Assembly (NCBI GenBank): GCA_019459485.1
Contig: JAIBEZ010000059.1
Location: forward strand, 1 to 45,690
Length of the DNA stretch: 45,690 nucleotides
Source: Prolixibacteraceae bacterium
Lineage (GTDB): Bacteria > Bacteroidota > Bacteroidia > Bacteroidales > Prolixibacteraceae
Reading direction: 5' to 3'
Shown: one piece after another, positions 1 to 45,690 of the stretch
How the letters are laid out: each line of letters begins with the position of its first letter
Numbering within the stretch: the stretch's first letter is position 1
Position numbers and translations under genes: made by a program
Notes under the pieces: model-generated
Told to the model about the DNA's origin: nothing
What the model saw: the letters and a program-made list of their open reading frames with translations, nothing else
The model's database searches: none

Positions 1-304
1 AAAATAAAAATATTAAATAACATGAAAATGACGATTTTTTATGATGCGTACTTCGAAGAAAATTTCAAATTTGCCGAAACCCTTGCTATGACTATAATAT
101 TACACAAATGTGTGTCTGTAATTTAAAATGATTCTAAATAATTATGGTGTGCAGAAGAAAACCGGAAAAAGAGCTGGAGAACCTCAGTGGGTGTGGTGAT
201 TAGCAGTTGTTCTGCTCCGGCTGGTGCTGAATATTGACGCGCATTCCCCATCTTCTATAAACTAAGAAAATGAGTATCCGATTGTTTACCCATGTTATCA
301 ATTG

Positions 305-326
305 CCGTCCCGATTCATCGGGACGG
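305..326. repeat. Hairpin, GC-rich palindrome
   Basis: Nine-base arms (CCGTCCCGA at 305-313 and TCGGGACGG at 318-326) with a TTCA loop. There is no T-run directly after it and no nearby gene end, so it is more likely part of the repeat cluster than a terminator. Confidence 0.6.
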
Positions 327-346
327 ATAAATTAATGAGCTCGGTC

Positions 347-383
347 ATGGGCTTTAACCACCTCATTTTGGGCTAAAGCCCAT
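347..383. repeat. Inverted repeat with GGGCTTTA/TAAAGCCC arms
   Basis: Perfect 10-base arms, ATGGGCTTTA (347-356) and TAAAGCCCAT (374-383), around a 17-base spacer. The same GGCTAAAGCC motif flanks the cloverleaf element near 3.2 kb, so it belongs to the same repeat world. Confidence 0.65.
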
Positions 384-399
384 AACCTTTGCTCAATTC

Positions 400-522
400 A
401 GCCCGTTGCCTAAAGGCAAACAGCCTGCCCCGATGAAAATCGGGGGCAAAGGATATCGCCCCGAATATGCAATTTCACTGATTAGAGCATTATCCTTTGC
501 CGTCACATTTATGTGACGGGCT
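400..522. repeat. Cloverleaf palindromic element, copy A
   Basis: Composite inverted repeat. Outer arms AGCCCGT (400-406) and ACGGGCT (516-522) enclose a hairpin TTGCC..GGCAA, a second hairpin GCCCCGAT..ATCGGGGGC (427-447), a central pair GCAAAGGATA / TATCCTTTGC, and a last hairpin GTCACAT..ATGTGAC. The central arm and the layout recur at 3248-3348 and 37724-37853. Copies A and C share the extra CCCGAT..ATCGGG hairpin. It resembles REP/BIME-type repeats mobilised by RAYT transposases, but no such transposase is in the window. Confidence 0.7.
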
Positions 523-635
523 ATTGTTATTTTGCCCCCTTATGTAACCGCTTTTTGAAGGCGAATTCTGTTTCCTGCCTGCGGCTGGCAGGCGTCCGAA
601 AAGAAGGTTTTGCACTGACCTGATCGAACGGGAAC

Positions 636-868
636 AATTAACGATTAGCGATTGAAGATTAACGATTATGGATTAACGATTAACGATTAATGATTGCAGA
701 TTAACGATTAACGATTACAACAATTACAACAATTCAACCATTAACGATTAACGATTGCAGATTAACGATTAACGATTACAACAATTATAACAATTACAAC
801 AATTATAACCATTACAACAATTACAACAATTAACGATTAACGATTGAAGATTAACGATTAACGATTAC
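636..868. repeat. Low-complexity block of 7-bp and 9-bp direct repeats
   Basis: About fourteen copies of the heptamer AACGATT, often in tandem pairs, are interleaved with runs of the nonamer ACAACAATT and linkers such as GCAGATT and GAAGATT. The blocks form a higher-order pattern in which AACGATTAACGATT pairs alternate with ACAACAATT tracts. One strand has almost no G outside the CGAT cores. The array ends just beyond the 3' end of the LytTR regulator gene (stop at 889-891). Confidence 0.85.
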
Positions 869-888
869 AGCCCGCAACCTGAAACTCG

Positions 889-1647
889 CTATCGATCCAG
901 CCAATTCTTAAACTCCTGTACCCGTTCGCGGGCAACAATGATGTCGGGATCGTCGACTCCGTCGATTTTCAGGCGGAGGCGGGAGTTGGTCCAGGCCAGA
1001 ATGTTGGTACAGGCATCGATGGAAACAATGTATTTGCGGTTGATGCGGAAGAATTTATCGGGATCGAGCATCGGTTCCAGCTGGTCGAGCGCATAGTCGA
1101 TGCAATAGGTGTGGGCGTTGCCGGTGCGAATAAAACTGGCTTTCTCCTGACTGAAAAATACCAGAATATCCTCAGCAGGTATGCTTTTTATTTTGTCGCC
1201 CACTTTCACCATAAAGCGCGATTTGTAAGCCTTTTCGGAAGTCGGTTTGCTGATGGAAAGTATCTTTTCGAGTGACAATCCGGGTGAAAAATGTTCAGCC
1301 TTCTCGATGGCTTGCCGGAGTCGTTCTTCTTCGATTGGTTTCAATAAATAGTCAATACCATTGGTCTGGAACGCCTCGATGGCATAATGATCGTAAGCAG
1401 TGGTAAAAATAATCGGGCAACGAACGGAAACCTGTTTGTAAATCTCAAAACTCACTCCATCGGCCAGTTGAATGTCGGAGAAAATCAGATCCGGTTCCGG
1501 ATTGTTTTGCAGGTATTTCACCCCGTCGCGCACCGATTCGATTCGGGCAACCACCGTCATGTTGGGAGCAACTTTGGCGAGCAGCCGTTCGAGGTGATTG
1601 GCGGCCCGGGTTTCGTCTTCTAAGATTATGACACTTCGACTATACAT
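889..1647 (-). CDS. LytTR-family response regulator
   Basis: Two-component response regulator of the LytR/AgrA type, about 252 residues. The N-terminal receiver domain begins YSRSVIILEDE, with the acidic pair in LEDE, the phospho-acceptor Asp in DLIFSDIQL and the conserved Lys in YLLKPI. The C-terminal half is a LytTR DNA-binding domain (GDKIKSIPAEDILVFFSQEK ... FFRINRKYIV). The open frame extends upstream to a TTG at 1743, but the receiver domain starts directly after the ATG at 1647, so I use that start. The partner is almost certainly the LytS-type kinase at 1953-2996, 305 bases upstream on the same strand. Unusually, the pair is separated by a hairpin-rich spacer rather than being overlapped. 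Target genes cannot be read from the sequence. Confidence 0.9.
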   Translation of the reverse strand: MYSRSVIILEDETRAANHLERLLAKVAPNMTVVARIESVRDGVKYLQNNPEPDLIFSDIQLADGVSFEIYKQVSVRCPIIFTTAYDHYAIEAFQTNGIDYLLKPIEEERLRQAIEKAEHFSPGLSLEKILSISKPTSEKAYKSRFMVKVGDKIKSIPAEDILVFFSQEKASFIRTGNAHTYCIDYALDQLEPMLDPDKFFRINRKYIVSIDACTNILAWTNSRLRLKIDGVDDPDIIVARERVQEFKNWLDR

Positions 1648-1762
1648 TCTTCTAATTTTTAACCAACCGATTCTATCAAATAAATCAAACCTAAATTCTA
1701 TTGAGTGTACGACAAAATTCCCCTTTTGACAAAATAACCACAACGTGGTTGAATATGAATAG

Positions 1763-1940
1763 CCCTGAGTGAAACTCAGGGATACGGGAAAGATAGGTTT
1801 TGCAACCCTGTAAAGGGTTGAATTTTTTCGTCTTTGATATTCAACCCTTTGCAGGGTTGTTGTTCTTTGTCATTATTTTCCCCCGTCCCGATGGCTATCG
1901 GGATCATCCGGGGCTATTAACATTAAATCCTTTCAGGATT
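1763..1940. repeat. Hairpin cluster between kinase and regulator genes
   Basis: The 305-base spacer 1648-1952 holds no gene but at least five palindromes: CCTGAGT..ACTCAGG (about 1763-1781), two hairpins at 1803-1820 and 1842-1859 that are also inverted copies of each other, CCCCG..CGGGG (about 1881-1913) around an inner CCCGAT..ATCGGG, and AATCC..GGATT (1926-1940). Such a structured spacer could uncouple expression of the two genes or stabilise the kinase mRNA. Confidence 0.7.
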
Positions 1941-1952
1941 TCAAAAACATTT

Positions 1953-2996
1953 TCATTTCTCCAGTGCTTTTAAAATGGGCAATCTCACCAAAAACCGTTC
2001 ATCCGAAGTAATAATTTTGATGGGTCTTCCGGAAAAAAATGCATACTGCTGGGTGATGTTTTTCAGACCGGTTTTTTTCGAATCGTCGCCCGCATTTTTG
2101 GGTTGCACGTTGTTTTCAACTTCCAGCGCATCGCCGTTTTTCCGGATTGATATACGCAACGGGAAAGCTTCGGAAACTTCGTTGTGTTTCACCGCGTTTT
2201 CAATCAGCAATTGCAGGCTCATGGGCACAATGTAATCATCGGTGTTGGGATCAACATCAATTTCAATCTTCAGTTTCTCTTCGAAACGGGTTTTGAGCAT
2301 ATAGGTGTACGACCGGATAAATTCGAGTTCATCGCGAAGCGGAACCAACTCTTTGTCGCGGCTATCGAGCACATAGCGAAACAAATCGCTCATCTGCTGA
2401 ATAAACTTCACTGCCATCGCCTGATCGTCATAAACCAGATCACTCAGTACATTCAGGCTGTTAAAAAGAAAATGCGGGTTAATCTGATTCCGGAGTGATT
2501 CGTATTTGTAAGCCAGCATTTCCACCTTCAGTTTTTCGGCCTGAACAAAGGAGCGTTTCCATGCCTGAAAGAAACCAACAGCGGTAAATATCAGCGAAAT
2601 AATAAATGAAATCAGCAATGTATATGGAACCGACTTGATGATCCAGCCCCACGATTCAGAAGGTAATATGCCCTGCCAGATATAAAAATTAAAAAACTGA
2701 ACCAAAATAAAAGCACTTACTGAATAGGTGATAAATACAATGATCTGGACAAATGTTTTTTTAACCGGTGTTTCAATCCATGAAATTTTTTGGTCGATGT
2801 AGCCATGAATCCATTGAATTCCGGTCCATTGCGTAATGCAGATACTGAATGCCCAGAGGAAACCGATCAGGAAAGTCCGCCCATCCGTTATAGCACCTGC
2901 CATAGAGAGAAAAAGGAGGAGGATACTCAAACCGGCATTGGCCAGAACAAAGAGCAATATACTGACGGGCTTATTTCCAAACCTGAATGGAGTCAT
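1953..2996 (-). CDS. LytS-type sensor histidine kinase (His_kinase family)
   Basis: Membrane sensor kinase of about 347 residues. The N-terminal half has four hydrophobic segments (roughly residues 13-33, 43-63, 83-105 and 120-145) and no recognisable extracellular sensor domain. The cytoplasmic half carries the His_kinase signature YESLRNQINPHFLFNSLN, with the phospho-accepting His in NPHFLFN, and an ATPase N-box LLIENAVKHNE, followed by a short HATPase domain (KTGLKNITQQYAFF). The open frame begins at a TTG two codons earlier (3002); the ATG at 2996 is preferred. It lies upstream of the LytTR regulator on the same strand and is its probable cognate kinase. The stimulus is unknown. Confidence 0.9.
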   Translation of the reverse strand: MTPFRFGNKPVSILLFVLANAGLSILLLFLSMAGAITDGRTFLIGFLWAFSICITQWTGIQWIHGYIDQKISWIETPVKKTFVQIIVFITYSVSAFILVQFFNFYIWQGILPSESWGWIIKSVPYTLLISFIISLIFTAVGFFQAWKRSFVQAEKLKVEMLAYKYESLRNQINPHFLFNSLNVLSDLVYDDQAMAVKFIQQMSDLFRYVLDSRDKELVPLRDELEFIRSYTYMLKTRFEEKLKIEIDVDPNTDDYIVPMSLQLLIENAVKHNEVSEAFPLRISIRKNGDALEVENNVQPKNAGDDSKKTGLKNITQQYAFFSGRPIKIITSDERFLVRLPILKALEK

Positions 2997-3118
2997 TTGC
3001 AAATGGGTTTATGTTTCGATCGTTTTTGTAAAAGTAAAGTAAACAAAAATTGTCTTCATGTCTTTGATTTCCGGTTTTAACGGTACGTTTCCGATACCAT
3101 TTTCTAAATAACTCGCAA

Positions 3119-3200
3119 CTCACCCCGAAGTCCGCAGGCGGCCTTCCCCCCTCTCTTTCATAAAGAGAGGGGGAGAGCATCGCAGATGCGACGGGGTGAG
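3119..3200. repeat. Long imperfect palindrome with 12-bp pyrimidine stem
   Basis: Outer arms CTCACCCC (3119-3126) and GGGGTGAG (3193-3200) enclose a strong hairpin with CCCCCTCTCTTT (3147-3158) paired to AAAGAGAGGGGG (3162-3173), and a small palindrome GCATCGCAGATGC (3178-3190). Confidence 0.7.
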
Positions 3201-3247
3201 TCAGGCTGAGACTTTTTTGGGGCTAAAGCCCAGTTCTTTTTGTGCCT

Positions 3248-3348
3248 CATGTCCGTTGGCTGAAGCCAACGGCAAAGGATATACCTCCGAATGAACAATT
3301 TAGCAGATAGGCGATATTCTTTGCCGTCTGCTTTAGCTGACGGACATG
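3248..3348. repeat. Cloverleaf palindromic element, copy B
   Basis: The clearest copy of the family. Perfect 9-base outer arms CATGTCCGT (3248-3256) and ACGGACATG (3340-3348) enclose a hairpin TTGGC-TGAA-GCCAA (3256-3269), a 12-base central arm GGCAAAGGATAT (3271-3282) paired with ATATTCTTTGCC (3314-3325, one mismatch), and a hairpin GTCTGC-TTTA-GCTGAC (about 3326-3341). It sits inside a further inverted pair, GGGCTAAAGCCC (from about 3219) against GGCTTTAGCCCAA (to about 3379). The extra CCCGAT hairpin of copies A and C is missing. Confidence 0.8.
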
Positions 3349-3447
3349 AAAATCCCATTTTCCAGAGGCTTTAGCCCAATGGCTTCCTTAGCTTGACGGC
3401 TATGGGGTGCGAGGGGGTGAGTCAGGCTTAAAAAAATTACCCACACC

Positions 3448-3499
3448 ACTGTGACTGAACACTGCGACTGAACACTGTGACTGAACACTGTGACTGCCC
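3448..3499. repeat. 13-bp tandem repeat, four copies
   Basis: Four head-to-tail copies of ACTGTGACTGAAC, the second with C for T at position 5 and the last ending GCCC. The array ends six bases short of the 3' end of the next gene (stop at 3506-3508, minus strand). A degenerate version of the same unit lies just beyond the stop of the TonB receptor gene at about 4487-4512. Confidence 0.85.
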
Positions 3500-3505
3500 A
3501 CTTTC

Positions 3506-4144
3506 CTATTCGCAACCTTTCACCACAACTTCTGCCTGATCTTTTCCCCAGTTTGGATGAATGGGCGACTTGGGTTTGAAATTATCCCAGTTGGCCAGTA
3601 ATTCTTTCGCTTTCGGGCAGAATGATTTTGGATCCTGGCCGGTATATTGAGCAGATCCCATGTCCATTTGAAGCTGTAACAACTGAGCCCGTGGGTTGGT
3701 GGCGTCCAAAGCCAGCGCTTTGCCAAGAGCCTGACCTGAAAGTCCGGAGTACTCCTGCCCTCTTTCCATTGGGTTTACTACCAAACGCCCCACCAGATAA
3801 AATGCCTGCAATACAGAAACTTCTGACTCTGCAGGAACCATTTCAAGCAGAGAGGTAACTGATTTTTCGGCAACATCCAGGTAACCATCTTTTTTGGTTA
3901 CATCCTGTTCCATAAAACTCATCAGAATGTAGCACTGCGCATGGTAATACAAAGGCAGCCATTCGCTTTTTTCGGCAGCGGCAATCATCTGAAACTTATT
4001 GCCCAGGGCCTGAAAATCGGCCACACTCTGACAGGTTGCATACTGCCCGAGCGATTCGCCCATGGCCTGATAATACTCCGGCTTTTGAGCCATAGAAACT
4101 AAACTAACCAACACTACTGCAAGTGATAAAATGATCTTTTTCAT
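3506..4144 (-). CDS. Small exported protein, possibly TPR-like, function unknown
   Basis: A 212-residue protein with a clear Sec signal peptide (MKKIILSLAVVLVSLVSMAQ, cut after the last Ala), so it is probably periplasmic. The rest is mostly helical with TPR-like spacing of small and aromatic residues (EWLPLYYHAQCYILMSF; VLQAFYLVGRLVV; GQALGKALALDATNPRA), but I cannot assign exact repeats. Two Cys lie near the C-terminus (SFCPKAKE; VVVKGCE). The ATG at 4144 directly starts the signal peptide. It lies downstream of the TonB receptor gene on the same strand but 377 bases away with repeats in between, so co-transcription is uncertain. Confidence 0.7.
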   Translation of the reverse strand: MKKIILSLAVVLVSLVSMAQKPEYYQAMGESLGQYATCQSVADFQALGNKFQMIAAAEKSEWLPLYYHAQCYILMSFMEQDVTKKDGYLDVAEKSVTSLLEMVPAESEVSVLQAFYLVGRLVVNPMERGQEYSGLSGQALGKALALDATNPRAQLLQLQMDMGSAQYTGQDPKSFCPKAKELLANWDNFKPKSPIHPNWGKDQAEVVVKGCE

Positions 4145-4521
4145 GATTGTTTTTATTTAAGGTTAAACGTTTTAATCCAATTTGTCATTCAAAAACTTAC
4201 TTTTCGAGGCTATCTGAAAGCGGCAGAGCCGCAAAATATTTGTAGCATAGAAGTGGATAAAAGCTGGTAAGGTGCAGCGCACCGCAATACTACAAATAAT
4301 CATGTTTCTATATTTCGGTGCTCCGCACCTCGTTTGTCTGTTGCAACGTACATACTATAAATATCAACGGTGCCCTGCACCTAAAAATGCTTGTTTCATT
4401 TTACCCACAAACGTTTTAGAGCCTTTTTGAACTTTGAGGAACTTCCAATGACGTGAAACAAATGACCACTGATGACAGCCCTTTTCCTGAACACTGAGAC
4501 TGATCACTGTTAACTTCCCTT
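4145..4521. other. Intergenic region with palindromic repeat cluster
   Basis: No gene seen. The middle (4220-4381) is a composite of GC-rich palindromes, and 4487-4512 carries degenerate copies of the ACTGNGACTGAAC unit that forms a tandem array at 3448-3499. Confidence 0.7.
4220..4381. repeat. Palindrome cluster of the GGTGC..GCACC type
   Basis: Four small palindromes: GCGGCAGAGCCGC (4220-4232), GGTGCAGCGCACC (4271-4283), GGTGCTCCGCACC (4317-4329) and GGTGCCCTGCACC (4369-4381). The first two are bridged by an inverted pair ATTTGTAG (4238-4245) / CTACAAAT (4290-4297). The layout (hairpin, arm, hairpin) resembles the cloverleaf family, but the sequence is unrelated. Confidence 0.7.
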
Positions 4522-6684
4522 TCATTCAATCTTATCCAACTGGTTTGCATTTCCTTTTCTTGTCAGGGTGATGAAACAGCCCAACACGTAAAACTGGTTC
4601 GAACCGGGTTGAATGGCGGTTCCCTGAAAATTACCGTTTGCATCGGGATTATTGCTGTACCGCTGGCCAAATTCATTTTTGAAATCGAGTACGTTGGTTA
4701 CCGCTCCGTAAATAATAACGTGCTGTCGGTACAAAAAACTCCAGCTTAAATCCAGGCTTCGGTAAGCCAGCATTTTTTCGCCGTTAAATACCGGAGAATT
4801 CGGATCATTAAAAACACGTGGCGACGAATACCTGAAATTGGCTCCGGCCAGCGATCTCAGGTTACCGAACCAATGTTTGTAAACCATCGAAAAATTGTGT
4901 TTGCTCGCAAAAGTCGGAATTGCTTCCTCCGGAAAATTGCGGTAATCGCGTTTGGTATCTAAATACGAATATGAAATCCAATAGTCACCATTTTTGATCG
5001 TTTTTTTATCTCTCCAGAACAAATCGAGCCCTTTGGCATAACCTTTTCCGGAGTTATTGTAGCTGGTTGGCAGGTAAAATTCACCGCCAGTAAATTTCAC
5101 CAAATCCTTGTAATCTTTGTAATACAACTCTACCCTGATTGTGCGGCTATTTACCGACGACTGAAAACTAAAGGTGTAATGATCGGCCCGTTCGGGTTTC
5201 AGCAAATCGGTGTAAAGCAGGTAATCGTCCACCGGATTTTGATAAAACCAACCGTAGGCCGCAGAAAACTGGCTTTTATCGGTGATTTTGTAAGCGGCAG
5301 AAAATCTGGGCGAAACAGTGAAACTATTCAGGTAATCCGAATATTCAACGCGACCGCCAACGCGGGTGACGAATTTGGTCGAGGCATAAATCTGCGCTTC
5401 AGTAAATCCGGCAAAAGTGTTATTGGTAAAGCTATTGTCATGCTTTTCGTTGGGCATTTGTACATTTTGTGAGAATTTCTTCGAGAACAATTCACCACCC
5501 ATTTTCAGGATAAATTTTTCGCTGAACGGATACGAAAACACACTTTTCAGATGCGTTCCCTGAATTTGTTCGGCAACGGTGGTCTGTTCGAACTGTATAT
5601 CATCGGTATTGTTGGTGAACGATGTTGCAGTGCTGACCGCCCACTTTTCGCCCAGCTTGTCGTTCCACGAAGCATTTACAAACTGATTTCCATTGTCAAG
5701 TTTGTAATCGGTGGGAGTTCCGCCTGCATCCGGATTTTGTTGACTGAGCGTAAAACTGCCGTTATCGAAATTCGAATAAAACTTGAACATGCCTGTTTTG
5801 CTCGTTTTCTGCCTGACGCTTACTGCACCGGTAACCGATTCGGGATACTTGCCCCAATCGTAATTCTGCGGGGTCAGACTCATGTAAGGAGCCAGATTGT
5901 TGTAACTCAAAGTTCCGGTAACTGCGCCGTTTTTCCACAATTTGGTTCCGGCAACTTCAGCGCCAACCGACAAAACCGATAAATCGAGCTGATCTTCGAC
6001 GGGCATATCGTTGGTATTGAGCAGCAAAACCGATGAAAGTGCCTGGCCGTATTCAGCAGAATATCCGCCGGTGCTGAAAATTGTTCCTTTAAACATGAAC
6101 GGGTTGAACCGCCCACGGGTTGCAAGATTGGGCGCGGACGAATTGTAGGGAACCGACACCAGCGAGCCGTCGATGTAGGTTTGCGATTCTTCACTGTCGC
6201 CACCTTTTACAAACAACCGACCCGATTCGCCGTTAACAGTGGTTCCGGGTAACGACTGCAAAGCGCCGTAAACATCGCCAACCGCACCAGCAGTTGTCAC
6301 CATATCAATTGGCGTGATGGTTACTGCCTGTTTTTTGTCGCTGGCCTCGAAAGTTCCGGCAGTGATGGTTACTGCATTCAACTCATTAAATGCTTCTTTC
6401 AGCTTAACATTCAACCGGATCGTATCGCCTTTTAATTCCACTTTCAGTGAAAAAGGTTCGTAGCCCATAAATTCTACCAGCAATGTTTGCTGCCCGGTTT
6501 TCGATGTCCTGAATTTGAATTCACCATTTTCTCCGGAAGAGGCGCCATCGTATGTTCCCTGCAAGTAAGCATTGGCGCCCGGCATTGGTTCGCCTTTTTC
6601 CTGGATAACTTTTCCCGTGATTACCGTTTGAGAAAAACCATTCAGGCAAAATAAAAATAGGAAAATGTAAAAGAATGTTTTCAT
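4522..6684 (-). CDS. TonB-dependent outer-membrane receptor with carboxypeptidase-regulatory-like domain
   Basis: Outer-membrane beta-barrel of about 720 residues for TonB-driven uptake. It begins with a signal peptide (MKTFFYIFLFLFCLNGFSQ), then a CarboxypepD_reg-like domain of about 80 residues (VITGKVIQEKGEPMPGANAY ... GENGEFKF ... LLVEFMGYEPF), then a plug domain (residues ~100-220; LQSLPGTTVNGESGRLFVKG; YSAEYGQALSSV), then a barrel ending in a hydrophobic strand (FYVLGCFITLTRK). The frame opens at a TTG at 6699, but the ATG at 6684 starts the signal peptide. No SusD partner is adjacent, so it is not a typical Sus-like polysaccharide locus; the substrate could be a metal chelate, vitamin or peptide. 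No regulator is clearly linked. Confidence 0.9.
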   Translation of the reverse strand: MKTFFYIFLFLFCLNGFSQTVITGKVIQEKGEPMPGANAYLQGTYDGASSGENGEFKFRTSKTGQQTLLVEFMGYEPFSLKVELKGDTIRLNVKLKEAFNELNAVTITAGTFEASDKKQAVTITPIDMVTTAGAVGDVYGALQSLPGTTVNGESGRLFVKGGDSEESQTYIDGSLVSVPYNSSAPNLATRGRFNPFMFKGTIFSTGGYSAEYGQALSSVLLLNTNDMPVEDQLDLSVLSVGAEVAGTKLWKNGAVTGTLSYNNLAPYMSLTPQNYDWGKYPESVTGAVSVRQKTSKTGMFKFYSNFDNGSFTLSQQNPDAGGTPTDYKLDNGNQFVNASWNDKLGEKWAVSTATSFTNNTDDIQFEQTTVAEQIQGTHLKSVFSYPFSEKFILKMGGELFSKKFSQNVQMPNEKHDNSFTNNTFAGFTEAQIYASTKFVTRVGGRVEYSDYLNSFTVSPRFSAAYKITDKSQFSAAYGWFYQNPVDDYLLYTDLLKPERADHYTFSFQSSVNSRTIRVELYYKDYKDLVKFTGGEFYLPTSYNNSGKGYAKGLDLFWRDKKTIKNGDYWISYSYLDTKRDYRNFPEEAIPTFASKHNFSMVYKHWFGNLRSLAGANFRYSSPRVFNDPNSPVFNGEKMLAYRSLDLSWSFLYRQHVIIYGAVTNVLDFKNEFGQRYSNNPDANGNFQGTAIQPGSNQFYVLGCFITLTRKGNANQLDKIE

Positions 6685-6829
6685 ATCTGACTTCTTCAAG
6701 TTTCACGATTCAAAGGTGAAACAAAGTCGGTTGCACTCAAAAAAACAATTGCTGAACTGTCGGATTTTAGGGATGAAATGTAGTATCGGATCGGTTGGAC
6801 TATATTCCAGTACTATTCAGAAATATGAA

Positions 6830-6875
6830 AGCTTTCCCAAAGTTTTTTCAAGTTTAAAAAAACTTTGCGAAAGCT
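6830..6875 (-). terminator. Long hairpin downstream of KAS III-like gene
   Basis: Inverted repeat AGCTTTCCCAAAGTTTTTT (6830-6848) against AAAAAACTTTGCGAAAGCT ending at 6875, with two mismatches. It lies about 20 bases past the stop of the minus-strand gene at 6895. A long clean T-run after the stem is lacking, so its role as terminator is probable rather than certain. Confidence 0.55.
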
Positions 6876-6894
6876 ATGCGTAAATCTGATTGTT

Positions 6895-7977
6895 CTATAC
6901 TTTATAAACAATCGAATTGATGTTCATTCCTGCACCCACCGAACACAAAATAATGTAGTCGCCTTTGTTGATGGACTGACCTTCCATACGGCCTTTCAGT
7001 ATTGTATCAAGCAAAGTGGGTACTGTTGCTGAAGATGAATTCCCAAGTTTTTCGATGCTCATCGGCATAATTCCTTCAGGAATATCCTTTTCGTTATAGA
7101 GCTTAAAAACGTTCTTCAAAATGGCTTCGTCCATTTTTTCGTTTGCCTGATGAATCAGTACTTTTTTGATGTCGCTCAACTGCAAACCGGCTTTTTCAAT
7201 GCTTTCCTTTACAACTCCCGGAACAAAACTCAAAGCATAAACATATAATTTATGTCCTGCCATTTTTATAAACTGAATATTTCCGTTGAGATTCGGATTA
7301 AATGAATCTCCGTTGGTCAGCAAATTCCAATAGGTTACAGAGTCTGACCGGCTTGAATGAGAAAGTATTCCGGTAGGTTCTTCACTTTCAAAAGCTTCAA
7401 CAATGGTGGCTCCTGCACCATCGGCATAAATCATCGTATCGCGGTCGTGCGGATCGGAAATTCTGGAAAGGACATCAGAGCCAACGACTACGCCTCTTGT
7501 ATAAGTTTCACTCCGGATGTAGGCATCAGCAACGATCATTCCCTGAGTCCAACCCGGACATCCTGAAATAATATCGTGGCAAATACATGCAGGATTTGCA
7601 ATGTTGAGCTTCGCTTTTACCTTGTTTGCAAGGCTGGGCAAAAGATCAACCTGCGTCGAACCAGGGTTGACATCGCCAAAATTGTGTCCGACTATCAGGA
7701 AATCGAGTGTTTCAGGATCAATTCCCGCAGATTCGCAGGCATCTTTAACGGCCAGTGCAGCCATATCAGAGTTCAGCATATCGTCGCTGAGCCAGCGGCG
7801 CTCGCTTATGTTGGTAATTTCCTTGAATTTCTGAATTATTTCGTCATTGGTTTTCTCTAACGGTTGTTTGGTTTTGGAATCAAAAAAACTATAATTCCTG
7901 AAATATTCGTTCCCAATCGTACGTGTAGGAATATAGCTTCCTGTTCCAACAATTTTAGTATATACCCGTTTAGTCAT
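6895..7977 (-). CDS. 3-oxoacyl-ACP synthase III (FabH/KAS III-like)
   Basis: Thiolase-fold condensing enzyme of about 360 residues. The KAS III triad is visible: Cys140 in SGCPGW, His276 in LIHQANEKMD and Asn313 in LGNSSSATVP. The C-terminus has the usual GAGMNINSIVYK strand. The N-terminal part carries a longer insert (about residues 25-60) than E. coli FabH and the Cys motif is GCPGW rather than ACAGF, so it may belong to a Bacteroidota FabH-like subfamily making or elongating branched or secondary-metabolite acyl chains instead of being the main FabH. The frame opens at a GTG (7998) inside the upstream gene; the ATG at 7977, 10 bases after the LpxH-type stop, is preferred. It is probably co-transcribed with that gene. 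Confidence 0.8.
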   Translation of the reverse strand: MTKRVYTKIVGTGSYIPTRTIGNEYFRNYSFFDSKTKQPLEKTNDEIIQKFKEITNISERRWLSDDMLNSDMAALAVKDACESAGIDPETLDFLIVGHNFGDVNPGSTQVDLLPSLANKVKAKLNIANPACICHDIISGCPGWTQGMIVADAYIRSETYTRGVVVGSDVLSRISDPHDRDTMIYADGAGATIVEAFESEEPTGILSHSSRSDSVTYWNLLTNGDSFNPNLNGNIQFIKMAGHKLYVYALSFVPGVVKESIEKAGLQLSDIKKVLIHQANEKMDEAILKNVFKLYNEKDIPEGIMPMSIEKLGNSSSATVPTLLDTILKGRMEGQSINKGDYIILCSVGAGMNINSIVYKV

Positions 7978-7987
7978 AATGCTATTT

Positions 7988-8761
7988 TCAGTGGCCACGC
8001 GGACCTTGATAATTAAATTGTTTTAATTCAAATTCTTTCCCATCGAATACTCCGTAAGAAAAGTGGTTGATCCAGTCGCCAAGGTTGATAAAACGGCTAT
8101 TCCCACCTATCGGACAATTGACCATGATGTGCCGGTGCCCGAAAACGAAAAAATCAAACTTTTCCGTCCGAAGAATTGATTCCGCAAAAATAAACATTCC
8201 TTCCTTATTTGCACCCTTAAAACTTTCGCCGGAAATTCCTTTTGAAATTCTGGAATGTTTTGACCAACGGTGACCAAAAGAAAGCGAAAAGTTGGGATGA
8301 ATACGGGCAAACAGCCATTGAAGTGTTTTGCTGGTAAACATTTTCTTCAGGAATAAATAACCTTTGTCCGACAGATCAAGGCCATCGCCATGCGCAAGAA
8401 AAAATTTCTTTTCGCCAAGTTCTGTCTTGAATTCATCGCGGTGCAAAATCATTCCAAGTTCCTGCGGCAGGTAATCAAAAACCCAGACATCGTGATTTCC
8501 CGTAAAAAAATGCACCTCGACACCGGAATCAGAAATCTCTGCGATTTTGCCCAAAGTACGGGTAAACCCTCGTGGAACAACTGTTTTGTATTCGAACCAG
8601 AAATCGAAGATATCGCCCATCAGAAACAAGTGCGACGCATCGTGTTTAATTTCGTTCAACCAGCTTACAAAGGCAAGTTCGCGCTCTTTGTTATTCTTTA
8701 AAGCCGGAGCACCCAAATGAACATCAGATACAAAATATGCTTTTTTATCCTGAGACATCAT
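7988..8761 (-). CDS. lpxH: UDP-2,3-diacylglucosamine diphosphatase, LpxH type
   Basis: Calcineurin-type metallophosphoesterase of 257 residues. All metal-binding motifs are present: SDVHLG (residues 12-17), GDIFDFW, GNHD, a further AHGD and the C-terminal GHRH. The GDIFDFW version and the overall length fit LpxH-like enzymes that cleave UDP-diacylglucosamine to lipid X in lipid A synthesis on the inner membrane. The start ATG (8759-8761) overlaps the stop of the upstream lipoprotein gene by one base (TAATG), which suggests translational coupling; an ATG one codon later is equally possible. The acyl-chain-related KAS III-like gene follows, so the cluster has an envelope-lipid flavour. Confidence 0.8.
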   Translation of the reverse strand: MMSQDKKAYFVSDVHLGAPALKNNKERELAFVSWLNEIKHDASHLFLMGDIFDFWFEYKTVVPRGFTRTLGKIAEISDSGVEVHFFTGNHDVWVFDYLPQELGMILHRDEFKTELGEKKFFLAHGDGLDLSDKGYLFLKKMFTSKTLQWLFARIHPNFSLSFGHRWSKHSRISKGISGESFKGANKEGMFIFAESILRTEKFDFFVFGHRHIMVNCPIGGNSRFINLGDWINHFSYGVFDGKEFELKQFNYQGPRGH

Positions 8762-9930
8762 TATCTGGTAAGTTTGCCGATCAGCTTGTCAAGTTCCGGC
8801 CCCTGTATGTCTCTTGCCACAATGTTCCCCTCTTTATCAAGAACATAGTTTGAAGGAACTTTCTGTACATTATAGTTATGCAAAGCCGACACACTACCTT
8901 TCATATCGCCAACGTTTATCCAATTCAGTCCGTCCTGCTCAATGGCATCAATCCATGCACTTCGCTCGTTATCAACACTTACCTGATAAATTTCGAGCCC
9001 GCGTGATTTGTATTTGCTGTAAAGCTCGGTTAAGGCTTCATTCTGAATCCGCGAAGCTCGGTCTTTGGCCGACCAGAACTGAATCAACACAACTTTTCCG
9101 CGAAGTGATGAAAGTAAAATGTCTTTCCCATTGTAGTCAGGTAAATTGATATCAGGCGAATTTGTACCATGTTCATTAATAAACTCCCTAAGCTTGTTGT
9201 TTTTCTCATCGGCCATCAGCCTCATCGTATTGGCATACAATGCTTTCACATGCTCCGATTTTGGAAATACGGAATTCAACGCCGATGCAGCAACCTTTAA
9301 TGACTGCAAATCCTGAACTACATAATTTGAGTCATCAAACTTCTGATAAAGCGCCAACACCGATGCCATCGAGAAGGGATGTTTCTGGACAAAATCGGTT
9401 GAATATTCTATTTGACTTTTTTTAATGTCAATCAACTGCTGCTCCCACCTGGCTTTCTCAGCGCCATAACCTTCACGTGTTCTGAATACAATCAACCTCG
9501 AACGGATGGAATCCAGCTTGTGCTTTGTAACTGTAAGCCGGTTATTCAGTTCCTGAACCAGCAATGAGCCTGGTGATCCTTCAACAATATAGTCGCGCGA
9601 GAAATTTGCAGCATCACCGTAAACAGTAATTTTCTCGGTAGTATCGACCAAAAGAGTCAGAAAATTCTGGCCGGAAAGGCGCAACAGAAAGAAATTTGGA
9701 TAATCGATTTTTCCTTTGAATTCAAAAGACCCATCTTTTTCTATTTTCACCGAATCGATCGGTACACTGGCAGCCACTTTCAACTCGTCCAGATAGAGAT
9801 ATTTCTCTTCGGCGTTGGTAATTTTTCCGCTAATAACGAATCCATTTGGTTTTTTGCAGGCAGAAATAAAAGCTGCAAGAACAAGCAAAATCAAAAATAT
9901 TTTTTTCACAGTACTACTTTTTACAATCAT
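8761..9930 (-). CDS. Thioredoxin-fold lipoprotein with DUF4369-like N-terminus, lacking CXXC
   Basis: About 389 residues. A lipoprotein signal peptide ends in the lipobox ISAC followed by KK. Next comes a DUF4369-type beta domain (FVISGKITNAEEKYLYLDEL ... KIEKDGSFEFKG), a helical linker, and a C-terminal TlpA/AhpC-TSA thioredoxin fold (DINLPDYNGKDILLSSLRGK; VVLIQFW; cis-Pro VQKVPSNYVLDKEG). Where redox-active members have WCGPC, this one reads FWSAKDRASRIQNEAL, so both catalytic Cys are absent and it is unlikely to be a disulfide reductase. The frame opens at TTG 9957; I use ATG 9930, and a GTG at 9909 (MKKIFLILL...) is also plausible. It is translationally coupled to the LpxH-type gene. Confidence 0.8.
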   Translation of the reverse strand: MIVKSSTVKKIFLILLVLAAFISACKKPNGFVISGKITNAEEKYLYLDELKVAASVPIDSVKIEKDGSFEFKGKIDYPNFFLLRLSGQNFLTLLVDTTEKITVYGDAANFSRDYIVEGSPGSLLVQELNNRLTVTKHKLDSIRSRLIVFRTREGYGAEKARWEQQLIDIKKSQIEYSTDFVQKHPFSMASVLALYQKFDDSNYVVQDLQSLKVAASALNSVFPKSEHVKALYANTMRLMADEKNNKLREFINEHGTNSPDINLPDYNGKDILLSSLRGKVVLIQFWSAKDRASRIQNEALTELYSKYKSRGLEIYQVSVDNERSAWIDAIEQDGLNWINVGDMKGSVSALHNYNVQKVPSNYVLDKEGNIVARDIQGPELDKLIGKLTR

Positions 9931-9999
9931 TGGAGGGCATAAAAATAATAATTTCAACCGAACGGTTGTTCCTTTTTCAATATTGACACCTTAATTAAC

Positions 10000-10007
10000 T
10001 ATTTTTG
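10000..10007 (+). promoter_or_regulatory. Bacteroidota -7 box of ribF
   Basis: TATTTTTG matches the consensus TAnnTTTG, 25 bases before the GTG start chosen for ribF. Because the box covers the TTG at 10005, that TTG is unlikely to be the start codon. No good -33 element is seen. Confidence 0.45.
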
Positions 10008-10031
10008 ACCCGAATTTTAATCCTTCAATTT

Positions 10032-10970
10032 GTGAAGATACACAGAAACCTAAATAGTTTCCAGGCCCAAAACCCCGTTCTTACAATCGGAACCTTTGAT
10101 GGAGTTCATTTGGGACACCGAAAAATTATAGCCAGGCTGCACGATCTGGCAAAAACAATCAACGGGGAATCTGTTATTTTCACGTTCGATCCGCATCCGC
10201 GTAAAGTAGTTGCTCCGGGCGAAACCACTTTGCGCCTTTTAACTACTCTGGAAGAAAAGATCGTCTTGTTTGAGCAATCCGGCATTGATCACCTGATTAT
10301 TTATCCTTTCACGCCTGAATTTTCGAAACTGACTTATGAAGAATTTGTTGAACAAGTGCTGGTTGGCAAAATACACACAAAATTTCTGGTGGTAGGGTAC
10401 GATCACAAATTCGGGAAGAACCGTCAGGGCGATTTTGAATTTCTGAAAAAATGTGCCGACCGCCATGAATTTCAGATAGAGAAACTGGATGTATTGCTGA
10501 TGAACGAATCGAATATCAGTTCTACCAAAATTCGTGAGGCCATTCAGCAAGGAGATTTTGAGACAGCCAACGCTTTTCTGGGATACCCGTTTACACTGCA
10601 CGGAACTGTTGTTGAAGGCCAAAAGCTCGGGCGAAAAATTCAGTTTCCAACAGCCAATATTCAGGCTTCCGATCCGGATAAAATTATTCCCGGATATGGC
10701 GTTTATGCAGTTGAAATAACCGTGAAGAACCAAACATTTCGGGGAATGCTGAACATTGGAAGCCGGCCAACTGTTAACAACAACGCTGACAATCGTAGCA
10801 TTGAAGTTCACATATTCGATTTTGAATCAGACATCTATGGAGAACCTATTGAACTGGTGTTTTTCAAAAAATTGAGGGAAGAACAGAAATTTTTGTCGAT
10901 TGATGCGTTGAAAGAACAGTTGGTAAAAGATAAAACGGATACCATTGCATTTTTTCGGAAAACGGAATAA
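10032..10970 (+). CDS. ribF: Bifunctional riboflavin kinase / FAD synthetase
   Basis: Cytosolic enzyme of about 312 residues converting riboflavin to FMN and then to FAD. The N-terminal nucleotidyltransferase domain shows GTFDGVHLGHRKI, FDPHPRKV and the later SSTKIREAI motif. The C-terminal riboflavin kinase domain begins at GTVVEGQKLGRKIQFPTANI and includes GMLNIGSRPTV and a terminal EPIELVFFKKLREEQKF. The frame reaches back to a TTG at 10005, but that codon lies in a promoter-like box; the GTG at 10032 gives the family-typical start MKIHRNLNSF. It is transcribed away from the lipoprotein gene on the other strand. Confidence 0.92.
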   Translation: MKIHRNLNSFQAQNPVLTIGTFDGVHLGHRKIIARLHDLAKTINGESVIFTFDPHPRKVVAPGETTLRLLTTLEEKIVLFEQSGIDHLIIYPFTPEFSKLTYEEFVEQVLVGKIHTKFLVVGYDHKFGKNRQGDFEFLKKCADRHEFQIEKLDVLLMNESNISSTKIREAIQQGDFETANAFLGYPFTLHGTVVEGQKLGRKIQFPTANIQASDPDKIIPGYGVYAVEITVKNQTFRGMLNIGSRPTVNNNADNRSIEVHIFDFESDIYGEPIELVFFKKLREEQKFLSIDALKEQLVKDKTDTIAFFRKTE

Positions 10971-11068
10971 ACACAAGGATTCAGCGTTCAGAAAAAAGAT
11001 TGTAACATACATTAATACAATAAATATATCCTTTTAATTAACTTCGCACTCAAATTTAAATTTCAGAA

Positions 11069-12487
11069 ATGACAACAATAACATTGGAACAAACGACTTA
11101 TAAAGTTGCAGATATATCGCTTGCAGCCTTCGGTCGGAAAGAGATTGAAATTGCAGAAAAAGAAATGCCCGGACTGATGTCTGTCAGGAAAAAATATTCC
11201 GCAGCCAAACCGCTGAAAGGTTCGCGCATCATGGGTTCGCTCCACATGACCATACAAACCGCCGTGCTGATTGAAACACTCGTTGAACTCGGCGCTGAAG
11301 TGCGCTGGGCAAGTTGTAACATTTTCAGCACACAGGATCATGCTGCCGCTGCCATCGCTGCAGCAGGAATTCCGGTTTTTGCATGGAAAGGCGAATCGCT
11401 GGCCGAATACTGGTGGTGTACCGAACGTGCACTCGATTTTGGCGACGGTCTCGGACCAAACTTGATTGTTGACGACGGAGGCGATGCTACGATGATGATT
11501 CACCGTGGTTATGAAGCCGAAAGAAATCCATCAATCCTCGACCTGCCGGTTGAAGCGGAAGATGAAATTGAGCTGAACAATGCACTGAAAGAAGTTTTGG
11601 CTTTCGATCCTCAGCGCTGGAGCCGTCAGGCGCCATTGATCAAAGGTGTTTCGGAGGAAACAACCACCGGCGTACACCGTTTGTACCAAATGAAAAATGA
11701 AGGCAAACTTTTATTCCCTGCCTTCAACGTAAATGATTCGGTTACCAAATCAAAATTCGACAACCTATATGGCTGCCGAGAATCGCTGGCTGATGGAATC
11801 AAACGTGCAACGGATGTCATGATTGCCGGAAAAGTGGTGATTGTGGCTGGTTACGGCGATGTTGGCAAAGGTTGTGCCCACTCAATGCGTAGTTACGGAG
11901 CCCGTGTAATTGTGACCGAAATTGATCCGATTTGCGCCCTTCAGGCTGCCATGGAAGGTTTTGAAGTGAAAACAATGGACGACGCCGTTTCAGAAGGAAA
12001 CATTTTTGTGACTACCACCGGAAACAAGGATATTATCACCGGAGAACACATGGCTGCGATGAAAGACCAGGCAATTGTTTGCAACATCGGCCATTTCGAC
12101 AATGAAATTCAGGTTGTACGCCTCGAAAAATGGGATGGCATCCGCAAAACGAATATCAAACCTCAGGTCGATAAATACACTTATGCTGACGGACACTCTA
12201 TTTTTCTGCTTGCTGAAGGCCGTTTGGTAAATCTTGGTTGTGCCACCGGTCACCCATCGTTTGTAATGTCGAATTCGTTCACCAACCAAACATTGGCACA
12301 GCTCGAACTTTGGAAGAATGATTATCCGGTAGATGTTTACCGTTTACCAAAAGCCCTCGACGAAGAAGTTGCCCGTTTACACCTTGAACAACTCGGCGTT
12401 AAACTGACTATTTTAACACCCGATCAGGCTGATTATTTGGGAATTTCTGCGGAAGGACCTTACAAACCGGATCATTACAGGTATTAA
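11069..12487 (+). CDS. ahcY: Adenosylhomocysteinase (S-adenosyl-L-homocysteine hydrolase)
   Basis: NAD-dependent cytosolic enzyme of 472 residues that splits S-adenosylhomocysteine into adenosine and homocysteine in the activated methyl cycle. Visible are the N-terminal substrate-binding segments ([32 protein letters not shown]), the central [14 protein letters not shown], the Rossmann NAD motif [13 protein letters not shown] and the family C-terminus [10 protein letters not shown]. The length matches the long bacterial form. A weak -7-like box (TAACTTCG) lies near 11038. A clear terminator follows at 12541-12569. It appears to be monocistronic. Confidence 0.96.
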
Positions 12488-12540
12488 GACAAGTTCAAAG
12501 TTTAAAGTCAAAAGTTTAAACTTTGGCACTGATATAATTA

Positions 12541-12569
12541 AAAAAGGAGCTCTTTACGGGCTCCTTTTT
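12541..12569. terminator. Bidirectional intrinsic terminator
   Basis: AAAAAGGAGC (12541-12550) pairs with GCTCCTTTTT (12560-12569) around a nine-base loop. With A-run and T-run on the two sides it can terminate ahcY on the plus strand and the Rieske-like gene (ending at 12579) on the minus strand. Confidence 0.85.
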
Positions 12570-12578
12570 ATATTTGGA

Positions 12579-13025
12579 TTAATTCCTGACAACTATGCGA
12601 CCTCCCGTGTAAGAAGTGCGGTATTGTTTCAAAGGTTCAGTTGCGGGGCCCTTCACCGGACTGCCATTTCCACCGGAAAGAATGTATTGAGAACCACAGC
12701 AGGGGCATTCGGCTATACCGCTACCATCAGTTGTAACCCTGCAGGTTGACGAAACTTCATGGGTGCAGGCAGCATCGAAGGCAAGAAAAGGATTTGAACT
12801 GTCGATCTGATCGCGAAAAATAATGATTCCACCAAAACCGGCATTCTTAAAATAAACTGAACCTCCCGGAATATTAAACTCAATGTAACTGGTAGGATTA
12901 AAATCCATATTGACGGTTGCATAAGGAATAATCGAAGTGTAGTCGTCTTTACATCCACTTATTCCCGTCAGGAAAAACAAGCAAATAAAAACTGTTTTTA
13001 ATCTGTTAACCGAAAGCTGAGCCAT
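12579..13025 (-). CDS. Rieske-like lipoprotein with altered box II (CPCCG)
   Basis: A 148-residue putative lipoprotein: signal peptide VFICLFFLTGISGC with lipobox ISGC, then a small all-beta domain. Box I reads FDAACTHEVSSTC, with the C-x-H pair of Rieske [2Fe-2S] proteins. Box II reads CPCCGSQY where canonical proteins have CPCHG, so the second His ligand is replaced by Cys. The C-terminus (GPATEPLKQYRTSYTGGRIV) fits the Rieske Pro-loop region. It may bind a cluster with 3 Cys and 1 His, bind another metal, or be a structural relative. It converges on ahcY and diverges from the membrane protein gene at 13101. Confidence 0.75.
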   Translation of the reverse strand: MAQLSVNRLKTVFICLFFLTGISGCKDDYTSIIPYATVNMDFNPTSYIEFNIPGGSVYFKNAGFGGIIIFRDQIDSSNPFLAFDAACTHEVSSTCRVTTDGSGIAECPCCGSQYILSGGNGSPVKGPATEPLKQYRTSYTGGRIVVRN

Positions 13026-13100
13026 TTTTTGTATCTTTAATGCTTTAATTAGAACAAAGAAAAGGACAAATTATTTTATTCTGTCTCAAAAACATTCAAA

Positions 13101-13550
13101 ATGGAAGATTATATATTTCTGATTGTTGCTGTTGCGTTGTCAATTTATGCAGCCATCAATAAAAACAAGAAGAACAAAGAAGAACCCGTTCTTTTAGAAG
13201 AGGAAGAAGAATTGGAAGAGAACAATGCACGGAATTTTTTCATGGATCAATTGCTGGGCGAAGATTTTCTGGAAGAACCGATCGTAAAGAAACCTAAACC
13301 GGTAAAAATCGCACAGATTCCTGCCAGGCCTGAATTTAAAAGCGGACTCGACATGAATAATAAAGGGCTGTTCAAATCAAGGTTTGTAAGCACCTTGCCC
13401 GAACGGACAAAACGCCCATCTGTTTCAAGCATGAGCATACAGCCCGAAGAAGAGGAAGATAATCTGATGGAAGAAAGAAGCAGCTACCTCGATGATTTTT
13501 CGTTACGAAAGGCAGTTATATACTCCCAGATTCTGGAACGAAAATATTAG
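13101..13550 (+). CDS. Small single-pass membrane protein, function unknown
   Basis: A 149-residue protein with one N-terminal transmembrane helix (residues 3-20, IFLIVAVALSIYAAIN), a basic stop-transfer stretch (KNKKNKEEP), then an acidic and probably disordered region (EEEEELEEN). The C-terminus (SFLRKAVIYSQILERKY-like: DDFSLRKAVIYSQILERKY) looks folded and is typical of small Bacteroidota proteins of unknown role. It is divergent from the Rieske-like gene with 75 bases between starts. The greA gene follows after about 230 bases with its own promoter. Confidence 0.7.
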   Translation: MEDYIFLIVAVALSIYAAINKNKKNKEEPVLLEEEEELEENNARNFFMDQLLGEDFLEEPIVKKPKPVKIAQIPARPEFKSGLDMNNKGLFKSRFVSTLPERTKRPSVSSMSIQPEEEEDNLMEERSSYLDDFSLRKAVIYSQILERKY

Positions 13551-13697
13551 CCACACATAATCACAAGGATTTATTGACAGGTTGTTGAATGCCTTTTTTT
13601 ATCTGCAAATAAAAAGAACAAGGACTGAAACTTTTTATTATTCAGATAATTAAATGTTTTATAAAACATACTGGTTAGTTAAGGTGAAAATTTTTTA

Positions 13698-13705
13698 TAT
13701 GTTTG
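13698..13705 (+). promoter_or_regulatory. Bacteroidota -7 box of greA leader
   Basis: TATGTTTG fits TAnnTTTG. Transcription would start around 13711, just before the hairpin at 13716-13744, giving greA a structured leader of about 65 bases. Confidence 0.5.
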
Positions 13706-13715
13706 TATCCCGAAA

Positions 13716-13744
13716 GAGTTCCGCAATAGCCGGAATTCTTTTTT
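13716..13744 (+). terminator. Hairpin plus T-run in the greA 5' leader (possible attenuator)
   Basis: GAGTTCCG (13716-13723) pairs with CGGAATTC (13731-13738), with one G-T pair, and is followed by six Ts. It lies between the predicted promoter and the greA ATG at 13778, so it would terminate or attenuate greA transcripts unless bypassed. It could instead terminate read-through from 13101-13550. Confidence 0.6.
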
Positions 13745-13777
13745 GTTTTAATAGTGTTTAAAGAAAGAATAAAAACC

Positions 13778-14251
13778 ATGAAGAAGGTTACTTATATTAC
13801 AGAAGAAGGCCTGAAAAAATTGAAAGATGAACTCGATCGTCTTATAACAATTGAGCGCCCAAAAATTTCGAAAGCAATTGGTGAAGCAATTGAAAAAGGT
13901 GATATCTCGGAGAATGCCGAATACGATGCAGCAAAAGATGCTCAGGGTATGTTGGAAGCAAAGATGTCGGTACTGAGCGAACAAATTGCTACCGCCAGAA
14001 TAATCGATGAATCGAAAATTAATACTACCAGTGTTCAGATACTTAACAAGGTTACGATTCTGAACAAAACGAACAATACCACCATGCAATATACCATTGT
14101 GTCAGAACCCGAAGCAGATCTGAAAGTTGGAAAGATTTCGATCCAAACGCCGATTGCCAAAGGTCTGCTGGGTAAAAAACTTGGTGATGTAGTTGAAATT
14201 CAGGTACCATCAGGTAAAATGCAATTCGAAATTATAGATATCGCAATCTGA
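13778..14251 (+). CDS. greA: Transcription elongation factor GreA
   Basis: GreA of 157 residues, the usual length. It rescues backtracked RNA polymerase by stimulating transcript cleavage. The N-terminal coiled coil (VTYITEEGLKKLKDELDRL ... RPKISKAIGEAIEKGDISEN) carries the acidic tip GDISENAEYDAAK, and the C-terminal FKBP-like domain has ISIQTPIAKGLLGKKLGDVV and EIQVPSG. The frame opens upstream at 13754, but the ATG at 13778 gives the standard MKKVTYIT start. The HIT gene follows after 11 bases, so the two are probably co-transcribed; a terminator lies after the HIT gene. Confidence 0.96.
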   Translation: MKKVTYITEEGLKKLKDELDRLITIERPKISKAIGEAIEKGDISENAEYDAAKDAQGMLEAKMSVLSEQIATARIIDESKINTTSVQILNKVTILNKTNNTTMQYTIVSEPEADLKVGKISIQTPIAKGLLGKKLGDVVEIQVPSGKMQFEIIDIAI

Positions 14252-14262
14252 CAATTGACAAA

Positions 14263-14664
14263 ATGGCCAGCATTTTTACCAAAATTGTAAACGGAGAAAT
14301 ACCTTCATGGAAAGTAGCAGAAGATGAAAACTTCTTCGCTTTTCTGGATATTTTCCCCGTTGCCAAAGGTCACACCCTGGTGATTCCCAAAAAGGAAGTC
14401 GATTATCTGTTCGATCTGGACGATGAAACCTACATTGGATTGCAACTGTTTGCCAAAAAAGTAGCGCTTGGAATTCAGAAAGCCGTTCCGTGCAAAAAAG
14501 TCGGAGTAATGGTTTTGGGATTGGAAGTGCCTCATGCACACATTCATTTGGTACCGATGCAGACGGAGGCCGATTTGCTTCACTTCTCAAAAAAATTATC
14601 TTTCAGCAAAGAAGAAATGGCTGAAATCACTGCTGCCATTGCAAAAGAAATTGAATTAGGATAA
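14263..14664 (+). CDS. HIT-family nucleotide hydrolase
   Basis: A 133-residue HIT protein (HINT-like) that acts on nucleoside phosphoramidates or dinucleotides in the cytosol. The hallmark HxHxH triad is at His91, His93 and His95 (HAHIHLVP), and the N-terminal SIFTKIVNGEIPSWKVAED and GHTLVIPKKE blocks are family-typical. It sits 11 bases after greA and ends before an intrinsic terminator at 14695-14719, forming a two-gene unit with greA. Confidence 0.92.
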   Translation: MASIFTKIVNGEIPSWKVAEDENFFAFLDIFPVAKGHTLVIPKKEVDYLFDLDDETYIGLQLFAKKVALGIQKAVPCKKVGVMVLGLEVPHAHIHLVPMQTEADLLHFSKKLSFSKEEMAEITAAIAKEIELG

Positions 14665-14694
14665 TGTTCCGATTTAAAAATTCAAGATACAGAG

Positions 14695-14719
14695 ATCCCG
14701 GGAAACCGGGATTTTTTTT
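14695..14719 (+). terminator. Intrinsic terminator after greA-HIT
   Basis: ATCCCGG (14695-14701) and CCGGGAT (14706-14712) form a 7-bp stem with a GAAA loop, followed by eight Ts in the run ATTTTTTTT. Confidence 0.9.
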
Positions 14720-14817
14720 GCCCTGGAATGAACCTTTATTGGCGAAAATTACCAATTGTTGATCATGACTCAGGATGAAGGTAAATACTTCCCAATGGCG
14801 GATCCGGAGTTTCGAGT

Positions 14818-15147
14818 TTAAGAAAGAATGGTAATTATTTTTTGAATTACATTATTTAAAACTGCCTCATTTAGCGAAGCTGCTTTTTTAATAATAATTG
14901 CCTTATCAGCAGTAAAAATACGGTTAGGGCGGATGTTACTTGATACTGGTAATTTGTTGGTTTTATAATCACTGGATTCAATTGCAATAGCGTATTTGTC
15001 TTTTGTTTGCTGGCTGGTGATCTGGCAAAGTATAATATCATCGCCTTGCAAGTTGGCTAATACAAGGGCTGGCCTTTTTTTACTCCCCGAAAGGTCAGAA
15101 AAAGGGAAAGAGATCACAACGATATCGCCTTTTACAAATTTCTCCAT
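14818..15147 (-). CDS. MazF/PemK-family toxin (probable endoribonuclease)
   Basis: A 109-residue protein with the PemK/MazF fold: KGDIVVISFPFSDLSGSKKRPALVLAN at the N-terminus is the signature, including the conserved KRPALVL, followed by DDIILCQITSQ. Members cut mRNA at short motifs and arrest growth when the antitoxin is lost. Its ATG lies inside the upstream gene (overlap 15132-15147, 16 bases, different frame), the classic arrangement for a coupled antitoxin-toxin pair. It is last in the minus-strand run that also includes ruvC. Confidence 0.85.
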   Translation of the reverse strand: MEKFVKGDIVVISFPFSDLSGSKKRPALVLANLQGDDIILCQITSQQTKDKYAIAIESSDYKTNKLPVSSNIRPNRIFTADKAIIIKKAASLNEAVLNNVIQKIITILS

Positions 15148-15359
15148 GCTTCATCTTCTTCGGTTGAGAGCCAGTCTTTTGCTAGTGCTTTTTCACTTGC
15201 AAAATGCGTATAAACTTTGTCATTGTCAATGGATGGATTCGTTTCCTTACGAATAACCTCGCCAAGTTTAACCTTTTCCTTATAAGGCAATTGTTTTACA
15301 AGGTCAACTACCTGATTGAAACTAAGCGAAATATTTATGTTGCCTGCTAAAGTTTTCAT
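15132..15359 (-). CDS. Antitoxin of the MazF/PemK-type module
   Basis: A 75-residue acidic protein directly upstream of, and overlapping, the toxin gene. The N-terminal part (LSFNQVVDLVKQLPYKEKVKLGEVIRKE) resembles small Bacteroidota antitoxins with a predicted helix-turn-helix pattern; the C-terminal tail (AKDWLSTEEDEAWRNL) is acidic and aromatic, as expected for the toxin-neutralising segment. Identification rests on position and this pattern rather than a strong motif. An antitoxin of this kind usually represses its own promoter. Confidence 0.7.
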   Translation of the reverse strand: MKTLAGNINISLSFNQVVDLVKQLPYKEKVKLGEVIRKETNPSIDNDKVYTHFASEKALAKDWLSTEEDEAWRNL

Positions 15360-15441
15360 AGTGTCTTGAAGTATTTATTGTTGGCAAATTTACAAAAAGA
15401 AAAAAGACAAAACTTCTAAAATATTATCAAATTCAATGTCA

Positions 15442-15993
15442 CTACTTCACCCTTCCCGGATTCTTCTTTACAAAATCGCCCCAGCTTTTTACTCCTGATT
15501 TTGTTACCGGATTTTTCATTTGCAGATAATGGCAAACGGCTACTGCCACGGCATCGGTGGCGTCCAGCTCTTTCGGAAGTTCGTTCAGGGCAAACATGTT
15601 TTTAAGAAAAAAAGCCACCTGTTCTTTGGCTGCCCGTCCCATTCCGGTGATCGATTGTTTCACTTTCAACGGGGCATATTCAGAAACGGGGATGTTTCGG
15701 CTCAACGCCAGTCCCATTACAACTCCCTGTGCGCGTCCCAGTTTAAGCATTGCCTGAATGTCCTTTCCGTAAAAAGGTGATTCAATTGCCAGTTCATTCG
15801 GCTGTAACTCATCCAGAAGTAATACAGTACGGTCGAAAATATTTTTCAGTTTCTGATAGTGATCCGATCCTGTGGTTTTGATGACGCCAACCTGCAGAAT
15901 ACGTGGTTTGTTGTTCAATACTTCAATCAGTCCGTAACCCATCACGTTGGTTCCGGGGTCGATGCCAAGAATCTTTATTGGTTTAATGTCCAT
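15442..15993 (-). CDS. ruvC: Crossover junction endodeoxyribonuclease RuvC
   Basis: Holliday junction resolvase of 183 residues. All four acidic catalytic residues are visible: Asp12 in GIDPGT, Glu71 in AIESPFYGKD, and Asp144 and Asp147 in ELDATDAVAVA. It cuts four-way junctions symmetrically after RuvAB branch migration. The ATG at 15993 gives a typical start two dozen bases after the EamA transporter gene, so co-transcription is likely. ruvA and ruvB are not in the window. Confidence 0.95.
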   Translation of the reverse strand: MDIKPIKILGIDPGTNVMGYGLIEVLNNKPRILQVGVIKTTGSDHYQKLKNIFDRTVLLLDELQPNELAIESPFYGKDIQAMLKLGRAQGVVMGLALSRNIPVSEYAPLKVKQSITGMGRAAKEQVAFFLKNMFALNELPKELDATDAVAVAVCHYLQMKNPVTKSGVKSWGDFVKKNPGRVK

Positions 15994-16017
15994 GAATAAT
16001 TTACTAAAATTTCAAAG

Positions 16018-16890
16018 TTAATGCTTCTGCTGAAACCAAATTCCTGAAACAATAAATGCAAGGCCGATAAAAGTGGTGATGTAAATTGTTTCACCCAAAA
16101 TAAAATGAATGAATATCAGTGAAAGAAAGGGTGACAAAAAAGTCAGATTGCCGGTTTTTGCATTGTTTTCGCTGTAATGCATTGCTTTCATCCACAAAAT
16201 ATATGTAATTCCGAGCTCAAATAAACCAATATAAATTGCTGCCGGAAGTGCCTTTACTTCAGGAAAATGAAAATCAGTAAAAAGAAACGCAGCAATCAGC
16301 AAATAAACCAGGCCAAATGCAAAATTCCAGAACAGTTTGAATAACTGATCGCGTTTGTCTTTCACACTTAAAATCCAGAAAAGCGCCCAGATAACGCTGC
16401 TTCCAACAGCCAGCAATACGCCGGTGAGGTTTGTATTGGCCATTCCTGAAAAACTACCCTGCGATGAAATGAAAATCACCCCAACGAAACTGATGAGGAT
16501 GGCAACAATGTTACGCCCGGTAATTTTTTGCCCGAGCATTGGAGCTGAAAGCAATGCCAGCATAATGGGCCAAATCATGTTCAGCGGCTGTGCAACCTGT
16601 GCCGGAAGCAAGCTGTATGCCTGAAATAATATGAGATAATAACCGAATGGATTCAATGCTCCCAGTAAAGCTGATTTCCCCAGTCCTGACCATGAAACGG
16701 TGAACAAGTCCTTCAATTTACCCTGAAAAAGGATGACCACGAAAAAGGTAAGCAATGAAAATACGGAAGCAGTCAAAATCAGGTAAAGCGGCGAAAGTGT
16801 TTTCAGTCCTATTTTAAAAGCGGTGGCAACTGTTGACCACAGAACAACTGAAAGCAACGCATAAATGTAAGCTTTCGATAATTGCTTCAT
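16018..16890 (-). CDS. EamA/DMT-superfamily transporter
   Basis: A 290-residue inner-membrane protein with about ten hydrophobic helices in two EamA repeats (first half residues ~5-140, YALLSVVLWSTVATAFKIGL; second half from ~150, LTGVLLAVGSSVIWALFWIL). Such proteins export or exchange small metabolites such as amino acids, but the substrate cannot be read from sequence. The start codon overlaps the stop of the TPR gene by four bases (ATGA), so translation is probably coupled; ruvC follows 24 bases on. Confidence 0.85.
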   Translation of the reverse strand: MKQLSKAYIYALLSVVLWSTVATAFKIGLKTLSPLYLILTASVFSLLTFFVVILFQGKLKDLFTVSWSGLGKSALLGALNPFGYYLILFQAYSLLPAQVAQPLNMIWPIMLALLSAPMLGQKITGRNIVAILISFVGVIFISSQGSFSGMANTNLTGVLLAVGSSVIWALFWILSVKDKRDQLFKLFWNFAFGLVYLLIAAFLFTDFHFPEVKALPAAIYIGLFELGITYILWMKAMHYSENNAKTGNLTFLSPFLSLIFIHFILGETIYITTFIGLAFIVSGIWFQQKH

Positions 16891-18770
16891 GGGTTCGGTT
16901 CTTTCCCTTCAAAAAACAGTTCCTCTTTCGTCTTCGCTGAATCCGGTTTACCGTCAGTTTTAACTGAATCCTGCATCTTTCGGAACTCTGTTCTTGCGTC
17001 CACCACGTAAACACTTCCGGGATAATCTGTCAGCATTTTTTTATAAAGTTCCATTGCCTCCGGTTTTCTGTTCAATCTGGTTTCATAGATTGCTGCCAGC
17101 TGAAAAAGTGCATCATCAGCCAACATGTCCCAACTATTTTCTTTCACGATTGATTCAAGCAACACGGCGGCTTCTTCATATTTTCCCTGCTTCTGAAAGA
17201 CACCGGCTTTGCGGAAATTCACATCATCGGTAAGCGAATGAAATGCATACAATTTACTGATAGAATCGAGTGCAGCCAAAGCTTCCGAAGAATGGTTGCG
17301 GAACAAATGCAAATCGGCACGGGCAAACATCCGGAGCGGAGTTGCAGTAGAATCATCTTCCATATTCTCGCTGATAAAAAGGGCCAATTCCATGGCATCG
17401 TTGGCAATCAGCTTTGAAGTGCTGGCTTTCAAAGCATCGAGCTGCGCTTTGGCCCATGCAAAGTTTCCCATGTAATAACCCAGTTTGGCCTTTTTGAACT
17501 TCACATCGTCGGCAAGCAAATTGCTTTTGTTGCTTTCAATCACCTGCGAATAAGTGATCACTGCTTCCCACAAATCGCCCGAATAAACATAAATGTCAGA
17601 CAATTCAGCCTTCATAAGCGAAATCTGTTGCTGATTAATTCCTTTCAAGGCCAATCCATCAGTTAAAACCTGAATGGCTTCAGCAGGTTTGTCGAGGTAA
17701 AAAGCCAGTAAATGCGCATATTGTGTCTGAAGTCCGGAGATTTCAGGAGAAATACCCAGGATGGCAAACGTTTGCGAAAACTGGTCTTTCAACGCATTGG
17801 CTTGTGTCAAATCCAGCGTTCCGGATTCCACAAAACGGTTGTAATACATTTGCATCCTTTGCTGGCTGGCCAGATTGTAGTATTCCGCCCGTTTCCCTTT
17901 GCTGATAAGATAATCGTAAGCTTTTACCGCCTCGTCGTAATTTTTATTGGTGGCCGACACATTTGCCATTGCGAAAATATTGCCGTCTTCCATGCCCGTT
18001 CGTTTGTCGAGCGATATGGCCTGGCGGGTAGCTGCAGTAAAGTTTTTATCCTGAATAAATAGCCAGATCAACAAGCGCGTGTATAAAATCTGCCCGGGAT
18101 CCTGCTGAGTCCGTTTCAGGATATACGTCTTCAATTGATTGCTGATTTCCTGATCGTTGTCAACCGACAAAACTGACTGAAGATTGCTTTTTACAATTTC
18201 AAGGTTGGTTTCATTTTGCTTCGACCATTCCAGGTATTCGTTCATCATCGCATCGTAGTTGCGGAGATAATAATAAATTCGCCCCAGTTCGTAGTTAAAC
18301 AAGCCGGGATTTCCAGCCCTTCCTTTGACATAAACTTTTTCGGCATAAGCAAATTCACGCCGGTTTATAAACTGATTTGACAAGTTTTGAAATGCTGCCG
18401 GATTATTTGGAAGCAATGAGATTGCTTTTTCGTACATTTTTTCTGATTCGGCTACCTGACCCTGTGCCTTTTTCAGAAAACCCCACTGAACGTACCAATA
18501 CGAATCGGCTGAATTTCCACGAATCCCTTTCCTGATCTCTTTCTCCGCTTTTTCAAAATCCGGAATACCCAACAGACAATCGAGGTAAATATTGAAATAT
18601 CCTTCAGATTTGGTGTTCGCATACAATTGCCCGTAAAGTTCGGCAGCTTTACTAAACTCTTTGTTCTGATAATACTGACTGGCCAGAATTGACATATTCT
18701 GTACGTCAGTATTTTGCCCCCAAACGACTACGGGTGCCAACAGAAATATGATCCAGACCAAAGTCTTCAT
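16887..18770 (-). CDS. Exported TPR-repeat protein
   Basis: A 627-residue periplasmic or surface-associated protein. It has a signal peptide (MKTLVWIIFLLAPVVVWGQ) and then tandem tetratricopeptide-like repeats through most of the length, for example ASQYYQNKEFSKAAELYGQL, VAESEKMYEKAISLLPNNPA, AVITYSQVIESNKSN and, near the end, FQKQGKYEEAAVLLESIV and AIYETRLNRKPEAMELYKKM. It ends in a charged tail (DSAKTKEELFFEGKEPNP). Proteins of this kind scaffold envelope complexes. It heads the minus-strand run TPR - EamA - ruvC - antitoxin - toxin and diverges from lipA. Confidence 0.85.
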   Translation of the reverse strand: MKTLVWIIFLLAPVVVWGQNTDVQNMSILASQYYQNKEFSKAAELYGQLYANTKSEGYFNIYLDCLLGIPDFEKAEKEIRKGIRGNSADSYWYVQWGFLKKAQGQVAESEKMYEKAISLLPNNPAAFQNLSNQFINRREFAYAEKVYVKGRAGNPGLFNYELGRIYYYLRNYDAMMNEYLEWSKQNETNLEIVKSNLQSVLSVDNDQEISNQLKTYILKRTQQDPGQILYTRLLIWLFIQDKNFTAATRQAISLDKRTGMEDGNIFAMANVSATNKNYDEAVKAYDYLISKGKRAEYYNLASQQRMQMYYNRFVESGTLDLTQANALKDQFSQTFAILGISPEISGLQTQYAHLLAFYLDKPAEAIQVLTDGLALKGINQQQISLMKAELSDIYVYSGDLWEAVITYSQVIESNKSNLLADDVKFKKAKLGYYMGNFAWAKAQLDALKASTSKLIANDAMELALFISENMEDDSTATPLRMFARADLHLFRNHSSEALAALDSISKLYAFHSLTDDVNFRKAGVFQKQGKYEEAAVLLESIVKENSWDMLADDALFQLAAIYETRLNRKPEAMELYKKMLTDYPGSVYVVDARTEFRKMQDSVKTDGKPDSAKTKEELFFEGKEPNP

Positions 18771-18888
18771 GAAAGCTTTTTAAAAATTGAACTACAAAAA
18801 TAACAATCAAAAGCTTTCGCAACCGGTAAATCTGAGATTTGTGGAAGGATTTGAACTGCGCTACCGAACTTACTTCGGTTTTAAAAAG

Positions 18889-18896
18889 TAATTTTG
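18889..18896 (+). promoter_or_regulatory. Bacteroidota -7 box of lipA
   Basis: TAATTTTG matches TAnnTTTG and lies 16 bases before the lipA ATG at 18913, so the leader would be very short. Confidence 0.5.
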
Positions 18897-18912
18897 CGAA
18901 AATTTGTACCCG

Positions 18913-19776
18913 ATGACAATAGAAATGAAAGGAAGGGAACGGCTTCCGCGGTGGATGAAAATGCAAATGCCCAAAGGCGAAAGTTATTCGAAGGTTAAAA
19001 ATCTGGTTGCCGAACACCAGCTTCACACAATATGCACCAGCGGCAATTGCCCCAATATTGGCGAATGTTGGAACCGCGGAACCGCCACCTTTATGATTTT
19101 GGGCGACATTTGCACCCGAAACTGTAAATTCTGCGGGGTAACAACCGGTAAACCTTTTGCGCCTGATGCCGAAGAACCCAAACGGATTGCCGAATCAGTG
19201 CGTGTGATGCAACTGAAACATGCCGTAATCACCTCGGTTGACCGCGACGATTTGCCCGATTTGGGAGCCAACTTTTGGGCGGAAACCATTCGGGAGGTAA
19301 AACAACTAAATCATGAAACGAGCATTGAAGTACTGATTCCCGATTTTCAGGGGAAAGCGGAGCTGATACAAAAAGTGATAGAAGCCGGCCCGGAAGTAAT
19401 TTCACACAATATGGAAACCGTTGAACGGCTCACTCCGCAAATTCGCAGCGCAGCCAAATACCGCACCAGTCTGGAAGTGATTCGCTTCGTTGCAGCTTCC
19501 GGAGTTGTTGCCAAATCGGGCATAATGCTTGGTTTGGGCGAAACCGAAACCGAGGTATTGCAGGTAATGGACGACCTTCGGGCAGTTGGCTGTAAAGTGA
19601 TGACCATCGGGCAATATTTAGCGCCAACGCTGGTTCACATTCAGGTAAAAGAATACATTACTCCTGAACAATTTGAACGCTACCGAACAATCGGACTCGA
19701 AAAGGGTTTTTCATACGTGGAAAGCAGTCCGTTGGTGCGATCATCGTATCGGGCAGATGCACATGTAAAGGCATGA
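18913..19776 (+). CDS. lipA: Lipoyl synthase
   Basis: Radical SAM enzyme of about 287 residues that inserts two sulfurs into protein-bound octanoyl groups. The auxiliary cluster Cys are Cys41, Cys46 and Cys52 (CTSGNCPNIGEC) and the radical-SAM Cys are Cys67, Cys71 and Cys74 (CTRNCKFC). The C-terminal ESSPLVRSSYRAD carries the conserved Ser ligand. The frame opens at a TTG at 18904; the ATG at 18913, just downstream of the -7 box, is preferred. lipB follows with a DUF2442 gene in between, giving a lipoate cluster for 2-oxoacid dehydrogenases and the glycine cleavage system. Confidence 0.95.
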   Translation: MTIEMKGRERLPRWMKMQMPKGESYSKVKNLVAEHQLHTICTSGNCPNIGECWNRGTATFMILGDICTRNCKFCGVTTGKPFAPDAEEPKRIAESVRVMQLKHAVITSVDRDDLPDLGANFWAETIREVKQLNHETSIEVLIPDFQGKAELIQKVIEAGPEVISHNMETVERLTPQIRSAAKYRTSLEVIRFVAASGVVAKSGIMLGLGETETEVLQVMDDLRAVGCKVMTIGQYLAPTLVHIQVKEYITPEQFERYRTIGLEKGFSYVESSPLVRSSYRADAHVKA

Positions 19777-19801
19777 ATCCAAAAGTGAGCGAACTTTTCA
19801 C

Positions 19802-19809
19802 TAATTTTG
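19802..19809 (+). promoter_or_regulatory. -7 box before the DUF2442-lipB pair
   Basis: TAATTTTG fits TAnnTTTG, 25 bases before the ATG at 19835. The DUF2442 gene and lipB may therefore be expressed separately from lipA. Confidence 0.4.
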
Positions 19810-19834
19810 AATCAATCCTTTTAAATCTGAATTG

Positions 19835-20065
19835 ATGTTTACCGTTGAAAAAGCATGGCACGAAAACGAAATGATTTGCATGATTCTTTCTGATAAAAAA
19901 GAGATCCGTTTCCCTGTTTATCTGAATGAAAAATTGAGAAATGCCACGCAATCCCAAGCCTGCAATATTGAAATAATTTCTGGCGGAACTGGATTAAACT
20001 GGCCCGAATTAGATGAGGATTTATCAGTAACCGGTATTCTGGAAGGCAGGTTCGGAAAAGTTTAG
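19835..20065 (+). CDS. DUF2442-family small protein
   Basis: A 76-residue protein that fits the DUF2442 family: a beta-rich start (FTVEKAWHENEMICMILSDK), the REIRFPV-like block EIRFPVYLNEKL, and an ending GLNWPELDEDLSVTGILEG, which is the most characteristic part. Members are often found beside DUF4160 proteins in toxin-antitoxin-like pairs; none is present here, and instead the gene sits between lipA and lipB. The TTG at 19832 directly precedes the ATG used. No function in lipoate metabolism is known to me. Confidence 0.75.
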   Translation: MFTVEKAWHENEMICMILSDKKEIRFPVYLNEKLRNATQSQACNIEIISGGTGLNWPELDEDLSVTGILEGRFGKV

Positions 20066-20086
20066 AATTAATAATATTTCACACAA

Positions 20087-20755
20087 ATGGCCAATTTCAA
20101 TTACGAAGACCTCGGTCTGAAAGACTACAAAGAATGCTGGGATTATCAGGAAACGATACATGCCCGGGTGGTTGCCGACAAACTGGAGAACAAAAAAAGC
20201 AGCGATATCAATCGTTTTTTGCTGGTCGAGCATCCGCATGTTTACACGCTTGGTAAAAGCGGCGACGAACACAACCTGCTCATCAATGGCGATTTTCTGA
20301 AAAAAATCGATGCCGTTTATTACAAAATCAACCGCGGCGGCGACATTACCTATCATGGTCCCGGCCAATTGGTTGGCTACCCGATCATTGATCTTGAAAA
20401 CTATAAAGTCGGGGTGAAAGACTTCATTTTCAAAATGGAACAGGCCATCATTCAAACCATCGCCGAATACGGTTTGGAAGGCAGCCTGAAAGATGGAGCC
20501 ACTGGCGTTTGGCTGGATCCAACCATTCCGGCAAAGTCGCGAAAAATAAGTGCGATTGGCGTGCGTATCAGCCGGTATGTTTCCATGCACGGTTTCGCGC
20601 TAAATGTGAATACCGACATGCGCTATTTCAACTATATCAATCCCTGCGGATTCATTACTTACGGAGTCACTTCCATCGAAAAGGAACTTGGGAGAAAAAT
20701 CGATATGCAGGAAGTGAAAGAGATTGTGAAAACGAAGTTCAATCAGATTTATTGA
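20087..20755 (+). CDS. lipB: Lipoyl(octanoyl) transferase
   Basis: A 222-residue cytosolic enzyme that moves octanoyl from ACP to lipoyl domains, providing the substrate of LipA. Core motifs are RGGDITYHGPGQLVGYP (residues 83-99), the catalytic Lys153 in RKISAIGVR, and the acyl-accepting Cys187 in INPCGF. Its ATG is 21 bases after the DUF2442 stop. Its stop codon abuts the stop of the convergent SRPBCC gene with no space between (TGA / TCA). Confidence 0.95.
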   Translation: MANFNYEDLGLKDYKECWDYQETIHARVVADKLENKKSSDINRFLLVEHPHVYTLGKSGDEHNLLINGDFLKKIDAVYYKINRGGDITYHGPGQLVGYPIIDLENYKVGVKDFIFKMEQAIIQTIAEYGLEGSLKDGATGVWLDPTIPAKSRKISAIGVRISRYVSMHGFALNVNTDMRYFNYINPCGFITYGVTSIEKELGRKIDMQEVKEIVKTKFNQIY

Positions 20756-21238
20756 TCAGGACTGTCTATGCGCCTGCTCCAGAAATTTCTCCCTGAAATC
20801 AAATATTTGCCGAAGTTGTTTCTTCACAAAAATGAAATGCGCGATTCGTCCCAGAAATCCGAACGGCAATTTGTAAGAAACGCGGTCGGTCATTAAAACT
20901 CCTTTCCCCTGAACTTCGAAATGATGTTCGTGGTGCCACATGCTGTATGGACCAAACCGCTGTTCGTCCACAAAAAACCGGCCTTCAGAAACATGGGTTA
21001 TTTCAGTCACCCAATTGGTTGTAAAGCCTGGAAAAGGTGATACTTTATAGGTAATTATTTGTCCTGTGTACATTTTACCTGCCGCTCCTGAAGTGATTAT
21101 AAAACCCATGTGTTCAGGAGTTATTTTTGAAAGATTGCCGGGCGATGAGAAAAAATCCCATGCTTCGGCGATTGGTATTCCTATGAATTGTTTTACTTCC
21201 AACGTGTAAATGCCGGAATGTGATTTGATTGAAATCAT
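20756..21238 (-). CDS. SRPBCC-family ligand-binding protein
   Basis: A 160-residue START/polyketide-cyclase-like protein. The pattern TLEVKQFIGIPIAEAWDFFSSPGNLSKITP is typical of SRPBCC proteins, followed by the beta-grip region (GQIITYKVSPFPGFTTNWVTEITHV; DRVSYKLPFGFLGRIAHFIF). The length and the C-terminal helix (KKQLRQIFDFREKFLEQAH) match the group often annotated as cell division inhibitor or coenzyme Q-binding-like, but function is unknown. It is monocistronic, convergent with lipB and divergent from dapL. Confidence 0.75.
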   Translation of the reverse strand: MISIKSHSGIYTLEVKQFIGIPIAEAWDFFSSPGNLSKITPEHMGFIITSGAAGKMYTGQIITYKVSPFPGFTTNWVTEITHVSEGRFFVDEQRFGPYSMWHHEHHFEVQGKGVLMTDRVSYKLPFGFLGRIAHFIFVKKQLRQIFDFREKFLEQAHRQS

Positions 21239-21393
21239 GATGAATTATTTTTTATATCGGATATTAAACCGGGAAGCGATGGTATTGTTTAATGATGTTT
21301 CAAATTCAATAAACAAAATGGGTTTGGTTCTGCATTTAGCCGATAAAATACACCTGTTTCGCAAAGCTCAAAAGCATCCAAAAATAAAATTTA

Positions 21394-21401
21394 TAACTTT
21401 G
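21394..21401 (+). promoter_or_regulatory. -7 box of dapL
   Basis: TAACTTTG matches TAnnTTTG, 40 bases before the dapL ATG at 21442. Confidence 0.45.
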
Positions 21402-21441
21402 GCCGTTCCTTAAAATTAAAATCACTTTAAAACAACATACA

Positions 21442-22671
21442 ATGGCATTGATTAACGAGAATTACCTGAAACTTCAGGCGGGGTATTTGTTTCCCGAAAT
21501 TGGAAGAAGAGTGCGCGAATTTGCAGCGGCCAACCCGGATAAAAATATCATCAGAATGGGGATCGGCGATGTTACACAACCGCTGGTGCCGGCAGTAATA
21601 AAGGCTTTCCACGAAGGCGTTGAAGAATTGGCCAACGCTGCCACCTTCAAAGGTTACGGACCCGAACAGGGCTACGATTTTTTGCGCGATGCCATCGCTT
21701 TGAACGATTACCAAAACCGCGGAGTTGACATTTCCGCCGACGATATTTTCGTATCAGATGGTTCGAAATGCGATACCGGAAACATTCAGGAAATATTTGG
21801 CGCAGGCAACAAAATTGCGATTTGCGATCCGGTTTATCCGGTTTATGCAGACACTACCGTTATGTCGGGGAAAACCGGCACGATGCAAAGCAATGGATAT
21901 TTCGACGGAATTATTTACATGCCCTGCAACGAGGCAAATGGTTTTATTCCTGAATTGCCCACCGAACGTCCCGACCTGATTTTCCTTTGCTATCCGAACA
22001 ATCCGACTGGAACCGTTGCAAGCAAAGAAGAACTGAAAAAATGGGTGGACTATGCCCACGCCAATAAGTGTATTATTCTGTACGATGCAGCTTATGAATC
22101 CTACATTACCGACAATTCGATTCCCCGTTCAATATTTGAGATTGAAGGCGCAAAAGAGGTTGCGCTCGAATTCCGCAGCTTCTCGAAAACCGCTGGTTTC
22201 ACCGGAACCCGCTGCGCATTTACAGTTATTCCGAAAGAACTGAAAGCTTACGACAGTGAAGGAAATGCCCATCAGGTAAAACCGCTTTGGAATCGCCGCC
22301 ATACCACCAAATTCAACGGAGTTTCGTATCCGGTGCAGAAAGCGGCTGCTGCGATTTATTCCGAAGAGGGTAAAAAGCAAGTAAAAGAAGTGGTTAATTA
22401 TTACCTGGAAAATGCCCGAATCATGCTTGAAAGTCTGAAAGAAACCGGCTTCACAGTTTTTGGCGGAGTGAATGCGCCTTATGTGTGGGTTAAAACTCCT
22501 GACAGCTTGAAATCATGGGACTTCTTCGATAAGCTGCTGATTGAAGCCAATGTGGTTGGTACACCAGGCTCCGGATTTGGCCCGTCGGGCGAAGGTTATT
22601 TCCGCTTTTCAGCATTTGCCGACCGGGCCAATGTGCTGGATGCAATGGAAAGAATTAAAAATCTGAAGTAA
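21442..22671 (+). CDS. dapL: LL-diaminopimelate aminotransferase
   Basis: PLP-dependent class I/II aminotransferase of 409 residues that converts tetrahydrodipicolinate directly to LL-diaminopimelate, the short lysine/peptidoglycan route found in many Bacteroidota. Family-typical blocks are [62 protein letters not shown], the NNPTG motif in YPNNPTGT, and the PLP-binding Lys in [13 protein letters not shown]. No other lysine-pathway gene is adjacent. A palindrome just after the stop (22679-22730) may act as transcript end. Confidence 0.95.
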
Positions 22672-22678
22672 AGTTTTC

Positions 22679-22730
22679 AACCACGGATTTCACGGATCTA
22701 CGCAGATTAAAATCTGTGACTCCCGTGGTT
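22679..22730. repeat. Inverted repeat after dapL
   Basis: AACCACGG (22679-22686) pairs with CCGTGGTT (22723-22730), with an inner palindrome CAGATT-AA-AATCTG (22703-22716). It is of the ACCACGGATTTCACGG type of dispersed repeat and could stabilise or end transcripts from dapL and from the convergent ORF6N gene. Confidence 0.6.
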
Positions 22731-22746
22731 AATTTTCACCCTAAAA

Positions 22747-23282
22747 TCAGTTCTGGTTTTTATATCCTATTGGCTTGCGGGATCTAACTTCTTCTTGTTT
22801 AGTGATCAGTTCATCAAGATAATTAAAAACAAGCTCAATGTTCTTGTCCTGATTTTGAAGCTTTTTCTTAATCTCTTCGATTTCTATCTTCAGGCTTAAA
22901 GTATCTGTCAACATTTGCCTTATACGCGTGAAGATTCTCATGATTTGAATGTTGACACTTATTGCTTTTTGCTGTTCAACACGCTTGAAAGCATCAAAAC
23001 TCCATGTTCAGTGAAAGCCATTGGTGCATAACGAGAACCACCCCAACTTGAGGTCGCAAATTGCGACCTCAAGTTGGAATATTCGTCGTCTGTCAATTCA
23101 AACATGAAATCCTCCGGGAACCTAAACAGATTGCGCTTGACAGCTTCTTTTAACCTTTTGGTTTCTACACTATATAACTCTGCTAAATCTCTGTCAATCA
23201 TAACTTTCCGATCTCTGATCAGATAAATTTTATCCATGATTCGTTCATCAGGAATCAAAATACCGGCATTTTCTATTGTCAT
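22747..23282 (-). pseudogene. ORF6N-domain gene with a one-base frameshift
   Basis: Two adjacent frames are the two halves of one ORF6N-domain protein (a phage-antirepressor-like, KilA-N-related family). The 5' part (23282 to 22959; MTIENAGILIPDERIMDKIY...) has the ORF6N core VMIDRDLAELYSVETKRLKEAVKRN, then RFPEDFMFELT, AFTEHGVLMLSSVLNSKK, Q and a stop. The other frame carries straight on with AISVNIQIMRIFTRIRQML and a coiled coil ending at 22747. One extra A in the run at 22966-22970 (five T on the plus strand) would join them as LNSKKAISVNIQIMR, the family-typical sequence, for a product of about 179 residues. A 17-bp-arm palindrome lies in the frame at 23043-23077. The frame opens earlier (23315), but the ATG at 23282 is preferred. 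Confidence 0.8.
23043..23077. repeat. Perfect 17-bp-arm palindrome inside the ORF6N reading frame
   Basis: Arms of 17 bases with a single central base; the core is GGTCGCAAATTGCGACC. On the coding (minus) strand it encodes SNLRSQFATSSW. The same core occurs upstream of the gene at 23321-23353. Confidence 0.9.
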
Positions 23283-23320
23283 CGGGTGAATATATTGTGA
23301 TAAGCAATAAGTCAATATTA

Positions 23321-23353
23321 AAATTGGAGGTCACAATTTGCGACCTCCAATTT
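23321..23353. promoter_or_regulatory. Palindrome upstream of the ORF6N gene, candidate operator
   Basis: Sixteen-base arms with one mismatch around one central base, 39 bases upstream of the ATG at 23282. Read on the same strand as the in-gene palindrome, the core is GGTCGCAAATTGTGACC, one base different from the in-gene copy. Both the position and the match suggest an autoregulatory operator, but this is inference. Confidence 0.65.
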
Positions 23354-23416
23354 ATGAAATTCTTCTTTTGCTAATTTGGATAGAATTCCTGATTGTGAAT
23401 TCTACGGTTTCTTTGC

Positions 23417-23989
23417 CTAAAAATTATCCGCTTCGATTTCGAAATAAGCTTGCGAATGTTCGCAAACAGGACATTTCAAGGGTGGTTTGGCCGATTCGTG
23501 CAGGAATCCGCAAACACGGCATTTCCAAACAACTTTTCCTTCGCGCTCAAATACTTTACCTTCTTCGAGGTTCTGGTACAATTTGCGGTAGCGTTCTTCG
23601 TGGGCTTTTTCAATTTTTGCAATCGACCGGAACAATAATCCGATTCTTTTGAATCCTTCTTCGTCGGCAATGCGTGCAAATTCAGGATACAATTCGGTCC
23701 ACTCTTCGTTTTCGCCTTCAGCGGCAGCTTTCAGGTTTTCCATTGTGGTTCCGATTTTTCCGGCCGGATAGGTGGCTGTAATCTCTACCATACGACCTTC
23801 CAGTTGTTTGAAAAACTGTTTGGCATGTGAACGTTCGTTCTCTGCAGTTTCCAAAAAGAGGGCGGCAATTTGTTCCAATCCTTCTTTCTGTGCAACTTTT
23901 GCTGCAAACTCATAACGGTTGCGGGCTTGTGATTCGCCTGCAAATGCTTTCAACAGATTTTTTTCTGTTTGCGATCCTGCTAATTCCAT
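23417..23989 (-). CDS. Rubrerythrin
   Basis: A 190-residue peroxide-reducing di-iron protein of anaerobes and microaerophiles. The N-terminal erythrin four-helix bundle shows the Glu/His iron ligands in AFAGESQARNRYEFAAK, TAENERSHAKQF, ARIADEEGF and AKIEKAHEERY. The C-terminal rubredoxin domain has the CxxC pairs CRVCGFLH and CPVCEHSQ. It reduces hydrogen peroxide using electrons from rubredoxin or NADH-dependent reductases and suggests an oxygen-sensitive or facultative lifestyle. It lies upstream of the ORF6N gene on the same strand, with the palindrome between them. Confidence 0.95.
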   Translation of the reverse strand: MELAGSQTEKNLLKAFAGESQARNRYEFAAKVAQKEGLEQIAALFLETAENERSHAKQFFKQLEGRMVEITATYPAGKIGTTMENLKAAAEGENEEWTELYPEFARIADEEGFKRIGLLFRSIAKIEKAHEERYRKLYQNLEEGKVFEREGKVVWKCRVCGFLHESAKPPLKCPVCEHSQAYFEIEADNF

Positions 23990-24413
23990 GTGTAAATATT
24001 TTTAAGTGAAATTGAATTTATTGAATTGAAATATTCCCTAAAGCTACAATTTTGAAACCCAATCGTAATGGCTTCTATGTAATTTAGATCCATTCAAAAT
24101 TGGGAAGGCGCTATTTTGGTCGAATATTTTTTGAATATTTTTCATAGTTGATATCTGTATTATTACCCATGTCATAAAAGTTATTCAATTGTCATTTGGT
24201 AGCCATTTAGTTGCCAGGAAATGACATATGAATGACAATAAATGACCACAACTGACTGATGAAAAATGCCAAAAAGGTATGTAAACGATCATTCATATTT
24301 TCCATTTATTACAGCCTTGAAAATATTTAGCAATTTGTTTACCTCGCGACAGCTGTTTTTTTGTTGCAGGAACACAAAAAATAACGACATTTGCATCCTT
24401 TAAGCCTTAGTTC
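23990..24413. other. Divergent intergenic region between rubrerythrin and sufE
   Basis: No gene is seen in these 424 bases. The region is AT-rich and must carry the promoters of both divergent genes. The main structure is an inverted repeat at 24190-24226; further AATGAC motifs follow at about 24230-24246. Confidence 0.6.
24190..24226. promoter_or_regulatory. Inverted repeat TGTCATTT..AAATGACA
   Basis: Perfect 8-base arms (24190-24197 and 24219-24226) with a 21-base spacer that itself contains GGTAGCC..GTTGCC. Extra AATGAC copies follow nearby. It could be a binding site for a regulator of rubrerythrin or sufE; no regulator gene is adjacent. Confidence 0.4.
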
Positions 24414-24845
24414 ATGACAATAAACGAAATACAGAAAGAGATCGTCGGGGAGTTTTCAGCTTTCGAAGACTGGATGGATAAATACAGTTACCTGATTGAG
24501 TTGGGCAACGATTTGAAAGATCTGGATCCGAAAGACAAAATAGATCAGTATATAATAAAAGGCTGTCAGTCGAGGGTTTGGCTTGTTTCTGATTTTCAGG
24601 ACGGCAAAATCATTTTTCGCGGCGAAAGTGATGCGGTGATTGTGAAAGGATTGGTAGCCCTTCTGCTGCGGGTAGTTTCGAACAGAACTCCGCAGGAAAT
24701 ACTGAACAATGAACTCTTTTTTATCGACGAAATCGGTTTGAAACAACATCTTTCACCGACCCGGTCGAACGGTTTATTGGCCATGATCAAACAAATTAAA
24801 CTCTATGCTGTTGCATACAATAGAATTTCAGAAAAAGGAGATTGA
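24414..24845 (+). CDS. sufE: Cysteine desulfuration protein SufE
   Basis: A 143-residue sulfur acceptor that takes persulfide from the cysteine desulfurase SufS and hands it on for Fe-S cluster assembly. The acceptor is Cys51 in IIKGCQSRVWL; the conserved FRGESDAVIVKGLVALLL and LSPTRSNGL blocks are present. The next gene starts within a few bases (GTG/ATG after the TGA), so the two form a SUF mini-operon ending at the terminator 25171-25193. sufBCDS are not in the window. Confidence 0.94.
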   Translation: MTINEIQKEIVGEFSAFEDWMDKYSYLIELGNDLKDLDPKDKIDQYIIKGCQSRVWLVSDFQDGKIIFRGESDAVIVKGLVALLLRVVSNRTPQEILNNELFFIDEIGLKQHLSPTRSNGLLAMIKQIKLYAVAYNRISEKGD

Positions 24846-24848
24846 GTG

Positions 24849-25154
24849 ATGGATACCAGAATTGATTTGATAATTGAACGTCTGAAAGACGTGTATGATC
24901 CTGAGATACCGGTCAATATTTACGATTTGGGATTAATCTACAATGTGGACGTTGACGATGCCAACCAGGCAAATATCATAATGACATTGACATCTCCCGG
25001 CTGCCCGGTTGCTGATATGCTGGTTGAGGATGTTCGTCAGGCGGCGTTGGGTGTCGATAATGTGGCAACTGTTGACGTTGAATTGACTTTTGATCCGCCC
25101 TGGGATAAATCGATGATGAGCGAAGAAGCACGGCTGGAGCTCGGCTTTTTTTAA
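24849..25154 (+). CDS. SufT/MIP18-type Fe-S assembly protein (DUF59)
   Basis: A 101-residue DUF59 protein. The hallmark region VYDPEIPVNIYDLGLIYNVDV and the motif TSPGCPVADMLVEDV, with the conserved Cys in the TxPGCP loop, are intact, as is the end of the fold (VELTFDPPWDKSMMSEEARLELGFF). Such proteins help mature or deliver Fe-S clusters and are often coded in SUF operons (SufT). The stretch GTGATG follows the sufE stop; I take the ATG at 24849. Co-transcription with sufE is clear from the spacing. Confidence 0.9.
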   Translation: MDTRIDLIIERLKDVYDPEIPVNIYDLGLIYNVDVDDANQANIIMTLTSPGCPVADMLVEDVRQAALGVDNVATVDVELTFDPPWDKSMMSEEARLELGFF

Positions 25155-25170
25155 TGGTTTAAAGATATAC

Positions 25171-25193
25171 AACCAGCTCCGGCTGGTTTTTTT
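25171..25193 (+). terminator. Intrinsic terminator of the sufE operon
   Basis: AACCAGC (25171-25177) and GCTGGTT (25182-25188) form a 7-bp stem with a TCCG loop, followed by five more Ts. It overlaps the 3' end of the convergent kinase gene by two bases. Confidence 0.9.
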
Positions 25194-27165
25194 ATGCAGT
25201 TCTCTCATTCAGCATCAAATCTTTCAGCGTGAAATAGAAGACAGAACCTCTTCCGGGTTCGGAATCAATCCAAATTTCGCCGCCCAGTAATTCGACCAGT
25301 TTTTGGGTGATGGCCAATCCAAGGCCTGTACCCCTATATATTTTTGCTGAATTTTCATTCAATTTCCGAAATCGGTGAAAAATAGCCTCGTGATGTTCCT
25401 TTTTTATTCCAATGCCCGTATCCTTCACAAATAGAACGATTTCCTGTTTTTCTGACAGAAAATAACCGAATTCAATAAAGCCTGATTCGGTAAACTTCAA
25501 CGCATTGGTAAGTAAATTGATAAATATCTGTTTCACACGTATTCTATCTGAAAACACGAACAATTCCATCTCCGGTGAAATTTTGTTCGTATGCAGATCA
25601 AGTTGCTGATTTTTATTGCTTTGATTAAATTCCAGAAACATTTCGTCAATCAGGCTGTCGATACTAAAATCCTGCATTTTCAGAGCAAGTTGCTGTGTTT
25701 CAATTTTCGAAAGATCAATGATTTCGTCAATCAAAACGAGCAGCGATTCGGTATTTGATTCGATCATGTCCGTATAAGAATTCCGTGTTTCTTCGTTAAG
25801 TTCGGAGTCACACAACAATGAAGAAAATCCGACAATAGAGTTCAAAGGTGTTCGAATCTCATGCGACACATTGGCCAGAAAAGCTGATTTTAAGTTGTCT
25901 GATTCTTCCGCTTTTTTCTTGGCTTCCAAAAGATTGATATTTGTTTCCTTCAGTCGTTTGTTAGCGTTTTCCAGTTCAGAAACAGCATTGTTGAGTTGCA
26001 TTTGAGCATCTTCCAGCTGTTGGTTTTGATGTCGAATTTTTTTAAACTGTTTGTTGATTTTTTTTTCAGCTTTTTTTGTTTTTCTAAATGCATATGACAA
26101 AACAAGAACGATAAAAACAAGGAGAGCCAACGCGCTTATCAGTGCGAAAAAATATTTTTTGTTTAAAATGGTCGGTTTATTAATCACCAGGGCGCCATCT
26201 GGAATTCTGGCGACAGGGATATTAAACCGTGAAAGTTCATTTGCATCAAAGAAAAAATTCTGTTTAGTAAAATTGATATGGTCGTACAAACTACGATCAT
26301 TCGAATTCATCAGGTTAATGAGCAATTCCATCACCATTTCACCATGTAATAAACCACTTTGGAAAGCTCCACCCAGTATTCCTCCGCCCAGGTATTTCGG
26401 ATCATTTGAAAATATTGGGACATCGATGCCCTTACCAATCATTTGAGCTACAATTTCGGGTTCAACAAAGCTACCGTCAATATCCTGACTTATTCCAGCA
26501 TAAAAGACAGCATCATATTTCTTTCCGGTAAAATCCAAATTATAAATCGATCCAATATTGGTCGAATCTGGAAAGTCAATTATTAAATCATTGTATTTAT
26601 TCCCATGTTCTGCAAATTCTTTTCTATAAACCTTCCCTGTTGTTGTATTATCTACCAAAACCATTATTTTCTTCGAATCAGGCAATATCTTTCTTATCAA
26701 ATAAATGACTGAATCGGAATTAGCGCTTTCCTCGAAACCAAAATATTCAGTTCCTTCAAAATGGTAATTTTTTGGATTTGAGATACCGGCAAACACAACT
26801 GGTATTTGAGGGAAAAGAGTTTCCTTATATTTAATTATAAGATCCAATGCATCGTTATCGGTCACAATTATTCCGCTGAATTTGATACCGGCAAATTTCT
26901 CCTCAATATATTTTTTCTCCAATTCAAATTTGGTCTGTCCAAATTTTTTTGCATCCAGATCATCAATGTACAAAGTAATTTCAGGATGTGATTTTAATGT
27001 TTTCTGAATTCCTACATTGATGCTATCTGTCCATTGATATCCCCTATGGTATGAATTTACAAGTAAAACATTAATATTTCCCGGTCTGGCAGAAAGCCCA
27101 AACGACCATAAAAGAGGGAATAAAATCAAAATAGGAATTAAGCAATCACGAATCAGTTTTTTCAA
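25192..27165 (-). CDS. Membrane sensor histidine kinase with periplasmic ABC-substrate-binding-like domain
   Basis: A 657-residue kinase. A signal anchor (residues ~5-26) leads into a periplasmic domain of about 310 residues that looks like the ABC_sub_bind fold (INVLLVNSYHRGYQWTDSIN; FSGIIVTDNDALDLII; QIPVVFAGISNP; KIMVLVDNTTTG), then a transmembrane helix (~340-362), a coiled coil, and a HisKA-HATPase core: H-box FLANVSHEIRTPLNS, N-box IFINLLTNALKFT, G1 VKDTGIGIK, F-box IFHRFRK, G2 RGTGLGLAI. No receiver domain is fused and no regulator is adjacent, so it is an orphan. The only start giving the signal anchor is TTG at 27165; no in-frame ATG lies nearby. Confidence 0.9.
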   Translation of the reverse strand: MKKLIRDCLIPILILFPLLWSFGLSARPGNINVLLVNSYHRGYQWTDSINVGIQKTLKSHPEITLYIDDLDAKKFGQTKFELEKKYIEEKFAGIKFSGIIVTDNDALDLIIKYKETLFPQIPVVFAGISNPKNYHFEGTEYFGFEESANSDSVIYLIRKILPDSKKIMVLVDNTTTGKVYRKEFAEHGNKYNDLIIDFPDSTNIGSIYNLDFTGKKYDAVFYAGISQDIDGSFVEPEIVAQMIGKGIDVPIFSNDPKYLGGGILGGAFQSGLLHGEMVMELLINLMNSNDRSLYDHINFTKQNFFFDANELSRFNIPVARIPDGALVINKPTILNKKYFFALISALALLVFIVLVLSYAFRKTKKAEKKINKQFKKIRHQNQQLEDAQMQLNNAVSELENANKRLKETNINLLEAKKKAEESDNLKSAFLANVSHEIRTPLNSIVGFSSLLCDSELNEETRNSYTDMIESNTESLLVLIDEIIDLSKIETQQLALKMQDFSIDSLIDEMFLEFNQSNKNQQLDLHTNKISPEMELFVFSDRIRVKQIFINLLTNALKFTESGFIEFGYFLSEKQEIVLFVKDTGIGIKKEHHEAIFHRFRKLNENSAKIYRGTGLGLAITQKLVELLGGEIWIDSEPGRGSVFYFTLKDLMLNERTA

Positions 27166-27266
27166 TGGGAATCATTTTTTGATTTTCAACCTTGAAATTT
27201 AAGAATTATTTTCGAGCGTCAAAAGATAAATTTAGTGTTGATAAAGATTCCCAAACAAGAAATAAA

Positions 27267-27297
27267 AAAGCGGAAGCCTCCACGAAGCCGCCGCTTT
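27267..27297 (-). terminator. Terminator hairpin downstream of aspS
   Basis: On the minus strand AAAGCGG (27297-27291) pairs with CCGCTTT (27273-27267) and is followed by a T-run (TTTA). It lies about 20 bases after the aspS stop at 27317. Confidence 0.65.
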
Positions 27298-27316
27298 GCC
27301 AATATCAAAATATCGA

Positions 27317-29074
27317 TTATTTCGGAGCCCTTGGCTTGATTGAAAGGTTCAACTCATCCAATTGTTCCGGAGAAATGGTTGACGGGCTGTCCATCATCAC
27401 ATCGCGGCCCGAGTTGTTTTTCGGGAAAGCAATGGTATCGCGGATACTTTCCAGTCCGGCAAACATCGATGTCAGACGGTCGAATCCGAAGGCGATACCG
27501 GCATGTGGCGGCGCTCCGAATTTAAAGGCATCCATCAGAAACCCAAACTGGTAATCAGCTTGTTCCGGAGTAAAGCCAAGCATTCCAAACATTTTTGCCT
27601 GAAGCGCCTTGTCGAAAATACGGACAGAACCTCCGCCAATTTCAACACCGTTGATTACCAAATCGTACGCGTTGGCACGAACGGCTCCCGGATTGGTTTC
27701 GAGAAGGCCAATATCTTCGGGTTTTGGCGCGGTAAACGGATGGTGCATGGCATAGAAACGTGCTGTATCTTCATCCCATTCGAGCAATGGAAAATCGACC
27801 ACCCACAATGGCTGAAACACATTTTTATCGCGCAATCCCAGCTGATTGGCCATTTCCAGGCGCATGTCGCCAATGGCTTTCAGCATTTTTTCCTTCACTC
27901 CCGAAAGAAGTAAAATCAGGTCGCCGGGTTTGGCGCCAAACACTTCTGCCCATTTCTGCAAATCTTCGGGAGAATAGAATTTATCGACCGAGGATTTGAT
28001 GGTTCCATCGGTATTCACTTTCGCATAAACCAACCCTTTGGCGCCAACCTGCGGACGTTTCACCCATTCAGTCAGCGCATCCAACTGTTTGCGGGTATAT
28101 TCAGCGCAACCTTCGGCACAAATTCCGCCGATGAATTCGGCATCGTCGAATACGGGGAATCCTTTTCCTTTAACCAGATCGGTCAGGTTTTTAATTTTCA
28201 TACCGAAACGAATGTCCGGTTTGTCCGATCCGTAGCTTTCCATAGCTTCAGAATAAGCCATCCTCGGAAATTCAGTAATCTCAATTCCTTTGATTTCCTT
28301 GAACAGATATTTGGTAAGTCCTTCGAACATGTTCAGGATGTCCTCCTGTTCAACGAACGACATTTCGCAGTCGATCTGGGTAAACTCGGGCTGGCGGTCG
28401 GCGCGTAAATCTTCGTCGCGGAAACATTTCACAATCTGGTAATAGCGGTCGAATCCTGCCACCATCAGCAATTGTTTCAACTGTTGCGGAGATTGTGGTA
28501 AAGCGTAAAATTCGCCCGGATTCATGCGCGAAGGAACCACAAAGTCGCGTGCACCTTCCGGAGTTGATTTTATCAGAACCGGAGTCTCCGTTTCAATAAA
28601 ATTTTGACTGTCTAAATATGTTCTGGTGGCGAATGCCATTTTCGAACGCAAAATAAGCGTATCGCGAACAGGCGCACGACGCAGGTCGAGGTAACGGTAT
28701 TTCATGCGGATTTCGTCGCCGCCATCGCTTTCGTCTTCGATTGTAAACGGCGGAGTTTCCGAGCTATTCAGGATATTGAGTGCAGTTACGGCCAGTTCCA
28801 CTTCGCCGGTCGGGATATTTTTGTTTTTGCTGCTGCGTTCGCGAACAGTTCCGGTTGCCTGAACCACATACTCACGGCCAAGCTGATTGCCCATTGCGGC
28901 AACCGACTGCTCCGTTTTTTCATCGAAAACCAACTGGGTAATGCCATAACGGTCGCGAAGATCGATAAAAGTCATGCCTCCAAGGTTTCTGACGCGCTGC
29001 ACCCAGCCTGCGAGGGTTACCACTGAACCCTGATGATTGATGCGGATTTCTCCGCATGTATGTGTTCTGTACAT
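27317..29074 (-). CDS. aspS: Aspartyl-tRNA synthetase
   Basis: Class II aminoacyl-tRNA synthetase of 585 residues. An OB-fold anticodon-binding domain ([20 protein letters not shown]) is followed by the catalytic core with [16 protein letters not shown], motif 2 [20 protein letters not shown] and motif 3 [11 protein letters not shown]; the bacterial GAD insertion lies between (~residues 290-420). The frame runs back to 29155, but the family start [10 protein letters not shown] is the ATG at 29074, just behind a -7 box. The length and domains fit the bacterial type. It is monocistronic. Confidence 0.96.
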
Positions 29075-29097
29075 ATTTGTATCTATTTTGTTCGCTG

Positions 29098-29105
29098 CAA
29101 AAATA
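29098..29105 (-). promoter_or_regulatory. -7 box of aspS
   Basis: On the minus strand the sequence reads TATTTTTG, a match to TAnnTTTG, 23 bases before the ATG at 29074. Confidence 0.45.
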
Positions 29106-29419
29106 AGGAGTTTTTGGAATAATTGGCTGGGAAATGTCAGTTTCGGGATTAACATCAGGAAAATTAAAAAATATGAGCTTTTAATGTAAAAAAATACCTA
29201 AAAAAATACTACATAATGATATTTATTAATACATTGCTCCCTTAATTATCAAATGAAGATTGTTCAAATTTATCCTGATGTATTTGTGTGACCATTGATG
29301 ATTTCAAGAATATAAACCCAAATTGTATTTTTTATGAAACGAGCCATAGAATTATTCGCTCAATGGAGAATGATCATTGGCGAGTTCCATATGGCAATTA
29401 AAAATCAAATTATAGACAT

Positions 29420-31468
29420 ATGAAAAATCGCATCACTTTTTTTATCGTTTCTTTCTTTATTGTTACTCAAATTTACGCACAACAACCGCCAAAAATCAAA
29501 TTCGAGAAAGTTTCTGAAGAAGAGTTAAAAATGACTGTTTACGAGTCGGATACAACTGCTGAGGCAGTAATTCTTTTCGACAGTGGAAGTTCGGAGATCA
29601 AGTATGATAAGCAAAAAGAGCGATTCATGCTTAACTATGAACGGTTTGTCAGGATAAAAATTTTAAAGCAAACAGGTACTGACTGGGGAAATTTTTCCAT
29701 TCCACTCTATTCTTCACCTCAGAATAAGGAGGAAATAGCATCAGTTAAAGGAACAACATTCAATATTGAAGATGGGAAAGTGGCTAAAACCGAAATGAAA
29801 AAGGAATCGGTGTTCAGGGAAAGGGAAAATAAATATTGGGAGATGGTTCGCCTATCGCTTCCTTCGGTCAAAATTGGTTCGGTGATTGACTTAAAATACT
29901 CCATTTATTCACCACTTCTGTGGAACCTTCAGGAATGGGAATTTCAATATTTAGTTCCAGTCAAGTGGAGCCAATATGAGGTAATTTACCCGGAATATTT
30001 TAGTTACAACCAATCTTCGATGGGGTATCACAGAATGAATGCACCTGTGCATACAACGAGAAACGAGACCATAAACTTTACTTCAAGCAGCACAACTCCG
30101 GGAAGCGCATTGAGCGGCGGCGGGCAGCGACAACTCGAAAGCCACTCGATCTCCTACCTGGCAAACATTTATAACTTTTCGGCCTATGATATTCCGGCAA
30201 TGAAAGAGGAACCCTACCTGTCAACCCTTGATAATTATACTACAAAGGTGAAATTTGAGTTGGCAGTAACGGATTTTACAAAAATTGGAGGGGCATATAA
30301 AAGCTATACCAATTCGTGGAAGGAGATTGCCACTGACTTACTTAATGACGAAGATTTTGGAGGGCAAATCAAATCGGCCAATTATGCGAAGGACGAGATT
30401 GCCACCATAATTAACGGGAAAGCTGATGAAAAACAGAAGGCAATGGCTATTTATAACTATGTACAGCACAATATAAAATGGAATGGATCCAGATCATACA
30501 TGCCAGCAAAACAATTAAGGAGAATATTTACTGAAAAAAATGGCAATTCGGCCGAAATTAACCTATTGCTGATAGCAATGTTGAACGAAGCCGGTATTGA
30601 AGCAAATCCGGTTATCATGAGTACCCGCGATAATGGTATGCTTCCACTGTCACATGCGACATTAAGCGATTGCAATTATGTAGTTGCCAGTGTTGCAATT
30701 AATGGAACTCCGGTTCTTCTTGATGCCACAGAAGTAAATTTATCTGCCGGATTGCTCCCTTATAGGTGCCTCAATGGCACGGGGCGAATGATAAAAAGAG
30801 ACATTGTTGACGATGTAGCTTTAACCAATGTTAAGTCGACAAGCAATACCCTCGTATTTATGGAACTAAAAGATGACAAATTTTCCGGCAATGTAGTATC
30901 GAGCGAAACAGGGCTAAATGCTTTTAATTTTCGTGAATCGGTGAAAAAGGCCGGCGGCCAGAAGGAATATTTCGACAAACTTAGGAATAGTTCGACCGAT
31001 ATACTATTCAATGACTATAAGTACACCAACGTTGACAGTACGCACCAGCAACTTGAAAAGCGATATACAATCGAACTCCAGAATCAGTCGGAATCTGATG
31101 CTGATATCATTTATATTGATCCGATTTTACTTGTGCGGACGACCAAGAATCCATTTACATCGCCTACCCGTGAATATCCGGTCGATTTTGGCGTTGCTTC
31201 TGACGAAATTTATCAATTGAATTTGATTGTTCCCGATGGTTACACCGTTGAAGAACTGCCACAAAGCAAGTCGTACGCACTCGAAGAGAAAAGCGCAATC
31301 TTCATTTACAGAATTCAAAAGACTGATAACAGGATTACACTTTCTACGCGCTTAAACATCGCCAAAACACTCTTTTTGCCGGCAGAATACCCAATGCTAA
31401 AAGATTTCTTCGACATTGTTGTCGCAAAAGAATCGGAACAAATAGTGCTTAAAAAAATAACTAACTGA
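29420..31468 (+). CDS. Exported DUF3857/transglutaminase-like protein, Ser in place of catalytic Cys
   Basis: A 682-residue secreted protein with a signal peptide (MKNRITFFIVSFFIVTQIYA). A DUF3857 beta-sandwich region (residues ~55-250; YERFVRIKILKQTGTDWGNF; LPSVKIGSVIDLKYSI) is followed by a transglutaminase-like core (~residues 315-460). In the position of the usual YGDCKALS motif it has KNGNSAEINLLLIAML, so the nucleophile Cys is Ser; the His (PLSHATL) and Asp (VLLDATE) positions are kept. It probably has no transglutaminase or protease activity. The stop overlaps the ATG of the next, related gene by one base (TGATG), so the two are coupled. Function is unknown, though such pairs are common in Bacteroidota. 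Confidence 0.85.
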   Translation: MKNRITFFIVSFFIVTQIYAQQPPKIKFEKVSEEELKMTVYESDTTAEAVILFDSGSSEIKYDKQKERFMLNYERFVRIKILKQTGTDWGNFSIPLYSSPQNKEEIASVKGTTFNIEDGKVAKTEMKKESVFRERENKYWEMVRLSLPSVKIGSVIDLKYSIYSPLLWNLQEWEFQYLVPVKWSQYEVIYPEYFSYNQSSMGYHRMNAPVHTTRNETINFTSSSTTPGSALSGGGQRQLESHSISYLANIYNFSAYDIPAMKEEPYLSTLDNYTTKVKFELAVTDFTKIGGAYKSYTNSWKEIATDLLNDEDFGGQIKSANYAKDEIATIINGKADEKQKAMAIYNYVQHNIKWNGSRSYMPAKQLRRIFTEKNGNSAEINLLLIAMLNEAGIEANPVIMSTRDNGMLPLSHATLSDCNYVVASVAINGTPVLLDATEVNLSAGLLPYRCLNGTGRMIKRDIVDDVALTNVKSTSNTLVFMELKDDKFSGNVVSSETGLNAFNFRESVKKAGGQKEYFDKLRNSSTDILFNDYKYTNVDSTHQQLEKRYTIELQNQSESDADIIYIDPILLVRTTKNPFTSPTREYPVDFGVASDEIYQLNLIVPDGYTVEELPQSKSYALEEKSAIFIYRIQKTDNRITLSTRLNIAKTLFLPAEYPMLKDFFDIVVAKESEQIVLKKITN

Positions 31469-33396
31469 TGAAGCTGAAAGTTTTATTGTCAATGGGCTTT
31501 TTACTGGTTTTGGTGGCTTCGCTCACAGGAAAAGAGAAGGATCAGTTTTTTTACCCGGCTTCAACCATTTCGGATGTCATGAAAAAAGACGCGTACGCTG
31601 TATGCCGCAAATACAGGCACGAATTTGAGCTCATAGATTATGGCAAGGCCATCGAAAAGGTGCATTTGGTAGTTACAGTTCTCGAAGAAAATGGCGATCA
31701 TTTTGGACAACTCGTTCTTCCCTATGACAACTCGAAAAAAATAAAATCAATTTCAGGAAGAATATACGACGCAGCAGGTATATCGGACGATAAGCTTAAA
31801 AACAGTGCCATTCAGGATGTGAATTATACTTCGTCCGGTCAAATGTACGACGATTTACGATTAAAACTGGCCGATTTCAAGATCAAGGTTTATCCTTATA
31901 CTATTGAATATCAATATGAAATTGAGCATGATGGGTTGATTGGTTATCCTGATTGGCAGCCAATAGAAGACTACCGGCTTTCCGTAGAAAAGTCCTCCTT
32001 TCATGTTTCATATCCTGAAAATCTTGAAATACGCGTCAGAGAGGTAAACATTCCATCCGGTTGCAGAACAGAGAAAAATGAAACCGGAACACACTTCGAT
32101 GAATGGAAGCTCGATTCAATTGCTGCCTGGAGGTCGGAACCCATGTCGCCGCCACTTTACACCCAAACTTCGCGGGTAATAATTGCCCCTACAAATTTCA
32201 CCTACGATTCCTCTGATGGGAAAATGACCTCATGGAATGAATTGGGCAAATGGGTTTCAGGATTGAACAACGGGCGCGACCAATTGCCTTTGCCAAGACA
32301 AGCCGAAATACGCAACCTTACCGGAGAAATCAAAGATACTACACTGGCAGTGAATGCACTTTACCAATACATGCAGAAACGTACCCGTTATGTGGGTATT
32401 CAACTCGGATTGGGAGGTTTTCAGCCTTTTCCCGCCGAAACAGTTGACCGGCTTGGATATGGCGATTGCAAAGCGCTCTCAAACTACATGAAATCGCTGC
32501 TGAATTGTGTGGGCATTCCATCGTTGTATGTACTTGCAGGGGCGGGTCCCAATTTGGGTATAACCATGCCCGACTTTCCAACGATTAACCAAAACAACCA
32601 CGCGATTCTTTGCGTACCGTCGCGCAACGACACCATTTGGCTGGAATGCACGAGTCAGGACCAGCCGGGCGGTTATCTGGGTACATTTGTAGCCGGGCGT
32701 AAGGTAATGCTCATTACTCCGGAAGGTGGAAAACTGACAGTTACTCCGTTGCTTACATCCAAACAGAATTTGCAATTTCGTGCGGCCGATGTACAAATCG
32801 ATCCTGATGGTGCTATGAAGGCAACTGTAAAAACCAGGTATTCGGGATATCAGTACGACAATGTTTCATCACTTTTCGACGAAAGTAAGGAAGATCAGGA
32901 AAAGGAACTCCTTGAAAGTATTGGGATTCCGGGCCTTGTGCTTAATTCGTTCGGATATGAGGTGAAAAAGGATAAAATTCCGGAAGCAATTGAATCACTG
33001 ACAATGACGTCGGCAAAGTACGCTACCAAAACCGGAACCCGCCTTTTTATCCCGATGAATATGCTGAATCAGCGGAAAAGTAATCCGGCCAGGGTTGATA
33101 GCCGAAAGATGCCGGTTGAACAAAAATACTCGTTTCATGACAAAGACTCCATTGTTTTTCAGTTGCCAAAAGGTTATCAGGTTGAAACCATTCCGCGCGA
33201 CAAAACTATTACTACTGAATATGGTGATTATACCTCAAAGATGACGGTTCAAAATGACCTTGCTATTTATGTTCGGGAGGTGAAAATCAATCCCGGTTTT
33301 TGGCCAAAAGAAAATTACAAGGAGGTGGTAGAATTTTATTCCAATATCGTAAGCAACGACAAAGCCAAATTGGTGCTGAAGGAACAGGTGCAATAA
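31468..33396 (+). CDS. Exported DUF3857/transglutaminase-like protein
   Basis: A 642-residue partner of the upstream gene. Signal peptide MKLKVLLSMGFLLVLVASLTG, then the DUF3857 domain (ENGDHFGQLVLPYDNSKKIK; YPYTIEYQYEIEHDGLIGYP), then a transglutaminase-like core with an intact nucleophile motif (VDRLGYGDCKALSNYMKSLL) and downstream His (NNHAILCVP) and an acidic residue in TIWLECTSQD. A C-terminal beta domain ends the chain (YQVETIPRDKTITTEYGDYT). Unlike the upstream protein, the Cys is kept, so if either is catalytic, it is this one. The two may work as a complex in the periplasm or on the surface. Confidence 0.88.
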   Translation: MKLKVLLSMGFLLVLVASLTGKEKDQFFYPASTISDVMKKDAYAVCRKYRHEFELIDYGKAIEKVHLVVTVLEENGDHFGQLVLPYDNSKKIKSISGRIYDAAGISDDKLKNSAIQDVNYTSSGQMYDDLRLKLADFKIKVYPYTIEYQYEIEHDGLIGYPDWQPIEDYRLSVEKSSFHVSYPENLEIRVREVNIPSGCRTEKNETGTHFDEWKLDSIAAWRSEPMSPPLYTQTSRVIIAPTNFTYDSSDGKMTSWNELGKWVSGLNNGRDQLPLPRQAEIRNLTGEIKDTTLAVNALYQYMQKRTRYVGIQLGLGGFQPFPAETVDRLGYGDCKALSNYMKSLLNCVGIPSLYVLAGAGPNLGITMPDFPTINQNNHAILCVPSRNDTIWLECTSQDQPGGYLGTFVAGRKVMLITPEGGKLTVTPLLTSKQNLQFRAADVQIDPDGAMKATVKTRYSGYQYDNVSSLFDESKEDQEKELLESIGIPGLVLNSFGYEVKKDKIPEAIESLTMTSAKYATKTGTRLFIPMNMLNQRKSNPARVDSRKMPVEQKYSFHDKDSIVFQLPKGYQVETIPRDKTITTEYGDYTSKMTVQNDLAIYVREVKINPGFWPKENYKEVVEFYSNIVSNDKAKLVLKEQVQ

Positions 33397-33480
33397 TGTA
33401 AGCAAAGTATACATGCTTCTATATGCAATCCCAATTCTCAACCCCTCGAATTCGATGGGTTTAAAACTGGCGGTATAAAG

Positions 33481-33534
33481 CTATCTGATTTGTAGGATGG
33501 TCACATCGGTTTGTTGTACATTGATTTTTGCCAT
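33481..33534 (-). pseudogene. Fragment duplicating the 5' end of the KilA-N gene
   Basis: Reading MAKINVQQTDVTILQI then Arg-stop, this 17-codon remnant repeats the first 16 residues of the KilA-N gene upstream of it. At the DNA level, 33486-33535 and 34315-34364 agree at 48 of 50 bases. It begins 16 bases past the KilA-N stop codon, as if a second tandem copy had been deleted down to its start. Confidence 0.85.
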
Positions 33535-33550
33535 AAGGAACTCATAAAGG

Positions 33551-34363
33551 TTATTTCAGCATTTTGCGGTTTTCAACATTTGCGAGTACCTGCATTTGTT
33601 GTATGGCTATTTTATTCAGACGAATCAAACGCTCCCGTTGAGAAACTCCATCGTTAATAAGCACAGCGTTTATGTTTTCCATGTTCGAAAGGCATATCAA
33701 CTCGTTGATATTTGAATAATCGCGAACATTCCCTTTCAGTTCGGGGTTTGCTTCTCTCCATTGTTTGGCGATAATGCCGTAAAGCGCCACATTGAGCACA
33801 TCGGCTTCGCTGGCGTAAACCACCGATGTTTGCTCTTTGGTCAATTCGGCAGGTATCAAATGTTGTTTGATGGCATCGGTGTGTATGTGGTAGTTTATTT
33901 TTGCCAGTTCTCGTTTGGCCGTCCACCCGAGTTGTCTTTGCTCTTCTTCTTTCAGACGTTGGAATTCATTTATCAAATACAGCTTAAACCGAACGCTGAT
34001 AGCTGAACCAAATTCAAATGCAATATCTTTATGTGCATAGGTACCACCGTATTTCCCCTTTCTTACAATTACTCCAACGGCATTCGTCTTTTCAATCCAT
34101 TCCGAAACGCTTAATACGAAACTAGCTAGCCCCGCCTGAGATTTAAAGTGGTCAAATTCGACCACTTTAAAATTGGGATTATTAATCTGCTCCCAAGTGC
34201 CCATAAATTCAAGTGTATAACGGTTCCTTAGCCAGTTTTTTATAATATCGGCTGCCCGGCTTTCACTTTCTTTGGCATTTGCCATATCCGTCAGCGAAAT
34301 GTAATCTGTTTCGTTGATTTGCAGGATGGTTACATCGGTTTGTTGTACATTGATTTTTGCCAT
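33551..34363 (-). CDS. KilA-N domain protein
   Basis: A 270-residue protein with an N-terminal KilA-N DNA-binding domain (residues ~12-125): YISLTDMANAKESESRAADI, IIKNWLRNRYTLEFMGTWEQ, the GKYGGTYAHKDIAFEF signature and SVRFKLYLINEFQRLKEEEQ. The C-terminal helical region (KINYHIHTDAIKQHLIPAEL ... VALYGIIAKQW) is typical of the Bacteroidota branch of the family. Such proteins are thought to be phage-derived regulators or antirepressors. The reading frame contains a perfect 12-bp-arm palindrome (34142-34171). The gene ends next to a fragment of its own 5' end and follows the nuclease-like gene by 18 bases, so the two could share a transcript. Confidence 0.88.
   Translation of the reverse strand: MAKINVQQTDVTILQINETDYISLTDMANAKESESRAADIIKNWLRNRYTLEFMGTWEQINNPNFKVVEFDHFKSQAGLASFVLSVSEWIEKTNAVGVIVRKGKYGGTYAHKDIAFEFGSAISVRFKLYLINEFQRLKEEEQRQLGWTAKRELAKINYHIHTDAIKQHLIPAELTKEQTSVVYASEADVLNVALYGIIAKQWREANPELKGNVRDYSNINELICLSNMENINAVLINDGVSQRERLIRLNKIAIQQMQVLANVENRKMLK
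34142..34171. repeat. Perfect 12-bp-arm palindrome inside the KilA-N frame
   Basis: TTTAAAGTGGTC (34142-34153) and GACCACTTTAAA (34160-34171) with a six-base loop. On the coding strand it encodes FKVVEFDHFK. No second copy is seen elsewhere in the window. Confidence 0.85.
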
Positions 34364-34381
34364 AGTTGGGCTTTGTTCATA

Positions 34382-35824
34382 TTATACCTTTGTTTTCAAG
34401 AAAAAATCGTCCAATGCTTCTTTTAATTTTTTATTTTTCATTGACTTCGCTTTTTCTCTGATATCATTTGATTGAAAAAATGACACTTTATATCTTTGGG
34501 AACTCGAAGATATTGATTGCAATTTTGTAAATGCTTCATCTGTAAAACCACTGGTCGACCAAAATTCAAATTCAAGAGTTTTTTGTTTCCACGTTTCTTG
34601 GTTTTCTGCCCAATTTTTAAAAACAGGTATTTTTCTGCCTAACCAATTATCAACAATCTTTATATCAATTTTGGATTTAACAGCTTTACATTCAGCAATT
34701 ACAATCTTATTTGGGTAATTAGCTACAACATCCATTTCATGACGAGATCCGTTTTCGAAAATTTCTCGACCTAAGTCAATACTACTATTACTATCAATTG
34801 AATGAATGTGGCCAACAACAAATTCAAAGAAAGTGCCTCTCATGTTATTTGCTAAACCTTCATTATATTTACTTAGTTCCTTAATTAAGTCAAGATATTT
34901 TTCTGGCGTTTTTTTCAAGCTAGCTCCTGCATTATCCAGAATAGTAATTAATTCTTTTAGTGTATCAGCATATTTTTGACCAAATAATTCTGCTATAAAG
35001 CCAACGACGATACCATTTTGCTTCAAAAGTAGAAGTGCTTCTTTATCTAAATCGTCAACTATTAAAAAAGGAATTAATTTTCCCGCATTGTTAAAGCTCT
35101 GTATGTGTTTTATTTTCTCAACAAAAAATAATACATCTTCTTTAAATATTGGTGTTCCAATGATAATGTCAGCTAATAAGAACCCTGCTTTCCCATTATG
35201 AATCAATCCGGTAACAGTTGATAATCCCTTAAATGCCCATCGAAATTTACCATATTCCGCAAACGTTTCACCAGAATTATAGGATATTAATCCAATGTTT
35301 TTTGTTAAAGATCCAAAGTTGGACAATAAAGATGACTTTATTAAGTCAATTGTTGTGTTGGCAAGAGAATTCGGTCTAACTTGTCCAAGTTTCGGTGATA
35401 AATAATAATAATCCCCATTATAGGCTAATATTCCCTCACTAATAAACATTTGCATCACCTTTTCAAATGGCAAATGTTTTTTTAATGGGAGTATTGGATA
35501 ATTGGTAAAGCACTCTAAATATTTTCTTTCTACAACACCGCCATGCAATCTAATCGCATTCAAACAGTACCAATATTTCCTTCCATTTTCAAATAGTGAA
35601 GTTATAAGAACACTAAATAGACCTCCATCTTTCTCATGAATTGGTAAAAAACAAAGTGACTGATTGCTTTTAAAGAATCCTTTAATTTTCCCAATTGCTT
35701 TATTCCTAGCTACACGCTGACTTGCAGTATTATTCGGTATTGAATCAACGATCTCAAGTTTTTTAACAAGTTCACTTGACATCATTGGGCCACAGTCAAA
35801 TAATATTTTTTCGATTGTTGTCAT
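34382..35824 (-). CDS. Orphan PD-(D/E)XK nuclease-like protein, candidate defence gene
   Basis: A 480-residue protein I cannot place in a named family. The C-terminal region has the pattern of a PD-(D/E)XK (Mrr/RecB-like) nuclease: Glu334 in RGTFFEFVVGHIHS, Asp365 in RHEMDVVANYPNK, and Glu378 with Lys380 in IVIAECKAVKS, the ExK signature. The N-terminal ~150 residues look like one or two winged-helix modules (VKKLEIVDSIPNNTASQRVA; FEKVMQMFISEGILAYNGDY). The DNA is clearly more AT-rich than the neighbours, with runs of A/T codons, which suggests horizontal transfer. No methylase or helicase partner is adjacent. It sits 18 bases before the KilA-N gene. Confidence 0.7.
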   Translation of the reverse strand: MTTIEKILFDCGPMMSSELVKKLEIVDSIPNNTASQRVARNKAIGKIKGFFKSNQSLCFLPIHEKDGGLFSVLITSLFENGRKYWYCLNAIRLHGGVVERKYLECFTNYPILPLKKHLPFEKVMQMFISEGILAYNGDYYYLSPKLGQVRPNSLANTTIDLIKSSLLSNFGSLTKNIGLISYNSGETFAEYGKFRWAFKGLSTVTGLIHNGKAGFLLADIIIGTPIFKEDVLFFVEKIKHIQSFNNAGKLIPFLIVDDLDKEALLLLKQNGIVVGFIAELFGQKYADTLKELITILDNAGASLKKTPEKYLDLIKELSKYNEGLANNMRGTFFEFVVGHIHSIDSNSSIDLGREIFENGSRHEMDVVANYPNKIVIAECKAVKSKIDIKIVDNWLGRKIPVFKNWAENQETWKQKTLEFEFWSTSGFTDEAFTKLQSISSSSQRYKVSFFQSNDIREKAKSMKNKKLKEALDDFFLKTKV

Positions 35825-36038
35825 ATGACTCTATATATAAACAACTCTTTAGAGTTGAAAGCTACATTTTTTTTTTCGAGTATTTCCTTGTAAAATGGGC
35901 TTTTCAATAATAAAACATTCACTTTTTGATGTCATATCAGGTTTTACTTATATTATACAGGTACCTAATTAGTCTTGCTGAGAACTAATTTCTATCTCCA
36001 AATTATAGGTTGTATTTCGCGCAAACACCCGCCGCTAC

Positions 36039-36210
36039 TCGCCCTGTTGAGTTTTTCGCCGTCCTGTCGGTAGGAAAGCCTCCCTGTTAAAGGAAATCGT
36101 TGTCCTGTTAGTGGGAAACCCCGTCCTGTTGAGTTTTTTGCCTCCCTGTTAAGATTTTTGTTGTCCTGTTAAAAGGGAAGCCGTCCTGTTAAGGAGAACA
36201 CTGTCCTTTC
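36039..36210. repeat. Nine degenerate repeats with strict 20-21 bp spacing
   Basis: The core CCTGTT (CCTGTC in copy 2, CCTTTC in copy 9) starts at 36043, 36063, 36083, 36104, 36125, 36145, 36165, 36185 and 36205, so spacings are 20 or 21 bp, about two turns of B-DNA. Units loosely follow GCCGTCCTGTTAAnGGGAAA, and TCCCTGTT and GTCCTGTT types are mixed. Between cores the sequence drifts while the spacing does not. It is not a CRISPR array, since there are no distinct spacers. Confidence 0.85.
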
Positions 36211-36255
36211 GCGGGTTTCAGAGTTTTTTTTAAAATAATCGCCGTAAAACAAAAA

Positions 36256-36286
36256 GGATTCCATCCCAAAAGAAAGGATGGAATCC
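36256..36286 (-). terminator. Terminator of the gene at 36306-37052
   Basis: GGATTCCATCC (36256-36266) and GGATGGAATCC (36276-36286) form an 11-bp perfect stem. On the minus strand it is followed by TTTTTGTTTT. It lies 20 bases after the stop codon. Confidence 0.9.
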
Positions 36287-36305
36287 CTTTGATCTTTTTC
36301 TCCGG

Positions 36306-37052
36306 TTAGTTTACCGGAGTGGTTGTTTCTTTTTCCTTTGTGCTGGCATTTTTCACCTTCCAGTAGTCGCTGTTATAACCCTTCAGGCGGTCGGGGGTAC
36401 GCCAGAAAGCAAATTTGCCACATTCGCGAATTTCGTCAACGGCCTGTTTCAGGTAGGTAAAGGCTTTGTCGCGGATGAGCATCGCTTCGCTGTCTTCTTT
36501 GCGTTCGCCGTTGGTAGCGCCCAGCAAGTCACCCATACGGTCGGAAACGTCGGCAGCTGTGTCGAGCAAGGGCATATCAAAATTAATGACCGCAAGCGGT
36601 TCGGAGTTTGCTTTCCCTAAAACAGAAAGGTCGTTCAAATCCTGCACCATATCGGCGTTGGTGTCGCCCTGTGCAATCTCGTCAACTCTTGACAGCAGCC
36701 CGTCGAATTTGCGGAAGGCAAAACGAAAATCGTGAATCAGTTGGTCGCGCAGGTCGAAAGCCGCCGGTGCTTCGTCTTTCCAGGCCTGTTCGGCATCCTG
36801 GCGGGTGTTGCGCTCCTTTATCCAAAGCGATTGCGCCTCGCGGCAGGCACCTGCCCGGACAGGCAAGGTAAGTACAAAGTTCCAGTCGAGGCCAACTTTC
36901 GTTAATTCTTGCTGGTCGTCTTTACACCAGTGGTAAAGGTTTTCGGCTTCCTGTACAAACACATCGATAGGAATGTTGGGCGTAAGAACGTCTGCTGAAT
37001 TGATTGCAGAAATGACGGGTAACAGTTCATTGTAGTCGTTAGTTGATGACAT
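36306..37052 (-). CDS. Helical protein of unknown function
   Basis: A 248-residue acidic, alpha-helical protein with no signal peptide or membrane segment. Visible features are the stretch LDWNFVLTLPVRAGACREAQ (residues ~54-73), a charged helix (RNTRQDAEQAWKDEAPAAFDL), a Thr/Asp-rich middle, and a conserved-looking C-terminal block (ECGKFAFWRTPDRLKGYNSDYW) before a Thr/Lys tail. I do not recognise the family. It is monocistronic, with its own terminator, and lies next to the phased repeat array, though nothing shows that they work together. Confidence 0.6.
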   Translation of the reverse strand: MSSTNDYNELLPVISAINSADVLTPNIPIDVFVQEAENLYHWCKDDQQELTKVGLDWNFVLTLPVRAGACREAQSLWIKERNTRQDAEQAWKDEAPAAFDLRDQLIHDFRFAFRKFDGLLSRVDEIAQGDTNADMVQDLNDLSVLGKANSEPLAVINFDMPLLDTAADVSDRMGDLLGATNGERKEDSEAMLIRDKAFTYLKQAVDEIRECGKFAFWRTPDRLKGYNSDYWKVKNASTKEKETTTPVN

Positions 37053-37212
37053 AAATTAATAATTTTAATTGGGTTTATGACAAGCAAGTTACGGCAAATT
37101 ATTGAAACAAACGGTCTGTTGTGAACAAAATTTTTGTGAAATACAGTTTTTTTAGATTGAATTTTCCGTAAGAAGGACAAATCAAGGTGCCTGCAAATAA
37201 CAAATTACTTTT

Positions 37213-37220
37213 TACTTTTG
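37213..37220 (+). promoter_or_regulatory. -7 box of tadA
   Basis: TACTTTTG matches TAnnTTTG, 50 bases before the ATG at 37271. It lies inside the longer open frame and so supports the later start. Confidence 0.45.
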
Positions 37221-37270
37221 ACACTTCGACTTTGCACATTGCATCGCCGTACAACTTTTTACCTGACCTC

Positions 37271-37711
37271 ATGGATCTTTTTAACGACGAATATTATATG
37301 CGACAAGCGCTTCAGGAAGCTGAACGAGCCAACAGCGAAGGCGAAATTCCGGTTGGCGCGGTGGTGGTTTCGCAAAATCGCATTATTGCCCGTGCCCACA
37401 ACCTCACTGAAACACTGACCGATGTAACTGCTCACGCCGAAATGCAAGCAATTACTTCCGCAGCCAATTTGCTCGGCGGAAAATACCTGAATGAATGTGC
37501 TTTGTATGTTACGCTGGAACCATGTGTGATGTGTGCCGGAGCTTTGGGCTGGTCGCAGATTGGCAAAGTAGTTTATGGAGCTTCCGACGAAAAACGGGGT
37601 TTCCGCAAATTTGCTCCGGAAGCTTTGCATCCCAAAACCGAGGTTGTTTTTGGCATTCTGGAAAACGAATGCGCACAATTAATGAAGGAATTTTTTCAGG
37701 GGAAGAGATAA
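37271..37711 (+). CDS. tadA: tRNA-specific adenosine deaminase
   Basis: Zinc enzyme of 146 residues that converts A34 to inosine in tRNA(Arg) for wobble decoding. The zinc and proton-shuttle residues are His55 and Glu57 (AHAEMQ), and Cys85 and Cys88 (EPCVMC). The substrate-loop region (NLTETLTDVTAHAE) and the C-terminal GFRKFAPEALHPKTEVVFGI are typical. The frame extends upstream to 37187, but the ATG at 37271 gives the usual length and lies after the -7 box. It converges on aroA; a cloverleaf repeat (37724-37853) fills the gap. Confidence 0.95.
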   Translation: MDLFNDEYYMRQALQEAERANSEGEIPVGAVVVSQNRIIARAHNLTETLTDVTAHAEMQAITSAANLLGGKYLNECALYVTLEPCVMCAGALGWSQIGKVVYGASDEKRGFRKFAPEALHPKTEVVFGILENECAQLMKEFFQGKR

Positions 37712-37723
37712 AAGACAAAACCT

Positions 37724-37853
37724 GATGTCCGTTCGCTAAAGCGGAACAGCCTGTCCCGATTTTTATCGGGAGCAAAGGCTTAGCTTTGGATAACGATATT
37801 GCTATATTGGAATGTTGATATCCTTTGCCGTTTGGCTTTAGCCGACGGGCATC
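37724..37853. repeat. Cloverleaf palindromic element, copy C
   Basis: Outer arms GATGTCCGT (37724-37732) and ACGGGCATC (37845-37853, one mismatch) enclose TTCGC..GCGGA, GTCCCGAT..ATCGGGAG (as in copy A), a central pair GCAAAGG / CCTTTGC (37772-37778 and 37822-37828), and TTTGGCTTTAGCCGA. The right arm includes two bases of the aroA stop codon (37852-37854). It separates the convergent tadA and aroA genes and may serve as their shared 3' end. Confidence 0.75.
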
Positions 37854-39087
37854 AATTTACCTCTTCAACAACAAACCCCACCTTTTTCAAATCATCCCAA
37901 TAGCCCGGATAGGACTTAGTGATTACCATCGGATCGAGAATTTCAACGGGTCCGTAGGCTTGGCAAGCCGGGGCAAAGGCCAAAGCCATGCGGTGATCGT
38001 GGTAGGTTTCGATTTCAGGAACAGCCTGTTTTTCGAGCGGAAAAGTACCGTCCCATTTCAGTTCTCCGTGCGCCGGTTCGGTAAGCTGCGCTCCAAATTT
38101 GGCCAGTTCGTCCTGAAGGGCGGCAATGCGGTTGGTTTCTTTTATTTTCAGGGTTTCCAATCCGGTAAAATGAAACTGGATTTGTTTCATCACGCACAAA
38201 ACCGCGAAAGTCTGTGCCACATCCGGATTTTCAATAAAATTAAGTTGCAAAAATTTCGGGAGCGGTTGACCATTTTTTACCAGACGCGATCCTTTTTCTG
38301 TGGCAATGGTTTGAATTCCCAATTCTTCGAACCATTTGGCAATCATCGCGTCTCCCTGCAAGCTTTCGGTGGTCAATCCGGTTAATTCCAGATCAACCTC
38401 ACCGGCCAAAACAGCCATTTCGTACCAGTATGACGCACCCGACCAATCTGCCTCCACCGAAAACGGACGGGCTTTGTATTGTTGCTCTGCGATGCGGATT
38501 TCGTTGCCTTTCCACACATGCTGAACACCGAACTGCTCCATCAGTTTCAGTGTCATTTCGATGTATGGGCGCGACATGATTTTATTTTTCAGGCGCAATG
38601 TAAGCCCATCTTCAACAGTCGGGGCAATCATCAGCAAGGCGGAAATATACTGACTGCTCACGCTTCCATCTAATTCGAGCACACAGCCCTTCAGGTGCGA
38701 TCCGTAAATTTTTAACGGAGGGAAGCCATCGTTTTCGAGGTATTCAATTTTTGCACCGAGTTTATTCAAGGCATCCACCAAAATGCCAATTGGGCGCTGT
38801 TTCATGCGATCCGATCCGGTAATTGTCCACTCGCCAACGATCTGCGAAAGAAATGCGGTCAGAAAACGCATCGCAGTTCCGGCATGGCCAATATCGAAGT
38901 GGTTTGTGTTCGAGTTAAAAACCTGTTCCATCACCCGCGTATCGTCGCTATCCGATAAATTTTCAATCGGGTACGGGCTGTAACTCAGCGCATGAATAAT
39001 CAACGCCCGGTTGGCGATGCTTTTCGATGCCGGAAGAACGATGCTTCCCTTCAGGGTTTTATCGGATTTGGAAACGAGGTATTTCAT
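37852..39087 (-). CDS. aroA: 3-phosphoshikimate 1-carboxyvinyltransferase (EPSP synthase)
   Basis: A 411-residue cytosolic enzyme joining shikimate-3-phosphate and PEP in aromatic amino-acid synthesis. Family motifs are LPASKSIANRALIIHAL, GHAGTAMRFLTAFLS (the GNAGT-type PEP site), SDRMKQRPI, SVSSQYISALLMIAP and YHDHRMALAFAPA. The frame extends to 39171, but the ATG at 39087 gives the normal start MKYLVSKSDKTLKG. It lies downstream of aroB on the same strand, though 132 bases with a large palindrome separate them. The stop codon is part of the cloverleaf repeat. Confidence 0.95.
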   Translation of the reverse strand: MKYLVSKSDKTLKGSIVLPASKSIANRALIIHALSYSPYPIENLSDSDDTRVMEQVFNSNTNHFDIGHAGTAMRFLTAFLSQIVGEWTITGSDRMKQRPIGILVDALNKLGAKIEYLENDGFPPLKIYGSHLKGCVLELDGSVSSQYISALLMIAPTVEDGLTLRLKNKIMSRPYIEMTLKLMEQFGVQHVWKGNEIRIAEQQYKARPFSVEADWSGASYWYEMAVLAGEVDLELTGLTTESLQGDAMIAKWFEELGIQTIATEKGSRLVKNGQPLPKFLQLNFIENPDVAQTFAVLCVMKQIQFHFTGLETLKIKETNRIAALQDELAKFGAQLTEPAHGELKWDGTFPLEKQAVPEIETYHDHRMALAFAPACQAYGPVEILDPMVITKSYPGYWDDLKKVGFVVEEVN

Positions 39088-39096
39088 TAGAAAAAC

Positions 39097-39124
39097 AGAC
39101 AATAGATGTAAGACAATAGATGTA
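39097..39124. repeat. 14-bp tandem duplication
   Basis: Two perfect copies of AGACAATAGATGTA lie just upstream of the aroA start, between it and the large palindrome. Confidence 0.9.
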
Positions 39125-39131
39125 AGATTAG

Positions 39132-39198
39132 TTCCAAGTTTCAAATTCCAGGTTCCAAGTTGGGCGTCCACTTGGAACCTGGAACCTGAAACTTGGAA
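39132..39198. repeat. 29-bp-arm palindrome between aroB and aroA
   Basis: Arms at 39132-39160 and 39170-39198 agree at 27 of 29 bases around a nine-base loop. The arms are themselves built of short words such as GGTTCCAAGTTTC. The structure would fold into a long hairpin in the aroB-aroA intercistronic RNA. Confidence 0.9.
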
Positions 39199-39219
39199 TT
39201 TTACTCAAGATTCGGGATT

Positions 39220-40290
39220 CTAATACTCGAGACTCCCGCAGTACTCAAGGGCTTCAACAATCAATTCTTTCGGGCAATCAACATTGATTTCCACTTTCCC
39301 GATTTCAGGAATCAACGTAAAATTGATGCGTTTGCCTTCGTTCTTTTTATCGTGGGTCATGAGTTGATACAAAGCTTCAAAATCACTTTCCTGAATGTCG
39401 AATTTTCCGTATTTTTCAAGCAACCAGCCCGAGATAGAATCAAGTTCGCTAATATTCAATCCACATTGTTTTACCGACAAATAAAGCTCTGCAATCATTC
39501 CGTAAACCACCGCGTAACCATGCAAAATAGGGTGACCGGTTTTCATGGCATAACTCTCAAACGCATGGCCAATGGTATGCCCAAAATTCAGCGCTTTGCG
39601 AATATTTTGCTCAGTCAGGTCGTTCAGAACATGCCATTCTTTGATAGCAACCGAATGTGCAATGATCTCCTGAAGTGCATCGTAATCGATGTTTTCCATA
39701 TCGAAAGCCAGCAACTCATCCCAGTGCTCGCGACTTTTTATCAGGCCGTGTTTGAGCATTTCAGCATAACCCGAAAGAAAATTTGCGTGGTCAATGGTTT
39801 TCAGGAAATTTGTATTGATGATGACAGAATTGGGTTCCATGAAAACCCCGATTTCGTTTTTCAGGCCATTGAAATTGAAACCGGTTTTTCCCCCAATTGA
39901 CGCATCGACTTGTGCCAGCAAGGTAGTGGGGATGTTCACAAAGTCCATTCCCCGCTTGAATGTTGAAGCAGCAAATCCACCCAGATCGGTCAGCATTCCA
40001 CCGCCCACATTGATCAGCAGCGATTTACGGTCGGCGCCGTTGTTGCTCATAAAATCCCAAACGAGCCCAACCGATTGAATATTTTTGTTTTCCTCTCCTG
40101 AAGGAATTGCGATGTACTTAATTGAAAATTCGTCGATTACAGTCTGAATCAAGGGAAGACAAAAACCTGCCGCAGTTTGATCGGTAAGTAAAAACACCTT
40201 CCCGGCAGGATAATTTCGAACAATTTTCTGAAGTTCATCTTCAATGTGCTGCGAAAAGACGATATTTGAATGTACTTTTGAATCTGTCAT
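39220..40290 (-). CDS. aroB: 3-dehydroquinate synthase
   Basis: A 356-residue NAD- and metal-dependent enzyme, the second step of the shikimate pathway. The motifs GGGMLTDLGGFAASTFKRGM, NIPTTLLAQVDASIGGKTG, the Lys in FLSGYAEMLKHGLI and the metal ligands in LNFGHTIGHAFE and HGYAVVYGM are all present. The ATG at 40290 is clear. It shares direction with aroA and forms a small shikimate cluster; the other aro genes are not in the window. Confidence 0.95.
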   Translation of the reverse strand: MTDSKVHSNIVFSQHIEDELQKIVRNYPAGKVFLLTDQTAAGFCLPLIQTVIDEFSIKYIAIPSGEENKNIQSVGLVWDFMSNNGADRKSLLINVGGGMLTDLGGFAASTFKRGMDFVNIPTTLLAQVDASIGGKTGFNFNGLKNEIGVFMEPNSVIINTNFLKTIDHANFLSGYAEMLKHGLIKSREHWDELLAFDMENIDYDALQEIIAHSVAIKEWHVLNDLTEQNIRKALNFGHTIGHAFESYAMKTGHPILHGYAVVYGMIAELYLSVKQCGLNISELDSISGWLLEKYGKFDIQESDFEALYQLMTHDKKNEGKRINFTLIPEIGKVEINVDCPKELIVEALEYCGSLEY

Positions 40291-40376
40291 AAAGTAAAAT
40301 TTAACTTCGGCAAAGTTAACAAAGCTCAGATTTTGTAAGCAAAAAGGACTTAATATTTACAATTTTATCCTAGAAC

Positions 40377-40838
40377 ATGGAAATTTCGAATCAAAAAAGA
40401 AGTAAACAAATCAAACGCTACTTTAATATCATCGGTATTGTCATCGTTTTGACGGGACTTGGATTGCTTTGGCTAAAGAACGATATCGGGGTAATTATAG
40501 CGGTGGGTGTATTTGTTGTTTATGTAGGACTATCACAATTTGCCAATCTTTGTTTTGTGTCTTTCAGCACCGCCAACGACAAAGTTCTGATTAAATATTA
40601 CCCCATTATTTCTATCCTGAAAAAAGATTACGGTTCGATTGAATTTGCACAAAAGGCACTGGTTAACTTCAGAATTGAGAAGGCAATGGGATTTAAGGAT
40701 CTTGAGATCGCGATCAGAACCAAACGCGGAATTGCGGAATATCCCATGATCAGCTTGTCCGCGCTCAGCAAAGTGGAAATTGAGCAGATTGTTAATGCCT
40801 TGAGTGAAATTATTAGAAATAAGAAGAAGGGTATCTAA
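40377..40838 (+). CDS. Small two-helix membrane protein, PH-like cytoplasmic part
   Basis: A 153-residue protein. After a basic N-terminus (KRSKQIKRYF) come two transmembrane helices (roughly residues 16-33 and 37-55) and a soluble part with alternating strands (VSFSTANDKVLIKYYPIISI; IEIAIRT-like DLEIAIRTKRGIAEYPMISL), which resembles PH-type domains of small bacterial membrane proteins. I cannot name a function. It precedes dprA by 13 bases and is probably co-transcribed with it. Confidence 0.65.
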   Translation: MEISNQKRSKQIKRYFNIIGIVIVLTGLGLLWLKNDIGVIIAVGVFVVYVGLSQFANLCFVSFSTANDKVLIKYYPIISILKKDYGSIEFAQKALVNFRIEKAMGFKDLEIAIRTKRGIAEYPMISLSALSKVEIEQIVNALSEIIRNKKKGI

Positions 40839-40851
40839 TTAGGTTCTCAAG

Positions 40852-41961
40852 ATGGAAACCCCTGAAAATCTCGCCTATAAAATAGCAATTTCGCTGATTC
40901 CGGGAATTGGAGCAGTGACCGCCCGAAACCTGATTGCATACATCGGGAGTGTTGAAGGCGTGTTTCAGGAGAAAGAGAAAACCCTGATGAAAATACCTGG
41001 CATTGGCGAAGTGAATGCACAAAGAGTAGTAAGGCAAAATGTACTTGAACGCGCAAAAAGGGAAGTTGACTTTATCCTGAAAAATCGAATCAAAACATTC
41101 TTTTATCTGGATGAAAATTACCCCACCCGCCTGAAGAATTGCAGCGATGCCCCGATAATCCTATATTTCAGAGGAAATGCGAATTTGAACGGACAGCGAA
41201 TTATTTCGGTAGTTGGAACCCGAAACGCAACCAATTACGGAAAAGAATTGTGCGATGAGCTAATCCGCAACTTTTCCGAGCGCAGTTATCCGGTTCTGGT
41301 GGTTTCGGGACTTGCATACGGCATTGATATTCACGCGCACAAGGCCTGCCTGAAATACAATATTCCGACGGTTGGCGTTTTTGCCCATGGGCTCGACACC
41401 ATTTATCCCGTACTTCATGCGCCCATCGCCGCCAAAATGCTCGAAAAGGGCGGCGTGCTTACCGATTTCATCAGCGAATCGAAAATCGATAGACAGAATT
41501 TTTTGCGCCGAAACCGCATTATTGCTGGCTTGGCCGATGCCACCATCGTGGTCGAATCGGCTGAAAAAGGCGGCGCGCTGGTGACTGCCGACATTGCCAA
41601 TTCATACAACCGCGATGTATTTGCGTTTCCCGGTCGCAGCAACGATCCGTTTTCGAAGGGCTGCAACAAGCTAATTAAACTGAACGAAGCGGTTTTAATC
41701 GAAAATGTGGCCGACATAGAAAAAGCAATGAACTGGGATGTAAAAATTTCATCGGCCAGAGTTTTTCAAACTTCGCTTTTTGTGGAATTAACTCCGGAAG
41801 AACAAAAATTGGTGGATCTGCTAAAAGGAGGCGACCGCTTTGTTGACGAAATTACCATTGAAACCCAAATGCCTATGAGCCGTGTTTCGGCACTGCTCCT
41901 CGGACTTGAATTTAAAGGCATGATAATTAGTTTGCCGGGGAAAATGTACCGATTGAAGTAA
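40852..41961 (+). CDS. dprA: DNA-processing protein DprA
   Basis: A 369-residue protein that loads RecA on incoming single-stranded DNA during natural transformation. An N-terminal helix-hairpin-helix region (SLIPGIGAVTARNLIAYIGS; KIPGIGEVNAQRVV) is followed by the Rossmann-like DprA core (VVGTRNATNYGKELCDELIR; VSGLAYGIDIHAHKACL; FPGRSNDPFSKGCNKLIK), and a C-terminal winged-helix (FVDEITIETQMPMSRVSALL). It is complete. DprA is also found in organisms not known to be competent, so competence is only possible. Confidence 0.95.
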   Translation: METPENLAYKIAISLIPGIGAVTARNLIAYIGSVEGVFQEKEKTLMKIPGIGEVNAQRVVRQNVLERAKREVDFILKNRIKTFFYLDENYPTRLKNCSDAPIILYFRGNANLNGQRIISVVGTRNATNYGKELCDELIRNFSERSYPVLVVSGLAYGIDIHAHKACLKYNIPTVGVFAHGLDTIYPVLHAPIAAKMLEKGGVLTDFISESKIDRQNFLRRNRIIAGLADATIVVESAEKGGALVTADIANSYNRDVFAFPGRSNDPFSKGCNKLIKLNEAVLIENVADIEKAMNWDVKISSARVFQTSLFVELTPEEQKLVDLLKGGDRFVDEITIETQMPMSRVSALLLGLEFKGMIISLPGKMYRLK

Positions 41962-42046
41962 CAAACAGGTCTCACCCAAAAGTATTTTTAGCACATAACT
42001 TACCCGAAAAAAATAAAAAGACAAATCTGTCCGCTAATAACTACAT

Positions 42047-42064
42047 TTGTAACGATTGTTACAA
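42047..42064. promoter_or_regulatory. Palindromic operator candidate upstream of the PepSY protein
   Basis: Perfect arms TTGTAAC (42047-42053) and GTTACAA (42058-42064) with a GATT centre, 21 bases before the -7 box at 42085. It covers the -33 region of that promoter, as expected of a repressor site. Confidence 0.5.
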
Positions 42065-42084
42065 TTAAAGATCTGCAATCCGAA

Positions 42085-42092
42085 TACTTTTG
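42085..42092 (+). promoter_or_regulatory. -7 box of the PepSY protein gene
   Basis: TACTTTTG matches TAnnTTTG, 20 bases before the ATG at 42113. Confidence 0.5.
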
Positions 42093-42112
42093 CAGCATTA
42101 TTATCCGACTTC

Positions 42113-43660
42113 ATGACAAAAAACAACATACTCAGAAAACTCCGGAAGTTCCATAAATGGCCGGGAATCGTAATTACGCTGTTTGTTATTTTATTTTCAA
42201 TCTCCGGAATTTTCATGAATCACCGGAGCCTGATTTCAGCGGTTGATGTAAAACGGTCAGTTCTGCCTGACGATTACAGCTACCAAAACTGGAACAAAGC
42301 GGCTGTAAAATCGGTCTGTCATCTTGGCGGCGATTCGTCGCTGGTGTACGGAAACATCGGAATCTGGCTCACCACAGACAATTTCAACACTTTTCAGGAT
42401 TGGAATACAGGGTTTCCAAAGGGAATTGACAACAGAAAGATTTCGAAAATAATAAAAACTCCTGACGGAAAATTGTTTGCCGGAACGTATTTCGGCTTGT
42501 ATCAATTTTCGGTTCAGGATCACAAATGGCAAAAAGTGGCGCTTCCTGTCTCCGAAGAAAGGGTCACCGATTTGATCATGAAGCAGAATGAGTTGATCGT
42601 TCAAACCCGTTCATTCTTGCTGAAAAGTGGCGATGGAAAAGTATTTCATTCCATTTCCATTCCGGCGCCTGTTAACACTGATCGTAAAGTGAGTTTGTTC
42701 AAAACCCTTTGGTTGCTGCACAGCGGCGAATTATTTGGACTGACCGGAAAACTGATGGTTGATTTATTTGGTGTAGCGATACTGATTATTTCGCTCACCG
42801 GATTGCTACACTTTATTTTTCCGGGCTGGCTGAAACGCCGACGGGAAAAGAAAAAGGACAATGCAAAACTGGTATCCGCCCGAAATTTCAATTTGAAATG
42901 GCACAACCGTCTGGGCTGGATTTTTATTCCTTTCCTGATTTTTGTAACCATCACCGGAATGTTTCTTCGCCCGCCACTGTTGATTCCTATTGCCAACTCA
43001 GTGGTTTCTCCCATTCCCGGAACAGTGTTGAGCTCGCCAAATCCCTGGTACGACAAGCTTCGCCGAGTTACATACGACGAACAGCAGCAAATTTTCCTGT
43101 TCTCTACCAACGACGGGTTCTTTTTTACCGACGAAAATTTTGAGAGCCCGATGCGACAACCTATGAACCAGCCTCCGGTAAGCGTGATGGGCTGCAATGT
43201 GCTGGAGCAAAAAGGAGAAAATACGTATCTGGTAGGATCGTTCAATGGGCTGTTTCTTTGGAATCCGTTTACCGGTCAGGTTGCCGATTATCTCTCCGGA
43301 AGTAACTATGAAGCGCCAAAAGTTGCCGGACCGCCCATCTCTAAAGACATGATCGACGGATGGTTTGCAGATCCTTCAGGAAATGAATTCTATTTCGATT
43401 ACAATTACGGCGTTTTACCCATCCGGACGAACGCTCAATTTGGCGAAATGAGCGAAGAAATTATACTGAAAAGTCCTATTTCATTGTGGAACCTTTCGCT
43501 CGAAATTCACACCGGACGCATCTTCGAACCACTTTTGGGCATGTTTTACATTCTGTACGTTCCAATTGCCGGAATCTGCATTTTGATTGTGCTGATCAGC
43601 GGATTCTTTATCTGGTGGATTGGGTACCGGAAGAAATCAAAGAGTAAAAAAGTACCCTAA
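42113..43660 (+). CDS. PepSY-associated transmembrane protein
   Basis: A 515-residue inner-membrane protein of the PepSY_TM type. The first helix follows LRKFHKWPGIVITLFVILFS, which has the conserved HxWxG pattern; a large extracytoplasmic domain with beta-propeller-like repeats follows (IGIWLTTDNFNTFQDWNTGF; DGKLFAGTYFGLYQF). Further helices are at ~225-245 (GVAILIISLTGLLHFIF), ~275-300 (KWHNRLGWIFIPFLIFVTIT) and the C-terminus (~485-508, YVPIAGICILIVLISGFFIW). Relatives act in ferric-siderophore reduction or metal handling. The frame opens at 42056; the ATG at 42113 follows the -7 box. A palindromic site upstream suggests regulation, possibly by metal. Confidence 0.8.
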   Translation: MTKNNILRKLRKFHKWPGIVITLFVILFSISGIFMNHRSLISAVDVKRSVLPDDYSYQNWNKAAVKSVCHLGGDSSLVYGNIGIWLTTDNFNTFQDWNTGFPKGIDNRKISKIIKTPDGKLFAGTYFGLYQFSVQDHKWQKVALPVSEERVTDLIMKQNELIVQTRSFLLKSGDGKVFHSISIPAPVNTDRKVSLFKTLWLLHSGELFGLTGKLMVDLFGVAILIISLTGLLHFIFPGWLKRRREKKKDNAKLVSARNFNLKWHNRLGWIFIPFLIFVTITGMFLRPPLLIPIANSVVSPIPGTVLSSPNPWYDKLRRVTYDEQQQIFLFSTNDGFFFTDENFESPMRQPMNQPPVSVMGCNVLEQKGENTYLVGSFNGLFLWNPFTGQVADYLSGSNYEAPKVAGPPISKDMIDGWFADPSGNEFYFDYNYGVLPIRTNAQFGEMSEEIILKSPISLWNLSLEIHTGRIFEPLLGMFYILYVPIAGICILIVLISGFFIWWIGYRKKSKSKKVP

Positions 43661-43668
43661 AACGCGTC

Positions 43669-43725
43669 ACCCCGAATTTATTTCGGGGTCTGTCATGATA
43701 TTGGATCCTGAAACAAGTTCAGGAT
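43669..43725. terminator. Double hairpin between convergent genes
   Basis: ACCCCGAA..TTCGGGGT (43669-43689) and ATCCTGAA..TTCAGGAT (43705-43725) lie between the PepSY gene and the convergent amidase gene. The pair probably ends both transcripts and resembles a dispersed repeat common in this phylum. Confidence 0.6.
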
Positions 43726-43737
43726 GACTCCATCCAA

Positions 43738-45312
43738 CTATGCATCAATTTCTTTCAGAAACGCCGGCGCTTTCCTGTGTTTGGTGGCCTGTTCGTATGC
43801 AAACGCCAGTTTGATCAATGTAGCTTCGCTCCATGCACGACCAAAAAATGAAATTCCGACAGGTAAACCATGTACATATCCGACCGGAACTGTAATGTTT
43901 GGATAACCCGAAATGGCCGCAACATCCGAACTTCCTCCACCAAAATGGTCGCCGTTCACCCAGTCGATTTTCCATGCCGGTCCGTTGGTTGGCGCAATCA
44001 AAGCATCAAGTTGGTGTTCGTCCATTAATTTATCGATGCCGTCCTTCTGTGTAAATCTTTTCGAATTTTTCAGCGCTTCCAGATAAACAGGATCTTCCAA
44101 CCCGGTCGTTTTTTCAGCAGTTTCAAATATTTCCTGACCAAACCATTTCATTTCCATATCGGCATTCTTTTTATTGAATTCAATCAAATCTGCCAAATTT
44201 TGAACTTTCAATCCTGTTCGGGTCATCAGGTAAGCATTCAGGTCGGCTTTAAATTCTGAAATCAGAACCTGCCATTCAGCACTTCCCCATTCGTCGCGCT
44301 TTTCAAATTTGAGGTTTTCAATGATAATTGCGCCACCATCCTTCATCTTTTGGATGGCTTCGCTCATTAATTTATCTACTTCGGTACTAAACCCAAAATA
44401 GTCGGAAGCAATGCCAATCCGCGCATTCTTCAAACCATTGATATCCAAAGATGGCGTGTAATCCTCCGCTTTTTCAGCCAGCAATCCCAGTAAAATGGCA
44501 GCATCAGAAACGGTTCTTGCCATTGGTCCGGCTGTATCCTGACTGTGTGAAATCGGAATGATTCCATCGCCGCTCCACAATCCAACAGTCGGTTTGATGC
44601 CCACAATTCCGTTAATTCCCGAAGGACAAACAATCGAACCATCGGTTTCGGTGCCGATTCCAATCGCGCACAAATTGGCTGAAACTGCCGCTCCTGTTCC
44701 CGAACTCGAACCGCAGGGACTTCGATCCAGACAAAACGGATTGCGAACCTGCCCGCCTCGCCCACTCCAGCCGCTGGATGATTTGGTAGAACGGAAATTA
44801 GCCCATTCGCTCAAATTGGTTTTTCCCAGAAGAACAGCACCGGCTTCGCGTAATTTTCGAACTATAATAGCATCATCGGGAGCCGGACTTCCAACCAATG
44901 CCAGCGATCCGGCAGTGGTTTGCATCTGGTCGCCGGTATCGATATTGTCTTTAATCAGCACCGGAATTCCGTGCATCGGTCCGCGCAATTTACCTGCCAT
45001 GCGCTCAACATCCAATTTTTGTGCAATGGCAATCGCTTCCGGATTCATCTCAATAACTGCCCGCAATTCAGGACCATTGTTGTTAACCAACTCGATCCGG
45101 TCAAGGTATTTCCGTGTAATTTCTTCAGATGTTAGTTTCCCCGAACTCATTTGCTCCTGAAGCTGGGAAATAGTCAATTCATTCAGTTCAAAATCAGCAA
45201 AATTAACTGAAGATTCGGCTTTGGTTGCTGGCTGAACGCATGAGCTCAAAGGAGCGAGTGCAAGTGTTCCACCACCCAAAACTGCGGTTTTAAAGAAATT
45301 TCGGCGTTTCAT
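43738..45312 (-). CDS. Exported amidase (amidase-signature family)
   Basis: A 524-residue amidase-signature hydrolase. The N-terminus KRRNFFKTAVLGGGTLALAP is a twin-arginine signal followed by a lipobox-like LSSC, so it may be a Tat-exported lipoprotein. The Ser-cisSer-Lys triad is visible: Lys121 in GIPVLIKDNIDT, the GSSSG segment at 201-205, and Ser226 in GTETDGSIVCPSG. The C-terminal substrate-binding region ends in VPVGYVHGLPVGISFFGRAW. Substrate could be an amide, peptide amide or similar. GatA is less likely because of the export signal and lack of gatB/gatC. The ATG at 45312 starts the signal peptide. Confidence 0.92.
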   Translation of the reverse strand: MKRRNFFKTAVLGGGTLALAPLSSCVQPATKAESSVNFADFELNELTISQLQEQMSSGKLTSEEITRKYLDRIELVNNNGPELRAVIEMNPEAIAIAQKLDVERMAGKLRGPMHGIPVLIKDNIDTGDQMQTTAGSLALVGSPAPDDAIIVRKLREAGAVLLGKTNLSEWANFRSTKSSSGWSGRGGQVRNPFCLDRSPCGSSSGTGAAVSANLCAIGIGTETDGSIVCPSGINGIVGIKPTVGLWSGDGIIPISHSQDTAGPMARTVSDAAILLGLLAEKAEDYTPSLDINGLKNARIGIASDYFGFSTEVDKLMSEAIQKMKDGGAIIIENLKFEKRDEWGSAEWQVLISEFKADLNAYLMTRTGLKVQNLADLIEFNKKNADMEMKWFGQEIFETAEKTTGLEDPVYLEALKNSKRFTQKDGIDKLMDEHQLDALIAPTNGPAWKIDWVNGDHFGGGSSDVAAISGYPNITVPVGYVHGLPVGISFFGRAWSEATLIKLAFAYEQATKHRKAPAFLKEIDA

Positions 45313-45382
45313 AAGCTTGGTGTAAAATTGAAACGTCAATTTAAGAAAAGTTCTTTTGGTTCTGTAAATTCAGGAAAAAGAA

Positions 45383-45462
45383 AAGTCGCTCAGAATTTTT
45401 CTTGGCGACTTGTTAAAACTAGTCAGGGCTTCACTTGAAGTGAAACCCTGACTAAATCTAGT
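45383..45462. repeat. Two hairpins near the right edge
   Basis: AAGTCGC (45383-45389) pairs with GCGACTT (45405-45411). A second hairpin, AGTCAGGGCTTCACT (45421-45435) against AGTGAAACCCTGACT (45439-45453, one mismatch), is flanked by CTAGT words. Together they fill the space between the amidase and the gene cut by the window end. Confidence 0.7.
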
Positions 45463-45604
45463 GAATTGTGAATATTTTAATAATTATCAAGCTACTTCAT
45501 AAGTAACTCCATTTGGTTGAACCATCTTTTTTGAAGCTTCAAGAATCTCAATACCTAACCTGGACAAGCCAGAACCAAAAAGGAAAAACGCGTAACTTTA
45601 CTGA

Positions 45605-45690
45605 ATGAAACTATTAACTGAAACCTACCAAAGCGAAATATCCTGCGTACTTTCATGTTTCGACAGGTTAATTCTCAGTGGCACAATGCC
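45605..45690 (+). CDS. 5' end of a gene cut by the window edge
   Basis: From the ATG at 45605 the frame reads MKLLTETYQSEI, two more residues, VLSCFDRLIL and SGTMP up to the end, 28 full codons. The stretch VLSCFDRLILSGTMP reminds me of the N-termini of a family of multi-copy, mobile-element-like proteins, but I am not certain of the name or function. The frame has the same base composition as the real genes around it and no stop, and the 290-base gap before it fits a promoter region. Confidence 0.5.
   Translation, partial: MKLLTETYQSEISCVLSCFDRLILSGTM

Follow-up and report, generated by a model that had tools for sequence, protein, structure and literature searches.

A palindrome conserved as DNA within the coding sequence of ORF6N-domain genes

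The coding sequence of the ORF6N domain was found to harbor a palindrome that is maintained as DNA beyond the requirements of the encoded protein. Among genomes of the order to which the analysed DNA belongs, a palindrome scoring at least 9 was present in 94 of 106 full-length ORF6N domains, compared with 0.9% of synonymous shuffles. An earlier note on this DNA had proposed examining whether the palindrome encoding LRSQ.AT is more conserved in ORF6N genes than codon choice predicts, and this is the case. A palindromic site which is conserved as DNA within the gene's own coding sequence is what would be expected of an intragenic operator. Judging from these comparisons, the palindrome may well be a sequence-specific binding site in double-stranded DNA, located where its own gene encodes the DNA-binding domain and used by a protein as a brake, a reading that we adopt tentatively. 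The ORF6N product itself is a plausible candidate for the binding protein.

The ORF6N gene of the window and its two palindromes

The window, i.e. the whole stretch of 45,690 nucleotides that was analysed, contains an ORF6N gene on the minus strand between genes for a class I/II aminotransferase (21442-22671) and a rubrerythrin (23417-23989). The following features were assigned to this gene:

22959 to 23282, minus strand: ORF6N-domain reading frame with the ATG at 23282 and the stop at 22959; the PF10543 match lies on the longer frame 22959-23315
22747 to 22958, minus strand: C-terminal part of the ORF6N gene, out of frame (MRIFTRIRQ...IGYKNQN), continuous with the domain in the orthologues L555 and L569
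23043 to 23077, unstranded: coding palindrome with perfect 17-bp arms (23043-23059 and 23061-23077) and one central base (23060), at approximately codons 69-80
23052 to 23068, unstranded: core of the coding palindrome, GGTCGCAAATTGCGACC
23321 to 23353, unstranded: upstream palindrome with 16-bp arms (23321-23336 and 23338-23353), one mismatch and its centre at 23337

The earlier assignment of the gene to ORF6N was borne out by an HMM match to PF10543 with an E-value of 4.4e-36 and 123.5 bits, the curated cut-off being 27.8. The reading frame of the domain is broken after approximately 107 codons (at about 22960-22980) and the C-terminal half follows in another frame; a separate ORF at 22747-22941 in the ORF list lies within this out-of-frame part. 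The frameshift may reflect recent decay, a sequencing error or recoding. The frameshifted gene still possesses the perfect internal palindrome, which encodes the NLRSQFATSSW region of the domain. The upstream palindrome resides 39-71 bases before the ATG and its centre is 277 bp away from that of the coding palindrome. Its core is nearly the same, and its outer arms differ (AAATTGG...CCAATTT). Arms, positions, spacing and cores of the two palindromes were all found as previously described.

Both palindromes were thus confirmed, and they greatly exceed what chance would produce. A search of the whole window for the 17-base core with up to three mismatches recovered only these two sites (four strand matches, 0.29 expected), and only seven palindromes of the window scored 11 or more, among them the coding and the upstream ORF6N sites and one within a KilA-N gene. 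In 2000 synonymous recodings of the ORF6N ORF, the best palindrome scored at most 11, compared with 17 in the actual sequence. Elsewhere in the window, an imperfect inverted repeat, AACCACGGATTTCACGGAT...ATCTGTGACTCCCGTGGTT, is located at 22679-22730 directly behind the aminotransferase gene, and a similar stretch matches in the orthologous locus L554. A long palindrome with a score of 22, TTCCAAGTTTCAAATTCCAGGTTCCAAG..., occupies positions 39132-39198.

Conservation of the internal palindrome in ORF6N genes

Palindromes were scored outward from a centre whose loop could measure 0-5 bases; each complementary pair counted +1 and each mismatch -2, and the best sum was taken. For the null, the protein was kept and the codons were redrawn by pooled usage, with 20 shuffles per gene in the family tests. 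ORF6N genes were collected from genomes of the same order by use of the HMM, and from genome records of many phyla, chosen by title, as well as from viral contigs by means of peptide patterns lying outside the palindrome. At least 60 of the 149 genomes of the order contained an ORF6N match. In other phyla, 72 of 80 genome loci (the best 80 among the matches listed) exhibited an internal palindrome scoring at least 9, as did 52 of 71 viral loci, with 1.8% and 0.6%, respectively, in the shuffles. HTH_3 loci analysed as a control reached this score in one case out of 30 (1.3% in the shuffles).

Within the order, 89 of 100 palindrome centres fell on residues 55-59 of the ORF6N domain, after the motif FMF.LT..E. 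In an AlphaFold2 model of the full-length ORF6N protein L208 (mean pLDDT 83.7), the palindrome is predicted, by our own mapping, to encode the last part of helix 62-72 and, after it, the loop of lower confidence that precedes strand 85-88. A Foldseek search with the predicted structure gave no match at E <= 0.001; the best relatives were weak ones, namely the DNA-binding domains of Dachshund (probability 0.87, E 0.23) and Ski-like (0.82, 0.34) proteins. The proteins L035, L063, L080 and L199 contain two of the segments in tandem.

Co-variation of the arms was studied on 231 genes, from each of which the best palindrome was taken, selected for A/T at +-2 and collapsed to 112 non-redundant sites, so that the +-2 pair is fixed by construction. 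The pairs from +-3 to +-12 were of the Watson-Crick type in 97-110 of the 112 sites, with 2-4 pair types, versus means of 36-89 for reshuffled partners; since the sites had been picked as best palindromes, these proportions are raised and the synonymous shuffles constitute the fairer test. The peptides vary while the palindrome is kept, as in N-L-RSQ..T-S-S-W and N-W-RSQ..T-S-N, and in CQFGT, FQIGIS and SKFST, which go along with other cores. Homologues thus alter amino acids yet retain the palindrome, which upholds the earlier note in its proposal of a constraint on this gene to encode a palindromic DNA site. Preservation of the amino acids with loss of the palindrome, named there as one of two outcomes that would speak against it, is the opposite of what was seen across the homologues.

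In 17 of the 231 genes the core was even read in a second frame, where it encodes V-T-N-C-D and similar peptides instead of R-S-Q-I-A-T. When the segment was masked and the nearest frame-1 gene was determined by the protein body, this gene possessed the same half-site at -5 to -3 in 14 of the 17 cases (shuffle mean 5.0, maximum 12 in 10,000) and the same +-3 pair in all 17 (shuffle mean 13.3). In the locus L105, two genes lie side by side whose bodies do not differ over the compared columns; each of the two frames is represented by one segment, and the core is the same except for the central bases. The link between protein body and core could partly be due to common descent of the DNA; either way, the DNA has been kept and the amino acids have not. 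Since the two arms co-vary and the core persists in a different reading frame, we concluded that the constraint acts on the DNA and not on the protein. Conservation of the protein alone, which would make the palindrome a by-product of a conserved peptide, could appeal to the common occurrence of LRSQ.AT, but it is ruled out by the synonymous shuffles (0.9% versus 94/106) and is also at odds with the second frame, the non-coding copies and the amino-acid changes that preserve the palindrome. We regard it as next to impossible.

The earlier note had also expected a very stable RNA hairpin, which is right as a prediction: folding of the single strands as RNA yielded predicted values of -33.6 kcal/mol for the coding and -21.7 kcal/mol for the upstream palindrome. 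The former value would suit a hairpin in the messenger RNA that limits translation or serves as a processing site. Such a hairpin would favour G-U pairs, however, and the 80 mispairs counted at +-3 to +-12 on the coding strand comprised 15 of the G-U type and 19 of the A-C type. As no preference for G-U was detected, the palindrome is better explained as a DNA site than as an RNA hairpin, and the latter appears very improbable.

Several features count against an operator. The gene of the window is frameshifted, and the predicted structure has but weak relatives among the solved DNA-binding domains. In coding and non-coding sites alike, moreover, pairing between the arms persists to about +-12/13 while the letters vary, which exceeds the need of a simple core operator. 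Complementarity without sequence identity over this length, in coding and upstream sites, would rather be expected of a structural DNA element, i.e. a hairpin or cruciform formed in single-stranded or supercoiled DNA, or of arms equalised when template switching corrects imperfect palindromes, with selection on a short core only. The existence of non-coding copies and of tandemly duplicated segments agrees with such an element. On the other hand, the centre is sequence-specific, with C:G or A:T at +-3 and T:A at +-6 in 97 of the 112 sites, and this holds in both frames and in the upstream sites, whereas a pure hairpin would need no particular centre. Furthermore, decayed loci lack an internal palindrome scoring at least 9 (L554, L556) or at least 7 (L561). 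On balance, we judge the structural explanation to be unlikely.

Copies outside the coding sequence and orthologous loci

Upstream sites were counted only in genes with 300 bp of upstream sequence. Of 257 ORF6N genes, 29 had a core palindrome in the 280 bp preceding the domain; the corresponding counts were 3 of 243 for a control window at a greater upstream distance and 15 of 244 for the stretch immediately after the gene. Among the 29 upstream sites, that of L065 lies inside a neighbouring ORF6N gene and that of the second gene of L060 is devoid of the usual core. A core-bearing internal palindrome was found in 214 of the 233 ORF6N genes that were also checkable upstream. Upstream sites occurred in 22 of these 214 genes and in 6 of the 19 genes without an internal site, a class that includes degenerate palindromes below the filter (Fisher p 0.016). 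In L163 and L169, the internal site has left no trace and the upstream sites are perfect.

These data bear on the question, raised in the earlier note, of whether each ORF6N gene has a matched upstream copy, and on its suggestion that one protein may bind both sites and loop the DNA. In its favour, both sites exist in the window and in the orthologues L555 and L569, and upstream core palindromes outnumber those of the control window (29/257 versus 3/243). In addition, the outer arms (+-9 to +-13) of 23 upstream sites resembled those of their own internal site with an identity of 0.648, versus 0.495 for random ORF6N sites (largest of 500 draws, 0.635). The cores (+-3 to +-5) of the same 23 sites, however, were no closer to their own internal core (identity 0.688) than to random ORF6N sites (0.683); this comparison excludes the second-gene site of L060 and one of the two from L169. 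Moreover, 228 of the 257 genes did not possess the upstream site, and the spacing varied, the distance from the centre of the upstream site to the domain ranging from 60 to 217 bp. Because upstream copies are few and match their own core no better than random sites, looping between matched sites is unsupported and, in our estimation, highly improbable.

For genomes of the same genus, we compared the region that follows the aminotransferase gene. L555 harbors an intact ORF6N orthologue with the same internal palindrome as the window gene. The orthologue in L569 is also intact; its upstream site, start and C-terminal half are nearly unchanged, but the DNA-binding domain is represented by a divergent allele, which contains another palindrome, CTTGAAATTCCAAATTGGAATATCAAG. 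As the domain and the internal palindrome were replaced and the upstream site was not, domain and internal site have changed together. The upstream palindrome is present in the orthologous loci L555, L569 and L556, the last of which has retained it in spite of the decay of its gene. Since the upstream cores are unmatched and the upstream site of L569 stayed behind when the domain was replaced, the two sites need not be read by one and the same protein.

The 21-base core with at most one mismatch was found at 43 places in 27 of the 149 genomes, and its reversed control at none. Inspection by hand placed 27 of them in or overlapping listed ORF6N matches, two in or beside ORF6N remnants, four just upstream and ten elsewhere. 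Eight of the latter are intergenic by open frames of at least 80 codons, and a search of the ten places with our own HMM at E 0.01 gave only a weak match at L010 (12.7 bits). These ten of 43 places count against a site belonging to its own gene. A dispersed element of the REP/RPE type was also considered and is unsupported, since 33 of the 43 places belong to, adjoin or closely precede ORF6N genes or their remnants.

Closely behind the stop codon, the Flavobacterium ORF6N genes of L210 (centres at 16, 58, 100 and 160 bases) and L166 (82 and 124) are followed by arrays of palindromic segments, two to four in number, that differ from one another; these segments resemble alternative versions of the internal one. 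In L307, L163 and L178, a palindrome follows directly after the end of a phage-integrase gene, identified by Pfam in L307 and by resemblance in L163 and L178, and in the latter two the ORF6N gene comes next after the palindrome.

If the internal palindrome is a protein-binding site as tentatively proposed, it would be occupied by the ORF6N product or a sister ORF6N protein in the form of a dimer or a larger oligomer. The bound protein, about 74 codons into the gene, would hold back the RNA polymerase, resulting in a negative feedback independent of any particular promoter. By this means, a mobile regulator gene could carry its own brake wherever it lands. The second copy near the promoter, present in about one gene in nine, would then be an optional addition.

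Related gene families and known systems

The KilA-N gene of the window was analysed in the same way. Its features are:

33551 to 34363, minus strand: KilA-N gene with a PF04383 match at 33947-34345 (E 6.4e-20); the start codon is our choice
34142 to 34171, unstranded: coding palindrome of this gene, TTTAAAGTGGTCGAATTTGACCACTTTAAA (given for the minus strand), encoding NFKVVEFDHFK

The palindrome is centred on GAATTT/AAATTC, and its score was reached by 0.6% of 1000 synonymous shuffles. A score of at least 9 was attained in 18 of 24 KilA-N loci (24 of 25 matches used; null 3.1%) and in 14 of 30 Bro-N loci (null 2.8%). On viral contigs, the corresponding values were 28 of 32 unique KilA-N sequences (from 42 of 44 loci; null 2.0%) and 8 of 13 Bro-N sequences (null 0.4%); some of the peptide patterns by which the viral KilA-N, Bro-N and ant loci were fetched overlap the palindrome and may favour some types. 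The KilA-N palindromes are quite unlike those of ORF6N, being mostly centred on GAATTC, and were also present in Staphylococcus phage EW and in all three Streptococcus satellite phages examined. In L354, two further KilA-N-like segments (NNPLFNVTEFSSIKN, FNCGEFAIIEI) were noticed in the open frame before the start of the KilA-N gene.

The ant gene of phage P22 (L397) contains CAACTATGTCGATATCGACATGGTTG at about codons 59-68. A co-varying palindrome is also seen in its relatives L407-L486. Of 59 distinct relatives, 53 exhibited in this region a perfect palindrome that measured 14 bp or longer, compared with 6.7% of the shuffles. Six perfect 14-base versions with co-varying pairs were found, mostly in close relatives with 14 distinct 26-mers. 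At the general threshold, by contrast, ant was hardly enriched (at least 9 in 3 of 59, versus 1.8% of the shuffles), so that the evidence for ant is weaker than that for ORF6N and KilA-N. Named antirepressor genes reached the threshold in 4 of 11 cases, and the Phage_pRha family had matches in only 4 of 118 genomes, a number insufficient for this analysis.

These findings raise the question of a rule for the whole superfamily, according to which ORF6N, KilA-N, Bro-N and P22-Ant genes would carry, in a variable and presumably DNA-contacting loop segment, the very site that this loop reads. We consider such a rule possible but rather doubtful. As site and reader would share the same bases, specificity and operator (or self-tag) would change in one event.

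Palindromic repressor sites inside coding sequences are known from gal OI and lac O2, which are single cases; unlike them, the ORF6N site characterises a whole family, in which it sits in the gene of the regulator itself, and co-varies. Palindromic DNA in frame inside proteins is also familiar from the Rickettsia palindromic elements. While the latter are inserted into unrelated genes, 33 of the 43 places of the ORF6N core fall within, next to or shortly before ORF6N genes or remnants. At the level of titles and the opening lines of abstracts, no report on internal palindromes in ORF6N, KilA-N, Bro-N or P22 Ant genes was found. The passages on ORF6N and palindromes in PMC6591296 concern CRISPR and gene tables, and in these passages an internal palindrome is not mentioned.

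By analogy, the closest precedent is the pair of BstA and aba. According to the report by Owen et al. (2021, PMC8585504), BstA of prophage BTP1 is a defence protein that possesses a KilA-N-like domain. Within its gene lies aba, a 63-bp element that acts as DNA and not as RNA or peptide, is variant-specific and confers cognate self-immunity. The resemblance to ORF6N consists in a short DNA element which is held by the gene itself, overlaps the coding sequence and varies between alleles or variants. The start codon of bstA lies within aba, whose ends bear direct CCCGCC repeats and which is not palindromic, whereas the ORF6N site is a co-varying palindrome in a variable segment of the domain and is found, in the window gene, at about codons 69-80. 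In two bstA genes scanned for an internal palindrome, none was detected; this speaks against membership of BstA in the group, although the logic is still close.

The internal palindrome could accordingly be imagined as a similar self-recognition tag, marking the DNA that bears the gene, so that the protein would spare its own element or be titrated by it and each variant would read only its own tag. Apart from the BstA precedent, this would agree with the variation of the internal sites among alleles, with the site that moved with the domain in L569 and with the residence of some ORF6N- and KilA-N-type genes in phages and satellites. It is weakened by the two bstA genes devoid of an internal palindrome and by aba not being one, by the immediate neighbours of the window gene, which encode an aminotransferase and a rubrerythrin, and by a literature search in which a defence function of ORF6N genes was not found in titles or the opening lines of abstracts. 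All in all, we deem a self-tag rather improbable.

Should the tentatively preferred binding site within the gene and the more doubtful rule for the superfamily prove true, a large group of phage-type regulators would possess a hidden second code inside their DNA-binding domains, and the odd variability of one stretch of these proteins would be explained. The binding sites of many uncharacterised regulators could then be read directly from their own genes. The palindrome of P22 ant, which co-varies among relatives, makes the question testable in classic material, albeit on weaker evidence than in ORF6N and KilA-N. If the sites are indeed encoded by their readers, the module would stay matched when it is shuffled between genomes, and a way would be shown by which a mobile gene may keep its regulator and the site together.
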